Positions 1-64,000 of a DNA stretch of 64,000 bases are shown one piece after another; position 1 is the first letter of the stretch; the number at the start of each line of letters is the position of its first letter. Made by a program: the position numbers and the translations under genes. The notes under the pieces are model-generated. The model was not told the origin of the DNA. It did not search any database and worked only from the letters and a program-made list of their open reading frames with translations. Source of the stretch: Eublepharis macularius (Eukaryota > Chordata > Lepidosauria > Squamata > Eublepharidae); NCBI RefSeq assembly GCF_028583425.1, contig NC_072802.1, positions 18,795,926 to 18,859,925 of the forward strand, read 5' to 3'.

Positions 1-1710
1 TATATAAACAAGCAGGGGGGATTCAAGACCTCGAGGCGACACAAGGCGGCAGCAAGGATACTTACCTGGGAGGATGGTCACCTAGCTTCGATCAGAACTG
101 TACACATCAAAGGCATATCCACTGCCCAGGCAGACTGGCTGAGGGGACAAGAGGGGAATAGTCCCTTAAGAAACATCTCATAACATTGCACTTCACAACA
201 CTTCATGGACCTGTGTGTCCCCCAACGCAGCCATCAACTACCATGGTACATGACAAGATTTGTTCTACCCACAAGCAGATGCGCTGACATTGCATTTGCC
301 ATTAGGCCTCCTCTATGTATTACTACCCTTACCAGTAAAAGACCATGCCTTTCCACCCTCCAACAGATGGTGATATTTCCACCTCTCATCCTACTGACCT
401 CGCCGGTCAAGTTACAGCAGGGACCAATTTGGCCTTTTCTTTTAGACTTACTCTGCTTGACAGTGTGGAAATAGAAAGGAACACCTTCCTAAGATGAGGA
501 TATTCCCGAGAGGTGGCCAACACTCTCCTAGCATTCAGAAAACAGTTTATGCTCAGAATTTACAACTCTGAGTTTATGCTCAGTTTATGCTCAGAACTTA
601 CAACTCTGAGTGGGAAGCCCTCACTCAGTAGACATTTTACACAGCCCTGACCAAACATCCATTTGAACTGGTCAAGGATATTTCCCTGAGAAGGCTGAGA
701 ATGAAGACTAACTTCCTTATGTTCGCATCTGCCAGAAGATTTAGTCAGACCTGAACTCTACCTTTCCCAATGGCAAGGTGATGCCTCATACTGTCTTCCA
801 AAAGCATACTCCAAACTGCTTAGTTTGCAAAAGGTTACCATATTTCTACCTGTACCCTAAATAGACTAGGGAGAGGCTCTGACACAACCTAGATGTCAGA
901 AGGAGGCTCAAGACCTATCTGCTCCGAATAGTGCAAATTAGAAAGTCAGTCTTACTGTTCTTAAATATATCTCCCCTCAATTTGGGGAAGAAACTGTCTT
1001 CAGCAGTGGTAGATGCCAATAGCAAAACATACACTATCGAAACTCCTAAAAACTCTCTTCATAGAGGTTCCTTGTGGAATACCAGCTCAGTCTTTGAGGG
1101 ATGCTACTACTAGTGCAGCATTACACAGGAACACTTCTGTAGAAGAAGTCTGCAAGGCAGCAACAAGGTTGTCAGTCTTGACCTTATTAAGATGCTACAA
1201 ATCTATATGATTCAGCGGACACTGACTGTAGTAGAAAAGTACTGCAGTGCATGATCGTGGACGAAGACCACATCCCACCCAGAAACTGGAAACTGCTTTG
1301 GGAGCACCCAAGAGGTCCTCCGCCTCAGAGGGAGAACGGACCTTTGGACACTTACCGTGAAGGGTCCTTCTCCTCTGAGGAAAGGAGGACCTCTTGCCCT
1401 CCCCGGGTCTCCGTCCTTCTCTACCCTGCTGCCTCATTCTCCTACCTCCTCCAGATTATGCTTTATTTACAGTGCATGTTAATGCAACAGGTGTTTTTTC
1501 TCTCAGTATTGACAGTTGCTGAATGATAAATTCAGTGTTACTGCTTTGTGGAGTCACCTGAACTGAAGAGAGGGTGGTCCCACAGGCTAGACAGGAAGAG
1601 GAAGAAAGTTAGTTCCTGCCTCCCTGATTGGATGGTGGGAATCACCCAAGATGTCCTCCTTTCCTCAAAGGAGAAGGACCCTTCTCGGTAAGAGTCCGAA
1701 GGTCCGGTTT
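1..1710 (+). mobile_element. DIRS-type (tyrosine recombinase) retroelement fossil, 3' part
   Basis: Decayed translations resemble two parts of DIRS-1-like elements. Around 100-170 there is a trace of the RNase H end (VHIKGISTAQADWL-like). Around 930-1210 there is the C-terminal tyrosine-recombinase region, with an NLGKK segment and a VEEVCKAATR-like segment. Downstream, about 1335-1391 and 1653-1706 are inverted copies of a block rich in CCTTCTCCTCTGAGG-like sequence, consistent with the inverted terminal repeats of DIRS elements. The element is 5'-incomplete in this window, clearly broken with many breaks, and old. Family assignment is by recognition of these segments and is fairly secure; the exact 3' end is approximate. 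Confidence 0.6.
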
Positions 1711-2764
1711 AGCAAAGCTTTGGGTTTTGGATTATTGATGGAACGGCCTATGAAACAACGGAGTAATCCCGACACGTTGTTTGCATTTCTTTTCCTCCTG
1801 AGTCAGCTTTTCTGCTGAGATATTTTCCCACACCTTTGGAAAACATTTCATTTGCCTTGGGAAAGAACAGCGAGCAGCTTTTCTATGTTTGCTCTCATTG
1901 GTTCTGCTGCACAGATTTTAAAGAGCTTTACTTAACACATATTCCTCCGTCTCACACTTTGATGTTCATTTTAATGCCAGTTTTATAGAATGAATACTTG
2001 GTGAAAGGGTTAGGAAAGTATGAACCACTCTGGAACTGCTAGGAGATGCTCATGTCTGTGTACAGGGAATTGGGTTTTTTTTCCAAAGATGTCTCCACAG
2101 CGCATTGCAAAAGACTGGCTGCGTGAAATGGTTGCATGTAAAAAGCTGGTGTGGTGCAGTGTGTCTTTGGAGCGTAGTACACTTTCAGCTTAACCAGCTT
2201 CATGGAGTGCTTGTTGTGGGAAGGAGAGGAGAATAATGTGATACACCACTTTTGGTCTGATTGGTGAGAAAAGCGGGATATAGTGTTTTTTTCTAATGGC
2301 AGCAGTTAAGAAGTTAAACTCAGGCTGTGGACCAAGATGCTTATTGTACCTTCTGGTCTAGCGAATTGTGACTCTGGCATTCTTCCCTGCCCTTCTGTTC
2401 ATAAAATGGTGCTCTGGGAAGTTTACAACACACCTAAAAATGCAAAGTACGGATTAGCGTAGCAAAATCAGCAAAGCGAGACAGAACAAAAGTAGCAGTG
2501 AACAGTGCAACAAAATCCAAAACAGAGATGGAGATCCGCAGAGAGCAATTAAAAGAGAACTGTCAGCCAGGCACAGAATGGATACAGCTGCAACTAAAAG
2601 TCCTCTGGAGAAGTAAAGACGTCGTCCCTCTGCCCTGCTCTGGATTTCTTACATGATGTTGGTGACTGCATCAGACAGCTGTGGAACTCCCTTCTACAAG
2701 AAATTCTTGATTATTTATTCACTTCATTTCTGTTCTGTCCTTGTCCGCATGGGGGAACACGAGT
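1711..2764. other. SH3BGRL intron 1, no gene seen
   Basis: I see no exon, no long open frame and no clear repeat boundary here. It is ordinary AT-rich intron sequence upstream of SH3BGRL exon 2. Confidence 0.5.
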
Positions 2765-2850
2765 GGTGCGATCCTAAGCACAGTTACTCCAGTCTAAGTA
2801 CATTGACATCAGCAGGCTTTGGCTGGAATAACTGTTTAGGATTTCACTGA
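2765..2850. repeat. Diverged copy of a short palindromic MITE
   Basis: It contains a GCGATCCTAAGCACAGTTACT-like left arm and an AATAACTGTTTAGGATTTCA right arm, matching the much cleaner palindrome at 37678-37762. The copy is old, with mismatched arms. A second weak copy lies at 4713-4803 and a half copy near 53630-53690. Confidence 0.5.
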
Positions 2851-2861
2851 AAGTGACTTAT

Positions 2862-3035
2862 ATCATTCTCCTCCATTTTATCCTTACAGCAGTCCTGTGA
2901 AGTTGGTTAGTCCAAGTATGTGCAACTGGCCCAAGGTCACCCAGCAAGTTTCAGTGGCAGAGTGGGGATTCGAACCTGGGTCTCTCAGATCCTCGTTTGA
3001 CACTCTAACCTCTATACCCCATGTTGTCCCTTCAC
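2862..3035 (-). repeat. tRNA-derived SINE (CORE/MIR-like), minus orientation
   Basis: It contains the hallmark blocks 'actggcccaaggtcaccca', 'ggattcgaacctggg' and 'gacactctaacc'. On the minus strand these read as a tRNA-like head with a B box (GGTTCGAATCC) followed by the body. Related copies in this window lie at 8912-9150, 38005-38135, 48452-48845, 50480-50735, 54905-55160 and 56489-56690. Confidence 0.7.
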
Positions 3036-4045
3036 TCCTGGATTTTTAAAAAACTCTTATCCGCCCCCACCCCCCCACACACATAGGCTAATAAAGGGAG
3101 AGGGTCTCTCAGGGCATTTTATTGTGCTGGATAAAGCAGTTTTAGGCCCCCCATCTTAACATGCTGGCTGAGGGTTGTATGGATGCCTAAGTGTCGTGTT
3201 ACCAGGCTGGAGCCAGGTGCAAAAGCTGCTGCAAGCAGTGCCCCTGAATGTGTGATTCTTGGCTCCAGAAATCGCTGCCTGAGCTTGAAGAAGCAGTAAG
3301 AACTGAGCAGTAATTGCCCGTTTCTAAAAATAGTTGCCTTCTTCCCGGCATCGTGCAGTGCAGAGCGACGGGGAAATGTGTGCCGCAAATATTTGGATGC
3401 TCCTGGACTCCCCTCCCCCGTGCTCTCAAAAGATGTCAGCCCCTAACTGAGGGGACTCAACACCCAATTAGCAGAATTGCTGGAAGTCCTTGCAAGGTTA
3501 GGCTAGATCCATATGAATTTTTCCCCTCCTCAAAAAGTGGCTCTGCTGGGCTGTGTGTAGTTTTGAGGGTTTCCCACACAGGATGCATGCATCCTGGAAA
3601 CGCAGAAGAAAGCTTTTGTAAGACCGTAAATTTCTCTCTGTATAGTTGGAAGAAAAATCCTTAGCTGTCAGTTCTAAGCAATTTATTTGATTGGTATCAG
3701 CCTCTTGCTTATGAAACTGACTTTAATCTGTCCCCCACCCTAGCTTGGCCCTGGTGGATTACTAAACTATGGAATGCAGGGGCCAGAGGTGGGCACCTTC
3801 CTTGACTGCGCTTGCTAGTTTAGCTTGTTCCTCTCTCTGTGGAGTTGGTGTGACCCGAGGCTCTAGAAATGATGCAAGCAGAGAGGAAAATGGGTTGTGT
3901 TTTCCGTCTGGCTTTTTAGAAGGGAGGGGAGAGTATTGTTATTGGGGTGTAGGTTTTAAGAAATGCAAATCAAGTACTCTCAAGCTTGCAGATAGTCCTG
4001 CCGTATTTCTTGTGGCATAAGCACTGGTAAGTTACCGGGAATGTA
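3036..4045. other. Intron sequence without recognisable gene
   Basis: Short open frames exist here (for example 116 codons at 3314-3664), but none resembles a known protein and no splice context supports an exon. I see nothing else. Confidence 0.5.
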
Positions 4046-4262
4046 AAATAGTAAAAAGTCCAGTAGCATCTTAAAGACTAACCAACTTTATTGTAGCATA
4101 AGCTTTCGAGAACTACAGCTCTCTTCATGAGATCTTCATGAGATGCATTTGACGAAGAGAGCTGTGGTTCTTGAAAGTTTATGCTACAATAAAGTTGGTT
4201 AATCTTTAAGGTGCCACTGGACTCTTTACTATTTTGCAACTACAGACTAACACAGCTGACTT
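4046..4262. repeat. Fold-back interspersed repeat (AGTAGCACCTTAAAGAC family)
   Basis: The two halves are inverted copies. The left half reads 'agtccagtagcatcttaaag' then 'cataagctttcgagaac'; the right half returns 'ttgaaagtttatgctacaat' and 'aaggtgccactggact', ending in 'cagactaacacagct'. This is a common reptile interspersed family. Its autonomous partner is not determined here. Partial copies occur at 8085-8190, 10850-10925, 11600-11712, 13967-14075, 16275-16470, 32785-32865, 34470-34550 and 58437-58635. Confidence 0.65.
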
Positions 4263-4547
4263 CTCTGGATCTATGACCAGGGATGTAAACTTTGCCTTAA
4301 AGAGGAATCTTTAAATGATTTTTAAAAACCATTTATTTAGATTTTTAAACGTTAAATTAGAAATGGGCAGGTCCAAGGGAGGGGATTGACTCTCTTGTGG
4401 ATCCCAGTAACAAACTCGTGGTTTGCCTTAGTGTGTAAACATTTGCGGAAGTGTGTAAATTGTAAGCTAGTCCTTACCTTTTCATCATTTAATAATTGAC
4501 ATCTCTCTCAGCCACAGCCTTTTTCTCCAAATGCACTATGAAATAGT

Positions 4548-4676
4548 GCGTTTTTCAAGAAGAGGCTGGATGAATACTTGTCAAGAGATGCTTTAGGCTG
4601 ATCCTACACTGGGCAGGGGGTTGGACTAGATGGTCTGTATGGCCCCTTCCAGCTCTATGATTCTGTGTTTCTAAAT
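4548..4676 (+). mobile_element. CR1 LINE, 3' end
   Basis: It ends with the characteristic CR1 tail 'ggccccttccagctctatga' followed by TTCTGTG. It is preceded by 'gttggactagatggtc' and 'aagaggctggatgaatactt'. Only the 3' UTR end is present; this is a heavily 5'-truncated copy, normal for CR1. It is non-coding. Confidence 0.85.
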
Positions 4677-4954
4677 AGTATCAAAACAGTCAAATGCTGT
4701 CATGCCTCCTGCAAGATTTACACTGCAATCCTGAGCAGAATTACAACTCTCTGAGCTCATTGGCTTCAATGGACTGGCGAGGACGTAACTCTCATTAGGA
4801 CTATGTTTTTAAAATTTACTTTGCGTTTCTTCAAGTCCCCATGATAGTGACACTCTACTTCAAAATATTAGTCTTGCGGCATCAGTAGAAATGAAACCCC
4901 AATAGAGATGCCATTCTGGAATATCGTTTTGCTCTTCTTACTTAAGAACATACC

Positions 4955-5170
4955 CTGACGTGGATAGCCCAGGTGAGCCTGATCTCGTCAGAAGCTAAGC
5001 AGGGTCGGCCTTGGTTTAGGGATTGGATGGGAGACCTCCAAAGAAGACCAGAGTTGCAGAGGCAGGCAATGGCAAACCACCTCTGTTAGTCTCTTGCCAT
5101 GAAAACCCCACCAGGGGTTGCCATGAGTCAGCTATGACTTGAGGGTGGAGAGGGCACTCTCCACCACCAC
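4955..5170 (+). repeat. 5S-rRNA-derived SINE
   Basis: The head keeps recognisable 5S rRNA blocks: 'gcctgatctcgtcagaagct', 'aagcagggtcggcc' and 'tggatgggagacc'. These are the internal promoter region of 5S genes. A SINE body follows, with 'ggcaggcaatggcaaaccac' and 'atgagtcagctatgacttga'. Two minus-strand relatives lie at 25605-25815 and 43190-43508. Origin from 5S rRNA is directly visible; the family name is not assigned. Confidence 0.8.
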
Positions 5171-5175
5171 CACGT

Positions 5176-5715
5176 AAGAACATAATCTGGTATCCAGAAG
5201 TTTACTGCCTCTGTAGATGGAGGCTCCCTTCAGTCCCCCCATGGCTAGTAGCCACTGATAGACCTATCTTCCATGAACCTGTCTAATCCCCTTTTAAAGC
5301 CATCTGTGCCTGTGGCTATCACGACATCCTTTGGCAGAGAATTCCACAGTTTGGTCGCTCATTGAGTAAAGCGTTTCCTTTTGTCCGTCCTGAATCTGCT
5401 GCCCGTCAGTTTAATTGGATGCCTTCACTGGACGTTCTCTCTGTCCGCACTGACTACCCTGTGCATAAATTGGATAGAAGTCTGCCTGCCCCCTTACTCA
5501 TCTCTTTTTTTTAAACTGGAAAGTCCGAGATTCTTCAATCTTTTCTTATAGGAAAAGTGGTCCTCGTTTCCGTTGTCCTCTTCTGTACCTTTCCTAGCTC
5601 TGCCATGTCCTTTTTGAAATACAGTAACCAGAAATGCATGCAGTATCCCAAATGGGGCCACACTATAGATTTGTAAGGGGCTTTACAATATTGGCTGTTT
5701 TATTTTTAGTCCATT
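5176..5715 (-). repeat. Long interspersed reptile repeat, non-coding
   Basis: It starts with 'aagaacataatctgg' and contains 'tgtctaatccccttttaaag', 'ggcagagaattccacagttt' and 'tttacaatattggctgtttt'. This block recurs widely in reptile genomes. I recognise it as repetitive but cannot place it securely in a class; a non-LTR retroelement 3' region is likely. The strand is uncertain. Confidence 0.5.
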
Positions 5716-5744
5716 AGACTTACCTACAATTGCTAATATAGCAG

Positions 5745-6357
5745 TAGGGGCCATGGCTCTGTGGTAGAGCATCTGCTTGGCATGCAAAAGGTCCCAGGTT
5801 CAATCCCTGGCATATCCACTTTAAAAAGATGCAGGTGATGTAGGAGACCTGAGACCCTGGAGAGCCACTGCTGGTCAGAATAGACCAGACCAGGGCTGGA
5901 TCTAGGGTTGCTGGTGCCCAGGGCAACCCTAGTCCAACCGTTTGCGCACATGCGCAGTGCGCTGCGTGATGACGTCATTTCAATGATGTCATCACACAGG
6001 GTGGAGCGGCAGAGGCAGCGTGCAGGGCTGGGAAGCCCCCCGCGCCATTTGCCTCCCCGCAGGTGAGTGGTGCAGGCGGCCTCGCAGCCCCCCGTGCTGC
6101 CTTTTGCCTGCCCTGCAGGACAGGGGGTGCGCGGCAAGCTGGCCGCCCCCTGACCTGCGGGGCAGGCGAAAGGCAACGCGGGAGGCTGTGAGGCTGCCCG
6201 CGCACTCCCGGCAGCTGGCAGTAGCTCCCGGCGCCCCCTCGCTGGCGGCGCCAGGAACAGACTACCCCCCTGTCCCCCCTCGATCCAGCCCTGGACCAGA
6301 CTGACTGACCTTGGCAGACTGAAAGTCTGACTCAGTAGAAGGCCACTTCATGTGTAT
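5745..6357 (+). repeat. tRNA-derived SINE interrupted by a hAT-type MITE
   Basis: The head 'ggggccatggctctgtggta' holds an A-box-like block. It is followed by 'ggttcaatccctgg' (B box) and the body 'gagagccactgctggtcaga'. The tail resumes after 6294 with 'tgaccttggcagactgaaag' and 'tctgactcagtagaaggcc'. The middle is displaced by the 5891-6293 insertion. Diverged relatives lie at 15610-15735, 33955-34120, 40475-40890 and, in minus orientation, at 44516-44697. Confidence 0.8.
5891..6293. mobile_element. GC-rich hAT-type MITE nested in a SINE
   Basis: The ends are inverted (CAGGGCTGGATC ... GATCCAGCCCTG). The element is flanked by a perfect 8-bp duplication, GACCAGAC, at 5883-5890 and 6294-6301. 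An 8-bp TSD with CAGGG termini is the hAT signature. The 403-bp interior is very GC-rich, with a short inverted motif around 'gatgacgtcatttcaatgat', and codes for no transposase. A related GC-rich segment is found at 17661-18020. Confidence 0.85.
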
Positions 6358-8084
6358 TAAGTGTGCCGTTATGTTGGATCTCTGCACTACTGTGCTCTAC
6401 TCCAGAAGCCCATCTTGGCTGGAAAATGGGGCAGAAATAGAACTAATCAATTGAAATTCAGTCGAGGATGCGTCCAGGGTTTTGCCTTTCTAAGGAGAGC
6501 ATGCTGGAATCTTGCACGGCTGTGTAGGACCTGTTGGCTAACCTGTACATCAGTATGACTGGAATGGCCACGGGGGACTGGGCAAGCAACCAGACGAACA
6601 GCATAGTTTTGAAAGGGTGCCAGGGCCCCCCGTGCAACACCTTCCGAGCTCCCCCAGGCTGTTTTTTGAAAGGTTTGAAGGAGACTAAACTTTTCCTAGC
6701 CACAGTTTCTTCCAGCCCCACCCTATTCCCAAGAATGTGGGATGCCTCTCAAACTCCAGTGGTTTGGAGGCATCAAAGGCTGCTAAGTAAGTACCTTTAA
6801 CTACAAAGGCATGTTTGCAGGTTCAAGGCCTCCTTTAGGTTGTGCCTTTGTTTTCTGACTTTCACTAAGGTTTGGGAGCCCAACTATTGCAGTGGCGATA
6901 CAGCACTGAATCTTCACATACATACATACATACATACATACATACATGCCATTTCAGGATAGAAGGGCAAGGGGGATTTATACTGATAGAAACCCTCCTG
7001 AAATGCTGATAGGGGGAAAGATTGCAGGTATGATATGGAAACTGGTTGTTTCTTTCTTCTTTGGGATCAAAAACAAGCATATGAAATGGCTATGGGGAGA
7101 AATGGCTGGGGGGTGGGAGTTATCCCTTGTCTTATCCCTGATCTAAAGCCCCCTTTCCCCACAGCTGCTCTTTACAATTTAACAGCATGCCCAGAGATCC
7201 AATTGCAGACCTCCAATGAATGGTCTGGCATTGAGTGTTCATTAACCAGTGAAGTGTATTGAGAGAGGAGAGAGAGAGCTACCCAAAAGCAGAATCTCTG
7301 GATGGATTCAGGTTGTCATTTAGGTCCTGGTCTGTGGACAATTCCTTTATGCTTCAAAGATGACCAGATCTGCTGTGCAGTTGCCAGGGCTGCTAGTAAA
7401 ATCTGTGCCCTTTTGAAACAAAAGTTCTTAGCCTTTATTTATCTGGGGCCTGCTGGCTAGCTTCTTGGCCGGCTTAATGCTTCCCTTGTTTCAGCTTCTG
7501 AAACACAACAGTTGTTCTCCGCTGGGCACTTTGCAGCAATGCTCTTTTGACTTGGATCAGCAAGAACATTCCGAGTGTTCTTTGGAATGTCAGGCCCAGG
7601 CAAAACATGCCGTTAGGACCTCAGACTGGCTCCGTTCCCTGTGGAGAAATTAATTTGCCTTGGCGGCAGTCCGGCATTCCTTGTCGTCACCTGATTTCTG
7701 TTGAAATGGAGGCCTTTTCTGAGTGTTATCAACAGTAGCTCCATCCTCTTTGAATAACAAATGCCGTTGGCTGGCACCAAGATGCCCTGTGCAATTCAGT
7801 GATGCGCCAGAAATAAATTACAGCCTTGTTTTGAAAAAGACAGGGTAAATAGCACATATAAAAACCCGGACATCATTTTCCACCTGGCTCATTGCCAAGA
7901 GCCGTCATGGGCACCCTGGGGGTTAGAGCTTTGTGAGGGTGGTGCTGTCTACTTCCCATGTGTGGCTGAGGGCCTATTCACACATTATATATGTCTTTTG
8001 TGGGTCTTGTTGACAGCTGTGCTTGGGGAATTCAGTTGGGCCCAGGGTGGGTGGGAAACCACACGCACATGCACGCACGAGAGA
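6358..8084. other. SH3BGRL intron 1; microsatellite, no gene
   Basis: This is unique-looking intron sequence without exon signals. A (CATA)n microsatellite lies at about 6916-6947. Open frames here are short and do not resemble known proteins. Confidence 0.5.
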
Positions 8085-8652
8085 GATTTGGGTCTTGTAG
8101 CACTTTAAGGTGCTGCTGGACCTGAATCTTGCCCTTCTTCTACAGGCCGACATGGCAGCCCACCTGCAACTATCTTCCTTGACACAGTACACCAGACTTG
8201 AACTTAGTGGGCTCACCCCCACCCACCCACCCACCTACACACACAGCTTGCCAGCACTGTCCGATCTGGTCCCCAAGAAAGCATTTACAAGCTTCCTGGC
8301 AACCCCAATTTTCTCCAGAATGCAGTTTGAAGAGTAAGTGGGCACAGCATTTTGCTTGGACTGGGGAAATTCCTGCTGAGCAGTAAAACTCACTGTGAAC
8401 ACTTTGTCTTTCTTTTATGGCTTAACCTTTCTCACAATGTCAGGATAAAATCGGACAACTCACATTTATTGACTTTATTTATAGCCTGTCCTGAGCTTGT
8501 TGGAAGATGGTGGGATGCAAGCGCATGAACTCCCACACAATCATCTCCGTTTCTGAATTCTCTGTGGCAGTTTGAGCCTCCCCTGCCTTGGAGCAGAAAT
8601 GCCTCTCCTGGTGGTTTACGATCTCAGATTCCAGTCTCCAGCTGTCAGAACT

Positions 8653-8858
8653 GAGAGCCAAGCTACAAGTGACGCCTGACACAGGTTGGACACTTGTCAG
8701 CTTCCCTCAAGTTTTGATGGGAAATGTAGGCGTCCTGGTCTTGCAGCTGTAATGGAGAGCCAAGCTGTAAAACCAGGACGCCTACATTTCCCATCAAAAC
8801 TTGAGGGAAGCTGACAAGTGTCCAACCTGTGTAAGGCGTCACTTGTAGCTTGGCTCTG
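8653..8858. mobile_element. Palindromic MITE (GAGCCAAGCTACAAGTGA ends)
   Basis: The arms from 'gagccaagctacaagtgacg' inwards are near-perfect inverted copies of the right half ending 'tcacttgtagcttggctc'. The arms share an internal block, 'gacgcctacatttcccatca' or its complement. Folded, it would form a ~90-bp hairpin. It is non-coding. Two longer relatives with the same termini lie at 51277-51509 and 54395-54672. Confidence 0.8.
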
Positions 8859-8911
8859 AGGTTCAAGCTACATGTGATGAAGGCAGCAGATTTGTCTGTT
8901 GAATCCAGTGT

Positions 8912-9150
8912 GGAGAGCCATGTGGTACGGTGGCTAGACTGGTGAACTAGGATCTGGGCGACGCAGGTTCAATTCCCCGCTCTTCCATAGAAACTCACTG
9001 GGTGACCTTGGGCCCTCAGCCTAACCTACCTCACCAGGTTGTTCTGAAGGGGAGAATGAAGGAGGGGAGAATGATGTCAGCCACTTCGGTTCCCACTAGT
9101 GAGAAAGGCAGGGTATAAATGAAGTAAAATAAAAGTGAAAAACAAAATCC
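8912..9150 (+). repeat. tRNA-derived SINE, plus orientation
   Basis: The head 'tacggtggctagactggtga' is followed by 'gcaggttcaattcccc' (B box), 'actgggtgaccttgggcc', and the tail 'gagaaaggcagggtataaat' running into an A-rich end. It is the same family as 48452-48845. Confidence 0.75.
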
Positions 9151-9779
9151 TGAGGGTGTACCCCGTTTGCCTATGAAGCTGGATGCCCAATATTAAGAGC
9201 AAAAGGGGAGGGTATAGGAGTGAGGCAAGCAGACTCCTCCCATTTATCTCCCAGCATCGTATTGGCCAAACTCCTTTTTTGACTCAGCTGGTCTCCAATG
9301 CCAGAAGTAAGCTGGAAGAAAAATGCTGGGACGGGGTGGGGGGTGGGGTGGAGGTTGCACGGTGGTAAATCTGAAGAAGAAAGTTCCAGCATCGTTGCCC
9401 CCGCACCTTCAACTTTTTTTCCTCTGGAAGTGAGAACTGACCCACTCCATGAATAACATGCCCCCTGTTCTCCCTTCCTTTTGTGATGGGCACCCTTTGT
9501 TAGTTTTTCTGGAAGGGTCTGAAGGGCGCGTGATTCACCCCATATTTTGAGCACTGTCCTGCCTCACTAAGCAGGAGTGGGGCAGACCTCAGTCAAAAGA
9601 AGTAGGTCTGCCACTGTTATCTTGGCTTGAACCTTGCAGGAGAAGATAGATGTATATATAATGTATATATATTATATTGGGTTGAGTTTGTGGGGATTTC
9701 CCACCCCCACCCCCTTTTTTTCGTCCTTCTTTTTCAAATGCATCTGCTCATTGGAGGAGAAAAACAGCATCGGGGGTTA

Positions 9780-10010
9780 TTTTATGTATTTATTTATTTA
9801 CGTTATTTGTAGTCTGCCTTTCTCAGACCCAAGGCAGATTACGCAGTGAAAGTCAATACGATCAACGACTGGGACATTCAGTAAACAGTGCAATAGGATA
9901 TGCAAATGCAAAATTTGCAGAAATTTTTTTTTTTGGGGGGGGGAGTACATTTCCAATATAGAACTGAAACAAAGCATATACTTACAGCAACAGACAGGCT
10001 CTAGTTCCTA
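9780..10010 (-). repeat. Non-LTR retroelement 3' tail family, minus orientation
   Basis: It begins with a TTTA-rich run, then 'tgtagtctgcctttctcaga' and 'ggcagattacgcagtgaaag'. Read on the minus strand this is a 3' tail ending in repeated TAAA units. Plus-strand relatives are at 51240-51540 (around a MITE), 59310-59370 and 62885-63125; a minus-strand one is at 20999-21110. It is non-coding. Confidence 0.5.
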
Positions 10011-10374
10011 TCCCTTTACCAATGCATCTCTTTGAATCATTTTTAAAAATCTTTTCTTCCCTGATGTTTTCCTGCTGGAAAATGCCACCCCTAATTTGCT
10101 TTTACCCATCATTTTTAGGGGAGGGGGGGACATATACCTGCACCTGTAAATTTTTCCCAGCAGGGGTAAGAGCAATGGGGGGGGGGGTGCCATCTCAAGT
10201 AAGCAAAAAATTCTGGCAAAGAAAGCGTTAAGGAGCCCCCTTCCCCAACCCCATTCCGTCCCTCCCAGAAGCAAAGCAGCAGTATAATCGGAGAGAAAAG
10301 AGAGTCTCTTAAAATGGCCACACTGTGTGGCTCAGCCACATAGTGGCTGGTGTCCGCTGCAGTCCGTAGGGCCC

Positions 10375-10820
10375 TAATGAGCATCACGCTGTGAGCCGAC
10401 GGCAATCGGCTTGCCTTGAGAATCGGCTTGCTTTGTGCGTGCGCGGCTCCCGCTTCCTCTTTCAGCGCCTCCTGCTTATTGGGGCGCTCCACAACCATAT
10501 TTGGAGCGTGTGTGCCACGCTGCTGACCTCACATCTGTTTGGTGGAGGATTTGGGTGTTTTCGACTTGCCCATATAAGGGAAAGCAGCCGGAGCCCAGCA
10601 TCTGGCCTGCATCAGAGGGGCTGCAGAGCTGCTTTTCTCACGATGAATGTCAGCCGCTTTCAGCCAGTCTCCTAGCAACGAGAGCTTGTTTGGAGAGGAC
10701 GGATGTCCTGTCTGAATCCTACAGCAACCTCTGCCCGTTTGCAAAGGATCCCTTCAGACTCGAATGGCGGCTGAGATGGGGGACGGGAGGCGAACTTCTT
10801 GTCTAAAGACAGTCGCGAAA
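10375..10820 (+). promoter_or_regulatory. CpG-rich intronic block with two perfect CArG (SRF) boxes
   Basis: Two exact CC(A/T)6GG matches are present: CCATATTTGG at 10495-10504 and CCATATAAGG at 10570-10579, 75 bp apart. A CCAAT-type ATTGG sits just upstream at about 10479. The surrounding sequence is CpG-rich and shows none of the repeats that fill the rest of the intron. CArG boxes bind serum response factor and drive muscle or immediate-early transcription. I infer a candidate SRF-dependent enhancer or alternative promoter in SH3BGRL intron 1. The second box also contains a TATAA-like core. No convincing coding first exon follows; the ATG at about 10642 opens only ten codons. Confidence 0.45.
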
Positions 10821-10849
10821 TCAGCCTTTCCATAAAGTGTGCAGTTAAA

Positions 10850-11712
10850 GAGCCGTGGGTCCGGTAGCACCTTAAAGACCAACTAGATTCCCAGGGTGTG
10901 AGCTTTCAAGAGCCAAAGCTTCCTTAACAGGCCTGTCACACAATCGTGGCTGGCAGCATAGTTTGGTTCCATTCCAGTGAAGAAAGGAAACCCCTGCTAG
11001 ATATTCCTGTAGGGTGCAGCTGTGTAAGAATTGCACTTAAATGGGCGGGAGGAGGGACGGAGGGACTTTTGCCTCCTGCAAATAAAATGTAAATTGTGCA
11101 ACCTGCATCTAACATAATAGTTTTGAGTTTTGAAGCTGAGTCCTACCTCTTCAATCTTGCCTCTGTCCTGAACTCGCTCAGGTGTCTTAGGCAGGCCATG
11201 TTCTCTCAGCATCCTTCCAACCTTGGTTTGTAGCACAGGGGTAATTATACACGTCTGCCTCTTTAAGCTTAAAGATTGCAACAAGTTGATATGTGATACT
11301 TTTAAGCCATTATTTTTCTGTTCCTCCAAGTCAAGTATGGGGACGAATGCAGGAACACCCCCTTTTCTCTGGGCTAACAGCTGTGCACATCTGAGCCTTC
11401 ATCTTGGGTTTGGGGGGTCTCTGCTGGCTTCTTTCTCAGGTCTGTAATGAAGAGGGAAATGTTTAGATGGTTAGAGGCACTCTTCTGCCTGCAAAGTTCC
11501 AGAGCCTGTTAATGCAGCTGCCAATTGGGTACGTAAAGATGACTACGATTGCTCACTGGAAAGAGTAAGGGTGTGTGTGCACACATACTGAAGGCTTAGG
11601 TGGGTAGCCACGTTGGTCTGCAGTAGAAGAGCAAGATTTGAGCTCAGTAGCACCTGAAAGACCAACAAGATTTCCAGGGGCTTTTGAGAGCTAAAGCTTC
11701 CTTCATCAGATA
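10850..11712. repeat. Fragments of the AGTAGCACCTTAAAGAC repeat family
   Basis: Blocks at 10850-10925 ('ggtagcaccttaaagaccaa', 'gtgagctttcaagagcc') and 11600-11712 ('gtgggtagccacgttggtct', 'cagtagcacctgaaagacca') match the family described at 4046-4262. The sequence between them (10926-11599) shows no gene. Confidence 0.6.
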
Positions 11713-11899
11713 CAAGTAGGAATAGAGGTCCCTGAGCCCTTATATCCAAGGCAGAGGGTGGAAGGGGTGTTGCAAAGAAGGGACTCAGGATGAAGAGGTA
11801 CAATGCACAATGTAACCAGCTTGATTAAATACTTGGTGAGAGCTTTGACTTTCGAAAGTTTATACCCTGGAAATCTTGTTGGCCCTTAAGACACTACAG

Positions 11900-13572
11900 A
11901 GACATGTGCCAGGCACCCAGATAAGAAGCATGTACTTAACATGTATGGATGCCCACTTTTCCCAGAATTTACCAGCCACCACTAGTGCAGTTCTAAACTT
12001 TACTTCGGAAATCCCCTGACTTCCTCCTCACCTCTGGCTTCTAAGGATTTCATCGTGTCGTCTGCTCGTTTTCAAATCTAGCTTCTCAAACTTTTTGAAG
12101 GGCTCACAGGCTGAACAGAAGAAGACACTCGGATTGCTAAATTTGGGATCCTTGACCATGTTCTCTGTTCTTGCACATGCAAAGAATTGCCAAATGCACA
12201 CAGCTTGGTTGTTGGTCCTGTGCAAAAAGGCAAGTCTGACTTCTCTGTTGTCTCCACACCTTTGAGGTCCAGGAGTGTGCACTTCATCCCTCCCCCCTTC
12301 AAATAATAATGTCCAAGTAGCCCATCCTCCAGCCTGAGTGACTCTTTTGTTGTCGAAGTCTCTTAGACTGGAGGAAAGCTACCAGTGTTGCCCAGTGGAA
12401 TGGAAGGATACAGGCCAGCATTTGTCAAATACGAGTTTCTGGAGGGAAGGGCAACAGCAGAGGGACAGCCTTCCTGCCCTGCTCGTGGGCTTCCCAGAGG
12501 CACATGGGAAATTGGATTTGGGGCTGGATGAGCCAGAGGTCTGATTTGATATGGCTTTTCTTGTGTTCTTAAACTGATGAGTAGCAAAGTTTTCCTTCCT
12601 GTACAGAAAGCTGATATGGATGACCAAACTATTCTTCTGCCAGTCCTCTGGATAGTTCGCCCGTCCGTCCAGATGGGCTCTTCTGTATTGACATATGGTC
12701 ACTTTTAGTTCTGTCTTAAAAATACCTTTGGTTTCTCATTCTCATAGTTTAAAGTGCCTCCACACCACAACACACTTGGCATTTTGCACAACACGCAGCT
12801 GGCTTAGCCTCGCTTGTTGAGGGACAGCTGAGCAGACTCTGAGATTGTGCTGCTTTCTTTGGTTCTTGGCTTACATCCCTTAAATCTCCAGCTCTTGAAG
12901 CCCACCAACGAACCAGCTCTGAGATTCAATTCAGTCTGGTGACTTGCAGTTTGGTATTCTTCCAGGTCAGCTCATATATATACCGTGGATAGTAAGCGTC
13001 TGGCAAACATCCATTTTTCCCTTTCTTATTAATTCAGAGGTCTCTGCAGGGTAGGGGGATTTGTTCTTCCTGGAAGCATCGGTGTGTTTCTGGCTTTTGG
13101 CACTCTCCAGATGCTTGTATGTCAGTTCTTATTTCTTTTGGTGTGTGTGTGTCTGTATCTGTGTGTTAACCATTTTTAAAAATAATCTGTGGTCTTGATC
13201 GTAGAGGCATTTTGCCTCAGCACTGGTGGGAGGGAAATAGTGCATAAACAGAGCCACTGGGAATGAGCCTCATGCCATGCCAACAGTATCCCCTTGAGCT
13301 TTCTTCTGGGGTGGAATCACCCCATACTTTGTGTTCGGGAAGCAGTGGGTCATTTCTACCACCACTGGGATTCCTGCCATAGTTTGACCTACTGCTTGCA
13401 GGACATCTTGTGGAGCTCAAAGTTGAAATGCAGCGGGGCTTACATTTTGCAACAGATGAGGGACAAAAATGTCTGGGACACTGGAGGCCTTGAGATGTGA
13501 AGAACGAGGCCTGGGAGCAAACGGATGATGCCTTGTGGCTTGTGGCAGAGCCTAGTAGTTGTAGCTGGGAAC
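11900..13572. other. SH3BGRL intron 1, no gene seen
   Basis: This is mostly unique-looking sequence. There are short GT-rich runs near 13140. No exon, transposon terminus or RNA gene is recognised. Confidence 0.5.
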
Positions 13573-13580
13573 CTAAGATG

Positions 13581-13788
13581 CAGGGCTTTTTTTCAGCTGG
13601 AATGCAGTGGAATGGAGTTCCGGAACCTCTTAAAAATGGTCACATGCCCGGTGGCCCCGTCCCCTGATATCCAGATAGAGGGGAGTTTTGTCTGGAGATC
13701 AGGGGGCGGGGCCACCAGCCATGTGACCATTTTCTCCTAGGGCAACCCACTAAGTTCCACCACCTCTTTTCCCAGAAAAAAAGCCCTG
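13581..13788 (+). mobile_element. hAT-type MITE, family A (copy 1)
   Basis: It begins CAGGGCTTTTTTTCAGCTGG and ends AGAAAAAAAGCCCTG. A perfect 8-bp TSD, CTAAGATG, sits at 13573-13580 and 13789-13796. The interior carries inverted copies of a 'gggcggggccaccagccatg' type block. Seven copies of this family lie in the window (13581, 20486, 39024, 40545, 47598, 48881, 58864). It is non-autonomous and has no transposase. Confidence 0.9.
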
Positions 13789-13966
13789 CTAAGATGACAT
13801 CTAGATCTTCAGAAGACAAGCTTGGCAGTGTCTCTGGTATGCAACTTACCTCTCAAACCAAGCAGAAAATTGCCTGCTCCTTTGGTTCTGGCCTTCTAAC
13901 CTCAAGTTTTCCTCTTTCCCTCAGTCATAGATCCAGAGGAGTTAGACATGTTAAGTCTATAGTTGC

Positions 13967-14075
13967 AAAATAGTAAAAAGTCCAATAGCATCTTTAAGAC
14001 TAACCAACTTTATTGTAGCATAAGCTTTCGAGAACCACAGCTCTCTTTTGTCAGATGCATCATCAGGAAGATTCT
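13967..14075. repeat. AGTAGCACCTTAAAGAC family fragment
   Basis: 'gtccaatagcatctttaaga' and 'cataagctttcgagaaccac' match the 4046-4262 repeat. It lies about 170 bp upstream of SH3BGRL exon 2. Confidence 0.65.
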
Positions 14076-14243
14076 GAGATCCAGGAGATCCAGAAGCTCT
14101 GGTTGCAAAGAAAAAGTGTGTGTGAGATAGAGAAGAGAATTCAATAATGCTTTGCTTATAGTGATGGGATTCTACAGACAACATAAAAGCTTTCCAGTGT
14201 CTGATCTGTCTTTCTCGTTTGTCCCTTCCTGCCCGTGTTCTAG

Positions 14244-14429
14244 ATTAAAAAACAGCAGCAAGATGTACTCTGCTTCTTGGAAGTCAACAAGATTGAATTT
14301 GAGGAAAAAGACATCGCAGCCAATGAAGAAAACCGCAAATGGATGCGGGAAAATGTCCCTGAAGACAGCCGGCCAACTAGTGGGAATCCGTTGCCCCCTC
14401 GACTCTTCAACGACAACCGGTACCTTGGG
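14244..14429 (+). CDS. SH3BGRL: SH3BGRL coding exon 2
   Basis: The acceptor TTCTAG ends at 14243 and the donor GTGAGA starts at 14430. The 186-nt exon opens in phase 0 with [16 protein letters not shown] and closes with FNDNRYLG. Length and both boundaries match exon 2 of the mammalian gene. It encodes most of the thioredoxin-like core, including beta-strand 2 and the PLPP loop. Confidence 0.95.
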
Positions 14430-17400
14430 GTGAGACCAAGCCTCCATTTTCTGCCTTTTAGTACAAATTACTGGGGAAACTCTTCTATGTGAATCTTTAT
14501 TGATATCCATAGGGGAATGCCCTCTGTGTTGGAGATCTTGCAAGCAGGAAGGCACGACCCTACATATGTGGTGGGAATGCCACTATGTTCAGGAATTTTG
14601 GAGAGTGGTTCACAAAGAGATATTCAACATGATGGGTCTTTCATTGCCATACTCCCCAGAATTTTTCCTATTGGATTTTTGGCCCAACTCTGTGTTAGAT
14701 AGGAATACCAGATCTCTTGTCTCAATATTAGTCGCCTCTGCTCCTCTGGTCATTGCTGGGAATTGGAAATCCCTCAAAGGCCCATTGCTAAAAAAATGGT
14801 ATCAGAAAATCTGGGAGCAATATTTGATGGTTAGGATTATGCATAATCCGTTTTTTGGGAACTTGCATATGGCTGTCCCTTTATTTGAATACGATGAAAT
14901 ATGGAAACCAATTTTAGATGTTTTAAATGCCCAAGAAGTAATTCCCCCAATGCAACAAAGTTTAAATGCTTGTTTATTGTAATTCTTGGGTTTTTAACAA
15001 TTTGCCAAGAGTGGTTTTGATAATGTCTTTTATGGCTTAGTTTTAATCCCTTTCTTGTTTGTACTGTATGGTTTTATCATTTCTTGTATGAAATAATTTT
15101 TAATTTTTTTTTTAAAAAAGATATCCATAGGGGAATGCCATCCTATACACTGGCCCCAGTGAGGTATATCCAACCATCCTCCAATGAGCTTTTCTCCAAT
15201 GGAAAAGCCACTTAAATTTCAGGAAGGCTTGAAAATTGCTCAGTTGAGAGATAAGGCAGGAGTTGGATCCATCCCCAGTGTCCCCAAGGGATTGGGCCCT
15301 TTGAAGATAAAGTTACCCATTTATGATAAATTTATGCTACAAACTTAAAATTAAATATATTTGTTTGGCTTGTATTTAAAACTATTTGTGCAAACATCTG
15401 AGATAAGCCACTTTAAAATATGTGTCTTTTAATCGCTTAAAGCATTCCAGGGCAATTTAAGAGACCTTGCTGATTAGAACTTATTTTGATGCTTGGGGCC
15501 AAGACATTTTTTAAAAGGCCTGAGATCAGCATTGGAAAGCTTCTCGAGGGTGAGAGTTCCAAAGATCCAGAGGCTCTAAGCTCTGTTTTGCCTTGAGAAA
15601 GGTCCCCAACTCAGTCTCTGGCAGCTCCAGTTTAAGGGGTCTCTGGGTCAGACCTTTCTTTCCTGAGACCCTACATAGGCGCTGCTCCGTGATGGTCGAA
15701 TGCCCTTATGTGGTATAAGGCAGCTTCCTACATGTGTGTGTTATGTGTCATCAAGTTGCCTCCGACCTATGGCGTCCCTATGAATGAAAGACCTCCAAAA
15801 CATCCTATCATTAACAGACTTGCTCAGATCCTGCAAACTGGAGGATGTGGCTTCTTCTAGTGAGTCAAGCCATCTTGTTTTAGGTCTTCCCCTTTTCCTA
15901 CTGCCTTTCACTTTTCCTAGAATTATTTTCTAGCTTCATACATGTACACTATATAAACAGGGGCTCTTTACTGGTGTCCAAAGCAGAGACTTTCTGACTA
16001 AAGTAATGACCTAGAGGAAGGGTTAAATTCAGGGTGGCCAGAATATTCCACGTTGGGCCCGTAGAATGAGCATCAAAAATCCTTCCTAACCCCACCCACT
16101 TTTTCAGTGAAATCTGTAATAGAGCCCCTTAGTTCTGATCTACCTGCAAAGCATCCTGTCACATTTGTTCACCTTTGCTCTTGTTCTCCTCCTGGCTGCC
16201 AAAATGTAGAAAGTAAGCCTCTCCGGGCAGAGACCTCTTTGTGTATGCTATTCCATTGAGTATTGCTTACATTGAGGACATGAGAAATGAGCACGTGTCC
16301 AGCAGCACCTATAAGACTAATAAAATTTGTGGAAGAAGCGAGTTTGAAGAAGTGAACTGTGATTAACAAAAGTGCATACCCTACCACAAGTTTTGTTAGT
16401 CTTATAGGTGCTACTGGACTCTTGCTCTTTTCTACTGCTCCCGGCAGACTAACACAGCTACTCATCTTGATTTATTGAAGACATTGTAGATAATATAAAG
16501 CAGCTACCCATTTCAGAATATTGAGAATAGAGACGGGCACCTTTATTGTGGAGCTTTTACACTGTGGGTTTCCTTGCATCAGGTCTGCTGTGGGTAAAGG
16601 TTTTGCAATTTAAACGGAAACCCATATTCCACATTGTTTTTTAATTTATTATTATTATTATTATTATTCATAAAATTAAAAGCCCAATAAAAAGGGCAGA
16701 AAGCAAAAATAAAGAAAAGGATAGTAAAAAGCTTACAAGAAGAAGAAGGAAAAACAGAACTTAGAAATAAAAGAAACCAGTAATACATATTTCATTTCCA
16801 TTCTTCTCAACAACACTTTTCTTTTTTGACAAACATCGTACTTAAAATTTAATCTCTCCAAAATTTCTTTTCCACTACTGCCTCCCTTCTATTTGTTTTC
16901 TCCCAGATTTATCGTCTTAAAAATCAAAGCCACAAATCATCAAATCATTTTTCCTTGTTTCACGCAGAAAGTCAATAAGGGGTTTCCAGTAAACCATAAA
17001 AATAGACAATGTTTTATCTCTGATCAGAGCTGTAAGTTTAGCCATCTCCGCTAGCTCCATCATTTTCATAATCCAATCTTCAACTGGAGGCAATTCTGTG
17101 CTTTTCCATTTTTGTGCATATAAAAGCCTAGCTGCTGTAGTCATATACAAAAATAAAACCCCATGCTGATTTTTCAACTGTTTGTCCATTAATCCCAACA
17201 AAAAGGCTTCTGGCTTAAACTGTACAGTAGTCTTTTGTATTATCATATGGATTTGAATCCAGAATTTTCTAGCCTTACGGCAAGTCCACCTGAAATGATA
17301 GAATGTCCTTCTTGTTTCTCACATTTCCAACATTTATTCGACATACCTTCACTCATTTTAGCTAATTTGTCAGGGGACATATACCAAACAACCAACAATA

Positions 17401-20400
17401 GCACAGGGACCAATAAATCAGTAAAACAACAGTAAATACCAAAAATGAAAAATAATATAATTCTGAATTGTGAGACAGTGAAATGTAGCTTTAAGCGTAA
17501 ATACAAAGAACCGTCTCAGTGGAATAAGTACAGAGACCAGTCTTAGTCCATTTCAAAAGACCAAGCCTCCCAAGACCAGAATCATGGCGCTGAAAATAGT
17601 CAGTCAAACCATCTGTTCATTCTCAAGTCTTTTCAAAGTTCAGACGTCCGTGTAGTCCAGCTGAGCAGAGGGCTGGGAGCCCACCTGCGCCATTCGCCTG
17701 CTCCGAGGGCAGGGGGCGTGTAGCAAGCATGCCGCCCTGTCAGCGTGATGCCCACATGGCAAGCCGGCTGCCCCGGCACACTGTGGAGCTGGTAGCAGCA
17801 GCACAGGTGGCTGGAAGGCCGCCCGCGCCATTTGCCTGCCGTGCAGGACAGGGGGCATGCAGCAAGCTGGCCGCCCCCTCAGCGGGGCAGGTGAATGGGA
17901 CAGGCGGCCTCCCAGCCACCCACGCTGCCGCCGCTAGCTCTGAGGTGCGCCAGGACAGCTGGCTTGCCACGCGGGCAGCACACTCCACACTGCGTGATAT
18001 CACGAAAGTGACGTCATCACGCAGTGTAGTAGTGGACAGTGTGGAAAGGATAGAGGATCCTGTGTAGAGGGTCCAGGCAGATGTATCCCAGGACCAATGC
18101 CACCAAAGTCCCTCTAGAAGTAAAGACAGACCCCACCAGACAGACCAGTGGGTGGGGTCTGTCGTCTTTACTAACCTTGCTGCGCTAAGAACAAACTGCG
18201 CTTGAGAATTGCTTTGCCGTTTCTGTTGGTAAGTGTATAAAGACACTTTTTTGTGTGGATTTGTGTGTGTGTAAATTTTCACACATTAAGAGGGACAAAA
18301 TCTGCTATGTTATATTCTTTACTTCTAGAGGGACTTTGGTGGCATTGGTCGTGGCCCCTGATGAAATCGTGGCTAGATGAAACAAGCTAAATAAATTAAT
18401 CTTGCTGGCTGCTTGTTGGGCCAACCCGGGACCGGCCTGGCTCCTGGGATACGTCTGCCTGGATCCTTTACACACAAGACCTAATTTAGAGGATCACTGT
18501 CCACCTTTTTGTTTCCACATTGTCTACTACTACACTGCTGATGGCTTCTGGACTACACAGATGTCTGAACTTTGAAAAGACTTGAGAATGAACGGATGGT
18601 TTGACTGACTTTATTTTCAGCGCTGTGATTCTGGTCTTGGGAGGCTTGGCCTTTTGAAATTGACTAAGACTGGTCTCTGTATTTATTCCACTGAGACGGT
18701 TCTTTGTATTTATGCTTAAAGCTACATTTCACTGTCTCACAATTCAGAATTATATTATTTTTCATTTTTGGTATTCACTGTTGTTTTACTGATTTATTGG
18801 TCCCTGGGCTGTTGTTTGTTGTAGTTCTGCCTTCACGGTTGCCCTTGGTGTGTTTGCATTGCAGGGGACATATACCGGCAATACATCATTTTATAAAAAT
18901 GTCTTTAAGTCTAACACTCAAAGTAAATTTAAGCCCCTTTATCCACATATTTTCCCACTGATCCATCATTATATTATACCCAAAATTGCTAGTCCATTTT
19001 ACCATACAATCTTTCACAGATTCTTCTTCTGTTTCAAATTTCAGTAACAGCTTATACATTTTAGAAATAACATGTTATTTCTATATTCCACGCTGTGATA
19101 TTTTCTCCCACCTTAAGAAATTCCAGCATTCCTCTTCCACTCCCCCCATATTCCTTTTTTTTTTTTTTTTTACAAAATATTCTCTTGCAGTTTTGTAAAA
19201 AAAGACTGCTTTGACACGAGTCTTGAAACAGTGGGTCTGTGAAATACCTTACCCTTAATAGCTGCTAGCTTCACCTCATTTCTCAACAGGAGCTGTGCGG
19301 TGCGCATTCTGTTGTGTGCAATCTTTGTCTTACAGACACCCCCTCCCTTTTTAAGGGCTGGCTAACTGCATCATTGGCAAAGGCCGTGCTGTTTGGAAAT
19401 TGGTTGGAAAAGGGGGAAGGGTTTTTTTAAGACACCTTTCTTAATTACATTTGCAAAAAGAAATCGGCTTCCGCCAGTTACATTAGGAGTCCATGTTCAT
19501 ATACAGGGTCTGGATTAAGGGTGGAAAATATATATGGGGATATCACTTTAAAATGTATGCAGGATATTCATTGGCAGCAGGGTATGTGCACTGCATGGTA
19601 TCTCCTTGTCCTGCTTTCCCCTCCAGTGTATCATTAGATGTTAAGTGCACCAGCTGTCACTTAAGTTTCTTTCTTTCTCTTATCTCTTTCTCTTCTTCCT
19701 TTCTTTGCACCACAATACATTGTAGTTGAATTCATAGTGTACAGTCCTGCAGTTTGGAAGTGGGCATCCTGCAGTGTCTGAATGCACATTCTCTTCCGCA
19801 CTTGGCTTTATTATTCAGTAAGCTTACTTTTTGTCTTTTACGGAGAGAGAACTTTGGTATTTATATATTCGCATTTCAAAAAAGAATTAAATTTAAAACA
19901 AAGCTAGGCAGAAATCAGAAGACATTACTCTTGCACCTGCAAGTATATGGTCTTAAGCTTTCCCTGTGACAGCTTCTAAATAAATACAGGAATACTACTG
20001 GTTATTATACAAAAGCCTTGGCAGCCGAGTGGGACTTACACTGCTTTCCGAAGGCCAGTATTGAGGTGTGCCTGAACTTCTTGAGGAAGAGGAACTCCAC
20101 AACCTTGGGGGGCCTTCACCAAAAAGGCCTTTCTCTGCACTGTGGATGTACATTTTAGGAAACCCGGAGCAAAGCACTCAGGAATGATAAGCAGGTGGAT
20201 TCATGGGGGAAACAGACACAAGCTGAAGGCCAAACTAGACAATACCCTAAAAAGTGGGGGGAAGCTTTGCTTTTATTATTAGGGGAGGAAGGGCCGTGAT
20301 CTTTTTCCAATACAAAAAGCGAGCCCACGGCTCAGGAGTGCAGAGTGTCTGCTTTCCATGAGAATGGTCCTCCCCAGCATCCTAGCCCATAGGATACAAG

Positions 20401-23400
20401 TGATGAGAAAGACTTTCCTCTGCCTGCGACCTTAGAGACATGGCTGCCAGGCAGAATACAGTGCTAGATGGACCAGTGGTGTCACCAGGGCTTTTTTACA
20501 GCGGGAACGCAGTGGAACAGAGTTCTGGCACCTCTTGAAAATGGTCACATGGCCGGTGGCCCCGCCTCCTGATCTCCAGACAGAGGGGAGTTTAGATTGC
20601 CCTCCGCGCAGTGGCACGGAGGGCAATCTAAATCCCCCTGTCTGGAGATCAGGGGGTGGGGCCACCGACCATGTGACCATTTTCGCCAAGGGCAATTTAA
20701 ACTTTAAAAAACTCCCCCTTGTTCCAGCTGACCCAAAGTGACATCATTGTGCAGTCCTGAGTTCCACCACCTCTTTTCCCAGAAAAAAAGGCCTGGGTGT
20801 CACTCAGTATGAGGCAGGTTCAGGGTACTCACATGACTGGAGAGGTACAGTTTAGGAGCTGAGAACTCTTTCTCTGCATATGCTTTTTCTATTAAAGCAA
20901 GAGCCTGGCTCCAGTCCCTTATGTTGAACAGGAACATATGACAGGAAGCATATGCGCACCGTCAACTTACTGCAGCTAAATACGATAGGAACTGAGTTTT
21001 TATTATTTGCTTTATTTACAATCCATTCTCTCGCTGAGACTCCCAGCAGAATTCACAGTGCAAGTCAATGCAGCTAAGAAGCATGAGACATCTAATAAGC
21101 AATGCAACAGGAGTAGGGTTACAAAATTAGAAAAAAGGATCAGATGTGATATGTCAAACAAAAGAGAGCATGGGATGACAGAAGCAGGGAACAATGTAGT
21201 AAGAGCATGATGGCACATCAGATAAACGGATAATACAGACCATAAACCGTGGCATAGGCTACAGTCCTAATTCCCTTTATAAAAAGCATCTTCCTGACAT
21301 GTCCTGTTATGCTGTAGCCCATTCCCCTTTATAGAAATGCTCTCCTGAACTATTCTGTTATACATAGTTTGTGGGACGACTGCAGTGTGGGAGCCTTTCT
21401 TCTCCTCCACTTGCAAGTATTTCGCTTGGGTGTGGCCAGAAGCATGAACCAAAGGGCTCTTGCAAATTGCTTGTAGCCTGGAGCTTGCGTGAGCCAGCCC
21501 AGTGAACCGGGAGCCGCTCAGAATGTGTTCTGTTTTCTCTGTTTTGCTTATTAAAACTTCTGTCTAAATTGTCTTTTAAATTTTATTTTCAATATTTCTA
21601 TGAGCCACTTTGGGGAGAAGAGCCACGTAGAAATGCTTAAATCGTTTAAAATTCTTCGGCCCTTAGATATGTATGACCTTGGATATCAAGGGCATTATTG
21701 AAGGCTTTGAGACAGCATAGTTTAGAAACCCCCTCTCGCCGCCCCTTACATGAGCCGGCCTTCTTTCCTCCCCCAGTGACACTTTTCAAATGTTAGGACC
21801 TTGCCCTGCATATTTGCTTCTAATGTCGTGTGCTTTGTCTCTCTCACAGGATTATGAAGCTTTCTTTGAAGCTCGAGAAAATAATGCCGTCTATGCTTTT
21901 TTAGGCCTGACGGCTCCACCTGGCTCAAAGGTAAGTGCGGTTGTCATTTCATTTTTAATTTCTGTGACTCCTAAGTCAGATTTTTGCAGTAGTTTGCTGG
22001 CATTTGGGAGGTACCCACGGTTTGCTAACCAACTTTGGTTACCGTGAGCATGCAGGATTGTAGGATAGATCCAAATGCAGAACCCCACCAGTCGGCAAGT
22101 TGCAGAATAAATGTAAAAACTTCCATTAGGAAAAGAAAAATATACAGGAGCCCGAGGAAGCTCTTTAAACTCCAACCACCCACATTTTAAAAACTTGTGA
22201 ATATTTCTTTTAAAGACATTCCATTTGCAAAGAAATCTTAGCTCACCCTTTGAAGACAGACGCTCATTCTGTCTTTTTAAATAAATGCTTTCCTGAGTTA
22301 GACCTGTCCTGTTGAACTGTCTGGGCGAATTAAGTATTGGGTTGCTGGGGCAAGTCAACCAAAAGGAAAAAGTATTCATTGATTTGAAAGCCTGAGACAG
22401 GACTTGCTTGCCAGTCAGACGTTCACTTTAAACAAACGTGAGCATTTGTGAGTCGCTGTTGAAGGAGCATAGTGCTGGATCCCCCCACCCCCGCATTCAG
22501 CAAGCTGTTGATTGTTTCCTTAAACATTAACCAGATCTTCAGAGTGGGAATTTTAAGAAGAAGTTTGCAATGTTCAGAGTCTCAAAAACTTGAATATGAA
22601 TCCTAAAATATTGCTGAATTTTTTTGAACGTGCACATAATCCCAGTTCAGTGTTGCTCCATCTTCACAACAGCCTAGTGAGCTCGGAGTCATAATGCTTT
22701 TCACAGGACAAATTCCCGGAGGATAGGTTCATCCATGGCTGTTTGCTTTGATGGCTAGATAGAACCTCCGTATTCAGAGGGTGTGCATCTCTAAGGATGA
22801 GTTTCTGGAGGAGAACAATGGGAAGTTTTGACCTCTGCCCAAAGATGGCTGGTGGCTGCACTGGGGTAGAGGAACGCTGGACTAGAAGGATCTTTAGTCT
22901 ATTCCAGCAGGCATCATTTTACATTCACTGCCTTTTGAGTCCCCTTCAAACCCGGATTGTCTGATCCACCAGCAGTTCAAGAACTGGCTGTGGCCTTGTA
23001 GTTTTGCCTCACCCTGCTGGCTTGGCTTCCTGCTGCTGTCACCTCTTACCCATTTGTGTCTTGTGTAGAAAAAGCAAATGAATTGTTCCGTGCTGGTTGC
23101 TGTGAGCTTTTCCCAGGTGACGGCAGTCACATGCAGCAGGAGCAGCAGGCCCCCAGAGTCTATGGGGAGGACATGACTTCAGAGCTTCAGCCAGCATTTG
23201 GAACACTGGCCTGTCTGCCCGATGGCTGCTGTGACGGTGGGCTTGGAGCACACTGTGGGTGGGCTCTGAGTTGTCATTGCCTGTGCTTGTCTTCACTCAA
23301 ATTTTCTGCTTGCACCCAGTATCTTCAAGGATCTGTTCGTAATAATTGAGATTACTAGAAGTTTTGCCTTCGTGTCTTCATTGCTCACTTTTGCTCTGCC

Positions 23401-23522
23401 CCCGTTTTTCCTCTGTCGTCCAGCGGCATGTGTCCAAGCTGTCAATGTTTTTGCTAAAAAGATTTTATTCTGTGATGTTGTCGTTTCAGGAAGCCGAAGC
23501 TCTCGCAAAGCAAGAGGCATGA
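14244..23522 (+). CDS. SH3BGRL: SH3BGRL, coding exons 2-4 (exon 1 lies upstream of the window)
   Basis: Coding segments 14244-14429, 21850-21930 and 23490-23522 join in phase 0. They give 62 + 27 + 10 residues, equal to residues 16-114 of the 114-aa vertebrate SH3BGRL. Recognisable stretches are [40 protein letters not shown] and the C-terminus ending KQEA. SH3BGRL is a small cytosolic protein with a thioredoxin/glutaredoxin-like fold lacking the CXXC active site. Its PLPP segment is the proposed SH3-binding motif. The missing first ~15 residues (an MVIRVYIASSSGSTA-type start) are not found anywhere in the window, so exon 1 must be more than 14 kb upstream. Introns 2 (7.4 kb) and 3 (1.56 kb) have GT-AG ends. 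An oddity is that the usually conserved PPQIFN reads PPRLFN here. Identification is very secure. Confidence 0.96.
14522..15119 (+). mobile_element. 5'-truncated L1 LINE carrying the ORF2 C-terminus
   Basis: The insertion is flanked by a perfect 20-bp direct repeat (14502-14521 and 15120-15139, starting GATATCCATA). It reads open for about 155 codons to the stop at 14980-14982. The product has the L1 ORF2p C-terminal zinc-knuckle-like pattern CPLCWRSC ... HMWWECH, then the tryptophan-rich tail. A short AT-rich 3' UTR and an A-rich end follow. The long intact TSD and uninterrupted frame suggest a recent insertion. It sits only 92 bp past the SH3BGRL exon 2 donor. Confidence 0.9.
15120..16274. 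other. SH3BGRL intron 2 with old repeat fragments
   Basis: A diverged tRNA-SINE tail lies at about 15610-15735 (ending 'ggtataaggcagcttcctac'). A common reptile repeat lies at about 15735-15930 ('catcaagttgcctccgacct', 'gcagatcctgcaaactgga'-like). No exon is seen. Confidence 0.5.
16275..16470. repeat. Fold-back AGTAGCACC-family repeat
   Basis: The left half has 'ccagcagcacctataagact' and the right half has 'agtcttataggtgctactgg' in inverted orientation. It ends 'cagactaacacagctac'. It belongs to the family at 4046-4262. Confidence 0.65.
17661..18020. mobile_element. GC-rich hAT-type MITE fragment inside the left arm
   Basis: It interrupts an arm whose intact partner (near 18545-18560) lacks it. 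It shares 'ccatttgcctgc'-type blocks, an 'agggctggga' start and a 'gacgtcatcacgc' palindromic block with the MITE at 5891-6293. Open frames here are GC-skew artefacts. Confidence 0.55.
18345..18435 (+). ncRNA. Hammerhead-ribozyme-like motif (type I) in a Penelope-like arm
   Basis: The core elements are in order. Stem I strand TGGCCC is at 18352-18357 and CTGATGA at 18358-18364. A short stem-II segment is at 18365-18378 and GAAA at 18379-18382. Stem III is ACAAGC at 18382-18387 paired with GCTTGT at 18411-18416. The cleavage-position base is T at 18417, and the stem I return strand GGGCCA is at 18418-18423. Stem I is six perfect pairs and can extend with TTGGTC (18345-18350) against GACCGG (18430-18435) across an internal loop. 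Stem II looks weak (ATC/GAT). Hammerheads are known in pLTRs of Penelope-like elements. Activity is not shown. Confidence 0.55.
19201..20477. other. SH3BGRL intron 2, no gene seen
   Basis: This is largely unique-looking sequence with pyrimidine-rich runs. No exon or well-bounded transposon is recognised. Confidence 0.5.
20486..20795 (+). mobile_element. hAT-type MITE, family A (copy 2)
   Basis: It begins CAGGGCTTTTTTACAGC and ends AGAAAAAAAGGCCTG. A perfect 8-bp TSD, GGTGTCAC, lies at 20478-20485 and 20796-20803. The arms form a long hairpin through the 'ctccagacagaggggagttt' block and its complement around 20575-20650. Confidence 0.9.
20999..21430 (-). repeat. Non-LTR tail and associated old repeats
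   Basis: 'tttgctttatttacaatcca' followed by 'gcagaattcacagtgcaagt' parallels the block at 9780-10010. A second degenerate piece at 21255-21420 ('cctaattccctttataaaaa') also resembles repeated sequence near 22260. Class is uncertain. Confidence 0.4.
21850..21930 (+). CDS. SH3BGRL: SH3BGRL coding exon 3
   Basis: The acceptor CACAG ends at 21849 and the donor GTAAGT starts at 21931. The 81-nt exon gives 27 residues, DYEAFFEAR ... APPGSK, almost unchanged from mammals. It supplies the last helix and strand of the thioredoxin-like fold. Confidence 0.96.
21931..23489. other. SH3BGRL intron 3
   Basis: This is a 1.56-kb intron with no gene recognised inside. A pyrimidine-rich acceptor (TTGTCGTTTCAG) ends it at 23489. 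Confidence 0.8.
23490..23522 (+). CDS. SH3BGRL: SH3BGRL coding exon 4 and stop
   Basis: The 30 coding bases give [10 protein letters not shown] followed by TGA at 23520-23522. Mammals end EAEVQAKQQA, so length and ending agree exactly. Confidence 0.95.
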   Translation, partial: EAEALAKQEA

Positions 23523-24630
23523 TTTCTCCCTCCCCACCTGTCCCTGCCTAAAGCCTTAAAATATTCTGCAAAGGGAAACCTCCACAGCTTTTTCTACAAC
23601 GGCAAAATTGCCTGTGCTTCAAGCAAAATAAGAAGTTTTTGTTGTTTTTCTTCAAATGCCAGTTGCTGTGCACAGCATAAATCGGAGCACCAAGACAGAA
23701 ATCGCAAACTCGCACTGAGGACAGTGGGGGCGGTCATCGATTGGACTGTCAAAAATCTTTTGATTTCCCCCCCAGCTTATATAAGATGCATTTTGGCAGT
23801 TACGTAATTTTTTTGTTAATGTACACTGTATCTTGCTATTAATAGTACAGATTTGTAACTACAGACCCAACTGTTTAAAAGGAAGGGGGTGACAGCCAAA
23901 ATTTCTATGAAGCCCCAGTGCCTGAACTGCCTCAAAAGTCATTGGAAAAATATTATGTTGATATCTCTTAAATTGTGACTGTTTCTGTTTTTAAAAAAGC
24001 TGTAGCGTAACATAGTAATGATCATAATTGCTTGCTGAAAATTAGGGTATTTCTGGGTTTTGTGTGTTGTCATTTTGTAGTTCATGGCAACTTTAAAAAA
24101 GAGGAAATGTAACATTTTCACTGAATTGACCAGTGTGGGGCATTTCATAGGCAGCGTGTCATCACTTTTTTTTAACTGTCTTTTGTAGAACCTGAAAGCA
24201 TCAATCTGGGCAAAGTCTGACTGCTATCATGTTCTTAGTGACCAGGTGGCGATACAAAAAAGTGTGTGTTTCCCACCCCGATCCAGCAGCAGTCCTTATT
24301 CCTGAAAGCCCTGAAGTTTTTCATGTAAGAATGTGCAAAAGTTCCATTCCAGTGTACAATTTTTCTTTGTCTAAACCTTGGAAAGCATTATGAAATTGGA
24401 AGTATAGTCATTCCAAGTAATGAAACTTGTAAAATTTTGCTGCTGTATAGGAAGAGAGATTGAGAACAGCAGGCATGTTCTGAAAAATTGTCGGGACAGG
24501 GTCTGCAGTTCCGCAACGCTGTCTTTCAACCATTGGTAGCTTATCTTGTAAAATATTGTGATGCTGACTTCATTCTGTGCTTCGGAGACTTGTTTCAAAA
24601 CATCCAGGCATTAAAAAGTAACTTCAAAGG
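23523..24630 (+). other. SH3BGRL: SH3BGRL 3' untranslated region (end inferred)
   Basis: AT-rich, repeat-free sequence follows the stop codon. The only polyadenylation-type hexamer I find in the next 1.2 kb is ATTAAA at 24610-24615, giving a UTR of about 1.1 kb. No canonical AATAAA is seen, so the true end could lie elsewhere. Confidence 0.5.
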
Positions 24631-25604
24631 CTGCAGTCCTCTTGAAATAGTGTCTCGTGTCAATTTGGAGGGCCAGATAGCAAGAATGAGGCTGAACCCA
24701 AACAGCTGATCTAGTACCCTGCCAAACTATCCTTTTGCCTACTAGCAAACACCATCTTTACTGACCCTCTGCATGTGAGCTAGAAAGAGTTTCTAATACA
24801 TTACCCATTATTTGATGTTTGCTACCAATTTGTAAGATTTTTTTCCTTCTTAAAAAAATCAGTGTATTTTGTTTCAGATCCATTCCAGTTTGTAGGATTG
24901 TGACCAGAAAAAGCATTTTTGAGTGTTGGACACACACACACACCCGCCGCCGCCGCCACTAAGTGATCTGTGATTGTCTTAGCAGGACTTCTGCTTGTGA
25001 GTTTGAGGAATTCATTATCCATACCGAAGAAGAAGGGGCTCCGCTTTCTGTTTGCAACAGATTGCTATGTCATCTAAACTGGGCCACTGTAGCTACTGCT
25101 TGCCCCTCAACCATAACTTAGCAAACCAGATCAAAAGAGTATCATGTTTTTTTCAAGTTAGTGCCATCCATAGCTTATCCAGTCTTCTCCTACTGCCGTG
25201 GAAGAACTCTAGGAAATGGAGGAAGGAATCCCTTCATGGGGTGAGTGAGTGCATGGTGTTTTGAGCCGTGAAGAAACATTGTGCGTGAACTGAAACATAC
25301 AGGCTATGACCGTAGCTGTTTATTTTTGTTGAGAAAAAAGGTCACTGTAATAGCAAGAATTGCTGTGGCATAGATCAGTGAGACCTGGATCACACATGAG
25401 GTATGCACTGTTGAAGACTGCCAAAGAATGGCACACACCGTCTCTTTGTTTTTTCATCTTTGCCTGATGGTAGGAAGCAGTATCTTTCACCTTTCTTTTT
25501 TTCTCCAGGGTAGCAGCACTAAAAATGGTAGCTGCATTTTGGACCAGTGTTAAGGGTGAGATCCAATTGTTCCTTTGTGTGGACCAAAGCAAGTGTTGTG
25601 ATCT
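24631..25604. other. Intergenic, no gene; CA/CCG microsatellite
   Basis: A (CA)n run followed by (CCG)n lies at about 24929-24957. Otherwise it is AT-rich sequence with no supported gene. Confidence 0.5.
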
Positions 25605-25815
25605 GTCTTTGTGTGGTGGAGAGTGCTGTCAAGTCATAGCTGACTTATAGTGACCCCCTGGCAGGGTTTTCACGGCATGAGACTAACAGAGGTGGTTTGC
25701 CATTCCCTGTCTGTCTGCAACTCTGGTCTTCATTGGAGGTCTCCCATCCACTTACTGACCAAGGCCGACCCTGCTTAGCTTCTGAGATCTGACAAGATCA
25801 GGCTCATTGTGGCTC
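25605..25815 (-). repeat. 5S-rRNA-derived SINE, minus orientation
   Basis: It is the reverse complement of the 4955-5170 copy. It contains 'gtggtttgccattccctgtc', 'ggtctcccatccacttactg' and 'ccgaccctgcttagcttct', the 5S internal promoter read backwards. Confidence 0.8.
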
Positions 25816-27472
25816 ATGTCAAATGGATGTGCATTTTAAGTTCCGTACATGCATTTGGAAACAAATATTTTTGATTCTCATACTTCACATATTTGAGTCA
25901 GCAATGAATGCTTGCTGACTCAGGACAATTTGACAAGGGGCAAGAAAGAAGCATTAATCTTACTAATGTGGCTATTCTAGAACTTGTGAATATAGCAATT
26001 GCAAAATCCAGCACAGGGAAACGACCTTGCTAAATTTGGAATGAAAAACCCTTTTTTTGTAACTGATGAATTTTCACTGAGTCACTGACTGTATTTGTTT
26101 CTGTTATGAAGGACTAAAATCTTAAATTATGTGGGCACTGTCTGGACTTTCCCCCTAGGAGAATACAACTTCTCCCAAAAATATGCAGGAGGCAGAGGAG
26201 CAAATGTTCCCACTGATAACTATTCTAGCACAGGTAGCTGACCATATCAAAGCAAAGGTGCAACTCTTAGAAAGCAATTTTGATAATGCCCAGAACAGTA
26301 ATGTAGAAGGAGTTTGCAGCAAAAATGTACCAAGAGTTTCCTAGTAAAACCTGGTTCTTGATTAGTATCATTCTGTGGATCACTCACTAGTGGAATTCTA
26401 GAACTGGGAACATTAATGGACCATGTGCATTAGCAACTGGCTTTTCCCCATAACAGCCAGATCTTCTACCAGAAGATTGTGTTGTGGTTTTCCTAGGGTT
26501 AGCAGGCTCCCTGATACCGGCAATTAGCAGGGAATCACTGATTCCCTACCAGTGCTGAGTTCTTGTCTGACTGTGCTTGCCAATATTGCAAATGGAGACA
26601 ATCCTAATGGGAAATGGCACAGGTCAGTTGTTGGGCCACACCTACCTGCAAGGCAGAGAATGGATGTTCAAATCCCTTGCACATCTGCTTCTTGTAATTT
26701 CTTGTAATGAAATCTCGATTGGCTGTGGCTTCACCCAAGGATCTCCATCCACTTCAACCATCTCTCATCCCCAGGACCAGTCTATGTTATGGAAGAGCAT
26801 GCAGTCGCACACGCCCCCACCTGGCATGGACTGCCACTATGAGGCGAACTGAGCTGAGGTTTCTTTTACAAGTCTGACTAGACAGACTTTTTACACTTTT
26901 ATTTTGGAGATTTGCCAAACTTAATTGTATTCAGATGTTCCAGATTTCAAACGCCAAAGACAATTTGGCTTTTCCGGTTTTTAAAAACCAAGATAGTCTT
27001 GTAAAAGTCTTACATCTTGTTTCTTTTTATAGCCTTAATTTTTGCTGTTAATGGTTGGTTGAGTTTTGTTGTTTTTTATTCCCAATGATCCTTCTATATT
27101 CTGAATTGTCAAATCAAATCCCACATCACAAGATGTTTGACTTCCCCCATTTTTACATAAACATTTTACTACTATCTCAGATTTATTTCTGACTGTTGCT
27201 TTTGGTCTTTCTGTTAAGTTAGTCTTAATACTCATAATCAAACAAAACCACACAATCCAAATTTCAAACTTCAGTAATAAAAGATGTACATCTGCCTCTA
27301 ATGTCCATCCTGTTCTTTTATATGGGGCATAATTAAGAATAAAAATTTCTACTTGACACACTCGCACAAGCTTGATTTGTGCTTTGTTTCCTAACCTACA
27401 GTGTTTCTGTGTTTTACTACAGCAGTGGTCTTCAGCCTTTCCAAATTTAGAAGCTGATAGTCTTATACCAAG
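25816..27472. other. Intergenic, no supported gene
   Basis: A minus-strand open frame of 110 codons (27367-27035) shows no family I recognise and has no splice or promoter support. The rest is AT-rich, with no clear repeat boundaries. Confidence 0.45.
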
Positions 27473-28291
27473 TAGGGGTGTGCACGGGGGTAAAAATTCA
27501 TTTTTCCCACTTCGGTTGACTCGAAGTGGGAAAATGATCCATAAAAACCTGAAAGCCGAAGCAGCAAGCCGCTTAGGCTTCAGGAATTTAAATCACTTCG
27601 GTATGCTCCATAAATATTCAGAGCATACTGAAGTGGGGAGAAGCTGTCTTCCAGCCTATCCCCCCCACTTGCCCCCCCCATCCCTCACCCCACTTACCTG
27701 TCCAGGAGCAACACTGGCTGGGCGGCAGGGAAGGCTGGGGCCGGTGCCTCTGCCACCAGCATCGCCTCCTCTGCCAGAGCAGTGGCCTGCGGAGCGGTAA
27801 GGAAGGCTGGAGCCAGCACCTCTGCCGCCCAGGCCGTCTCCTCCACTGTCGCAATGGCCAGCTGAGTGGCGGGGATGGCTGCAGCTGCAGCCTCTGCTGC
27901 CTGTACCACCTCTTCTGCTGCTGCGGCAGCCAGATGAGAAGTAGGGAAGGCTGGAGCCGGTGCGTCCGTCACCCACACCGCCTCTTCCGCCACAGCAACA
28001 GCCTGCAGAGTGGTAGGGAAGGCCAGAGCTGGCGCCTCTGCCACCTGCACCGCCGCCGCCTCTGCTGCTGTGGCCACCTGGGTAGCAGGGAAGGCTGCCA
28101 CCATGAAGGGCCAGGTAAGTGGTGTGGTGGGTGGTAGGGAGGGAGCCCTTTAAAGTTTAAAGGCCCTGAAGCTTCCTGAAGTGATACAAATCACTTAGGG
28201 AAGCTTTGATTCGGGGGAACCCTCAAATCTTTACAGAACGGGTCCAATTTGGGCATTATACTGAATCGGATACTCAAAGTACACACCCCTA
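27473..28291. mobile_element. hAT-type non-autonomous element with internal minisatellite
   Basis: It begins TAGGGGTGTGCACGG and ends GTACACACCCCTA. The flanking octamers are ATACCAAG (27465-27472) and ATGCCAAG (28292-28299), an 8-bp TSD with one mismatch. Inside, 27725-28105 is a GC-rich tandem array. Outer parts hold short inverted blocks such as 'cacttcggt' and 'gaagtg'. No transposase is encoded. Confidence 0.8.
27725..28105. repeat. 72-bp minisatellite, about five to six units
   Basis: A 'gggaaggctggagccgg'-type block recurs at about 27728, 27799, 27871, 27943, 28014 and 28085, a period near 72 bp. As 72 is a multiple of three, the minus strand stays open for 136 codons and reads as an Ala/Glu/Pro-rich 24-residue repeat. 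This is a consequence of the array rather than evidence of a gene. Confidence 0.8.
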
Positions 28292-30084
28292 ATGCCAAGA
28301 TCATGGTCCTTCCTGCAGAGTATTGCCTACTCAAACAGAGAACCATCTTCCCAAACATCTCCTGACATCTTTAACTAGAGATGCCCAAAGTTGAAGGTGG
28401 GACCTGCTGCATGCAAAGCTGGGCCACTGCCCTCCAAAATTAGATACACAATGTGAGAATGTATGGATATGACATATTATGTGTGCCAGAACAGGTCAAG
28501 TACTTTAGAAGAATATGCTAGTTTTGTAGTATAATAAATTGGAGCTTTGTTTTGCCCTTATAGTACATCTCTTTTTTTACCCAAGAACTTCTATTAATAC
28601 TAAACAGTTCCTTGACAAAACAAGGTGTAAAATCTAATTATTTATCTAAGTCTACTTAGATCTATCCTCCCTCTAACCCAAGACAGCTGTAGAATTCCTT
28701 GACCTACCAGTTGTGGGCTGAGCAGTTGAATGCTCCAGTGTTCTCCAGTAGGTACGGTATTTGCAATAATGGCTACAGTTTCAGAGTTAGGACAGTACCA
28801 GATGCCCCAATCTTATGTGCACGTGGGACCTGCTTCATTCACTGCATGTAATATCTGCACCTACAACACATACTGGACTGGGGCAAATGTGCATTGCATA
28901 TTGTTATCGTAGTTAATTGTAAATTCCACAATCTTTTTTCCTCATTCTCAGATCATAAGAATTACCAGTGGAACTCATTTATACACAGATTTTTTTGTTG
29001 CATATGAAATTAGGAGTTGGAATTGCCAGGTTGGACAAGCTTCATGAGATGGTGAGGAGGTGGGTGGGATGTATGAAGTTACACGTGCCACCAATATTTG
29101 TAATGTGAACTCACTGAAGGCTGTTTTTGCATACCCACAGTGTTTTGGTCAGAGAAGGCCTTATTTTAAAAACCACTGTGCAACCTGTAGGGGAAGGAAA
29201 CCATATTTCAGATGGAAAGCAAGACCAACATTCACAATTCATTTAGTCTCACTTAAGCACTGAACAGAGATTCCAACTCAAAATGATGAAAGCAAAAATG
29301 AAATCTTGACTATCCATCAAGTACTTTCTGCATAAAATGCGTTTTCTTGTTGATCGATCTGCTGTGCTGATTGCATGAAAGAGACCTCCGGGAAGGGGAA
29401 AAAAGTCTGCGTAGAAACCCTTTAATAATGGCAGAGTTGATGCCGTATTCTGTAAGGATTCTCATGTGCTTGAATAGTGTATGGTAGCCAGTTGGGATCA
29501 GTTCAGACATCATGCTAAGCAATGCCTTGCCATAACCATAGTTCCAGTGATTCAGAGCTGCTTTTGTTTTGGATACACTCAGTACTCCTGTTTGTCTGGG
29601 GCAGGGGCTTTGGGAGGCAAAGCAACAGCCATAACCGTGATTCCTCAGTTCGGTCATCACAAACCACAGTTTGCAAATTTGCTTCAAACCTTGGGTTCTG
29701 ATTAGTGAGCACGTCTCAGATTTTGGCTTGTCAATGTTAAGCTTTCTTAACCATGGTTTCACATGAAGTCTGAATGAAACGATTACTATCTATCCACACA
29801 GCCTCTTGCTTTCTTGAAGTATGACCATCTAATATGAAATATTCAAAGAAACAATGCTTGGTGAAGCAGGAGGTGCTTAGCCAAGCTCATTTCTGTCTGA
29901 ACACACATCCCAAAGCTCCTGGTAACTTGAGAATAACAAGTGCTAGATCAAGTTTTGTATCACCCATCCTGTTCACAAAGTAACACTTTTCCAAACACTT
30001 TTTGTGTATTGTCCTACACAATACCTTTGAATGGATGTCAAACTTAGCACCTGTAGAAAAAATACCATTTAAAGCTGTAGGTTT
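28292..30084. other. Intergenic, no supported gene
   Basis: A block around 29400-29760 with 'aaccatggtt' and 'aaaccacagtttgcaaattt' motifs looks like an old MITE-type repeat. No exon is recognised. Confidence 0.4.
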
Positions 30085-30406
30085 GTTAAAACTCAGTGGC
30101 TTTTTATTACTATCCTGCAAGAGCAAATGTTCCCATCTTCAGTGGTTTCTATTTTTTAACGATTTTAATACAGCAACCTCTGATGGAGACTGCAGAATCT
30201 TGTTTCACAGAGAAGATCTTGGAAGGCAGCACAGCATTTGCTGCAAACAGTGCATAAGATGCTCACTGGCTGACTTGGGGGGTTGTTTGTGCAGTAAAGT
30301 GTTTCTGTCATTGGCACTGACATGAATATCTTCCACATGCAAGATTTTATCTAAGGCGACAAACGAATGAGAACATGACATGGCATTGTCAGAAGTGACG
30401 TTGTCT
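30085..30406 (-). other. SH3BGRL3-like 3' UTR with AATAAA
   Basis: Downstream of the stop on the minus strand, an AATAAA hexamer lies at 30108-30103, about 300 nt past the stop. Cleavage would fall near 30085. It gives a compact UTR. The end is inferred from the signal alone. Confidence 0.55.
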
Positions 30407-30508
30407 TCAGATAGCGATCTCTCCCCTTGCTGTCTTCTCTATGGCTGACATCTTCAAAAACTTCCTAACTTCTTCATTCTCAGTTGCTTCGTAGAGCATT
30501 TGGGAGTC
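30407..30508 (-). CDS. SH3BGRL3-like coding exon 3
   Basis: The acceptor TTTTAG precedes 30508 on the minus strand. The 102 nt encode DSQMLYEATENEEVRKFLKM then SAIEKTARGEIAI and TGA (30409-30407). It aligns with DYELFVEAVEQNTLQEFLKLA of SH3BGRL3 but carries a longer tail. Confidence 0.9.
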   Translation of the reverse strand, partial: DSQMLYEATENEEVRKFLKMSAIEKTARGEIAI

Positions 30509-33500
30509 CTAAAACATGTAAACAGCATATTATATGGAACCAGCCCTTTGCTCCTACCCGAGGCGCCCCTCCCCTGGTTTTGTTTTCTTAATGGAGCTGA
30601 AATTGAAACTTGGGCTATGTCAACACAGTGAGGATTCTCCAGTTTGCACTTATTACTAGCTCCATTGTGAATGCAGAGATTGCGCACTGGCAATGCAGCT
30701 TCTGCATATTTTCCTTAATTGGCTGCTGTTTCCCCTGCATGACCCGAGGTTTTTTGAGGGTTTTTTGGGGGAGTGAGGGGAATCAGTAATTGTTACTATT
30801 GCAATTCATTTAGCCTTCAAAAAAAGCTGTCCAGTGGTATGGCAGGAAAAATGGCAGCAGTGAGGAGCTGCCTGAAATAAAATGGCCCTGAGGCTAGTAG
30901 GACTTTGGAAAATGTGTACCTTTCTATAGGATATCCCCTTTAGTACCATAACTATATGTTGTTCATATTCTTAAGCTATCAGGCATTGGTGTGGCTTTCA
31001 GTTCAACTGGGTTTTGCTTTCCTTGTGAAATCTCACCTGCTGTGAGTAGGCCTAAATGAAAGTATCTCCCAAACAGTGAGATATGGGTGTATCTTGGACT
31101 GCATGAAGCAGGGGGTTTCCATCCAAGCAGAAGTATCACTGAACATAGTCCCAAAGCATTATCAGAGCACAGACAGGGGTGGGTGATATGATGGAATGGC
31201 GAAATACTGAGGGGGTGACTCAATTACATCCCAGTTGCTCAGAACCTTCTAGAATCTTCTGGAAGTTCCCAATGGCCTGCCCTAACAAGGAGGCCTCTTC
31301 TGTGACTGGATATCATTTTAACATGACATTGTCAAGAGGGCAGGGTGCATTTCAGAAATGTATTAAAGCTAGATCACGTGCAGGAGGGAAGCTCTCTATT
31401 ATGGGTTCCCCCTGCCCCGTTTCTGCTTGTCTTTTTTGTTCTTTTCTGCTCCCTGCTGAGAGGATAAAAGAGTGGCATCAAAATGTCCTAGTCTACTGAT
31501 TACTGCTCTAGGTATACCCCCTTGCTTTGTTGATTTTTGGAAATGAGTAAGATCAGTGGGGTTTTTTTCATTAAAGAAAGAGGGGGGAGGGGTGCCAGCC
31601 CAGTACTCATGATGTCCACCACATTGGGGGCCCAAGCTCACCAGCCGAAAGAGGTGCTGGTACTGTGTATTGATGCTTACTGCCAGAAAAGAAACCCCTG
31701 AGTAAGATTATTGAGCATTAATTTTTCAGTTATTCAGGGAGAGCTTTGGAATACTGAAAATCTGGTGGGTGTTGTGGCCAAAGTGCCTTCTACCAGCTGC
31801 ATTTAGTTCTCCAAATCTCTCCTTTTTTACAGTCTGCCAACTTGGCCACGCTAATCTATGCTTCTGTAAACTGCCTTGAGATGCAAAGGGAAAGGCAACA
31901 TATAAATGTTTTAATTAATGAGAGAGAATAATATTTTTAAAATAGAATCTTTCTGATAACAAAAGAGCGTCAGTGACACTGTAGTTGTTCTATTGGGTTT
32001 GATGCCAGAATTCTTCATTTCTGCCTGACATGAGATCTTTTATATTATTTTGTGGATCTCTGTAACGTCGAAGGTAACAGGGAATAAAAGTTTGTGTCTG
32101 ACTTCTTGTTTGAAGTTTTGTCATTGTAAGCCACCCTGAACCATGTGGAAAGGCAGGATATAAATGTTTTAATTTAAAAAAATGCTCACTCAATGCAAGG
32201 AGAAAAAACATTCAGGAGCTTGTCCAACTTGTGGGCTTGGGATGAGCACCCTGCAATTACTACTGTTAACTTCTGCTTCACCAGGGACAATTCACTTCAT
32301 CCAGTGCTGTCAACTCGGAACCCCATTAAAGACCTGCCTCATGACTTATCCTAACTTGGCTGCACCCAGCTTTGAAAAACGGTTGAAGCTTTGGAAAGAG
32401 CCCTTGGAGCTGCACTTTCCCAAGCTGACTACACAGGAAACTTACTTCTCATTGCCTTCTTTAGCCACAAAATCCTTCCATGGGAACAAAGCCTAGTAAC
32501 TATCAAGAAGCTTGTCAATAACTGGGGACATTAATTTGTCCAAACTGCATCCATATCTGAGGGAGAGTGTTATCCCCTAATCAATCTCACTGGCTTAGTC
32601 AGATTCCATTGCCCATAAATATTTGGGAGGTCTGGAACTTTTCTTTGTCCCCACTTTGGAACATCTGGAGACTCCAAGACCAGTGGGCCAGGGGTTAAGT
32701 ACTCCTCCACTATCTTGGCACTGCAAGAAACTCTGTACATGCACTGAAGAACCCGCTACAATCTAGATAAAGTGTACTTAGCTGAGTTAAAAGAGCAAGA
32801 TTCAGGTTCAGTAGCACCTGGAGCTTGCTCTTCTATTTCAGACCAACATGGCTACCCATCTTACATTAGCTGAAACAGACCACCTTTATTGCTTTTATTG
32901 ACTATGCGTGTGTGTGAGTGTGCCCTTTCCTTGTTTTGTATTTTGTCCCCTTTCTTACGCCTTTTGAATCCAACCACCATTTTCCCCATTTTTCTCTAAT
33001 AAACCATATTTTTATAAATACTTTTTTGTTTCAGTAATACAATAGATTTCTCCGGGATATTTCATTGAATCTCTTCTCTGCGCACAGATTGCATAGGTGC
33101 TACATAGATGCTAAAAGACTGGATATTTTCCAGGAGTCCATCCTGTGCTTCAGTATTGTTCTAATACTGTGCTGGAGAACTATGTAAGCACCTTGGGTCC
33201 CCACTGGGGAGACAGGCGGAATGCAAATAAATACATACGTAAATCTTGAATTAACTAACTGTAGCCCATATGCTACATTAGCAGTGATACCTAGCTGGTT
33301 AATACGAACGGATGTGGCCAAAGTTGAGGTGGCACGTATGGACCTTTGCCCTAACCTGATATGGCAGTATTGAGGTCCAGGCAGATTTCTCTGTTACTAG
33401 ATTTTAGCTTTAAAAAAAAATTCTTACCCCGCAGTACTGGTCTCCGTTAAAGATCTGAGGTGGGATTGCATTAGGGTTGCCAGCTTTGTCCCTCATTTCT

Positions 33501-35413
33501 TGAAGCAAACTTTCACTGATGGACACGTCAACTAACTCATACTTCATGTGGTTTCCATCAAGGATGCGAAGGACTTCTGACTGCCTCTGCTTCACCTGGG
33601 CAAAAAAATGTTTCTCTTTGAGAGAACTTCCAGGCAGATTTGAAAGCTTTTCTTATCACCCCTGTGTACTAAGGTGTGTTTTTTTTCTTTATAGGGGTTT
33701 TGGTGGAGTTAGTTTGGGGTGGTGCCACGCGGAGGAAAGAGAAACCCGTTTTCCTTCAGAGAGAATGGGTCCCTTTGTTTTCAAATGGGATGGCAAATTT
33801 TTTGTCTTTTTTATTTCAATGTCTCTGTGTATGTGCGAAAAGCTTAGTGTAGAGCTTTAAAAACAAATCGAAATGAGAGTATTGTGCAATAGGTCTTGTT
33901 TTTAAAAGATTTACTCCAGGGGTTTATAGGGGCTATTGACTATAATTCTGTGGCAGAGGCTACGCTTTGCATACAGAAGATCCAAAAGTTTATTGACTGG
34001 TATTTCCAGGGGAAGGAGCTCAGGTAGCATATTTTGGGAAAGACGCTTCTCTGGCTGAAACCTCAGAAAGTCGGCAATACTGAATGGATCAATGGTTTGG
34101 TAATAGGCAGCTTCAGCTGCTCATACAGTTGGGCTACAAAGCCTTAAAACAGACAGGTCCAATATGGGACAATATACACACAGTGCCCACTTACAAGAGC
34201 AGGAACCAGAGAGCCTTCCTAGTGTTAATGCCTGAAGAGAGAACCCACATCTGCATCCATATATTGTTGGACATTTCGCACACGTTGGGCTATAGTGATC
34301 ATTTGCATGGCCTTGTCCTTAAAGGAAAGTCTAGTCACAAACAATTGCTTTAGTGCAACAATACTGCAATATCCAATCATTTTAGAACAGGGGTCCAGAC
34401 AGTACCACTTTAAAGATGAACATTTATGCCAGCTCTGATTTGGGCATCAGAGCTCTGACTCGCAAATGCTTCTGCAGAAATAAATATTAGTCTTTAAGGT
34501 GCCTCTCGACCAGTTTCATTTTGCTGCTACAGGCTAACACTGCTATCCAACAGTGTGTGGCTGCAGTCTCTCTTTGTAGGTAAGGAGCAAGTCCTATTTA
34601 GTGAGGTTTATTCTGAATAAATGTGAATAAAATAGCATGGCACATCTGCTTTAAAATGCCATTAGAGTCTCTCTCTTACTTTTTATGGTTAACCTACGCT
34701 CACCCTTTTCTGAATGTGTCAATAGCTGCTACAGGATGTGTGTGTGTGTGTGTGTCACCTTATAGCACTTTATCAGTCTTCCCCCCTCCCCTCTCCTACC
34801 CTTACCAACTCCGAATTGGGAAATTCCTGGAGACTTGGGGGTGGTGCCTGGGGTAAGGAGTTTAAGGAGGGGAGGGAAGCTCAGGGAGCTGAGGCAATGA
34901 GACTGCACTCCAAACGTGCCATTTCTGATCTCTGGAGCTCTGTTACGTTCTGGACAACTTGAAGTTGGAGTCACTATCTTAAAAAGCACCAGAGAGGGAG
35001 TACACTGAGAATTAGAGGTGCCAGCCATGTCCAGGCTGGGGAATTCCTGGGAGTGGAGCCTGGGAAGGGCTGAATTTGGGGAGGAGAGGAACTCGACCGG
35101 GTATAATGTCGTGCAGTCCACCTTCCCAAGGAACCATTTATTTCCAGGGGAACTGCTCTCCTGCAATTCCGGGAGATCTCCAGGCTCCACCTGGAGGTTG
35201 GCAACCCTTCGTGTGCCTGTCCCAAGGGCTGCGCCTGAGTAAAACCTAAGCCTCTTCCTCGGACCTCCCTCCTCTGTATTTGGTCCCGGGTCAGCGTCCC
35301 CTTCTAAGGGGAGCGAGCACCTGTGGACCCCGCCCCCCTCTTTAGGCCGCCATATCCTCCCTCACCTCTCTAGACCCCGTAACGCTGGTGTAATAGACCC
35401 GGATGGCGGCCAT
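30407..35413 (-). CDS. SH3BGRL3-like protein, complete three-exon gene
   Basis: Exons 35413-35366, 33595-33428 and 30508-30407 join in phase 0 to a 105-aa protein (16 + 56 + 33 residues). It starts MAAIRVYYTSVTGSRE, runs through QSEVLRILDGNHMKYELVDV and PPQIFNGDQYCG, and ends FLKMSAIEKTARGEIAI. The nearest relative I know is SH3BGRL3 (MSGLRVYSTSVTGSRE ... PPQIFNGDQYCG), a 93-aa thioredoxin-fold protein without a CXXC active site. This copy extends about 12 residues past the usual FLKLA end. Both introns (1.77 kb and 2.92 kb) are GT-AG. The start codon has A at -3 and G at +4 and lies in a CpG island. It runs tail-to-tail with SH3BGRL. Human SH3BGRL3 is on chromosome 1, so this is probably a separate paralogue. 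It appears intact. Confidence 0.93.
30509..33427. other. SH3BGRL3-like intron 2
   Basis: This 2.9-kb intron contains LINE-type tails at about 31835-31920 ('aaactgccttgagatgcaaa') and 32105-32180 ('gtaagccaccctgaacc'). An AGTAGCACC-family fragment lies at 32785-32865. A stretch around 32190-33010 ends 'ctctaataaaccatattttt' and could be old LTR-type sequence, but is not well supported. Confidence 0.5.
33428..33595 (-). CDS. SH3BGRL3-like coding exon 2
   Basis: The minus-strand acceptor GCCCAG precedes 33595 and the donor GTAAGA starts at 33427. The 168 nt give 56 residues, VKQRQSEVLRILDG ... PPQIFNGDQYCG. It ends at the same codon position as exon 2 of SH3BGRL, supporting a shared gene structure. 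Confidence 0.95.
33955..34120 (+). repeat. Old tRNA-SINE copy
   Basis: 'tctgtggcagaggctacgct' and 'cagtcggcaatactgaatgg'-like blocks follow the order of the SINE at 5745-6357. The copy is strongly diverged and lies in intron 1 of the SH3BGRL3-like gene. Confidence 0.5.
34470..34760. repeat. Repeat fragment and (TG)n microsatellite in intron 1
   Basis: An AGTAGCACC-family fragment lies at 34470-34550 ('ttaaggtgcctctcgaccag', 'caggctaacactgcta'). A (TG)n run lies at 34737-34755. Confidence 0.6.
35013..35205 (+). mobile_element. hAT-type MITE, family C (TAGGGTTGCCA), in intron 1
   Basis: 'ggggaattcctgggagtgga', 'gggtataatg', 'ccaggggaactg' and 'gggagatctccaggctccac' then 'ggttggcaaccct' give the full order of family C, best preserved at 42322-42550. 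A second partial copy lies at 34801-34880. The element stops about 160 bp short of SH3BGRL3-like exon 1. Confidence 0.75.
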
Positions 35414-35720
35414 CTTTGCCAGCCACCCTCACCGCCCTTCCTTCCCTGTCTCCCGCCCGCCCGGGCCGCTCTTTTCGTGGTTGCCATGGAAACCCAACAG
35501 CCACAGCCAGGAGGAGGCGCCGTTTCATCTCCTTGCCCATCGATTGGCCGCTAGAGCTATCACTCAAAATCGAGGCCTCACCCTCCCTCTCGCCTTTTCC
35601 TCTGTCTTTGCCCTCTGGCGCCCCCAAGCTTGTAAATACGAAGCGGGCGGGCGCAGGACGAAAGGGCTCGGGCCTGGATTAAAAACAAGAAGGTGGTCGC
35701 GTTTTCGTGCTCTGCCCGTC
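35240..35720 (-). promoter_or_regulatory. CpG island promoter of the SH3BGRL3-like gene
   Basis: It is rich in CpG and G/C compared with the AT-rich flanks, free of repeats, and overlaps coding exon 1. On the minus strand an inverted ATTGG (35543-35547) gives a CCAAT box about 130 bp upstream of the ATG at 35413. There is no TATA box at the expected place. CpG-island, CCAAT-driven and TATA-less is usual for broadly expressed genes. Whether it also fires on the + strand cannot be told. Confidence 0.7.
35366..35413 (-). CDS. SH3BGRL3-like coding exon 1
   Basis: ATG is at 35413-35411 in a good context (AAGATGG). The 48 nt encode MAAIRVYYTSVTGSRE and stop at donor GTGAGG (35365 downwards). The SVTGSRE end is identical to SH3BGRL3, which makes the exon assignment firm although the frame is short. 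Confidence 0.93.
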
Positions 35721-36104
35721 ACTTTTCCAAGCAAACTAACAAGGGAGCTCTAGTTGTGATATGGTTATAACAGATTATAATAATAAATTTAGCTGGGACA
35801 GAATGGAATTTTCAAAACTGCATGGTCCTTGGTCCAGGCAGAAAGTCATCAGGTGCAGCATCTGCAACAGTTTTTTCCAGTTTGGGGAGATCTGTGCCTG
35901 TTGGATTTCTGGTGTATATCTATGGCATCTGGCGTAAGGTAACGTATTGGTTAGAATGCTGGACCAGAACAGAAGGGATATGAGTTTATATTGGATTGCC
36001 AACAGGCCTGGAGAAAAATATCCTGTCTCTTTAATAGATTTTGCCACCGAGATTGTTATTTCTCGATCAATGCCCGCTGTTTCATTGAAATACCAAAATG
36101 GAAG

Positions 36105-37500
36105 AAAGTAAAATCAGGATCCACACACATCCTGATGGACACTATAGTTTTTAAACAGGACACCCACAAATGTAACATCAAACCGCATCTCACATTCAGG
36201 TCCACAAACTGACACATAAAAAACGTGTATCAAAAAATATGTGGTGCTGCTACAGTGCAAAAACATAAACCCAAGACACAGATCCTCATGAACGCGTATG
36301 ATTTTTGCTTTGAAACAAAATAAAAATACCGTCATGTTCTCGGTTATGTCTTACTCTGCAGGCAGCACCAAAACAGTCACTCATCCCCCACTTCATGGTT
36401 CTGCCATACCACAAAAACGTGGTTCAAAAGCACAGATCCTCATGGATCCTCTGGATTTTTATATCAGGTCACCCCAAACTCACCATACAATCCCATAACG
36501 TCCATAGCCACAGACGGAACCACAAAAATCGCCCACCCACCACTTGCTGCAGTGCCATACTGCAAAAACGTGGTTTGAGAGAATAGAGCCTCATGGATCC
36601 TCTGGATTTTTGAACTGGTTCACCCAAAACTCACAATCCTATAACATGTCCATTGCCACAGATTGCACCAAAACAAAATGGCACCAAGATGGCGCAAAAA
36701 AAGTGCTTCAAAAGCACAGTTCCTTCATAATAAAATGTTTTTTTTAAAAAAAGCACAGTTCCTCATGGATTTTCTGGATTTGTACATGGGGCAATGCAAA
36801 TTCACCATACAGTCCCATGTCATGTCCATTGCCACAGATTGCACCAAAAAAACCATGCACTCACTTCTTTGTGGCACCTCTACGGTGCAAAAACGTACTT
36901 CAAAAGCATGGATACTTGTGGATCATGTAGATTTTTACTTGGGGTCACCCCAAAATCACTTTTCAATCCCATGTCATGCCCATAGCCACAGTTTGCAGCA
37001 AAAAAACATGCATCCATTGCTTTGGCACCACCACGGTGCTAAAAATTGCTTCCAAAGCACGGATCCTTATGGATTCCCTGTATTTTTACATGAGGTCACC
37101 CAAAATTCACTCTTCAATCACATATCATGTCCATACTCACAGACTGAACCACAAAAATTACTCACCCACTGTTTTTCAGGAGTGCCATGGTACAAAAACG
37201 TTGGAAAGCATAGATCCCCATGGATCTTCTGGATTTTTGGATTGGGTCACCAAAAACTCACTATTCCATATCACTATGGAATAGTGGGAAAACCCAATAT
37301 TCCATATCATGTCCACTGCCAAAGAATGAGCCACAAAAAACACCCACCCACCACTTGCTGGCACTGCCATGCTACACAAAATCATTGTTTGAAAGCATGG
37401 ATCTTCAGGCATCCTCTAGATTTTTCCACGGGGCAACCAAAAACTCACTATGCCATCTCATACCGTGTCCATAGCCACAGATTACATTAAAATAAATCAT
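36105..37500 (+). repeat. Diverged tandem satellite, ~150-bp monomer, about nine units
   Basis: A 'atgtccatagccacagattg'-type block recurs at about 36500, 36645, 36821, 36975, 37125, 37308 and 37465. Between recurrences come, in fixed order, 'cacaaaaatc', 'tgcaaaaacgt', 'agcacggatcctcatggatc' and 'tggatttttacatggggtca'. Spacing is 146-183 bp, with the long units explained by local insertions. The earliest units (36105-36345) are more decayed. A 275-codon open frame at 36663-37490 spans units and is a by-product. Confidence 0.85.
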
Positions 37501-37677
37501 GCACGCATTGCTTCGTGGCACTTTGTGCTGATTTGGGATTATTCTTATCTATCATTTTCCTTTTACTCTGTAGAGCTCATATTTTTATGTATTGTTATTT
37601 GATGATTGTATATTTGTATTTGATTTTAATTATGTTTAATTACGCTTAAGACCCATGATCATATAAGCAGAATAGGA

Positions 37678-37762
37678 ATGCAATCCTAAACAGAGTTATT
37701 CCAGTCTGAGCCCATGGAAATCAATGGGCTTAGACTGGAGTAACTCTGTTTAGGATTGCACT
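37678..37762. mobile_element. Short perfect-type palindromic MITE
   Basis: The left arm 'tgcaatcctaaacagagtta' and right arm 'taactctgtttaggattgca' are exact inverted copies. They continue inwards through 'ccagtctgagccca' and 'gggcttagactgg', with a TCAATGG-type centre. The ~85-bp hairpin is present elsewhere as older copies (2765, 4713). Confidence 0.85.
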
Positions 37763-38004
37763 GTAGATTGATGCTGAATAGATGCTGAACGGGATATTAC
37801 TTACTAGGAGATGTTATTTACCTCCATGACATAAAATACTTCAGTTGCCCATTTACACACATTAAGCTTCTATTAAAAGGTAACAACACGTTTTTTCCAA
37901 CTCTGTCGGCACTGTTAGCCAATAGAGTTTAGTACACTGGGGCATCTAACCCACCACACAAACCTGTTTTGAGAATAGCATGGTGGAGGGGGGACCAGCT
38001 ACGC

Positions 38005-38135
38005 TGCCCTGAGCTTGGCATGGTGTAGCGGTTAAAGTGTGGAACAAGCATTGGGGAGACCTAGGTTTGAATCACTACTCCACCTTGCATCATTATTGAA
38101 GAGAAAGGTGGGATATAAATAAAGTAAATACATTA
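38005..38135 (+). repeat. tRNA-derived SINE
   Basis: 'ggtgtagcggttaaagtgtg', 'gacctaggtttgaatcac' (B box) and tail 'gaaaggtgggatataaataa' mark it as the same family as 8912-9150. Confidence 0.7.
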
Positions 38136-38647
38136 AATAAATAAAATTGGGGTAATGGTGGGATAGCATAGAAATCCTTGGACACAGTCTCTTCACGTAG
38201 TGTTTCAGTATCCATTGATGGACAGCTGCAGGTGTGTCTTCTTGATTTAATAGGACAAAACAGAGTCTGAAGTGATACAAACATTTTCTCTGATACGTTT
38301 AGTCTGTTTATTTAGCATTCACGTTTGCATTAATTTGTTGTTAGGGCAGAACTAATGTAGAGTTCTCCAATCTTTTTGAGCCTGGGGGCATCTTTGACAT
38401 TCTGACAATCCACAAAATGGCTTCCAGGGGAAGTGGGGTGGGGCGAATCACAAAACGTCATGGAATGAGATTTTGAATAACTGATGGTAAATCTTCAAGA
38501 TTTCAGGCAGAAGCTCTGTTTAACAGGATGTCTTTTAAAACGAACACATTGTTTTAGAAATGGTTTTTGCTCACCTTCATTTACAGTGAAGATCTTTGTG
38601 CTGTGGTGGCTGCTGCAGCCAAAACAATTTTTTAAAATCTCTGCAGT

Positions 38648-38866
38648 CAGGGCCATATTAACCAATGGCTGGGCCCCTAGGCTTTCTGGTATTTTGGGCC
38701 CCTGCTGGCATTTCAATCTTTCACCCCACTACAGCTGACATTTGTTCTTTTTAAAAAATCTATAAATAATAACTGTTTTGGCTGGTCCCGTCGGCTTGTG
38801 GAAACATTTGAGCACATGCTCCCACCTTTTATTACTTTTGCCTGAATATTGGAATAGAGATATGGG

Positions 38867-38901
<35 letters not shown>

Positions 38902-39395
38902 TATACACACACATACCATGTACATGTACATATATATATGTACATGTATTGCTACAGCACAGTGCAAGGAGCCCTAGGGCTCAGGTAACAGTGCCTTAGC
39001 AAAAAAACACACACACACACACAGAGGGCTTTTTTTCTGGGAAAAGAGGTAGTGGAACTCAGGACAGCACAATGACGTCACTTTGGGTCAGTTGGAACAA
39101 TGGGGGAGTTTTTAAAAGTTTAAATCACCCTTGGTGAAAATGGTCACATGGCCGGTGGCCCCGCCCCCTGATCTCCAGACAGAGGGGAGTTGAGATTGCC
39201 CTCTGCGTCAGTGGCGCGATCGGCAATCTAAACTCCCCTCTGTCTTGAGATCAGGGGGCGGGGCCACCGGCCATGTGACCATTTTCAAGAGGTGCTGAAA
39301 AAAAGCCCTGTATGTATATATATATTGACGGGCCCCTTGTCCCTGCGGGGCCTCTAGGCTTCAGCCTAGTCATCCTTATGAATAATGTGGCCCTG
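38648..39395. mobile_element. hAT-type element, CAGGGCC termini, with nested family A copy
   Basis: The left end is CAGGGCCATATTAACC and the right end is ATAATGTGGCCCTG. Just inside, 'gggcccctaggct' is mirrored by 'ggcctctaggcttcagcc'. It holds a (GT)n microsatellite (about 38866-38893) and a family A insertion at 39024-39310. A TSD is not evident. Confidence 0.6.
39024..39310 (-). mobile_element. hAT-type MITE, family A (copy 3)
   Basis: It begins with the 'ctttttttctgggaaaagag' arm and ends 'gaaaaaaagccctg', so it is inverted relative to copy 1. Long inverted arms carry 'atggccggtggccccgcccc' and its complement. It is nested in the 38648-39395 element. Confidence 0.85.
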
Positions 39396-40474
39396 ATCAG
39401 AAGTCCAGCTGGGCAAAAGTGCCATGGGCCCCATCCACTCTCTAAAAACATTTGATGGACATGACGTTGGGGACTGTAGTGCAAAAATTCTAGACCTGTG
39501 GCTAGCACATCCACCTATTGGAGGTGGAAGTTATGTGCATACAGAAGTGGGCAAGTCATTTGGGAGATACCTGCTCCATCTGGACTTGGGGGGAGAAACC
39601 AAGTCTCACTGACTTACCCACAAGTAAATTTCTATGAGATACTTGTGTCATGGTGAAAGAGTCATCAAATGGAATAGTCAGCAAACATACCCTCCCAAAA
39701 ATCTTTGCTGCATGGACTTGTTGGCTTCCTTCACTGAAAGCCTAATTTTCACCCAAGCATTATGCATGGCGCTGCAGATGGCACTCCCCAAATGTAAGCC
39801 CATTCTTTCAGCCACATCTAATTTGACCAAGATCAATGGGGTGGATGGGGGAAGTTCTTTCTGACCAGCCCGCTTGATAGTGACTGACATCTCCAAGTAC
39901 AAACTCTTGAAGACAATCAGGAACAAATTTGGCAACAGGTAAAGGAGCAATAAAACAGAGAAGCCGCTTCCTGTAGAGAGCTCAAGGATCACCCTGTGAA
40001 ACATTGTGCCCTATGGCTTTGTGATGGTGGGCGGTGGAGAGAATGGCCATAGCTGGGGAACTGGGGTGGGAAACTTCAAGGAATCCTCCCATGTGAAAGC
40101 CCTGTTACCACCTCATTGTATTGGCGGCTGTGGAACCAACAGGGAAAGAACACTCGCTTGTACCTGTATGGAAAAAAAACAGTCAGGCCTGCCTCCAACA
40201 TACTAAAATGCGCGGTCAGGTCACTAGGGGCAAACCCACACCCAGGCCTATGATGTGTGTGCAGTCTGGAAATGGTGCTTTTGTTTTGTAGTGAAGTGGA
40301 ATTATCTTGTGTTTTGGAGTTCTTGTACACTGGCCAAAAAAAAAAAAAAGTTGCCTGATGCTGAACTAGAATCTGGACTTTATGTTGTCTGGAATGGGGA
40401 TGAGAGAAAACTGGTGAGCCAATGTCTATGAGTAATGGTCTGTGTCCCCCACCCCCAATTCTACAAATGGAAAA
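39396..40474. other. Intergenic, unclassified
   Basis: A 108-codon minus-strand frame (40004-39678) has a hydrophobic N-terminal third. It resembles no family I recognise and lacks promoter or splice support. No repeat boundary is clear. Confidence 0.4.
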
Positions 40475-40890
40475 GGACATGGCAGAGCTTTGCATGCAGA
40501 ATGTACCAGTTTCAACACCCAGCATTTCCAGTTATAAGTAGCAGCAGGGCTTTTTTTCAGCTGGAATGTGGTGGAACGGAGTTCCGGAACCTCTTGAAAA
40601 GGGTCACATGGCTGGTGGCCCCGCCCCCTGATCTCAGGACAGAGGGGAGTTGAGATTGCAATCTAGACTCACCTCTATCTGGAGATCGGGGGCGGGGCCA
40701 CCAGCCATGTGACCATTTTCTCCGAGGGCAACCCACTGAGTTCCACCACCTCTTTTCCCAGAAAAAAAGCCCTGAGTAGCAGGCAATAGATGATGTGAAA
40801 GAACTGTCTCCGTGACCCTGGAAAGCTACTGCCAGTTAAAGTAGACAATCCTGACCTGGATAAAGCCATGGCCTCATTTGGAATAAACTT
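40475..40890 (+). repeat. tRNA-SINE copy interrupted by family A MITE
   Basis: 'catggcagagctttgcatgc' precedes the MITE. 'tgaccctggaaagctactgc' and 'gtagacaatcctgacctgga' follow it. Together they give the order of the 5745 SINE. Confidence 0.65.
40545..40774 (+). mobile_element. hAT-type MITE, family A (copy 4)
   Basis: CAGGGCTTTTTTTCAGCTGG starts the element and AGAAAAAAAGCCCTG ends it. A perfect 8-bp TSD, AGTAGCAG, flanks it (40537-40544, 40775-40782). It is nested in a SINE. Confidence 0.9.
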
Positions 40891-42313
40891 GATTCAGGTG
40901 TTCTTGAGGAGATATACAATTACCAAGATATTAGCATCTTTGTTTTTTAGGAATGTGGATGACCAGGCTCTGGAATTTTCCTCACTGTTTTCTGGTGGAG
41001 CACAGGGATAAACAATCAGCAGGCCCGGTAACAGCCCTCTGTGGGTTGGAGTTGATCTCGAAGCTGCCAACTCTGTTTCTGTATGCATGGCTCACAACCA
41101 CCAAGGCAGAAGCTTTTAAACAGCGGGGGTGGTTAATTGCTCCGGCTCTCACTTAATCTGTCATGTGAAAATAGGGCTTCCTTTTATGGGGAAGCAACTG
41201 ATATTAAAGAACTCCAGAAATGAAATGCGTCTTTGCTAAAGAGCTGTCTTGGCACGAGGAAGGAATGAGGTGGATGTTTGTTAACGTTCATTTAGCGCAA
41301 CATTAAGCGTTTTGTGGATAATCATGATTTAAAATGGGTTGTGTGAGCCAAAGAGTACCAACGACCATTTATGCTTGCCTTGACTAGAAGGGAACTTAAT
41401 AATCCACAAGGGAAATGCAGAAGGCAACAGCAATGGAGTGGAGAATCTACATAGGCAAACAGAAGAAAATAATCTCTTTCATGAATCTACAAGGAACTTG
41501 GAAGAAGTAGAATTAACTGACCAAGAGACCACACATCACCGGGTGTGTGTTTGAGTTCTGCTTGACACCCAATTGTTCCATGCATTAAAGCTACAATGCA
41601 GCTTGTCTGTTAAAGAAAAATGCCCTTTAAAGGACCAGAACGAGGCCGGGAGAAAATACAAAACTTGCTCTACCTCTCCCCCCGCCCCGCCTGCATACCA
41701 GCTGCAGGTAGAGCATCAAGATGGCTACTCCACCCACAGCCACTGCACATTTCCCCCCTTTTCGAGGGAGGTTTATCTTTGATCTGGTTTAAAGGGGAAA
41801 ATCCTGGTATGTGAGCACATCAGGCAGATGTTAAATGGGGGTATGTGTTCCATGCTGAGAGAGCAAATTGCTGGACTGACTGACTAAGGGAAGATAGCAT
41901 GTAAAAGGTAAGAACTGGAAGCTGTAGCTTCTGTAGAAGGCTGGAATGTGTTCAAGAAACTGAGTATTTCAAATTTTTTAAATGGCAAATTCTTTGCTCC
42001 CCTTCTTAGCCCAGCTCTATAAATAATTTTATCATACCTGTATCTTTTAGCAATTATATACCTCTGCAGCAGTCTGTTACATTTATCCTGCAAATGTACC
42101 GACTCACACAGAAAAATGTAAACAAACTGACAGCAATAAGTCATTTCAGGAATTAATGAAAGCGCATAAAGAAATACATAGTTTCTCATAACACAAAGAA
42201 AATTCTGATGTGAGATAAGAGCCTAAGATATTCCACAGCTTTCTGAAGTGGGAAGGAAGTCCTCAAATGAGTAATATCCCTGAGGTATGTTGTGATGAGG
42301 TAAGATGCCTTTG
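40891..42313. other. Intergenic, repeat-poor, no gene
   Basis: This is about 1.4 kb with few recognisable repeats, unusual for this window. It includes a homeodomain-type TTAATTG (about 41133). I see no exon. Confidence 0.45.
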
Positions 42314-42321
42314 ATGCAAAC

Positions 42322-42550
42322 TAGGGTTGCCAGCTCCAAGTTGGGAGATTCCTGGAGATCTAGGGGGTGAAACCTGGAGAAACCTGGAGAAAGAGGGGTT
42401 TAGGGAGGGAAAGGACCTTGGCCTGGCATAATTCCATAGAGTCCACCCCCCAAAGTAGCCATTTTCTCCAGGTGAACTGATCTCTGTGGCCTTGAGACCA
42501 GTTGTAATTCTGGGGGATCTCCAGCTACTACCTGGAGGCTGGTAACCCTA
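42322..42550 (+). mobile_element. hAT-type MITE, family C, with perfect TSD
   Basis: It starts TAGGGTTGCCAGC and ends GGCTGGTAACCCTA. A perfect 8-bp TSD, ATGCAAAC, lies at 42314-42321 and 42551-42558. This copy fixes the boundaries for the many related pieces (34801, 35013, 47172, 55893, 60276, 61712, 62078, 63739). Confidence 0.9.
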
Positions 42551-43189
42551 ATGCAAACAAAAACAAATACTTGGTCCCTTTTCCATACTAGCTGGCCTTT
42601 TCAAATCAAAACACAATCCACATAATGTCTTTTATTAGGACCAACCAAATGTGTGTGAGAGCTTTTGAATTCGCCAGAACTCTTCATCAGTTTCTCTCGA
42701 TGCATCTTCCTTTGCCATGCTGAAGGAGAATTTCCTGAGGTAAAAAGTGGCCCAGTCCATTTGTTCTCTGAATATGTTACCACTTTTGGGTGTTGACTTG
42801 GCAACTAATAAATGGCGGGAAGGGAAAGATCGTATTTGAAAAACCTACCAGGCCCATAAAATCAAACTGGTTTTCTTACAAAGTCAAGTGATAGAGATCT
42901 TCAGGAATGTCGACAGCACAGATACTTTCATTATGTCACTTTTTCCAGAGGGAGGACATTAAGGGGTAAGTAATCCATCCTTGCATCTAATTTCAAATTG
43001 GCTGGCCCCTGTGTGGGTAACAAAAGCTGCAGAACCGGACAGCTTGCAAACATTTGTGTATTTGGGTTTGTAAATCTACTGAAAAATACCTCAAAGAGGA
43101 TTAAATACGTCTTAGAAGGGACAGAATGTTGAGAGAACCTGATTGTCAGTGAACAGGAGAAGGGGGAGAGAGAGAAAATAGCCTGCTCA

Positions 43190-43600
43190 AAGCCGTGTGT
43201 GTGTGTGTGTGTGTGCGCGTGCGCGCGCGCGCGCCATTAAGCCACAACTGACTTACGGCAATCCCAGCAAGGGGCTTTCAAAGCAAGTGAGAATTGGTTG
43301 CCAGAGCATTCCTCTGCAGAGTCTTCTTTGGTGGTTGCCCATCCAAGTACCACTCCACTTAGCTTCCAGGATCTGACAAGGGCCGATTCCAGACGGCCCT
43401 CCCCAACCCGAAACGTCGTGTGTCGTCGCGCGGAAAACGCAAAATATCGCGTTTTACGTGCGACGACGCGCAACGTTTCGGGGTGGGGAGGGCCGTTTGG
43501 AATCGGCCAAGATCAAGCTATACTATGCCACCTTCCCTTGCCCAAAGCCTTAAAACCTTAGAAAAATCTGAATGGGGGCTCCCAAATTGTTTATCCTTAG
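43190..43600 (-). repeat. 5S-derived SINE, minus, split by a CpG-rich MITE
   Basis: A (GT)n/(GC)n run at 43196-43233 adjoins 'gtggttgcccatccaagtac' and 'cttagcttccaggatctgac'. The SINE resumes after 43508 with 'aagatcaagctatac'. It is interrupted at 43381-43508. Confidence 0.7.
43381..43508. mobile_element. CpG-rich palindromic MITE
   Basis: The arms GGCCGATTCCAGACGGCCCT and AGGGCCGTTTGGAATCGGCC are inverted. The centre holds 'gtcgtcgcgcggaaaacgc' and 'gcgttttacgtgcgacgacg' as opposing arms. CpG density is high for an old insert. A 3-bp AAG appears duplicated at the junctions (an inference), which would fit a Harbinger-like rather than hAT origin. Confidence 0.75.
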
Positions 43601-44515
43601 TGATTTCTTGCAGCCCCTTAGCCTATCACTGTACCTAACAGTGAAGTGGTCAGCCCTCATTCTGACAATGAAAATATCCAAACCAGATCACCCACGGGCA
43701 TGGCAGGGGTCTTCTGTCTACTCAGACACAATAGGATTGTTTTAATTAACCCAAAGAAAAAGGGAAGAAAAAAGCCCACCAAATAGTCTGATGAGAAATA
43801 AATGAAGAAAAAAGCCCACCAAATGGTATGATGAGGAATAAATATGCCCTCCAAAGGATAAATGATGAGGTTTAATGGAATAGGTGACTCAGCATGCCTT
43901 GGACATTGAGGGGGGGGCACTGCATGTCTCCCTGTGTGTACATGTAACTCGTTTGATATTAAGCTGTTTCTTTTTGTCTAAGGTGGGGATGCCACCTGAC
44001 TCCTCCTCTGCCTCTGTGTCTCTGGGGAGATTTCCCCCCTTCTTGCCTTATGATCTTCCAAAGGAGAAGGATGTGTTTCTCAGAGCTTCAGCTATGAAGG
44101 CCTCATCCACAGACCCGCATGCAGCCTCGCTGCCGGACTCAGGCCATGGTTTATTAATAGGGCAAAGTGACTCTTTAGATTAGGACTCTTTCTCTCTCCT
44201 CCAAGATATTGCTATGGATGGCATCTACATCATTAAACTGTAAATTTTATCTTTCTACAATTTGTCTGAGGATTAATTAATGCACGTTGGGGTAAACACT
44301 TCTGACTAAGTAACTCTGCTACCAAAAACAAAATACAGCTAATTCCTAATAGAGGGCAGCTGAGTGTCAGCAAAGGGCGAGAGATGGTGCATCTGATGAA
44401 GCTCAAGAGAGTGGAGAATCCTGGAGAGGGAGGGACTTCTAAATTGTTCTCCCATGGTTCCTTGCGGACTCCTGGTTCCTTGCAGGTTCCTTGCATCTTC
44501 CGTATTTCATATGAC

Positions 44516-44697
44516 ACGCAGAACTGCCTTATACAGAGTCAGACTGTTGGTCTATCATGATCAGTGTCATCTCCTTTGACTGGCAGTGGTTCTCCAGGGT
44601 CTCAGGCAGGGAAGATCCTTTAAGTGGAGATATCAAAGACTGAACCTGACTCCTCCTCTATGCAAAGCAGAGGCATAACTAATGAGCTACTGCCCCC
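44516..44697 (-). repeat. tRNA-SINE, minus orientation
   Basis: 'gaactgccttatacagagtc', 'ctggcagtggttctccaggg' and 'tgcaaagcagaggcat' are the reverse complement of the 5745 family. Confidence 0.75.
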
Positions 44698-45228
44698 TTT
44701 TTCACCACCTTTATTGTTGCAGAGATTAAATTTGTGCCCTTCTGATCTTCACAGCACAAAGCCTATATGAATGGAGAAAGTAAGGATGGAGGCTCCGGAA
44801 TGCAGAACGGGTCACAATCAAGGGGTTAAAAAACAAGCTGATCAGCTTTTCAGTCTCTCCAGGCTGATTGTGAAGGAGTCTCTCTAAGGTATTTATTTGG
44901 AATGTGAAGCCAATGCTCCGATCTGCTCACTAGATCTGCTCACTTCAGCTGTTGACTGAATGGAGGAAGAACTGTCCTCAATGCACTGTCCATACAGGAT
45001 GGTTTTCTAATAAAGAGGGTGGCAGAGCCTCTAAGGTTGCATCCACACAGCAACACTTCCTGATTGTGCAGTCATTGCTGCTGCAAATGCAAAGGCATTC
45101 ACAGTGGCAAAGGACCTTCCCCACAGATGTGTTCTCTGTGCTTTCTGTGTCATCTCATGCCTGCCACCTCCCACCCACATGCTGACTTTTTGGTTTAAAG
45201 GTAGTTACTATATCATCATAACACTATA

Positions 45229-45928
45229 TATATATTTTTAATACAATTTTATTGGATTAGAAATTATATAAATATTCAATACAATCATTTCCCTTCAAAT
45301 AATTCCAATTCTAACCCCCTCCCTTCCCCCCCCTTTTGTTGACTTCCAACAGTTTTCCAACCCCTTGTCTATCTTTTTTCTTACTCATTTCAAACTTACT
45401 TTATACTATTAAACCTACACTTTCATTCTCTTCTAAGCTTATATATTATATTATAACACAGTGCTACCTTTATTCCCTTCCCCTTTTACCTTATAAAGCT
45501 AGCTATTACATTCCTAGCATATATTCTTTAATAATATAACATTTTATCCATTTACTATTCTCTTACTTAATCACCCTATTCCCATCAATATGGGTCAACC
45601 AATTTGACCCATACTCTACAAACTTCTAAATGCTTCTATAACACTGTATACATTCAATATAAATCAATCAATTTAACTTATATTCTATATGTTACTATAT
45701 ACTTCTTTCCCTTTTCCACATTTCTTATATTCAATCTATTTAAAATATAATTTATCTATTATACAGTTATCTGCCAGAAATATATTTGGTTAACTTATAT
45801 CCTTATAATTCTTATAATAACACCTCTATTGTTTAATACTATATATGGTAATCAAATAAAATAATTGCTTAGAACTTCTTATTTAAATTCCCTCCCCCCG
45901 GTAAAGTCACTTCTCTCTTCTTTTATTG
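45229..45928 (-). mobile_element. L1 LINE 3' end, minus strand, with perfect TSD
   Basis: A 16-bp perfect direct repeat, TCATCATAACACTATA, lies at 45213-45228 and 45929-45944. Read on the minus strand, the element ends with AATAAAATTGTATTAAAAA. It contains a G-rich polypurine tract (C-run near 45317-45334 on the + strand), typical of L1 3' UTRs. It is severely 5'-truncated, holds no ORF2 sequence, and looks recent. Confidence 0.85.
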
Positions 45929-46109
45929 TCATCATAACACTATAGTGATACTGCACTAATTTAAAAAGTGGAGAAGCTGGCAAAAAGCCCCCTGGTGGCA
46001 CAAGGGGAATGGCAGGCATGGAAGGTTACTTAGCAGCAATAAAAAGGAGCTTATGCGGGCTGGTGGGCAGGTTGAAACTGCTTTGATACTATCTTCCCTG
46101 AATCGTATA

Positions 46110-46259
46110 GGCTGATTCCGCACACGTTGGATAATGCACTTTCAATGCACTTTATCAGTCGTTTGAGGTGGATTTTTTGTTCTGCGCACAAAAAAATCCA
46201 TTCCAAATTATCTATAAAGAGGATTGGAAGTGCATTATCCAACGTGTGCGGAATCAGCC
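46110..46259. mobile_element. Palindromic MITE (GGCTGATTCCGCACACG ends)
   Basis: The arms 'attccgcacacgttggataa' and 'ttatccaacgtgtgcggaat' are exact inverted copies. The centre is A/T-rich with a 'ggattttttgt' hairpin. Confidence 0.85.
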
Positions 46260-46264
46260 AAGGT

Positions 46265-46465
46265 GTTTCAACGTAAATCTCATAAGGCAGACTGAATGTA
46301 TTTTAACCTTTTAAACAACTAATTTATGATGCTCTTATTTTTTTACTCTTGTATTTATTCCTTGTTCTTCCCCTGTATCCAGTCGCAACTGTTTTTAAAC
46401 TGATTTGCAAATGGTTTTATATGTACTGGTCGCAGATTGTAATAATAAACTTGGCTTGACTTGGC
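46265..46465 (+). repeat. Retroelement 3' tail; inverted partner at 49262-49450
   Basis: 'ttttaaacaactaatttatg', 'cagtcgcaactgttttt' and 'aataataaacttggcttgac' here reappear in reverse complement at 49262-49450 ('gtcaagtttattattacagt', 'aatcagtttaaaaacagttg'). Both are non-coding 3' tails with an AATAAA. Confidence 0.65.
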
Positions 46466-47171
46466 CAAGGTGTTTATATGTCATGTGGCTTAATTGTCTG
46501 GGCTTAATGAGAAATACTCAGCCGCCTTTCTGGACGTTTTTCTCGAGGCCTGTCAGCCGTCCGACTTTTGAGGTGCCTCTCAAAGATGTCTCTCAAATAC
46601 AGCAAGTCTTCTATAGCCATCCAACTAGTGAACAAGGAGTTGTTTTGCCTTAGAAAGAGGAAATGCTTAGCAAGACAAAATGTTTAACAAGACAAGACTA
46701 AGGATGGATGAGGTGTGCCCAGACATGCAGGAGTTAAAGGGAGTTTTAGCTGCTTGTCTTGGGGCAACCCAAAGTGCCAGAAAGGCTGCTGAGTATTTCT
46801 CATTCAATTAAAAAGAAACTGAACTTGTCAAACGGATGGCGATTCATATAGGAACTTTTCAGAAGGGGTTGAGCAGCTAGCGAGAACTTGCTGTCTTTCT
46901 TTCTGAGCTCTGAAGTGCTTCAAAGAGGAGGAGCAGACAGACAACCCTGAGTAAACTCCAAGTAAAGCTGCAACATCACAGTTCCCCAATTCTGGTAAAC
47001 CTAGTTTGCATATTATGCAAATGAAATTTGTTAATCTGGACTTTTTTCCCCAGGTGTTTTGTGTGTGTGTGTGTGTGTGTTCATGCTGCATACTACAAAA
47101 GTTAGAGTGGATTGGATGGAAGTGAGAAAGAAGTGGAAAGATATCTGTGCACTAATGTCTTGAAAGAGTGG

Positions 47172-47357
47172 TAGAGTTGCTAACTCCTGGTTGGGAAATT
47201 CCTGGATCTTTGAGGGTGAGGCCTCAACACAGCATAGAATGCCATAGACTCCACCCTCCAAGGAAGCCATTTTCTTCAAGGGAACTGATCTCTGTCATCT
47301 ATAGATCAATTATAATTCTGGGAAATCTACAGGCCCCACCTGGAAGTTGGCAACCCA
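47172..47357 (+). mobile_element. Family C MITE
   Basis: 'ctggttgggaaattcctgga', 'gaatgccatagactccaccc' and 'gaagttggcaaccca' follow family C order. The TSD is not clear. A small minus-strand piece lies at about 47910-47980. Confidence 0.75.
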
Positions 47358-47597
47358 ATGTGCTCATTCTCAGAAACTCTGCTGACGTTTCTTCTCAGAG
47401 GTCCTGCTCCAACGGCCCTTAGACCTGCTACTCCAAGATATTAACGCAGAATGTCCAAGGTGGAGGGAGAGCTCACTTTTATCCTTTGAAAACTATAAAA
47501 GCGAAGCACCCACTTTTACCTTACAACAGTTAGAAAGAAAGGCAATGGGCCTCAGGGTCAGCAGAAGGTGGTAGTTTTATGTATGCCTACCTAGAAG

Positions 47598-47740
47598 CAG
47601 GGCTTTTTTCCAGCAGGAACGCGGTGGAATGGAGTTCTGGAACCTTTTGAAAATGGTCACATGGCTGGTGGCCCCGCCCCCTGACCTCCAGACAGAGGGG
47701 AGTTTAGATTGCCTTCCGCGAAGGCAATCTAAACAAACAA
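47598..47740 (+). mobile_element. hAT-type MITE, family A (copy 5), right half missing
   Basis: It starts CAGGGCTTTTTTCCAGC. The right arm is cut off within 'ggcaatctaaac', where it passes into a (CAAA)n run (about 47735-47752). Confidence 0.8.
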
Positions 47741-48451
47741 ACAAACAAACAAAAAAGTATGAATGAAAAAGAGCATCGAGGGAGACATACCATTTTGAAC
47801 ATTTTACAAAATTTCTTTAAACTCATTACATAATCAGTAATTCTTCTGTAATACCCATATCTTTACTAAGTATATAACTTTGAATTCACTGCGAAGATAT
47901 CCGTAAAATATCCAAACTCTTTCTCCACGTACCACTCCCAAATCTCCAGGAATTTCCCAAGCTTTGTTGGCAACCCCTTTGTCTTTCTTCATTACTGTGA
48001 ATGCAGATGTAATCTGGCAAATAATGAATAATCAGGGATTTAAGAATTTTAAAAAATTGTTCCTTGATGGTTGAATATCTCACTCCCCTTGCCTTTGGAG
48101 AGTGATGCTACTGGGAACAGAAGAGAAACAGTTTAGAGGAGAAAGCTGGGGAGCTGATTTCCCTCATCTTTGGGTGAAGTTGCTATTTTTGGAAATCTAA
48201 TGCAGGATTAGTAGGATCATTCAAAGTTCTGTTAGAACTTTTTCGCCAGATTAGGGATGCTCATAAGATTTATGAATGATGTTTTCCCCAGGTTTTAATT
48301 TGTCTCTGACGCTGAAGAGCACTCAGCTTAAAAGGTAAATGACGCTGCTTGATTGGTTTCAGTTATACGTGTTACTGATTTTTATAGTTATATTTAGTGT
48401 TATTCGCTGGGGGTCCTATGTCGACAGAAAGACAAAGTATATAAATGTGCC

Positions 48452-48845
48452 AGTGTGGTGGGGTGGTTGCAATGCAGGCAGGTCCGGCGCGCCCATTGAG
48501 GCCAGGTAGGCAGTGGCCTCAGGGCGTGAGGGCACCAGAGGGGCGCTGGAGGGGGTGTTGGGGGTGGAGGCGTGCACCATGGAGCTGGGCACGCATTGGG
48601 GGTTGGCCGCAGGCGCCAGAAACCTTGGCACCGGCAGTGAATGCAGGGCTAGGATCTGGGAGAGCCCATTTCAAATCCCCACTCAGCCATGGAAGCTTAC
48701 TGGCTGATCCTGGACCAGTCCAGCACTCTCAGCATAACCTACCTCACAGGGTTGTTGTGAGGATAAAGTGGAGGAGAGGAACACAATATAAGCTGCTTTG
48801 GGTCCCCATTGAGGAGAAAGGCAGGGTATAAATGAAGTAAAGAAA
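48452..48845 (+). repeat. tRNA-SINE with nested family E MITE
   Basis: The head 'gtgtggtggggtggttgcaa' is separated from 'gctaggatctgggagagccc' by the MITE at 48479-48639. The body and tail 'gagaaaggcagggtataaat' end in an A-rich run. Confidence 0.75.
48479..48639 (-). mobile_element. hAT-type MITE, family E, nested in SINE
   Basis: It starts CAGGTCCGGCGCGCCCATTG and is flanked by the 8-bp TSD AATGCAGG (48471-48478, 48640-48647). It is an internally deleted, inverted relative of 57669-58087, whose right end reads CAATGGGCGCGCCAGCCCTG. Confidence 0.8.
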
Positions 48846-48880
48846 CAAATCTGCAGTTCCCTCAACATAATAATAATAAC

Positions 48881-49125
48881 CAGGGCTTTTTTTCAGCTGG
48901 AACGCAGTGGAACGGAGTTCCGGAACCTCTTGAAAATGGTCACATGGCTGGTGGCCCCGCCCCCTGATCTCCAGACAGAGGGGAGTTTAGATTGCCCTCC
49001 GCGCCAGACAATCTGAACTCCCCTCTGTCTGGAGATTAGGGGCCGGGGCCACCAGCTATGTGACCATTTTCTCCGAGGGCAACCCATGGAGTTCCACCAC
49101 CTCTTTTCCCAGGAAAAAAGCCCTG
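48881..49125 (+). mobile_element. hAT-type MITE, family A (copy 6)
   Basis: It starts CAGGGCTTTTTTTCAGCTGG and ends GGAAAAAAGCCCTG. A perfect 8-bp TSD, ATAATAAC, flanks it (48873-48880, 49126-49133). Confidence 0.9.
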
Positions 49126-49261
49126 ATAATAACAGCCTATCATTCTTGATATGTATTTAGGGAAAAGTCATCAAAACTCTCAGGTAGCCCTGGCGTACAC
49201 GACCACTGAATAAATCTTGAAGTGGTTCTTACAGGAAAGGGTAGAACATCCCTACTGCTAG

Positions 49262-49770
49262 GTCAAGTCAAGTTTATTATTACAGTCTGCAACCAGCACA
49301 TATAAAACCATGTGCAAATCAGTTTAAAAACAGTTGAGACGGGGTACAGGAGAAGAACGATGAATAAATATAAGAGTAGAAAAATAAGATCTTCATAAAT
49401 TAGTTGTTTAAAATATTAAAATACATTCAGTGTGCCTTATGCAATTTACGTTGCTTGTAGACCTGGGCACAGAATCTTGCTACTTGTCGTGTTGTCTGGT
49501 GATTCCGATCAGACAAAAGATAATCAAGTTTGATTTTCTTTGAACTTCCCTGCTAGGTCTAATCACAGGCAATCTCAGAAAAAGGATCTTGAATATAATG
49601 ATAGTTTGTTGTTTTATGCTGCTTTTTATGTTTTTAGTGGATTATTTTTAAGGTTGATATTTTGTGCTGTTTTATGGTGTGGGTTTTTCAATTAATTATC
49701 CATCTTAAGCAGGCCTCTGAAGAAGTTCCCTAAATAAATAAATAAAATATTGAAAAAATAAAGACTGGAA
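49262..49770. repeat. Retroelement tails
   Basis: 49262-49450 is the minus-strand partner of 46265-46465. 49640-49770 is another tail ending 'ccctaaataaataaataaaa'. No coding capacity is seen. Confidence 0.55.
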
Positions 49771-49975
49771 ACGTTCACAAGGTGGCTCTAAATATAAACG
49801 GGTAATAAATAGGAACCCGGGTGTGTTTGTAGTGTGGTGTTGAAGAGGATATGCAACTGCATCCCACACTGTCCCACCTCCGCCTTCAGCCACAAACCCA
49901 CTGACACAGAGACCTCAGGAACGGCCTTTGGCCTAGCAATTTACAGGGCTGGCACTGCAAACGTTCAATAGCATT

Positions 49976-50185
49976 CAGTTTCGTTTTTGTGCGCTTCCCA
50001 TTTTCCACGATTATGAAACCAGTAATGTGGAAAATATCTTTTGCCTCACTCATTGCTTAACATGTCTAAAATGTCATATCCTCTTTTGAACTGGGTGTCA
50101 GTGGAAAACAAGACCACGTTTTTTTCCTGAGGGGGCTTGCTTCTGTATTGAATGTATAAAAGGCACACCACATGGCTTGCTAGGC
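49976..50185 (+). promoter_or_regulatory. Candidate TASL-like promoter: ISRE-like site and TATA box
   Basis: AGTTTCGTTTTT at 49977-49988 matches the reverse of the ISRE consensus (AGTTTCNNTTTC) except for the last base. TATAAAA lies at 50155-50161, placing a start site near 50186. The stretch is free of repeats, unlike its flanks. IRF-type control would suit a TLR-pathway adaptor. All this is inferred from motifs and position. Confidence 0.45.
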
Positions 50186-50293
50186 AAGGCATGCCTGGAA
50201 GGTCTTGGACATAGGAACTAAGGAATCCTTAGGGGACTGCTACTGTTTTCATAGCAAGTCTATAGAGGATGTGACTGCCGGCTATTTGCAAAG
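50186..50293 (+). other. Predicted non-coding first exon of the TASL-like gene
   Basis: It begins about 30 bp after the TATA box and ends at a strong donor, AAG|GTAGGT (50293/50294). Spliced to the acceptor at 51735, an in-frame TAG (50252-50254) precedes the coding frame and no in-frame ATG comes before 51784. This supports that start codon. Three very short upstream frames are present. The exon is a prediction without transcript support. Confidence 0.4.
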
Positions 50294-50479
50294 GTAGGTC
50301 TTGCGTATATTTCTTGTAATTTATTCCAAAACATTTAAATAACTTTTAAACATGTAAATATCTTTAAAATACACAGGATGGGATCCAGAGAGGTACTCGA
50401 AACAGTCATGCTCATGGGCTTGTGAACGCCAGTGGAATTTTGGTCATTTGGGGGGTGGCGTTAATAATGATAATGATAA

Positions 50480-50735
50480 CAGCAACAACAGCAACATTTG
50501 ATTTATATACTGCCCTTTAGGACAACTTTAACACCCACTCAGAGCTGTTTACAAAGTTTGTTATTATTATCCTCACAACAATCACCCTGAGAGGTGGGTG
50601 GGGCTGAGAGAGCTCTGAGAGAGCTGTGACTGGCCGAAGGTCACCCAGCTGGATTCAAACGGAGGAGTGGGGAATTAAACCCAGTTCTCCAGATTAGAGT
50701 CCCACTGCTCTTAACGACTACACTAAACTGTGGTT
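50480..50735 (-). repeat. tRNA-SINE family, minus orientation
   Basis: 'tttgatttatatactgccct', 'acccactcagagctgtttac' and 'ggccgaaggtcacccagctg' mark the family also seen at 54905-55160. It lies in the predicted TASL-like intron. Confidence 0.7.
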
Positions 50736-51039
50736 AAAATGTTTTAAGTCTCCTTTCTCTGCTGAGCAGATTTTTCCAAGCATATTAGCACTGCATCCTT
50801 GAATGGTAAGGTCTTATAAGATCATTTGGGTTTGCCGTGGGTCCGACTACCTGAATTTATAGTGGAATCCTATGGTGTTCCCCACCTTGTGGAATTACCT
50901 GCTTGAGGATGTCAGGAAGGCTCCTGTGTTTCTGTCATTTTGCAGAATATACAAAACAGAAATGTTCAGGAGAGCAGTTTGACCATAATTTAGCTATATT
51001 ATAACAGCATGGTATAGAAAGACATTTTTTACAAAAGGG

Positions 51040-51560
51040 ACTGTTAACTATACCACTGCATAGGATTGTATTATCTGTTTTCTGTCTGTATTATCCTGCT
51101 CTCAATGCATTGTTTTCTACTTATGTATTATGATTTTCTTCATTGTTTAACATTTCATGTTTAATACTCTACAATTTGTGTCAGATTTCTGTAATCCTAG
51201 TCCTATTACATTGCTTACGAGACATCTCATTCTTTTGAATCCATTGATTTATACTGTATAATCTCCCTTGAGACTTAGGGCCAAGCTACAAGTGATAAAT
51301 TACACTTGAATGGCAAGTGAACAGACGCACGTGTATTCCTCCCTCTTCACTTGCGCTCTACTTGCACTCCACTTGATCACTACCTGATCAAGTGGAGTGC
51401 ACTACGTGATCGAGTGGAGTGCAAGTGGAGCGTAAGTGAACAGGGAGGAATACACGTGCGTCTGTTCACTTGCCATTCAAGTGTAATTTGTCACTTGTAG
51501 TTTGGCCCTCAGAGAGAAAGGCAGACTATAAAGATAGTAAATATAAAAAGTTAAAAAATT
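51040..51560 (+). repeat. Retroelement 3' tail interrupted by a MITE
   Basis: 'gatttatactgtataatctc' and 'ccttgagactta' precede the MITE, and 'gagaaaggcagactataaag' follows it. Together they match the uninterrupted tail at 62885-63125. Confidence 0.65.
51277..51509. mobile_element. Palindromic MITE (GGGCCAAGCTACAAGTGA ends)
   Basis: The arms 'gggccaagctacaagtgata' and 'tcacttgtagtttggccc' are inverted. The pairing continues through 'ggcaagtgaacagacgcacg' and 'cgtgcgtctgttcacttgcc'. It is the same family as 54395-54672 and related to 8653-8858. It ends about 225 bp before the TASL-like coding exon. Confidence 0.85.
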
Positions 51561-51783
51561 AAGCAGTAGTCTCAGCCTTGTTGAAGTGGACATTTGAAGG
51601 GTGTAGAGTACATTATTGGTTAAAGTAATACAGGAATAAACCATTATTGTTTGGAACACTAGCCCAAAACTGGAAATGAGTTTTTTTAAAAACCTTTTCT
51701 GAAATTTTTCATGATTTCATTGGCATTTTTTTCAGGAATATCCCTTACGGTACCAATTAGACGATCTCTATCGCTCAACTACC

Positions 51784-52707
51784 ATGCTGGCAGAAAGTAT
51801 CCTGACAGGCATTGCGTACAAAGAGGAAATATATAAATCCCACAAATGCCAGGTACTAAAAGGAGTTGGAGAAGATGCCTGGGGAAACCCGCACACAGGT
51901 GTAAATTGCAACAGCCGTTCAAAATGTGAGAAGCACATGGCTAAGAAGATTCAGGAAACCTGTGAAATTGCCATTGATAAAGAGGTTTGTCTGGGGAGTT
52001 CTGCACAAAAGTCATCTATGAATGGATATGGCGACAATCCTCTTTTAGCTTCTCAGTCAGCTCCTCTGTGTATACCAAGAAGGGAGCCGCACTGTGAGAA
52101 AGAGTTGGATTTGTATAGATCTTGGTCGAGCCAGAGTCTTTATCAGCAGTATCCTGATCTGTATATCGGAGGAGATCACATTGCTGACCATAGATGTGAT
52201 TCAGGTTGCATAATGGACCAGGCCTATGACGACCTGACCAACGGTCCCATCTTGTTTTCAGAAGATATCCCGTTAGGCCAATCACCTCTCACAGAGCCTT
52301 TGCAGAAATGCAAGGCTGCAAAACTCTGGACAGGAGACGAAGTTGCGGAGCGGAGCATAACTCTCCACAGGCAGCCCCTTTCCAACTCCATGATCAACAA
52401 CTACATGGAGAAGAAGGTTCAGGAACTATATAAACAGTTTCTGGACGAAAAGCTGACCAGGTGCAATTCTATCACACATGTCCTGACGTCAAATTTGCTT
52501 TGTCACATCGGTGAGGTGAGCCGCCAGCTATCCTGTGAACAACAGGTGGAAGCAGTGACTGCCAGAAAAACTCTCTTCCATTCTCTAGCTGTGTTTGGCT
52601 TGCAAGACACCAGCGATCGGAACAGCTGTGAATGTAGCACCCCAAACTTGCAAATCTCAGAACTGCCTTGTAAAATGAGCCACTCTGTGATGCAGCATGC
52701 ATCATGA
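51784..52707 (+). CDS. TASL: TASL (CXorf21)-like: TLR adaptor interacting with SLC15A4 on the lysosome
   Basis: This is a single 307-residue coding exon; human TASL has 301. The start MLAESILTGIAYKEEI aligns with MLSEGYLSGLEYWNDI of human TASL, the segment that docks into SLC15A4. Further matches are YPDLYIGGD (123-131), NGPILFSEDIPL (153-164) and a conserved C-terminal block, NNYMEKKVQELYKQ (205-218). Near the C-terminus NLQIS (288-292) is a pLxIS motif; in human TASL the corresponding LHIS serine is phosphorylated and recruits IRF5. The predicted role is to couple endosomal TLR7/8/9 signalling, via lysosomal SLC15A4, to IRF5. The exon begins at acceptor TTTTTTCAG (51735), and 51736-51783 is read as 5' UTR. 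Human TASL is on Xp21 and SH3BGRL on Xq21, so this may be a TASL paralogue rather than the orthologue. It is intact. Confidence 0.88.
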   Translation: MLAESILTGIAYKEEIYKSHKCQVLKGVGEDAWGNPHTGVNCNSRSKCEKHMAKKIQETCEIAIDKEVCLGSSAQKSSMNGYGDNPLLASQSAPLCIPRREPHCEKELDLYRSWSSQSLYQQYPDLYIGGDHIADHRCDSGCIMDQAYDDLTNGPILFSEDIPLGQSPLTEPLQKCKAAKLWTGDEVAERSITLHRQPLSNSMINNYMEKKVQELYKQFLDEKLTRCNSITHVLTSNLLCHIGEVSRQLSCEQQVEAVTARKTLFHSLAVFGLQDTSDRNSCECSTPNLQISELPCKMSHSVMQHAS

Positions 52708-53081
52708 CTGAAATAATTGCTTAGTAAAATACTAAAATGAGCCTTTGCCCGTGTCTAAAACTAAGCTTCAACTAGCCAAGAGAAAGATGCATCTCTCTCC
52801 TGGGAAGCCGAAAGCAGTTAGTCTTTAGACCTGTCAAACAGATAAGTTCTTTGAACCAGCTGTTTGTCAGTACATGTATTTATATAGGGTTCAATATTGC
52901 TTTGGAACTCCTTATCAAACACACAGACACCAGTCTAGAGTTTATTTCACTTTATTGAAAATACACCCTAGTTTTTTAATGAAGCAAGTAATCAAAATAT
53001 AAATGGCTATTAATCTAAATCCTATAAAAACAGAACACAGAAAGGCAATAAGAAATAAGTTTACTAACATTTCTTAATAAA
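52708..53081 (+). other. TASL-like 3' UTR (end uncertain)
   Basis: The first AATAAA on the + strand after the stop is at 53076-53081, but from about 52925 the sequence looks like an inserted LTR-type repeat in the opposite orientation. The native 3' end may therefore be earlier or displaced. Confidence 0.4.
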
Positions 53082-53640
53082 TCCTAAGTTTAACATGCTC
53101 AAAGTTTCTATGAAATACATAGGTAGAATAAGTTCTCACCTAGATTCTCCCAAGAGATCTCATCCATCAGTACTCTGCTATACTATCTGTGTTTGCAATT
53201 ATATACCTAATCATATGCAAATATTTAAGGTCTATTCACATAATAGCACAAACAAATAATGATTGGCTTGACACTTCAATGAATATTCATAATTTCATAG
53301 TACAGCCTTCCAATTAGTTAAAAAATTATGTCATAGTTAGTACTGCAAAAGAAAACTATAAATCTCTGACAAGTGTCAAGAAAAGTTGTTGGGCGATCAC
53401 CATTGGTTGAATCTCTGATAGAGGAACATCAATCTCGGTAGAGTCCACTATTTTAATTAATTGTCAAAGGATGAAAGCACACCTGTTGAATTACCTAACA
53501 CATAGAAAAAATACACTGAAAGTTCATGCAAAGTTTAAAAGTTCATCTAGAAAATACAGGAACTTAGCCTAGTATTGATTAGTATTGATTATTGTCATGT
53601 GCTTTTAATCTATTGGCATGACACATTAACACTGCAAACC
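52925..53640 (-). mobile_element. Possible solo LTR-like fossil, minus strand
   Basis: On the minus strand the block ends with a polyadenylation-type AATAAAGTGAAATAAA and a short 'gtgtctgtgtgtttg' tail, and begins TGTGTCATGCC. This is the layout of an LTR. It has no coding part, appears old, and its boundaries and TSD are not settled. Class is uncertain. Confidence 0.3.
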
Positions 53641-54394
53641 TAAGAAGAGAGACTCCAATCTAAGCCCGTTGATTTCAATAGAGCCTGTAGCTCCTCCAGT
53701 GAAGGATGGGGTATACATTTGATAACTTTTGTTTGGACATGATATTCGTTTGACTTAAAGGTGCTGAAGGGATTGCAGCAAAACCAGTGACGGATTATCA
53801 GAGCTTATCCTTCCCATATTTGGTTATTACTATCTAGCCATTTTTCCCTGGTCGTACAAAATTTATTTCTGCTCTATGCAGACATTAAGATGCGAGCAGT
53901 GATTTCAGACTGAAGGCATTAAAACTCTCGTTAGGCTACAAAAGGTTATTTTTGGAGGGTACAAAGTTTTGGAAATTGTAAACATCTAAACTGTAACTTT
54001 ATATTATAGTTTCTCTAAGCAAACCAGATGAAATTTCATAAGGTGGATTGAATCCAATTTTAGGTTGAAATTTAAAAAAACCAGTTAGTGGAAGAAAATA
54101 GCTGCTGTTGCCATTCTGCAAGTGTTTGCAAGCTCTCATGCAAGGTGGAAGCAGAACATCATGTTCAGATTAAGTTCCATTCTTTTTCATGCAACTGTCT
54201 AGCAGAAGGTGTAAAAATGAGCCCTTCTGAGTGCAGAAGGTGTTTCCAAAAGGCAGAAGAGCCCCTTCTATTCAGCCCAATATATTCTCTGTGTGAATTA
54301 TTTCTATCGCCTTCTGCTCCTTCAAAGAAAACTATCTGTGAGTGTCTCTGTTCGCAAAGGCAAATTTCATCATGATGAAAAACCTGTTGAAAAT
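53641..54394. other. Intergenic, no gene
   Basis: Only a half copy of the short palindromic MITE (about 53630-53690) is recognised. The remainder is AT-rich and featureless to me. Confidence 0.45.
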
Positions 54395-54672
54395 GAGAGC
54401 CAAGCTCCAAGTGATGAATTACACTTGAATGGCAAGTGAACAGACTCACGTGTATTCCTCCCTGTTCAGTTGCACTCCACTTGCGCTCCACTTGATCACA
54501 AACGACACTTGAACAACAAGTGAACAGACTCACGTGTATTCCTCCCTGTTCACTTGCGCTCCACTTGATCACGTAGTGGAGCGCAAGTGGAGTGCAAGTG
54601 AACAGGGAGGAATACACACAAGTCTGTTCACTTGCTGTTCAAGTGTCATTCGTCACTTGTATCTTGGCCCTC
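54395..54672. mobile_element. Palindromic MITE with duplicated left arm
   Basis: It has the same termini as 51277-51509. The left arm block 'aagtgaacagactcacgtgt' with 'attcctccctgttca' occurs twice in tandem (about 54437 and 54520), whereas the right arm is single. The longest hairpin pairs 54520-54565 with 54575-54635. Confidence 0.8.
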
Positions 54673-54904
54673 GCTCATTTTCTTTAGCCTCGATTAGTGT
54701 TTGCAACATAAGGCGTTTACATGATGGGATGCTTTGGCAAATGTAATCCATCCCGCCAGAAAACATAGTATTAGTAAAGCACTCATTGATCAGAATGCCT
54801 GTTTTCTGGATTCTTTGGTATGACAAGCACACATACCCTCTGCTGATCATAGGCATACATTTTATAGTTCTATTTATTCATGTTCTTTTGGTGAAAGAAG
54901 CATA

Positions 54905-55160
54905 ACAACAACAACATTAACATTCGATTTATATACCACCCTTCTGGACAACTTAACACCCACTCAGAGCGATTTACAAAGTGTGCTATTATTATCTCCA
55001 CAACAAACACCCTGTGAGGTAGGTGGGGCTGAGATGGCTCTGGAAGAGCTGTGACTGATCCAAGGTCACCCAGCTGGCTTCAAGTGGAGCAGAAGGGAAT
55101 CAAACCCGGTTGTCCAGATTAGAATTCCGTGCTCTTACACCAAACTGGCTCTTGAAGCAT
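54905..55160 (-). repeat. tRNA-SINE family, minus orientation
   Basis: 'cgatttatataccacccttc', 'acccactcagagcgatttac' and 'ccaaggtcacccagctggct' are diagnostic. A CAA-rich run precedes it. Confidence 0.75.
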
Positions 55161-55892
55161 CATTCTTTGAATGGGAAAATTAAGTCCTTATGAGTTGGAT
55201 CCAGTGGAATGGGTTTTTTTTTGCTTTCCATGTCCTGCTGCAGCCTGAAATGCTACCCCTGAGTTGGAGGCCTACAAGAGGAGGGAGGAACTGGCAAAAA
55301 TCACCTCTCTTATATTAGCAGGAACCAACCTCTGGATCCAACTCAAAGGGCTGAACTACATGCTATGTCAGCATTCTTTGACTAGAACTTCAGAAGAGTT
55401 CTTTGTCCCTAAAAAGTGGTTTAGGAGGCAGGGTTATCAGGATCAGGGACTAGGGATCCCATTCCCCTGGTGGAGGCAGGGAATCTCCTGCTCCCAGCCC
55501 CTACCTCCCCCACCTCTCACCTGGCTGACAGGGGGGGGGGAATGGGTCCCAGGAGCCCCACTGTGTTCTCCCACATGGTCCAGAGCACTTTTTTGTCACA
55601 TTGGGAATGACATCATTCACAGCGCGACAAGGAAATGAAGGCCCCCCAGGCAGGGCTGATTTGATAAAAATCAGTGCCCAACAGTGCTTTGGTGTGTGAG
55701 GTAAGTCCTCCAGATGTGCACATACACACACACACCCGGTTTAGGCTCTAGGGGATCTGGCAAACCTATGACAGAGACATGATGGTGGGGAAGGGCGGGC
55801 TTATCCTCCCTCTGTTCCTCTCTACTGCTATAAACCCTGATGGAGAAAAAGAACATCACTGCCCCTCTACTCAACAAGACTGGACATCTCCA
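55161..55892. other. Intergenic, no supported gene
   Basis: A 124-codon frame (55264-55638) ends in a proline/glycine-rich low-complexity stretch and resembles no known protein. Nothing else is recognised. Confidence 0.4.
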
Positions 55893-56109
55893 TTAGAGAT
55901 GCCAACCTCCAGGAGGGTCCTGGACATCTCCTGGAATTACAGCAAATCTCCAGACTAAATAAATCAGTTCCCCTGGAGAAAACGGCTGCTTTGGAAGGCA
56001 GACTCTATAGCATACCCTACTGAGGTCTCTCCCCTCTCCAAAACCTGACCTCCCCCAGGCTCCACCCCCAGATCTCCTGGAATTTCCCAGTCCAGAGATG
56101 GCAACCCTA
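55893..56109 (-). mobile_element. Family C MITE, minus orientation
   Basis: It starts 'tagagatgccaacctccagg' and ends 'gagatggcaaccct', with 'cagttcccctggagaaaacg' and 'aggctccacccccagatctc' in reverse order to 42322-42550. Confidence 0.75.
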
Positions 56110-56429
56110 TCCTCCATCCTAAGAAGCTCTCCTCCAACGTCAGTGGCCCTTCCTCTGGCTAAAGAGCTGCTTAAGTCAGAGGAAGTCTTTGAGCTTTGCT
56201 GATCGGAGTGGTAGGGTACGGGCCAATATGGCACCTGTCTTCTCCTTCCCCCAACCCGGGGGTGGCAGTTTTGACTGGGTAAATTGCAGAGGAAAGAATG
56301 GAACCCCCTTCTGGAATAGGACCAACCATCAAGTGTCAAATAACATATTCTACTCTAATGAAATGGAGGAATGCTAAGATTTGCTATTTTCTTTGGGAAA
56401 GAAGCAAGTAGACATCTGGAAACACACAT

Positions 56430-56430
<1 letters not shown>

Positions 56431-56488
<58 letters not shown>

Positions 56489-56690
56489 TTTCACTTACAC
56501 CCTGCCTTTCTCCCCTATGGGGACCCAAAGCAGCTTACCTCATTTTTCTCTCCTTCATTTTTTCCTCACAACAGCCCTGCGAGGGAGGTTAGGCTGAGTG
56601 TGTGTGACTGGCCCAAGGTCACCCAGTGAACTTCCATGGCAGATCCTAGTCTGACACTCCTAACCCCTACACGAAACTGGCCCTTATGGC
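56431..56690 (-). repeat. (ACT)n microsatellite followed by tRNA-SINE
   Basis: An uninterrupted (ACT)19 array occupies 56431-56488. It is followed at 56489-56690 by a minus-strand SINE ('caccctgcctttctccccta', 'ctggcccaaggtcacccagt'). The array sits where the SINE's tail would be, so it probably grew from the A-rich tail. Confidence 0.75.
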
Positions 56691-57660
56691 AGGCACGACC
56701 GTGCCTACAATGCTGGGAATCACTGGGGTAGATATTATGGACTTTGGTAAGCGAATGATCTGATTCAATATAAGAGAGGCTGATGTGACTCTAAAGTAGT
56801 CTCCTGGAACCCAATGGGAGTCTACGTGGCTACTCCCAAGTAAGAGGCCAGGGAATGACAGCCCAAAGGTACTTTGATGACTTAACTTCTGCACGGATTT
56901 CCTGTTCATGTCTGGGAGCTTAATGGAGGTTACTGGAAGGCTTCTCAGAATATCTAACGGAACTGTTCTGCATCATAGTCCCCTTTTCCTAGGTGGTCTT
57001 GCTGACTAGATAATGAGGAAACAACATCTCTGATTTATACTGATATATGAAAGGGGAAAGATTTTCAAAAAGAAGAAGTGGACACGAGAGCAACTGTGGG
57101 AAAACGAAACCCTCAGGAACAGCAAAGCTGGAAAAAATAGGCCATCATTTCTATGCTAAATTAACTTTTCATAATGGAAAGATTTTTAGCTTCTGACTAA
57201 AAATAACAAGCAAAGAGGATTGATTTCAGGGAGCAAGTCAGACATATGAAATATCTGATCAAACAATGGCGCACGTAGCCTCATTTAGGGGCCTTATGCG
57301 CCGGTGCACAAGGCCCCGAAATGACATGGCAGGTGGGCGTTATAGGCCTGGCCTGAACATGCAGCAGAGAGAAGCGGTAATGAGGTGGGATAGCACTGAG
57401 GTGGTAGAACAGGGGAGGGAATAACGTTTTTGAAGGCTTCCCATATTACCCCACACTCCCAAAGCTTAAAACCAGGACCGCAGGGAAGGAGCCGGCTTAA
57501 GGTCCTTCTTGGTGATGTGTCATGTTTTTACTTGAAGAGGGAGACCTTTGATAGAACTTGTTTCTACGCTTCTCTCTGTCATCTCAGGATTCCACCACCT
57601 CATCCTTCTACAGGCATTGACCAGTCCATGTCTGTTCAAGTAGACAGCAGGGCTCTGTGG
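56691..57660. other. Intergenic, no gene seen
   Basis: No exon, RNA gene or clear repeat boundary is recognised. Confidence 0.45.
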
Positions 57661-57668
57661 GTAGCGGA

Positions 57669-58087
57669 CAGGGGCGGTGCCAGGGTTTTCGGCACTCGCA
57701 GCCAGCCGGCTGGGCGCCCCCCCACGCACACACATGTGCGCGCACGCACACGCGGGCCTGCGTGATGATGTCACGCGTGATGTCATCACGGGAGTGCACG
57801 TGCCACCGCCGGCCCGATCACTGCGGCGGGCAGCTATGATGGTGCGCAGGTGGCCTCCAAGTTCTCCCGCTTGGTTGCCTGCACCGCCGCAGATGCCTGC
57901 CCGCGGCTGCTGCGCCTGGCCAGGGGTGTGTGCTGGCGGCGGTGGCGGCATGGGGCGGGGCGGGAGGGATAAGAGGCTGTGGTTCTGTGGCGCTCCCTCC
58001 CGCCCCCTGCGCCTCCTCCGGCGCTCCCTCCGGCACCCCGCGCCTGAGGCCACCGCCTACCTGGCCTCAATGGGCGCGCCAGCCCTG
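57669..58087 (+). mobile_element. GC-rich hAT-type MITE, family E
   Basis: It starts CAGGGGCGGTGCCAGGG and ends GGCGCGCCAGCCCTG. The flanking octamers are GTAGCGGA (57661-57668) and GTAGTGGA (58088-58095), one mismatch. Its interior has 'gatgtcacgcgtgatgtcat'-type palindromes. Open frames of up to 177 codons inside it reflect base composition. Confidence 0.8.
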
Positions 58088-58436
58088 GTAGTGGAGGGCA
58101 CATTTCCAAATGTCTAGCCTGAGAATTAAGGAGCAATGATCCCCCCTCCCCCTCCCCCCAGACATGAAGAACAATACGGAACATAAGACTGATATTTTTG
58201 AGTCCGGCTTGCACTGCAGGGATATCCCTTTTATCGATTGTTGTTTTAAAAAGCTGACAAAAAGCACTCCAGCAGGACAGGGAGGGGGAAGTGGTGGCAT
58301 GAGGGGGTACTGTAGAGAATATCTCCATGGGCACTATGATGATATCACTACGCTACTCTACACGAACAGTTTTCCTACAGATCAAGATTATTTTATTTAT
58401 TAGACTTATCCGTCTGCTCTCCCCACAATGCAGGCT

Positions 58437-58635
58437 CACAGCTGTGTTAGTCTGTCTGTAGCAGGAGAAAAGAATAAGAGTCCTGTAGCACCTGTAAGAT
58501 TTGGGGTAGGGTATGAGCTTTCATGAGCCACAGCTCACTTCTTCAGATACGATCTGAAGTGAGCTGTGAATCACGAAAGCTCGTATGTATCACATTTTTT
58601 CTTAGTCTTATAGTTGCTGCTGGACTAGTGTTCCT
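58437..58635. repeat. Fold-back AGTAGCACC-family repeat
   Basis: 'cagctgtgttagtctgtctg', 'cctgtagcacctgtaagatt' and 'tatgagctttcatgagccac' are mirrored by 'aatcacgaaagctcgtatgt' and 'cttatagttgctgctggact'. Confidence 0.65.
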
Positions 58636-58863
58636 GCAGAGTCATTCTAGGTTTGCTTTGAGCATCATCTGTGCCAATTTCAATTTCTTTTGTTCTATGG
58701 AAGCTCGTCATGAAACATTGCTAAGAACACTAGAGGGGAATTCAAAGAGAATTATTCTAAAAAGCGCTGAATCACCATTACGCTGTTTCAGCATTTCATC
58801 CACTCTGTAGTGGAGTTCTGCTGAGTTTTAATCTTTGCAAATTTGTATGTATATACCTATTCC

Positions 58864-59265
58864 CAGGGCTTTTTTCTGGGAAAAGAGGTGGTGGAACTCA
58901 GTGGGTTGCCAGCACAGGGGGGCAGCTCTTGGTGGGAGGTGATGCCCCGGGTACCACATGCGTGTGCGCAAAGTGCGCGCACACTCCCCCGACCACACAA
59001 TGACATCATTTTGGGTTAGCTGGAACAAGGGGGGAGTTTTTTAAAGTTTAAATCGCCCTTGGAGAAAAAGGTCACATGACCGGTGTCCCCACCCTCTGAT
59101 CTCCAGACAGAGGGGAGTTTAGATTGCCCTCTGCGCCACTGGCACGGAGGGCAATCTAAGCTCCCCTCTGTCTGGAGATCAGGGGGCGGGGCCACAGGCC
59201 ATGTGGCCATTTTCAAGAGGTTCCGGATTGCCGTTCCACCGCGTTCCAGCTGAAAAAAAGCCCTG
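58864..59265 (-). mobile_element. hAT-type MITE, family A (copy 7, longest)
   Basis: It starts CAGGGCTTTTTTCTGGG and ends GAAAAAAAGCCCTG. The flanking octamers are CCTATTCC and CCTATTAC. It keeps an extra ~100-bp segment ('ggcagctcttggtgggaggt' to 'acactcccccgacc') missing from the shorter copies, so it is closer to the full-length form. Confidence 0.85.
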
Positions 59266-59825
59266 CCTATTACATGTAGATGAAAATGGCTTTGAAATTG
59301 ATTGCACTGAATCCACCTTGAATCTCAGTGAGAAAGGCAGACTATAAATAACATAAACAAACAAATAAATTGCTGCACATTAAAATAAATATTTATCAAA
59401 CAACAGGGTTATTTAAGAGCCTGTGAGGTTGATGTTTCCAGGCCAAAATAAGGGAACAGAAACAAATCAGTACTTTTGGTTTTCACTGCTGGTTTTGACA
59501 CTGCCAAACTCTGTCACCCGATTGATTTCTTACACGTCTCTTCTGTTCCCCAGAATGCAAGATTGCAGAGTTTTTTTTCTGTAGCTATTGCCTAACCCAG
59601 GGCAGTAAATTCAGGAAAAGAAAAGGGAAGCATTTCTTTACGGTGCTTTTTTAGCTTATAGAATCCACGGTCACAAGATGTAGCCAACATCTTCAATGGC
59701 TTTACAGGGTGAGAAAATGAATCCATGGAAATTGGTTTATCAGTGGCTATTTGAATGCCAGTAGCTAGGGAACAAGATCCAGTATAATTCTGGACCCCGT
59801 GTGGTAACATTATCCCCAAACTCAC

Positions 59826-60269
59826 TAGGGTTCCCAGGTGCCTGCCGGTGGTGGGCAAACTCCCAGGGATTTGCCCCCTCATCCGCTGATTGCCCAGTGA
59901 TCGCCAGGAGGGTACAAGCTCCTGGAACTTACCCACCACTGGCAGGCACCTCAGGAGTGCACGTGCCCCAGAGCTGGCATGGCGACATCACTTCTGGAAA
60001 TGATGTTGTTGCGCTGCCCATGGGAGCCTTCCCACACTTCGTTTGGGGGCGATTTGGGCCCCAAACGAGCTGAATCAGCCCCGTGCAGAGCACAGGAGTG
60101 CTCGCGTGGCTGGCGTGGTGATGTCACTACAGGAAGTGACGTCATCACACCAGCTATGTGGCGCGCACACCCTTTGCATGCATATGAAAGAAGACCTCAT
60201 GCCCGGCACAAGTTAAGTGCCAGGTACTTCACCCTCCTGATGGGAGGTGAGGGGTACCTGTCAACCCTA
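59826..60269. mobile_element. hAT-type MITE (TAGGGTTCCCAGGTGCC ends)
   Basis: TAGGGTTCCCAGGT and ACCTGTCAACCCTA are imperfect inverted termini. The flanks AAACTCAC and AACTCAAC suggest a blurred 8-bp TSD. Its interior has paired 'gccggtggtgggcaaactcc' and 'cttacccaccactggcaggc' arms and a 'gtcactacaggaagtgacgt' hairpin. A fragment of family C (60276-60334) abuts it. Confidence 0.65.
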
Positions 60270-60615
60270 AACTCAACTCTCCCAATGCTCCAACCCCAAA
60301 ATCTCCAGGAATTTCCCAACCCGGAGTTGGCAACTTGATACACAACTCAGTGTAAGGAGGTATTCAAACTTTACCTAATTGGAACAAACACGAACACAGA
60401 AAAGATGACTGCGCTCTGGTGCCTCAGCTCCCATTAAACGGAGCACGCCAAAATTTTGTCTGTAGGAGCTCCTCTTCTCCTCAGCCCTTCACCAGACCTT
60501 AGCCGTGGGAGCACCAGGGCCCCAACTCTCCCTCCAGCTCCTGGTGTGCTGGCCCCTCAGCCTTCCAGTCTTTTCTATCTTCTGGTTTGGATTATGACAG
60601 TAGCTGCCACATGGG

Positions 60616-61229
60616 TAGGGTTGCCAGGCCCCCTCGATCTCCCGGTGGGAGATTGGCACCTGGCTCTTACCTGAGGGGGAGGGGTGCGCGCGCTTCTGCA
60701 AGCGCGTTGACGTCACTTATTGACGTCACCATGCAGCCCGTTGGGGCACAGATCGGGCCTGTTGTGGGCCCCTGCGGAGCGGAGCGTTCCTGTGCTCTGC
60801 AGGGGCCCACAACGGGCCCAATCCACGCCCAAATGGGCCCAATCCGCACCCATTTTGGCATGGATCAGGTCCGTTTTGGCACGGATTGGGCCCATTTAAG
60901 GCCCCTGTGGAGCATGGAAGCGTTCCTGCGCTCCGTAGGGGCCCACAACAGGCCTGATCTGTGCCCGTGGATCGGGCCCATTTTGACGGGGATCGGGTCC
61001 GTTGTGAGTCCCCGCGGAGCGCAGGAATGCTCCCGCGCTCCATAGGGGCCCCGATCCATGCCAAAACAGGCCTGATCCTGGCGGCTGCTGTGCGCGGGGG
61101 CGCGCAGCACTGCAATGGGGCGCGCATTGAAGGTGCGTGCCCCCCCCCCGCTGGCCAGGTAGGTGGGGGCGGGGGTGGGAGTGTGGGGGCGGGGGACCCC
61201 CCGCCCCCACCAGGGGTCTGGCAGCCCTA
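60616..61229. mobile_element. GC-rich hAT-type element with internal repeats, perfect TSD
   Basis: It starts TAGGGTTGCCAGGCCCCC and ends GGTCTGGCAGCCCTA. A perfect 8-bp TSD, CACATGGG, lies at 60608-60615 and 61230-61237. The interior repeats a 'gcggagcg ... gctc ... aggggcccacaac' unit three times (about 60775, 60910, 61013) with 'gatcgggccc'-type spacers. No transposase is encoded. It is about 614 bp long. Confidence 0.85.
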
Positions 61230-61547
61230 CACATGGGACAGGCCTCTGTTGCCTCCTGCTCCAATTCCCAGGATTTGGAGGGCTTTGTCTCTATTTCCCA
61301 GTATCCGTTTCATCCTTGACTGATCCTGAAGAATAGCGTTGGATGAAGACTCCTCTCCTGTTCCATGACTAGGAATTCTGCCTCCTTGGGTGGCAACACT
61401 TGGGAGAGCTCCCAAATGGAGGTCAGGCCTCAGCTGGGCCCAGCAGATTAGAAGGCTCTGCAGATTGGACTAGGTAGGCCAAGAGGCACAAAGGCCTTCA
61501 GAGAAACAGGAGGGCAGTCAAATATATATGAATATTGTTCAGTTTTT

Positions 61548-62240
61548 AGGTTGCCATTTCTGGGTTGGAGAATCCCTGAAGATTTAGGGGGTGTAGCCTT
61601 AGAAGGTCCCCCAGTGGGGGCAAGTGTCACCCGGCCTCACCCTCTGCCCCCCCCACTGGTTGGCAGGGGGATAGATGGGGGAACAGGCCTCCTGGGTGCA
61701 CTCCTGGGGTGTAGGGTTGCCTAGTCCAGGTTGGGAAATTCCTGGAGATTTGGGGGGTGGAGCCTGGAGAAGGTGAGGTTTGTGGAGGGGAGGGGCCTCA
61801 GAATGGTATCCACCCTCCAAAGCAGCCATTTTTTGCATGAGAACGGATCGCTATTGCCTGGAGAACAGTTGTAATTCTGGGAGATCTCCAGCCACCACCT
61901 GGAGGCTGGCAGCCCTGAGAGCAGTGCGATGACATCATTCCCAGGAGTAACATCATTGCACTGCCCCGGGAGTGTTGCAGCGGACCGCTTTGGAACCCAA
62001 ACATGTGTGATGGCAAAGAATAAGGTAAGTGCCGGCTCCCCTACTCCTGCTGGGAGGGTAAAGAGACCTGGCAGCCCTATCAGGGGTTGGGGAAGGAAGG
62101 GCGCTCATAGAGTCCATAATGCCAGAGAGTCCACCCTCCAAAGCAGCCATTTTCTCCAGCCCAACACCTCTGTGGTCTGGAGATCAGTTGTAATTCTGGG
62201 AGATCTCCAGCCCCACCTGCAGGTTGGCAGCCCAAGTTAT
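61548..62240. mobile_element. Nested cluster of family C-related MITEs
   Basis: 61712-61918 is a nearly whole family C copy ('ccaggttgggaaattcctgg' to 'ggaggctggcagccct'). It sits inside a longer related element whose ends lie near 61551 ('taggttgccatttctgggtt') and 62077 ('acctggcagcccta'). A further family C half follows at 62078-62236. The order of insertion is inferred. Confidence 0.6.
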
Positions 62241-62884
62241 GTATCCTACCACTCTGTTTAGCTAGGGCAGGGGGGGGGCAGTATCTTCTAACTCCCCATT
62301 CTTTTCTTGGCAGTTTAATTTTTCTTGTTCCCTCTGTCTTTTTCGGAACGGTCATTGAGAGACATTAGACATCCCTTACGCAGGCTTGGAGGTATAATGC
62401 GGAACTTCTTCAAAGGGCTTTTGGCCCATCCTGACAAATGTTTTTAATGCTCCTGCTCTGAAGGACAATAGCTTGGCCTCTGTTTTAAATTTGCTGTTTA
62501 CATGATGGGTTTTTTTGACGTTTTAATGGTGTATTGGTTTAATGTCACTCCCCTTGGTTCCATTTTTTCTGAGAGAAAAGTGAGTCTAGAAACATTTTAA
62601 ATAAATAAATGGAGCTTCTACAGAGATATACTAAAAAAGAAGGCGACCTTAAATGTCAGATGATTGCTTTAAGAAAGCTATTACACCCCCCTCCATTTTT
62701 AAAAAATTGGATCTAAGTGTAATTTTACTTGTATGCAAATATAAGATGACTCACTTTTCTTTCTTTGCTTTGCTTTTAAGTTTTTACTCATGTAATAGGC
62801 CTGTGCTGTAAGAAATTGATCGGATATATGTATTGGTAAATGGACAGGGCTTGTAAACTGTACTACTAGGTACTATCAGTTGGT
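62241..62884. other. Intergenic; retroelement tail, no gene
   Basis: A tail-type block ends near 62605 ('taaataaataaatgg'). Nothing coding is seen. Confidence 0.45.
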
Positions 62885-63125
62885 GTAGATATGCTTCTAC
62901 TGGGAGTTTCCACGATATTTAATATGTTTATGTCAAATTACGTTTTTCTGCAATGTTTCATATCTGTATTTGGTTCTATGTTTGTTTTCTAATTTCTGCA
63001 ATCCATACGCTATTGTATTGTTTGTTGAATGTGCCAGCTGTTAATCATATTGATTTACACTGTGTAATCCACCTTGAGTCTGAGTGAGAAAAGTGGACTA
63101 TAAATAACATAACTAAATAAACAGA
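62885..63125 (+). repeat. Non-LTR retroelement 3' tail
   Basis: 'gatttacactgtgtaatcca', 'ccttgagtctgagtgagaaa' and 'ggactataaataacataact' form the uninterrupted version of the tail split by a MITE at 51277. Confidence 0.6.
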
Positions 63126-63730
63126 TTGGAGCAAATATGGTAAATAGCAACACAGAGGGGTTTTTTTTGTGGCTGGGGGCTGGAGTATTAAAGACAAGGG
63201 AGAAGTTTGGCTTCTTCGTCCCGACTGTGTCTGCAACAGTGTAGATCACACTCTCTTCTCACTGCTTCATATCAGTGGTTCTAAACAAAGGTTTGCAGGC
63301 CTACTCCCGAGGGATGTGTGGCGTGCTGTTTCTTGCACATAGTCATTATGGTTTTGACCCACAAGAGGGCAGCAGACAACAGTCTGGCAGGAATGTTTGC
63401 AGATTAGATGCTGATGTGGGTCTGTTGTTGATTTCAAAGGACAATCCATTATGGAAGGCTTCATGTACGTATACCACTTCAAACACTGTGTTTGGCATAA
63501 ATATACAATTTCAGCATAGATTCTACACGAATGTTCCTTTTAAAGGTTCCTTCCTGATCTTGCGCAAACACAACTGTACTGTGAGTACAACACAGACTGA
63601 CATGCATAGAAGTCACTGTTTTCCAGGAACAATATTTTGAACTGTTTATAACACTGATGAACAGCCATTATTTTTTAAAAAGTCCACATGTAGGTTTGGA
63701 TAAGGGGCACCCAGTATCCAAAGGCCCCTC
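63126..63730. other. Intergenic, no gene seen
   Basis: A 121-codon frame (63275-63640) shows no family resemblance or splice support. The sequence looks unique. Confidence 0.4.
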
Positions 63731-63738
63731 ATTACAGC

Positions 63739-63947
63739 TAGGGTAACCACCCCTGGGTCAGGGAATCACTGGAGATTTAGGGTTAGAGCCTGCGGAGGGT
63801 GAAATTTGAAGAGGGCAGGGATCTCACCGGTGTATACGTCCACCCTCCAAAGCAGCCATTTTCGGTGGGGTAACTGATCTTTGTCATCCATAAATCAGGT
63901 GTAATTCTAGGAGATCTCAAGGCTTCAAGTGGAGCCTGGCAAACCTA
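63739..63947 (+). mobile_element. Family C MITE
   Basis: It starts TAGGGTAACCACCCC and ends GAGCCTGGCAAACCTA. The flanking octamers are ATTACAGC and ATTAGAGC (7 of 8 match). The order of internal blocks matches 42322-42550. Confidence 0.8.
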
Positions 63948-64000
63948 ATTAGAGCTTTGTTCTCTGTGGTGGTTTTACCTTCTCCCCCCTTTTGGTTGTC

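What the first reader, a model, noticed from the sequence alone, without database searches (positions are those of the whole stretch)
18345..18435. Hammerhead ribozyme fold in a Penelope-like element arm
CTGATGA, GAAA and three stems fall in the exact order of a type I hammerhead: a six-pair perfect stem I (18352-18357 with 18418-18423), a six-pair stem III (18382-18387 with 18411-18416) and an outer stem I extension across an internal loop. Stem II is weak and the cleavage base is T. The opposite arm of the same element lacks this block entirely. Hammerheads in Penelope-like pLTRs are established; this locus instance is my reading.
Basis: partly seen in the sequence, partly recalled or inferred. 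Interest (0 to 1): 0.72.

Follow-up and report, generated by a model that had tools for sequence, protein, structure and literature searches.

The report
Variant hammerhead ribozyme in Penelope elements
A jumping gene of the Penelope type carries a short RNA shaped like a known self-cutting ribozyme, in a form that the standard library does not recognise, and many relatives in the same genome keep that shape through matched base changes.

Summary
At 18352-18423 the CTGATGA/GAAA core and both six-pair stems are exact; no other site in the window fits, and 39.2 million random strand-bases gave none this strict. The second passes: the motif recurs downstream of the GIY-YIG endonuclease in many divergent Penelope-like elements (PLEs) of this genome (53 of 104 loci with exact core on the sense strand, 1 antisense). 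RNAalifold recovers the three-way junction, and covariation is strong (0.369; shuffled 0.170+-0.008; slid at most 0.083). N7 varies and H17 is never G. It is a hammerhead in a PLE pLTR, but unlike the PLE hammerheads described in papers I could read, which lack helix III: here helix III is firm, helix II is about 3 bp and follows an extra A, and loop III holds a conserved GCYRGC. One PLE group carries the swapped active-site pair G3-C8 (10 of 103 rows). Catalysis is untested, and predicted folding is weak (stems I and III both in the best fold of 14 of 46).

The parts
17371..17385 (.). left copy of the target-site duplication, CAGGGGACATATACC
17386..18126 (-). left, inverted pLTR arm; lacks the ribozyme block and carries a GC-rich insert
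18159..18228 (+). exon 1 (end of the 3' UTR / start of the pLTR)
   Evidence: 12 of 30 copies join it directly to 18329
18229..18328 (+). 100-nt GTAAGT...CTAG intron, kept in this copy
   Evidence: the full donor and acceptor in 5 of 30 copies, joined exons in 12 of 30
18329..18861 (+). exon 2, rest of the right pLTR; 18823-18861 is the one-sided tail
18352..18357 (+). stem I, 5' strand (outer extension 18346-18350)
   Evidence: pairs with 18418-18423; covaries
18358..18364 (+). core C3 U4 G5 A6 N7 G8 A9
18365..18365 (+). extra unpaired A after A9
   Evidence: A in 49 of 49, in 95 of 101
18366..18378 (+). stem II, ATC/GAT, with a 7-nt loop
   Evidence: this register pairs and covaries
18379..18382 (+). 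core GAAA (G12 A13 A14 A15.1)
18382..18416 (+). stem III (18382-18387 with 18411-18416) and its 23-nt loop
   Evidence: 97.5% of cells paired in A3, 92.9% in A6
18404..18409 (+). conserved loop III hexamer GCTGGC (GCYRGC)
18417..18418 (+). H17 (T) and predicted cleavage site between 18417 and 18418
   Evidence: position 17 is A, T or C and never G in 102 rows
18418..18423 (+). stem I, 3' strand (outer extension 18430-18434)
18862..18876 (.). right copy of the target-site duplication

Best explanation
The block is a variant type I hammerhead ribozyme carried in the pLTR of a Penelope-like retrotransposon; the window holds a short 5'-truncated copy with inverted pLTRs and no coding part. In the RNA, stems I, II and III close a three-way junction that sets CUGANGA and GAAA around the phosphate after H17, and the RNA cuts itself between 18417 and 18418. 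The site lies 89 nt downstream of a spliceosomal acceptor, so splicing and self-cleavage would both trim the 5' part of the same transcript; in tandem PLE arrays cleavage would release unit-length RNA. Shown here: sequence, conserved fold, covariation of the three helices and of core pair 3-8, position downstream of the endonuclease in many PLEs, and intron-bearing and intron-less copies. Inferred: that it cuts (about even odds for this copy), that unit-length RNA results, and that loop III may help dimers form.
For: Exact core and 6/6 stems, 0 random hits in 39.2 million strand-bases. Exact core in 53 of 104 endonuclease-anchored loci sense, 1 antisense; looser core with stems in 67 of 144 sense, 0 antisense. 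RNAalifold gives the junction. Covariation 0.280 against 0.168+-0.012 (46 rows) and 0.369 against 0.170+-0.008 (103 rows). H17 A 54, T 34, C 14, G 0; N7 G 56, T 35, A 10, C 1; core pair 3-8 C-G 85, G-C 10. In 20 family copies the block is the least variable part of exon 2. Model R1 matches 30 of 30 family loci and the core site of 2 of 20 phage hammerhead loci.
Against: No Rfam hammerhead match. Folding of the window block is no better than shuffles (z -0.42); a rival hairpin is slightly more stable than the forced hammerhead (-23.7 against -22.3 kcal/mol); stems I and III are both in the best fold of only 14 of 46. The 22 closest copies alone show no significant covariation and pair the rival hairpin equally well (92.7% each). 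R1 misses 18 of 20 phage control loci. The extra A is not part of the hammerhead consensus as I know it. For 42 of the 100 loci behind A6 the exact core was the selection rule, so invariance of G5 and A6 is informative only for the rest. No cleavage was measured.
Confidence: 0.9

Rival explanations
1. The block is kept as a long hairpin (18357-18364 with 18413-18420, 18369-18376 with 18405-18412, 18383-18386 with 18401-18404), for example as a binding site for the element's protein, and the hammerhead look is incidental.
For: It is the predicted best fold of the window block, and in the 22 closest copies it pairs as well as the hammerhead (92.7%).
Against: Across 46 divergent PLE blocks only 65.4% of its cells pair, with covariation 0.053, inside the slid range 0.038-0.062; the hammerhead has 91.4% and 0.280. 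It does not explain a never-G H17 or the 3-8 swap.
Confidence: 0.04
2. A hammerhead by descent that no longer cuts: the fold was kept by the source elements, but the window copy or the whole variant is catalytically dead or too slow to matter.
For: Short stem II, an extra A beside the core, outer stem I lost in many copies, weak folding. In Anolis PAc, dead ribozymes still insert in vitro (PMC11167929, passages).
Against: The core of the window copy is intact, and core, H17 and the 3-8 pair follow the rules for activity across many PLEs, which argues for selection on cutting in the source elements.
Confidence: 0.4
3. A chance match picked out of a large scan.
For: The bare core is common, and at 5 of 6 pairs 0.13 chance sites are expected per window.
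Against: 0 random hits at 6 of 6 and recurrence at the same place in many divergent PLEs.
Confidence: 0.005

Closest known systems
Minimal type I hammerheads of Penelope-like elements (Cervera and De la Pena 2014; Lunse, Weinberg and Breaker 2017; both papers not held, known here through PMC6155905 and PMC7761336 passages and recall)
   Same: Type I hammerhead in PLE pLTRs, widespread, in part acting as dimers.
   Different: Those are described as lacking helix III; here helix III has 6 firm pairs and helix II is the reduced one, with an extra A after A9.
Hammerhead of Poseidon PAc of Anolis carolinensis (PMC11167929, part of the text and passages)
   Same: Hammerhead in a PLE of a lizard; C3 and G8 matter, and the C3G/G8C double mutant partly works.
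   Different: [quoted passage not shown] here helix III is present and the ATG in the core opens only a 9-codon frame.
Hammerheads with variant cores (Perreault 2011, PMC3088659, section 8 and passages)
   Same: Weak stem II of two or even one pair, and natural covariation at 3-8 (U3-A8).
   Different: G3-C8 and an insertion after A9 are not mentioned in the parts that I read.
Metazoan retrozymes (PMC7229834 and PMC7761336, passages)
   Same: Type I hammerheads in retroelements of animals.
   Different: Short non-coding elements that move through small RNA circles; this carrier belongs to elements that encode a GIY-YIG endonuclease.

Membership tests
Hammerhead ribozyme | Core CUGANGA ... GAAA with variable N7 | tested here: met
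   Exact in the window. In A6: G5 and A6 103 of 103, N7 all four letters, U4 92 of 101, C3-G8 85 of 103 with G3-C8 10.
Hammerhead ribozyme | Three helices around the core | tested here: met
   Helix II is only about 3 pairs and one extra A precedes it.
Hammerhead ribozyme | A15.1-U16.1 pair and H17 not G | tested here: met
   A-U 98 of 102; no G among 102.
Hammerhead ribozyme | Match to an Rfam hammerhead model | tested here: not met
   None at E<=10 and, for 17 related loci, 68; this is a library criterion, not a defining part of the molecule.
Hammerhead ribozyme | Self-cleavage 3' of position 17 | not testable with these tools
   Needs an in vitro assay.
Hammerhead ribozyme | Stable fold and loop II - stem I contacts | tested here: inconclusive
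   Best fold has stems I and III in 14 of 46; outer stem I 75.5% paired; tertiary contacts were not tested.
Penelope-like element | GIY-YIG endonuclease in the element | tested here: met
   L140 frame P0001 (Pfam E 0.013, below cut-off) and at least 150 genomic matches. The window copy itself has no coding part.
Penelope-like element | pLTRs, often inverted, optional tail, target-site duplication | tested here: met
   layout as in PMC3846280 (passages).
Penelope-like element | Telomerase-like reverse transcriptase | not tested
   The upstream parts of longer copies were not read.
Minimal PLE hammerhead | Helix III absent or diminished | tested here: not met
   Helix III pairs in 97.5% of cells in A3 and 92.9% in A6.

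The most novel reading that the evidence does not exclude
This genome carries a large, undescribed class of PLE hammerheads with the opposite economy to the known one: firm helix III, vestigial helix II, one extra A beside the active site, a loop III hexamer that could join two ribozymes, and a branch in which nature has swapped the active-site pair to G3-C8, a change known to me only from mutants.
Probability: 0.45. Interest if true: 0.7.

Novelty: new variant of a known kind. Interest (0 to 1): 0.55.

Why it matters
Hammerheads in Penelope-like elements are known, but their role is called a mystery in print (PMC7761336, passage). Many divergent, covarying examples in one genome that Rfam does not see make a ready test set: what keeps cutting alive when helix II is almost gone, whether G3-C8 works in nature, and whether loop III joins ribozymes into dimers. 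The intron just upstream, absent in some genomic copies and kept in others, lets one ask how splicing, self-cleavage and reverse transcription are ordered.

Tried and rejected
Rfam searches gave no hammerhead in the window or in 17 related loci. The genome search with RF00163 returned nothing, but its controls rang nowhere, so it says nothing. The long-hairpin alternative could not be told apart on the 22 closest copies and was rejected on divergent ones. Coding of the block was set aside by reading: the ATG inside CTGATGA opens 9 codons and a stop, 18361-18390. The palindrome test of loop III is only suggestive: 0.226, against 0.204 at slide +1 and 0.262 at slide -3 with one pair counted. One search was a wrongly placed two-sequence alignment and is not used. 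The weak second window match at 31688-31776 (11.7 bits, E 0.83) is taken as chance.

Full report
What the sequence shows. The core and stems are at the stated places. Neighbouring frames look to me like L1 ORF2 ends of squamates, and the contig sizes suggest a gecko; both are recall, not tests. The element spans 17386-18861 between two copies of CAGGGGACATATACC (17371-17385, 18862-18876). Its arms are inverted and 94.5% identical over 275 nt. The right arm ends in 39 nt that the left arm lacks. This is a layout described for Penelope elements: inverted pLTRs, an optional tail, a target-site duplication (PMC3846280, passages).

The repeat is a Penelope-like element. A search with 18330-18560 gave 42 matches from 40 scored of 80 first-look candidates, two of them short antisense pieces; the best 30 became loci, of which L132 and L140 overlap. 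In L140 the repeat follows a frame with a GIY-YIG signature (P0001; Pfam 16.2 bits against a cut-off of 22.6). A little further on, in another frame, L140 reads LLRREAKWIHSLGSMQPKGLN, and L152 has nearly the same end in one frame with its GIY-YIG part; I know this as a PLE endonuclease end from memory. P0001 gave 150 scored matches out of 18,891 first-look candidates.

An intron. Of 30 copies, 5 (the window among them) have GTTG|GTAAGT...CTAG| with about 100 nt between, 12 have the exons joined directly, 11 keep the acceptor without this donor, and 2 were not classed. Penelope elements are known to keep introns (PMC3846280, passages), so this is not new in kind. The acceptor lies 29 nt before the core.

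Constraint. In 20 copies (1 of the 11 of the C1 cluster kept) 30-nt windows within exon 2 positions 31-105 have mean minor-letter fractions of 1.8-5.7%; all other windows have 6.5-24.4%. The copies were found by similarity to 18330-18560, which favours that stretch as a whole but not this block within it. For the same reason the 30 of 30 model matches are partly selection.

Endonuclease-anchored sample. Hits were taken in rank order: 24 loci and 80 regions, 1 kb downstream of the match. 53 of 104 hold exact CTGANGA-N(3-22)-GAAAC on the sense strand, 1 of 104 antisense. With stems I and III at 5 of 6 or better: 45 of 104 sense, 1 antisense. With 40 more (144 of 150, the last 6 not fetched) a looser core with stems is in 67 of 144 sense, one of them (L160) probably chance, and 0 antisense. 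At E<=0.01 the model R1 matches 29 of 54 loci and 29 of 40. The other 50 loci either built the model (45) or equal one of those in core, stems and loops (5, not searched with the model). That makes 108 of 144, the 50 by construction. Comparing strands, the matches lie on the endonuclease strand except L164, which lies in an inverted pLTR.

Fold. 54 rows gave 49 distinct ones; L205, L206 and L211 were dropped because stem III is cut or deleted, leaving 46, the window included (A3). RNAalifold on A3 gives stem I (4 pairs), a three-pair stem II after one unpaired A, and stem III (6 pairs). Counts on the hammerhead: 91.4% of cells paired, 47 cells changed on both sides against 13.8 shuffled, covariation 0.280 against 0.168+-0.012, slid at most 0.099. 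Pairs with a change on both sides were 7 against 5.0, reached by 36 of 500 shuffles. The rival hairpin has 65.4% and 0.053, slid 0.038-0.062. A6 is 103 matches in 100 loci (8 near-duplicates dropped by eye before the call; the window is not in it; it is fitted to the model): 89.3% paired, 179 cells changed on both sides against 52.6, covariation 0.369 against 0.170+-0.008, slid at most 0.083. Four rows with E 0.4-1.3 (second matches in L197 and L202, L283, L249) were kept. Cells are sequences, not events.

Core rules. In A6 G5 and A6 do not change (103 of 103), N7 is G 56, T 35, A 10, C 1, H17 is A 54, T 34, C 14 and never G, and the base after A9 is A in 95 of 101. U4 is kept in 92 of 101. 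For 42 of the 100 loci the exact core was the selection rule; H17, the helices and the extra A were not selected.

The 3-8 pair. C-G 85, G-C 10 (L223, L249, L252, L253, L261, L276, L279, L283, L290, L292), G-U 1 (L274), U-G 1 (a weak row), five unpaired, one gap. L280 is one more G3-C8 locus, not in A6. These loci share related stem I and stem III letters, so they are probably one branch and perhaps one event. C3 and G8 pair in the core; natural U3-A8 is reported (PMC3088659, section 8), and C3G/G8C mutants partly cut (PMC11167929, passages). A search for hammerhead with C3G and G8C found only PMC11167929. I found no report of natural G3-C8, in a library that lacks most subscription papers.

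Against. Rfam does not see it. Folding is weak. R1 matches only 2 of 20 phage control loci, at their core sites, with 22.2 and 17.9 bits, so the two kinds differ.

Against the literature. Reviews say that PLE hammerheads are minimal, lacking helix III, perhaps cutting as dimers, with unknown role (PMC6155905 and PMC7761336, passages). Here helix III is the firm one. The loop III hexamer (GCCGGC 26, GCTGGC 26, GCCAGC 12 of 97 with letters; also ACCGGT 4, TCCGGA 3) is nearly as conserved as the core, and its outer letters change together (G-C 74, U-A 6, A-U 5 of 96). A self-complementary dimer contact is possible but not shown. Searches for gecko hammerhead retrotransposons gave no paper.

Working. 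I think it most likely that RNA of tandem elements cuts itself at each pLTR. Genomic copies that run through the site into exon 1 show that uncut RNA is copied too, in line with PAc, where dead ribozymes insert normally in vitro (PMC11167929, passages). Hammerhead in a PLE: 0.9. Different in build from the published minimal PLE form: likely, on what I could read. Active in this copy: about even.

Noticed in passing
18229-18328; L121, L125, L135, L140, L145 against L122 and 11 others: A 100-nt GT-AG intron ends 29 nt before the ribozyme core; 12 of 30 genomic copies have it removed exactly.
   Followed up: partly
18404-18409; A6 columns 63-68: A loop III hexamer GCYRGC is nearly as conserved as the catalytic core and often self-complementary.
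   Followed up: partly
L223, L249, L252, L253, L261, L276, L279, L280, L283, L290, L292: A PLE branch whose core reads GUGANCA, the C3-G8 pair swapped to G3-C8.
   Followed up: partly
L186, L196, L216, L221, L277, L287: A PLE group with G or A at core position 4 (or a shifted core), stem II GTC/GAC and a different helix III.
   Followed up: no
L236, L243, L254, L264, L268, L271, L278: A PLE group reading CTGATGCAGTCTGGAAAC or close to it, in which helix II is nearly gone.
   Followed up: no
18351-18443: The left arm lacks 93 nt that are almost exactly the ribozyme block, while both inverted arms of L132/L140 keep it.
   Followed up: no
17670-18020 and 5962-6186: A GC-rich insert in the left arm resembles another place in the window, about 150 nt after an Rfam tRNA match at 5749-5818; perhaps a SINE.
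   Followed up: no
G000 C1:247.21-247.84 Mb: 11 of the 30 copies of the repeat lie in this stretch, on both strands.
   Followed up: no
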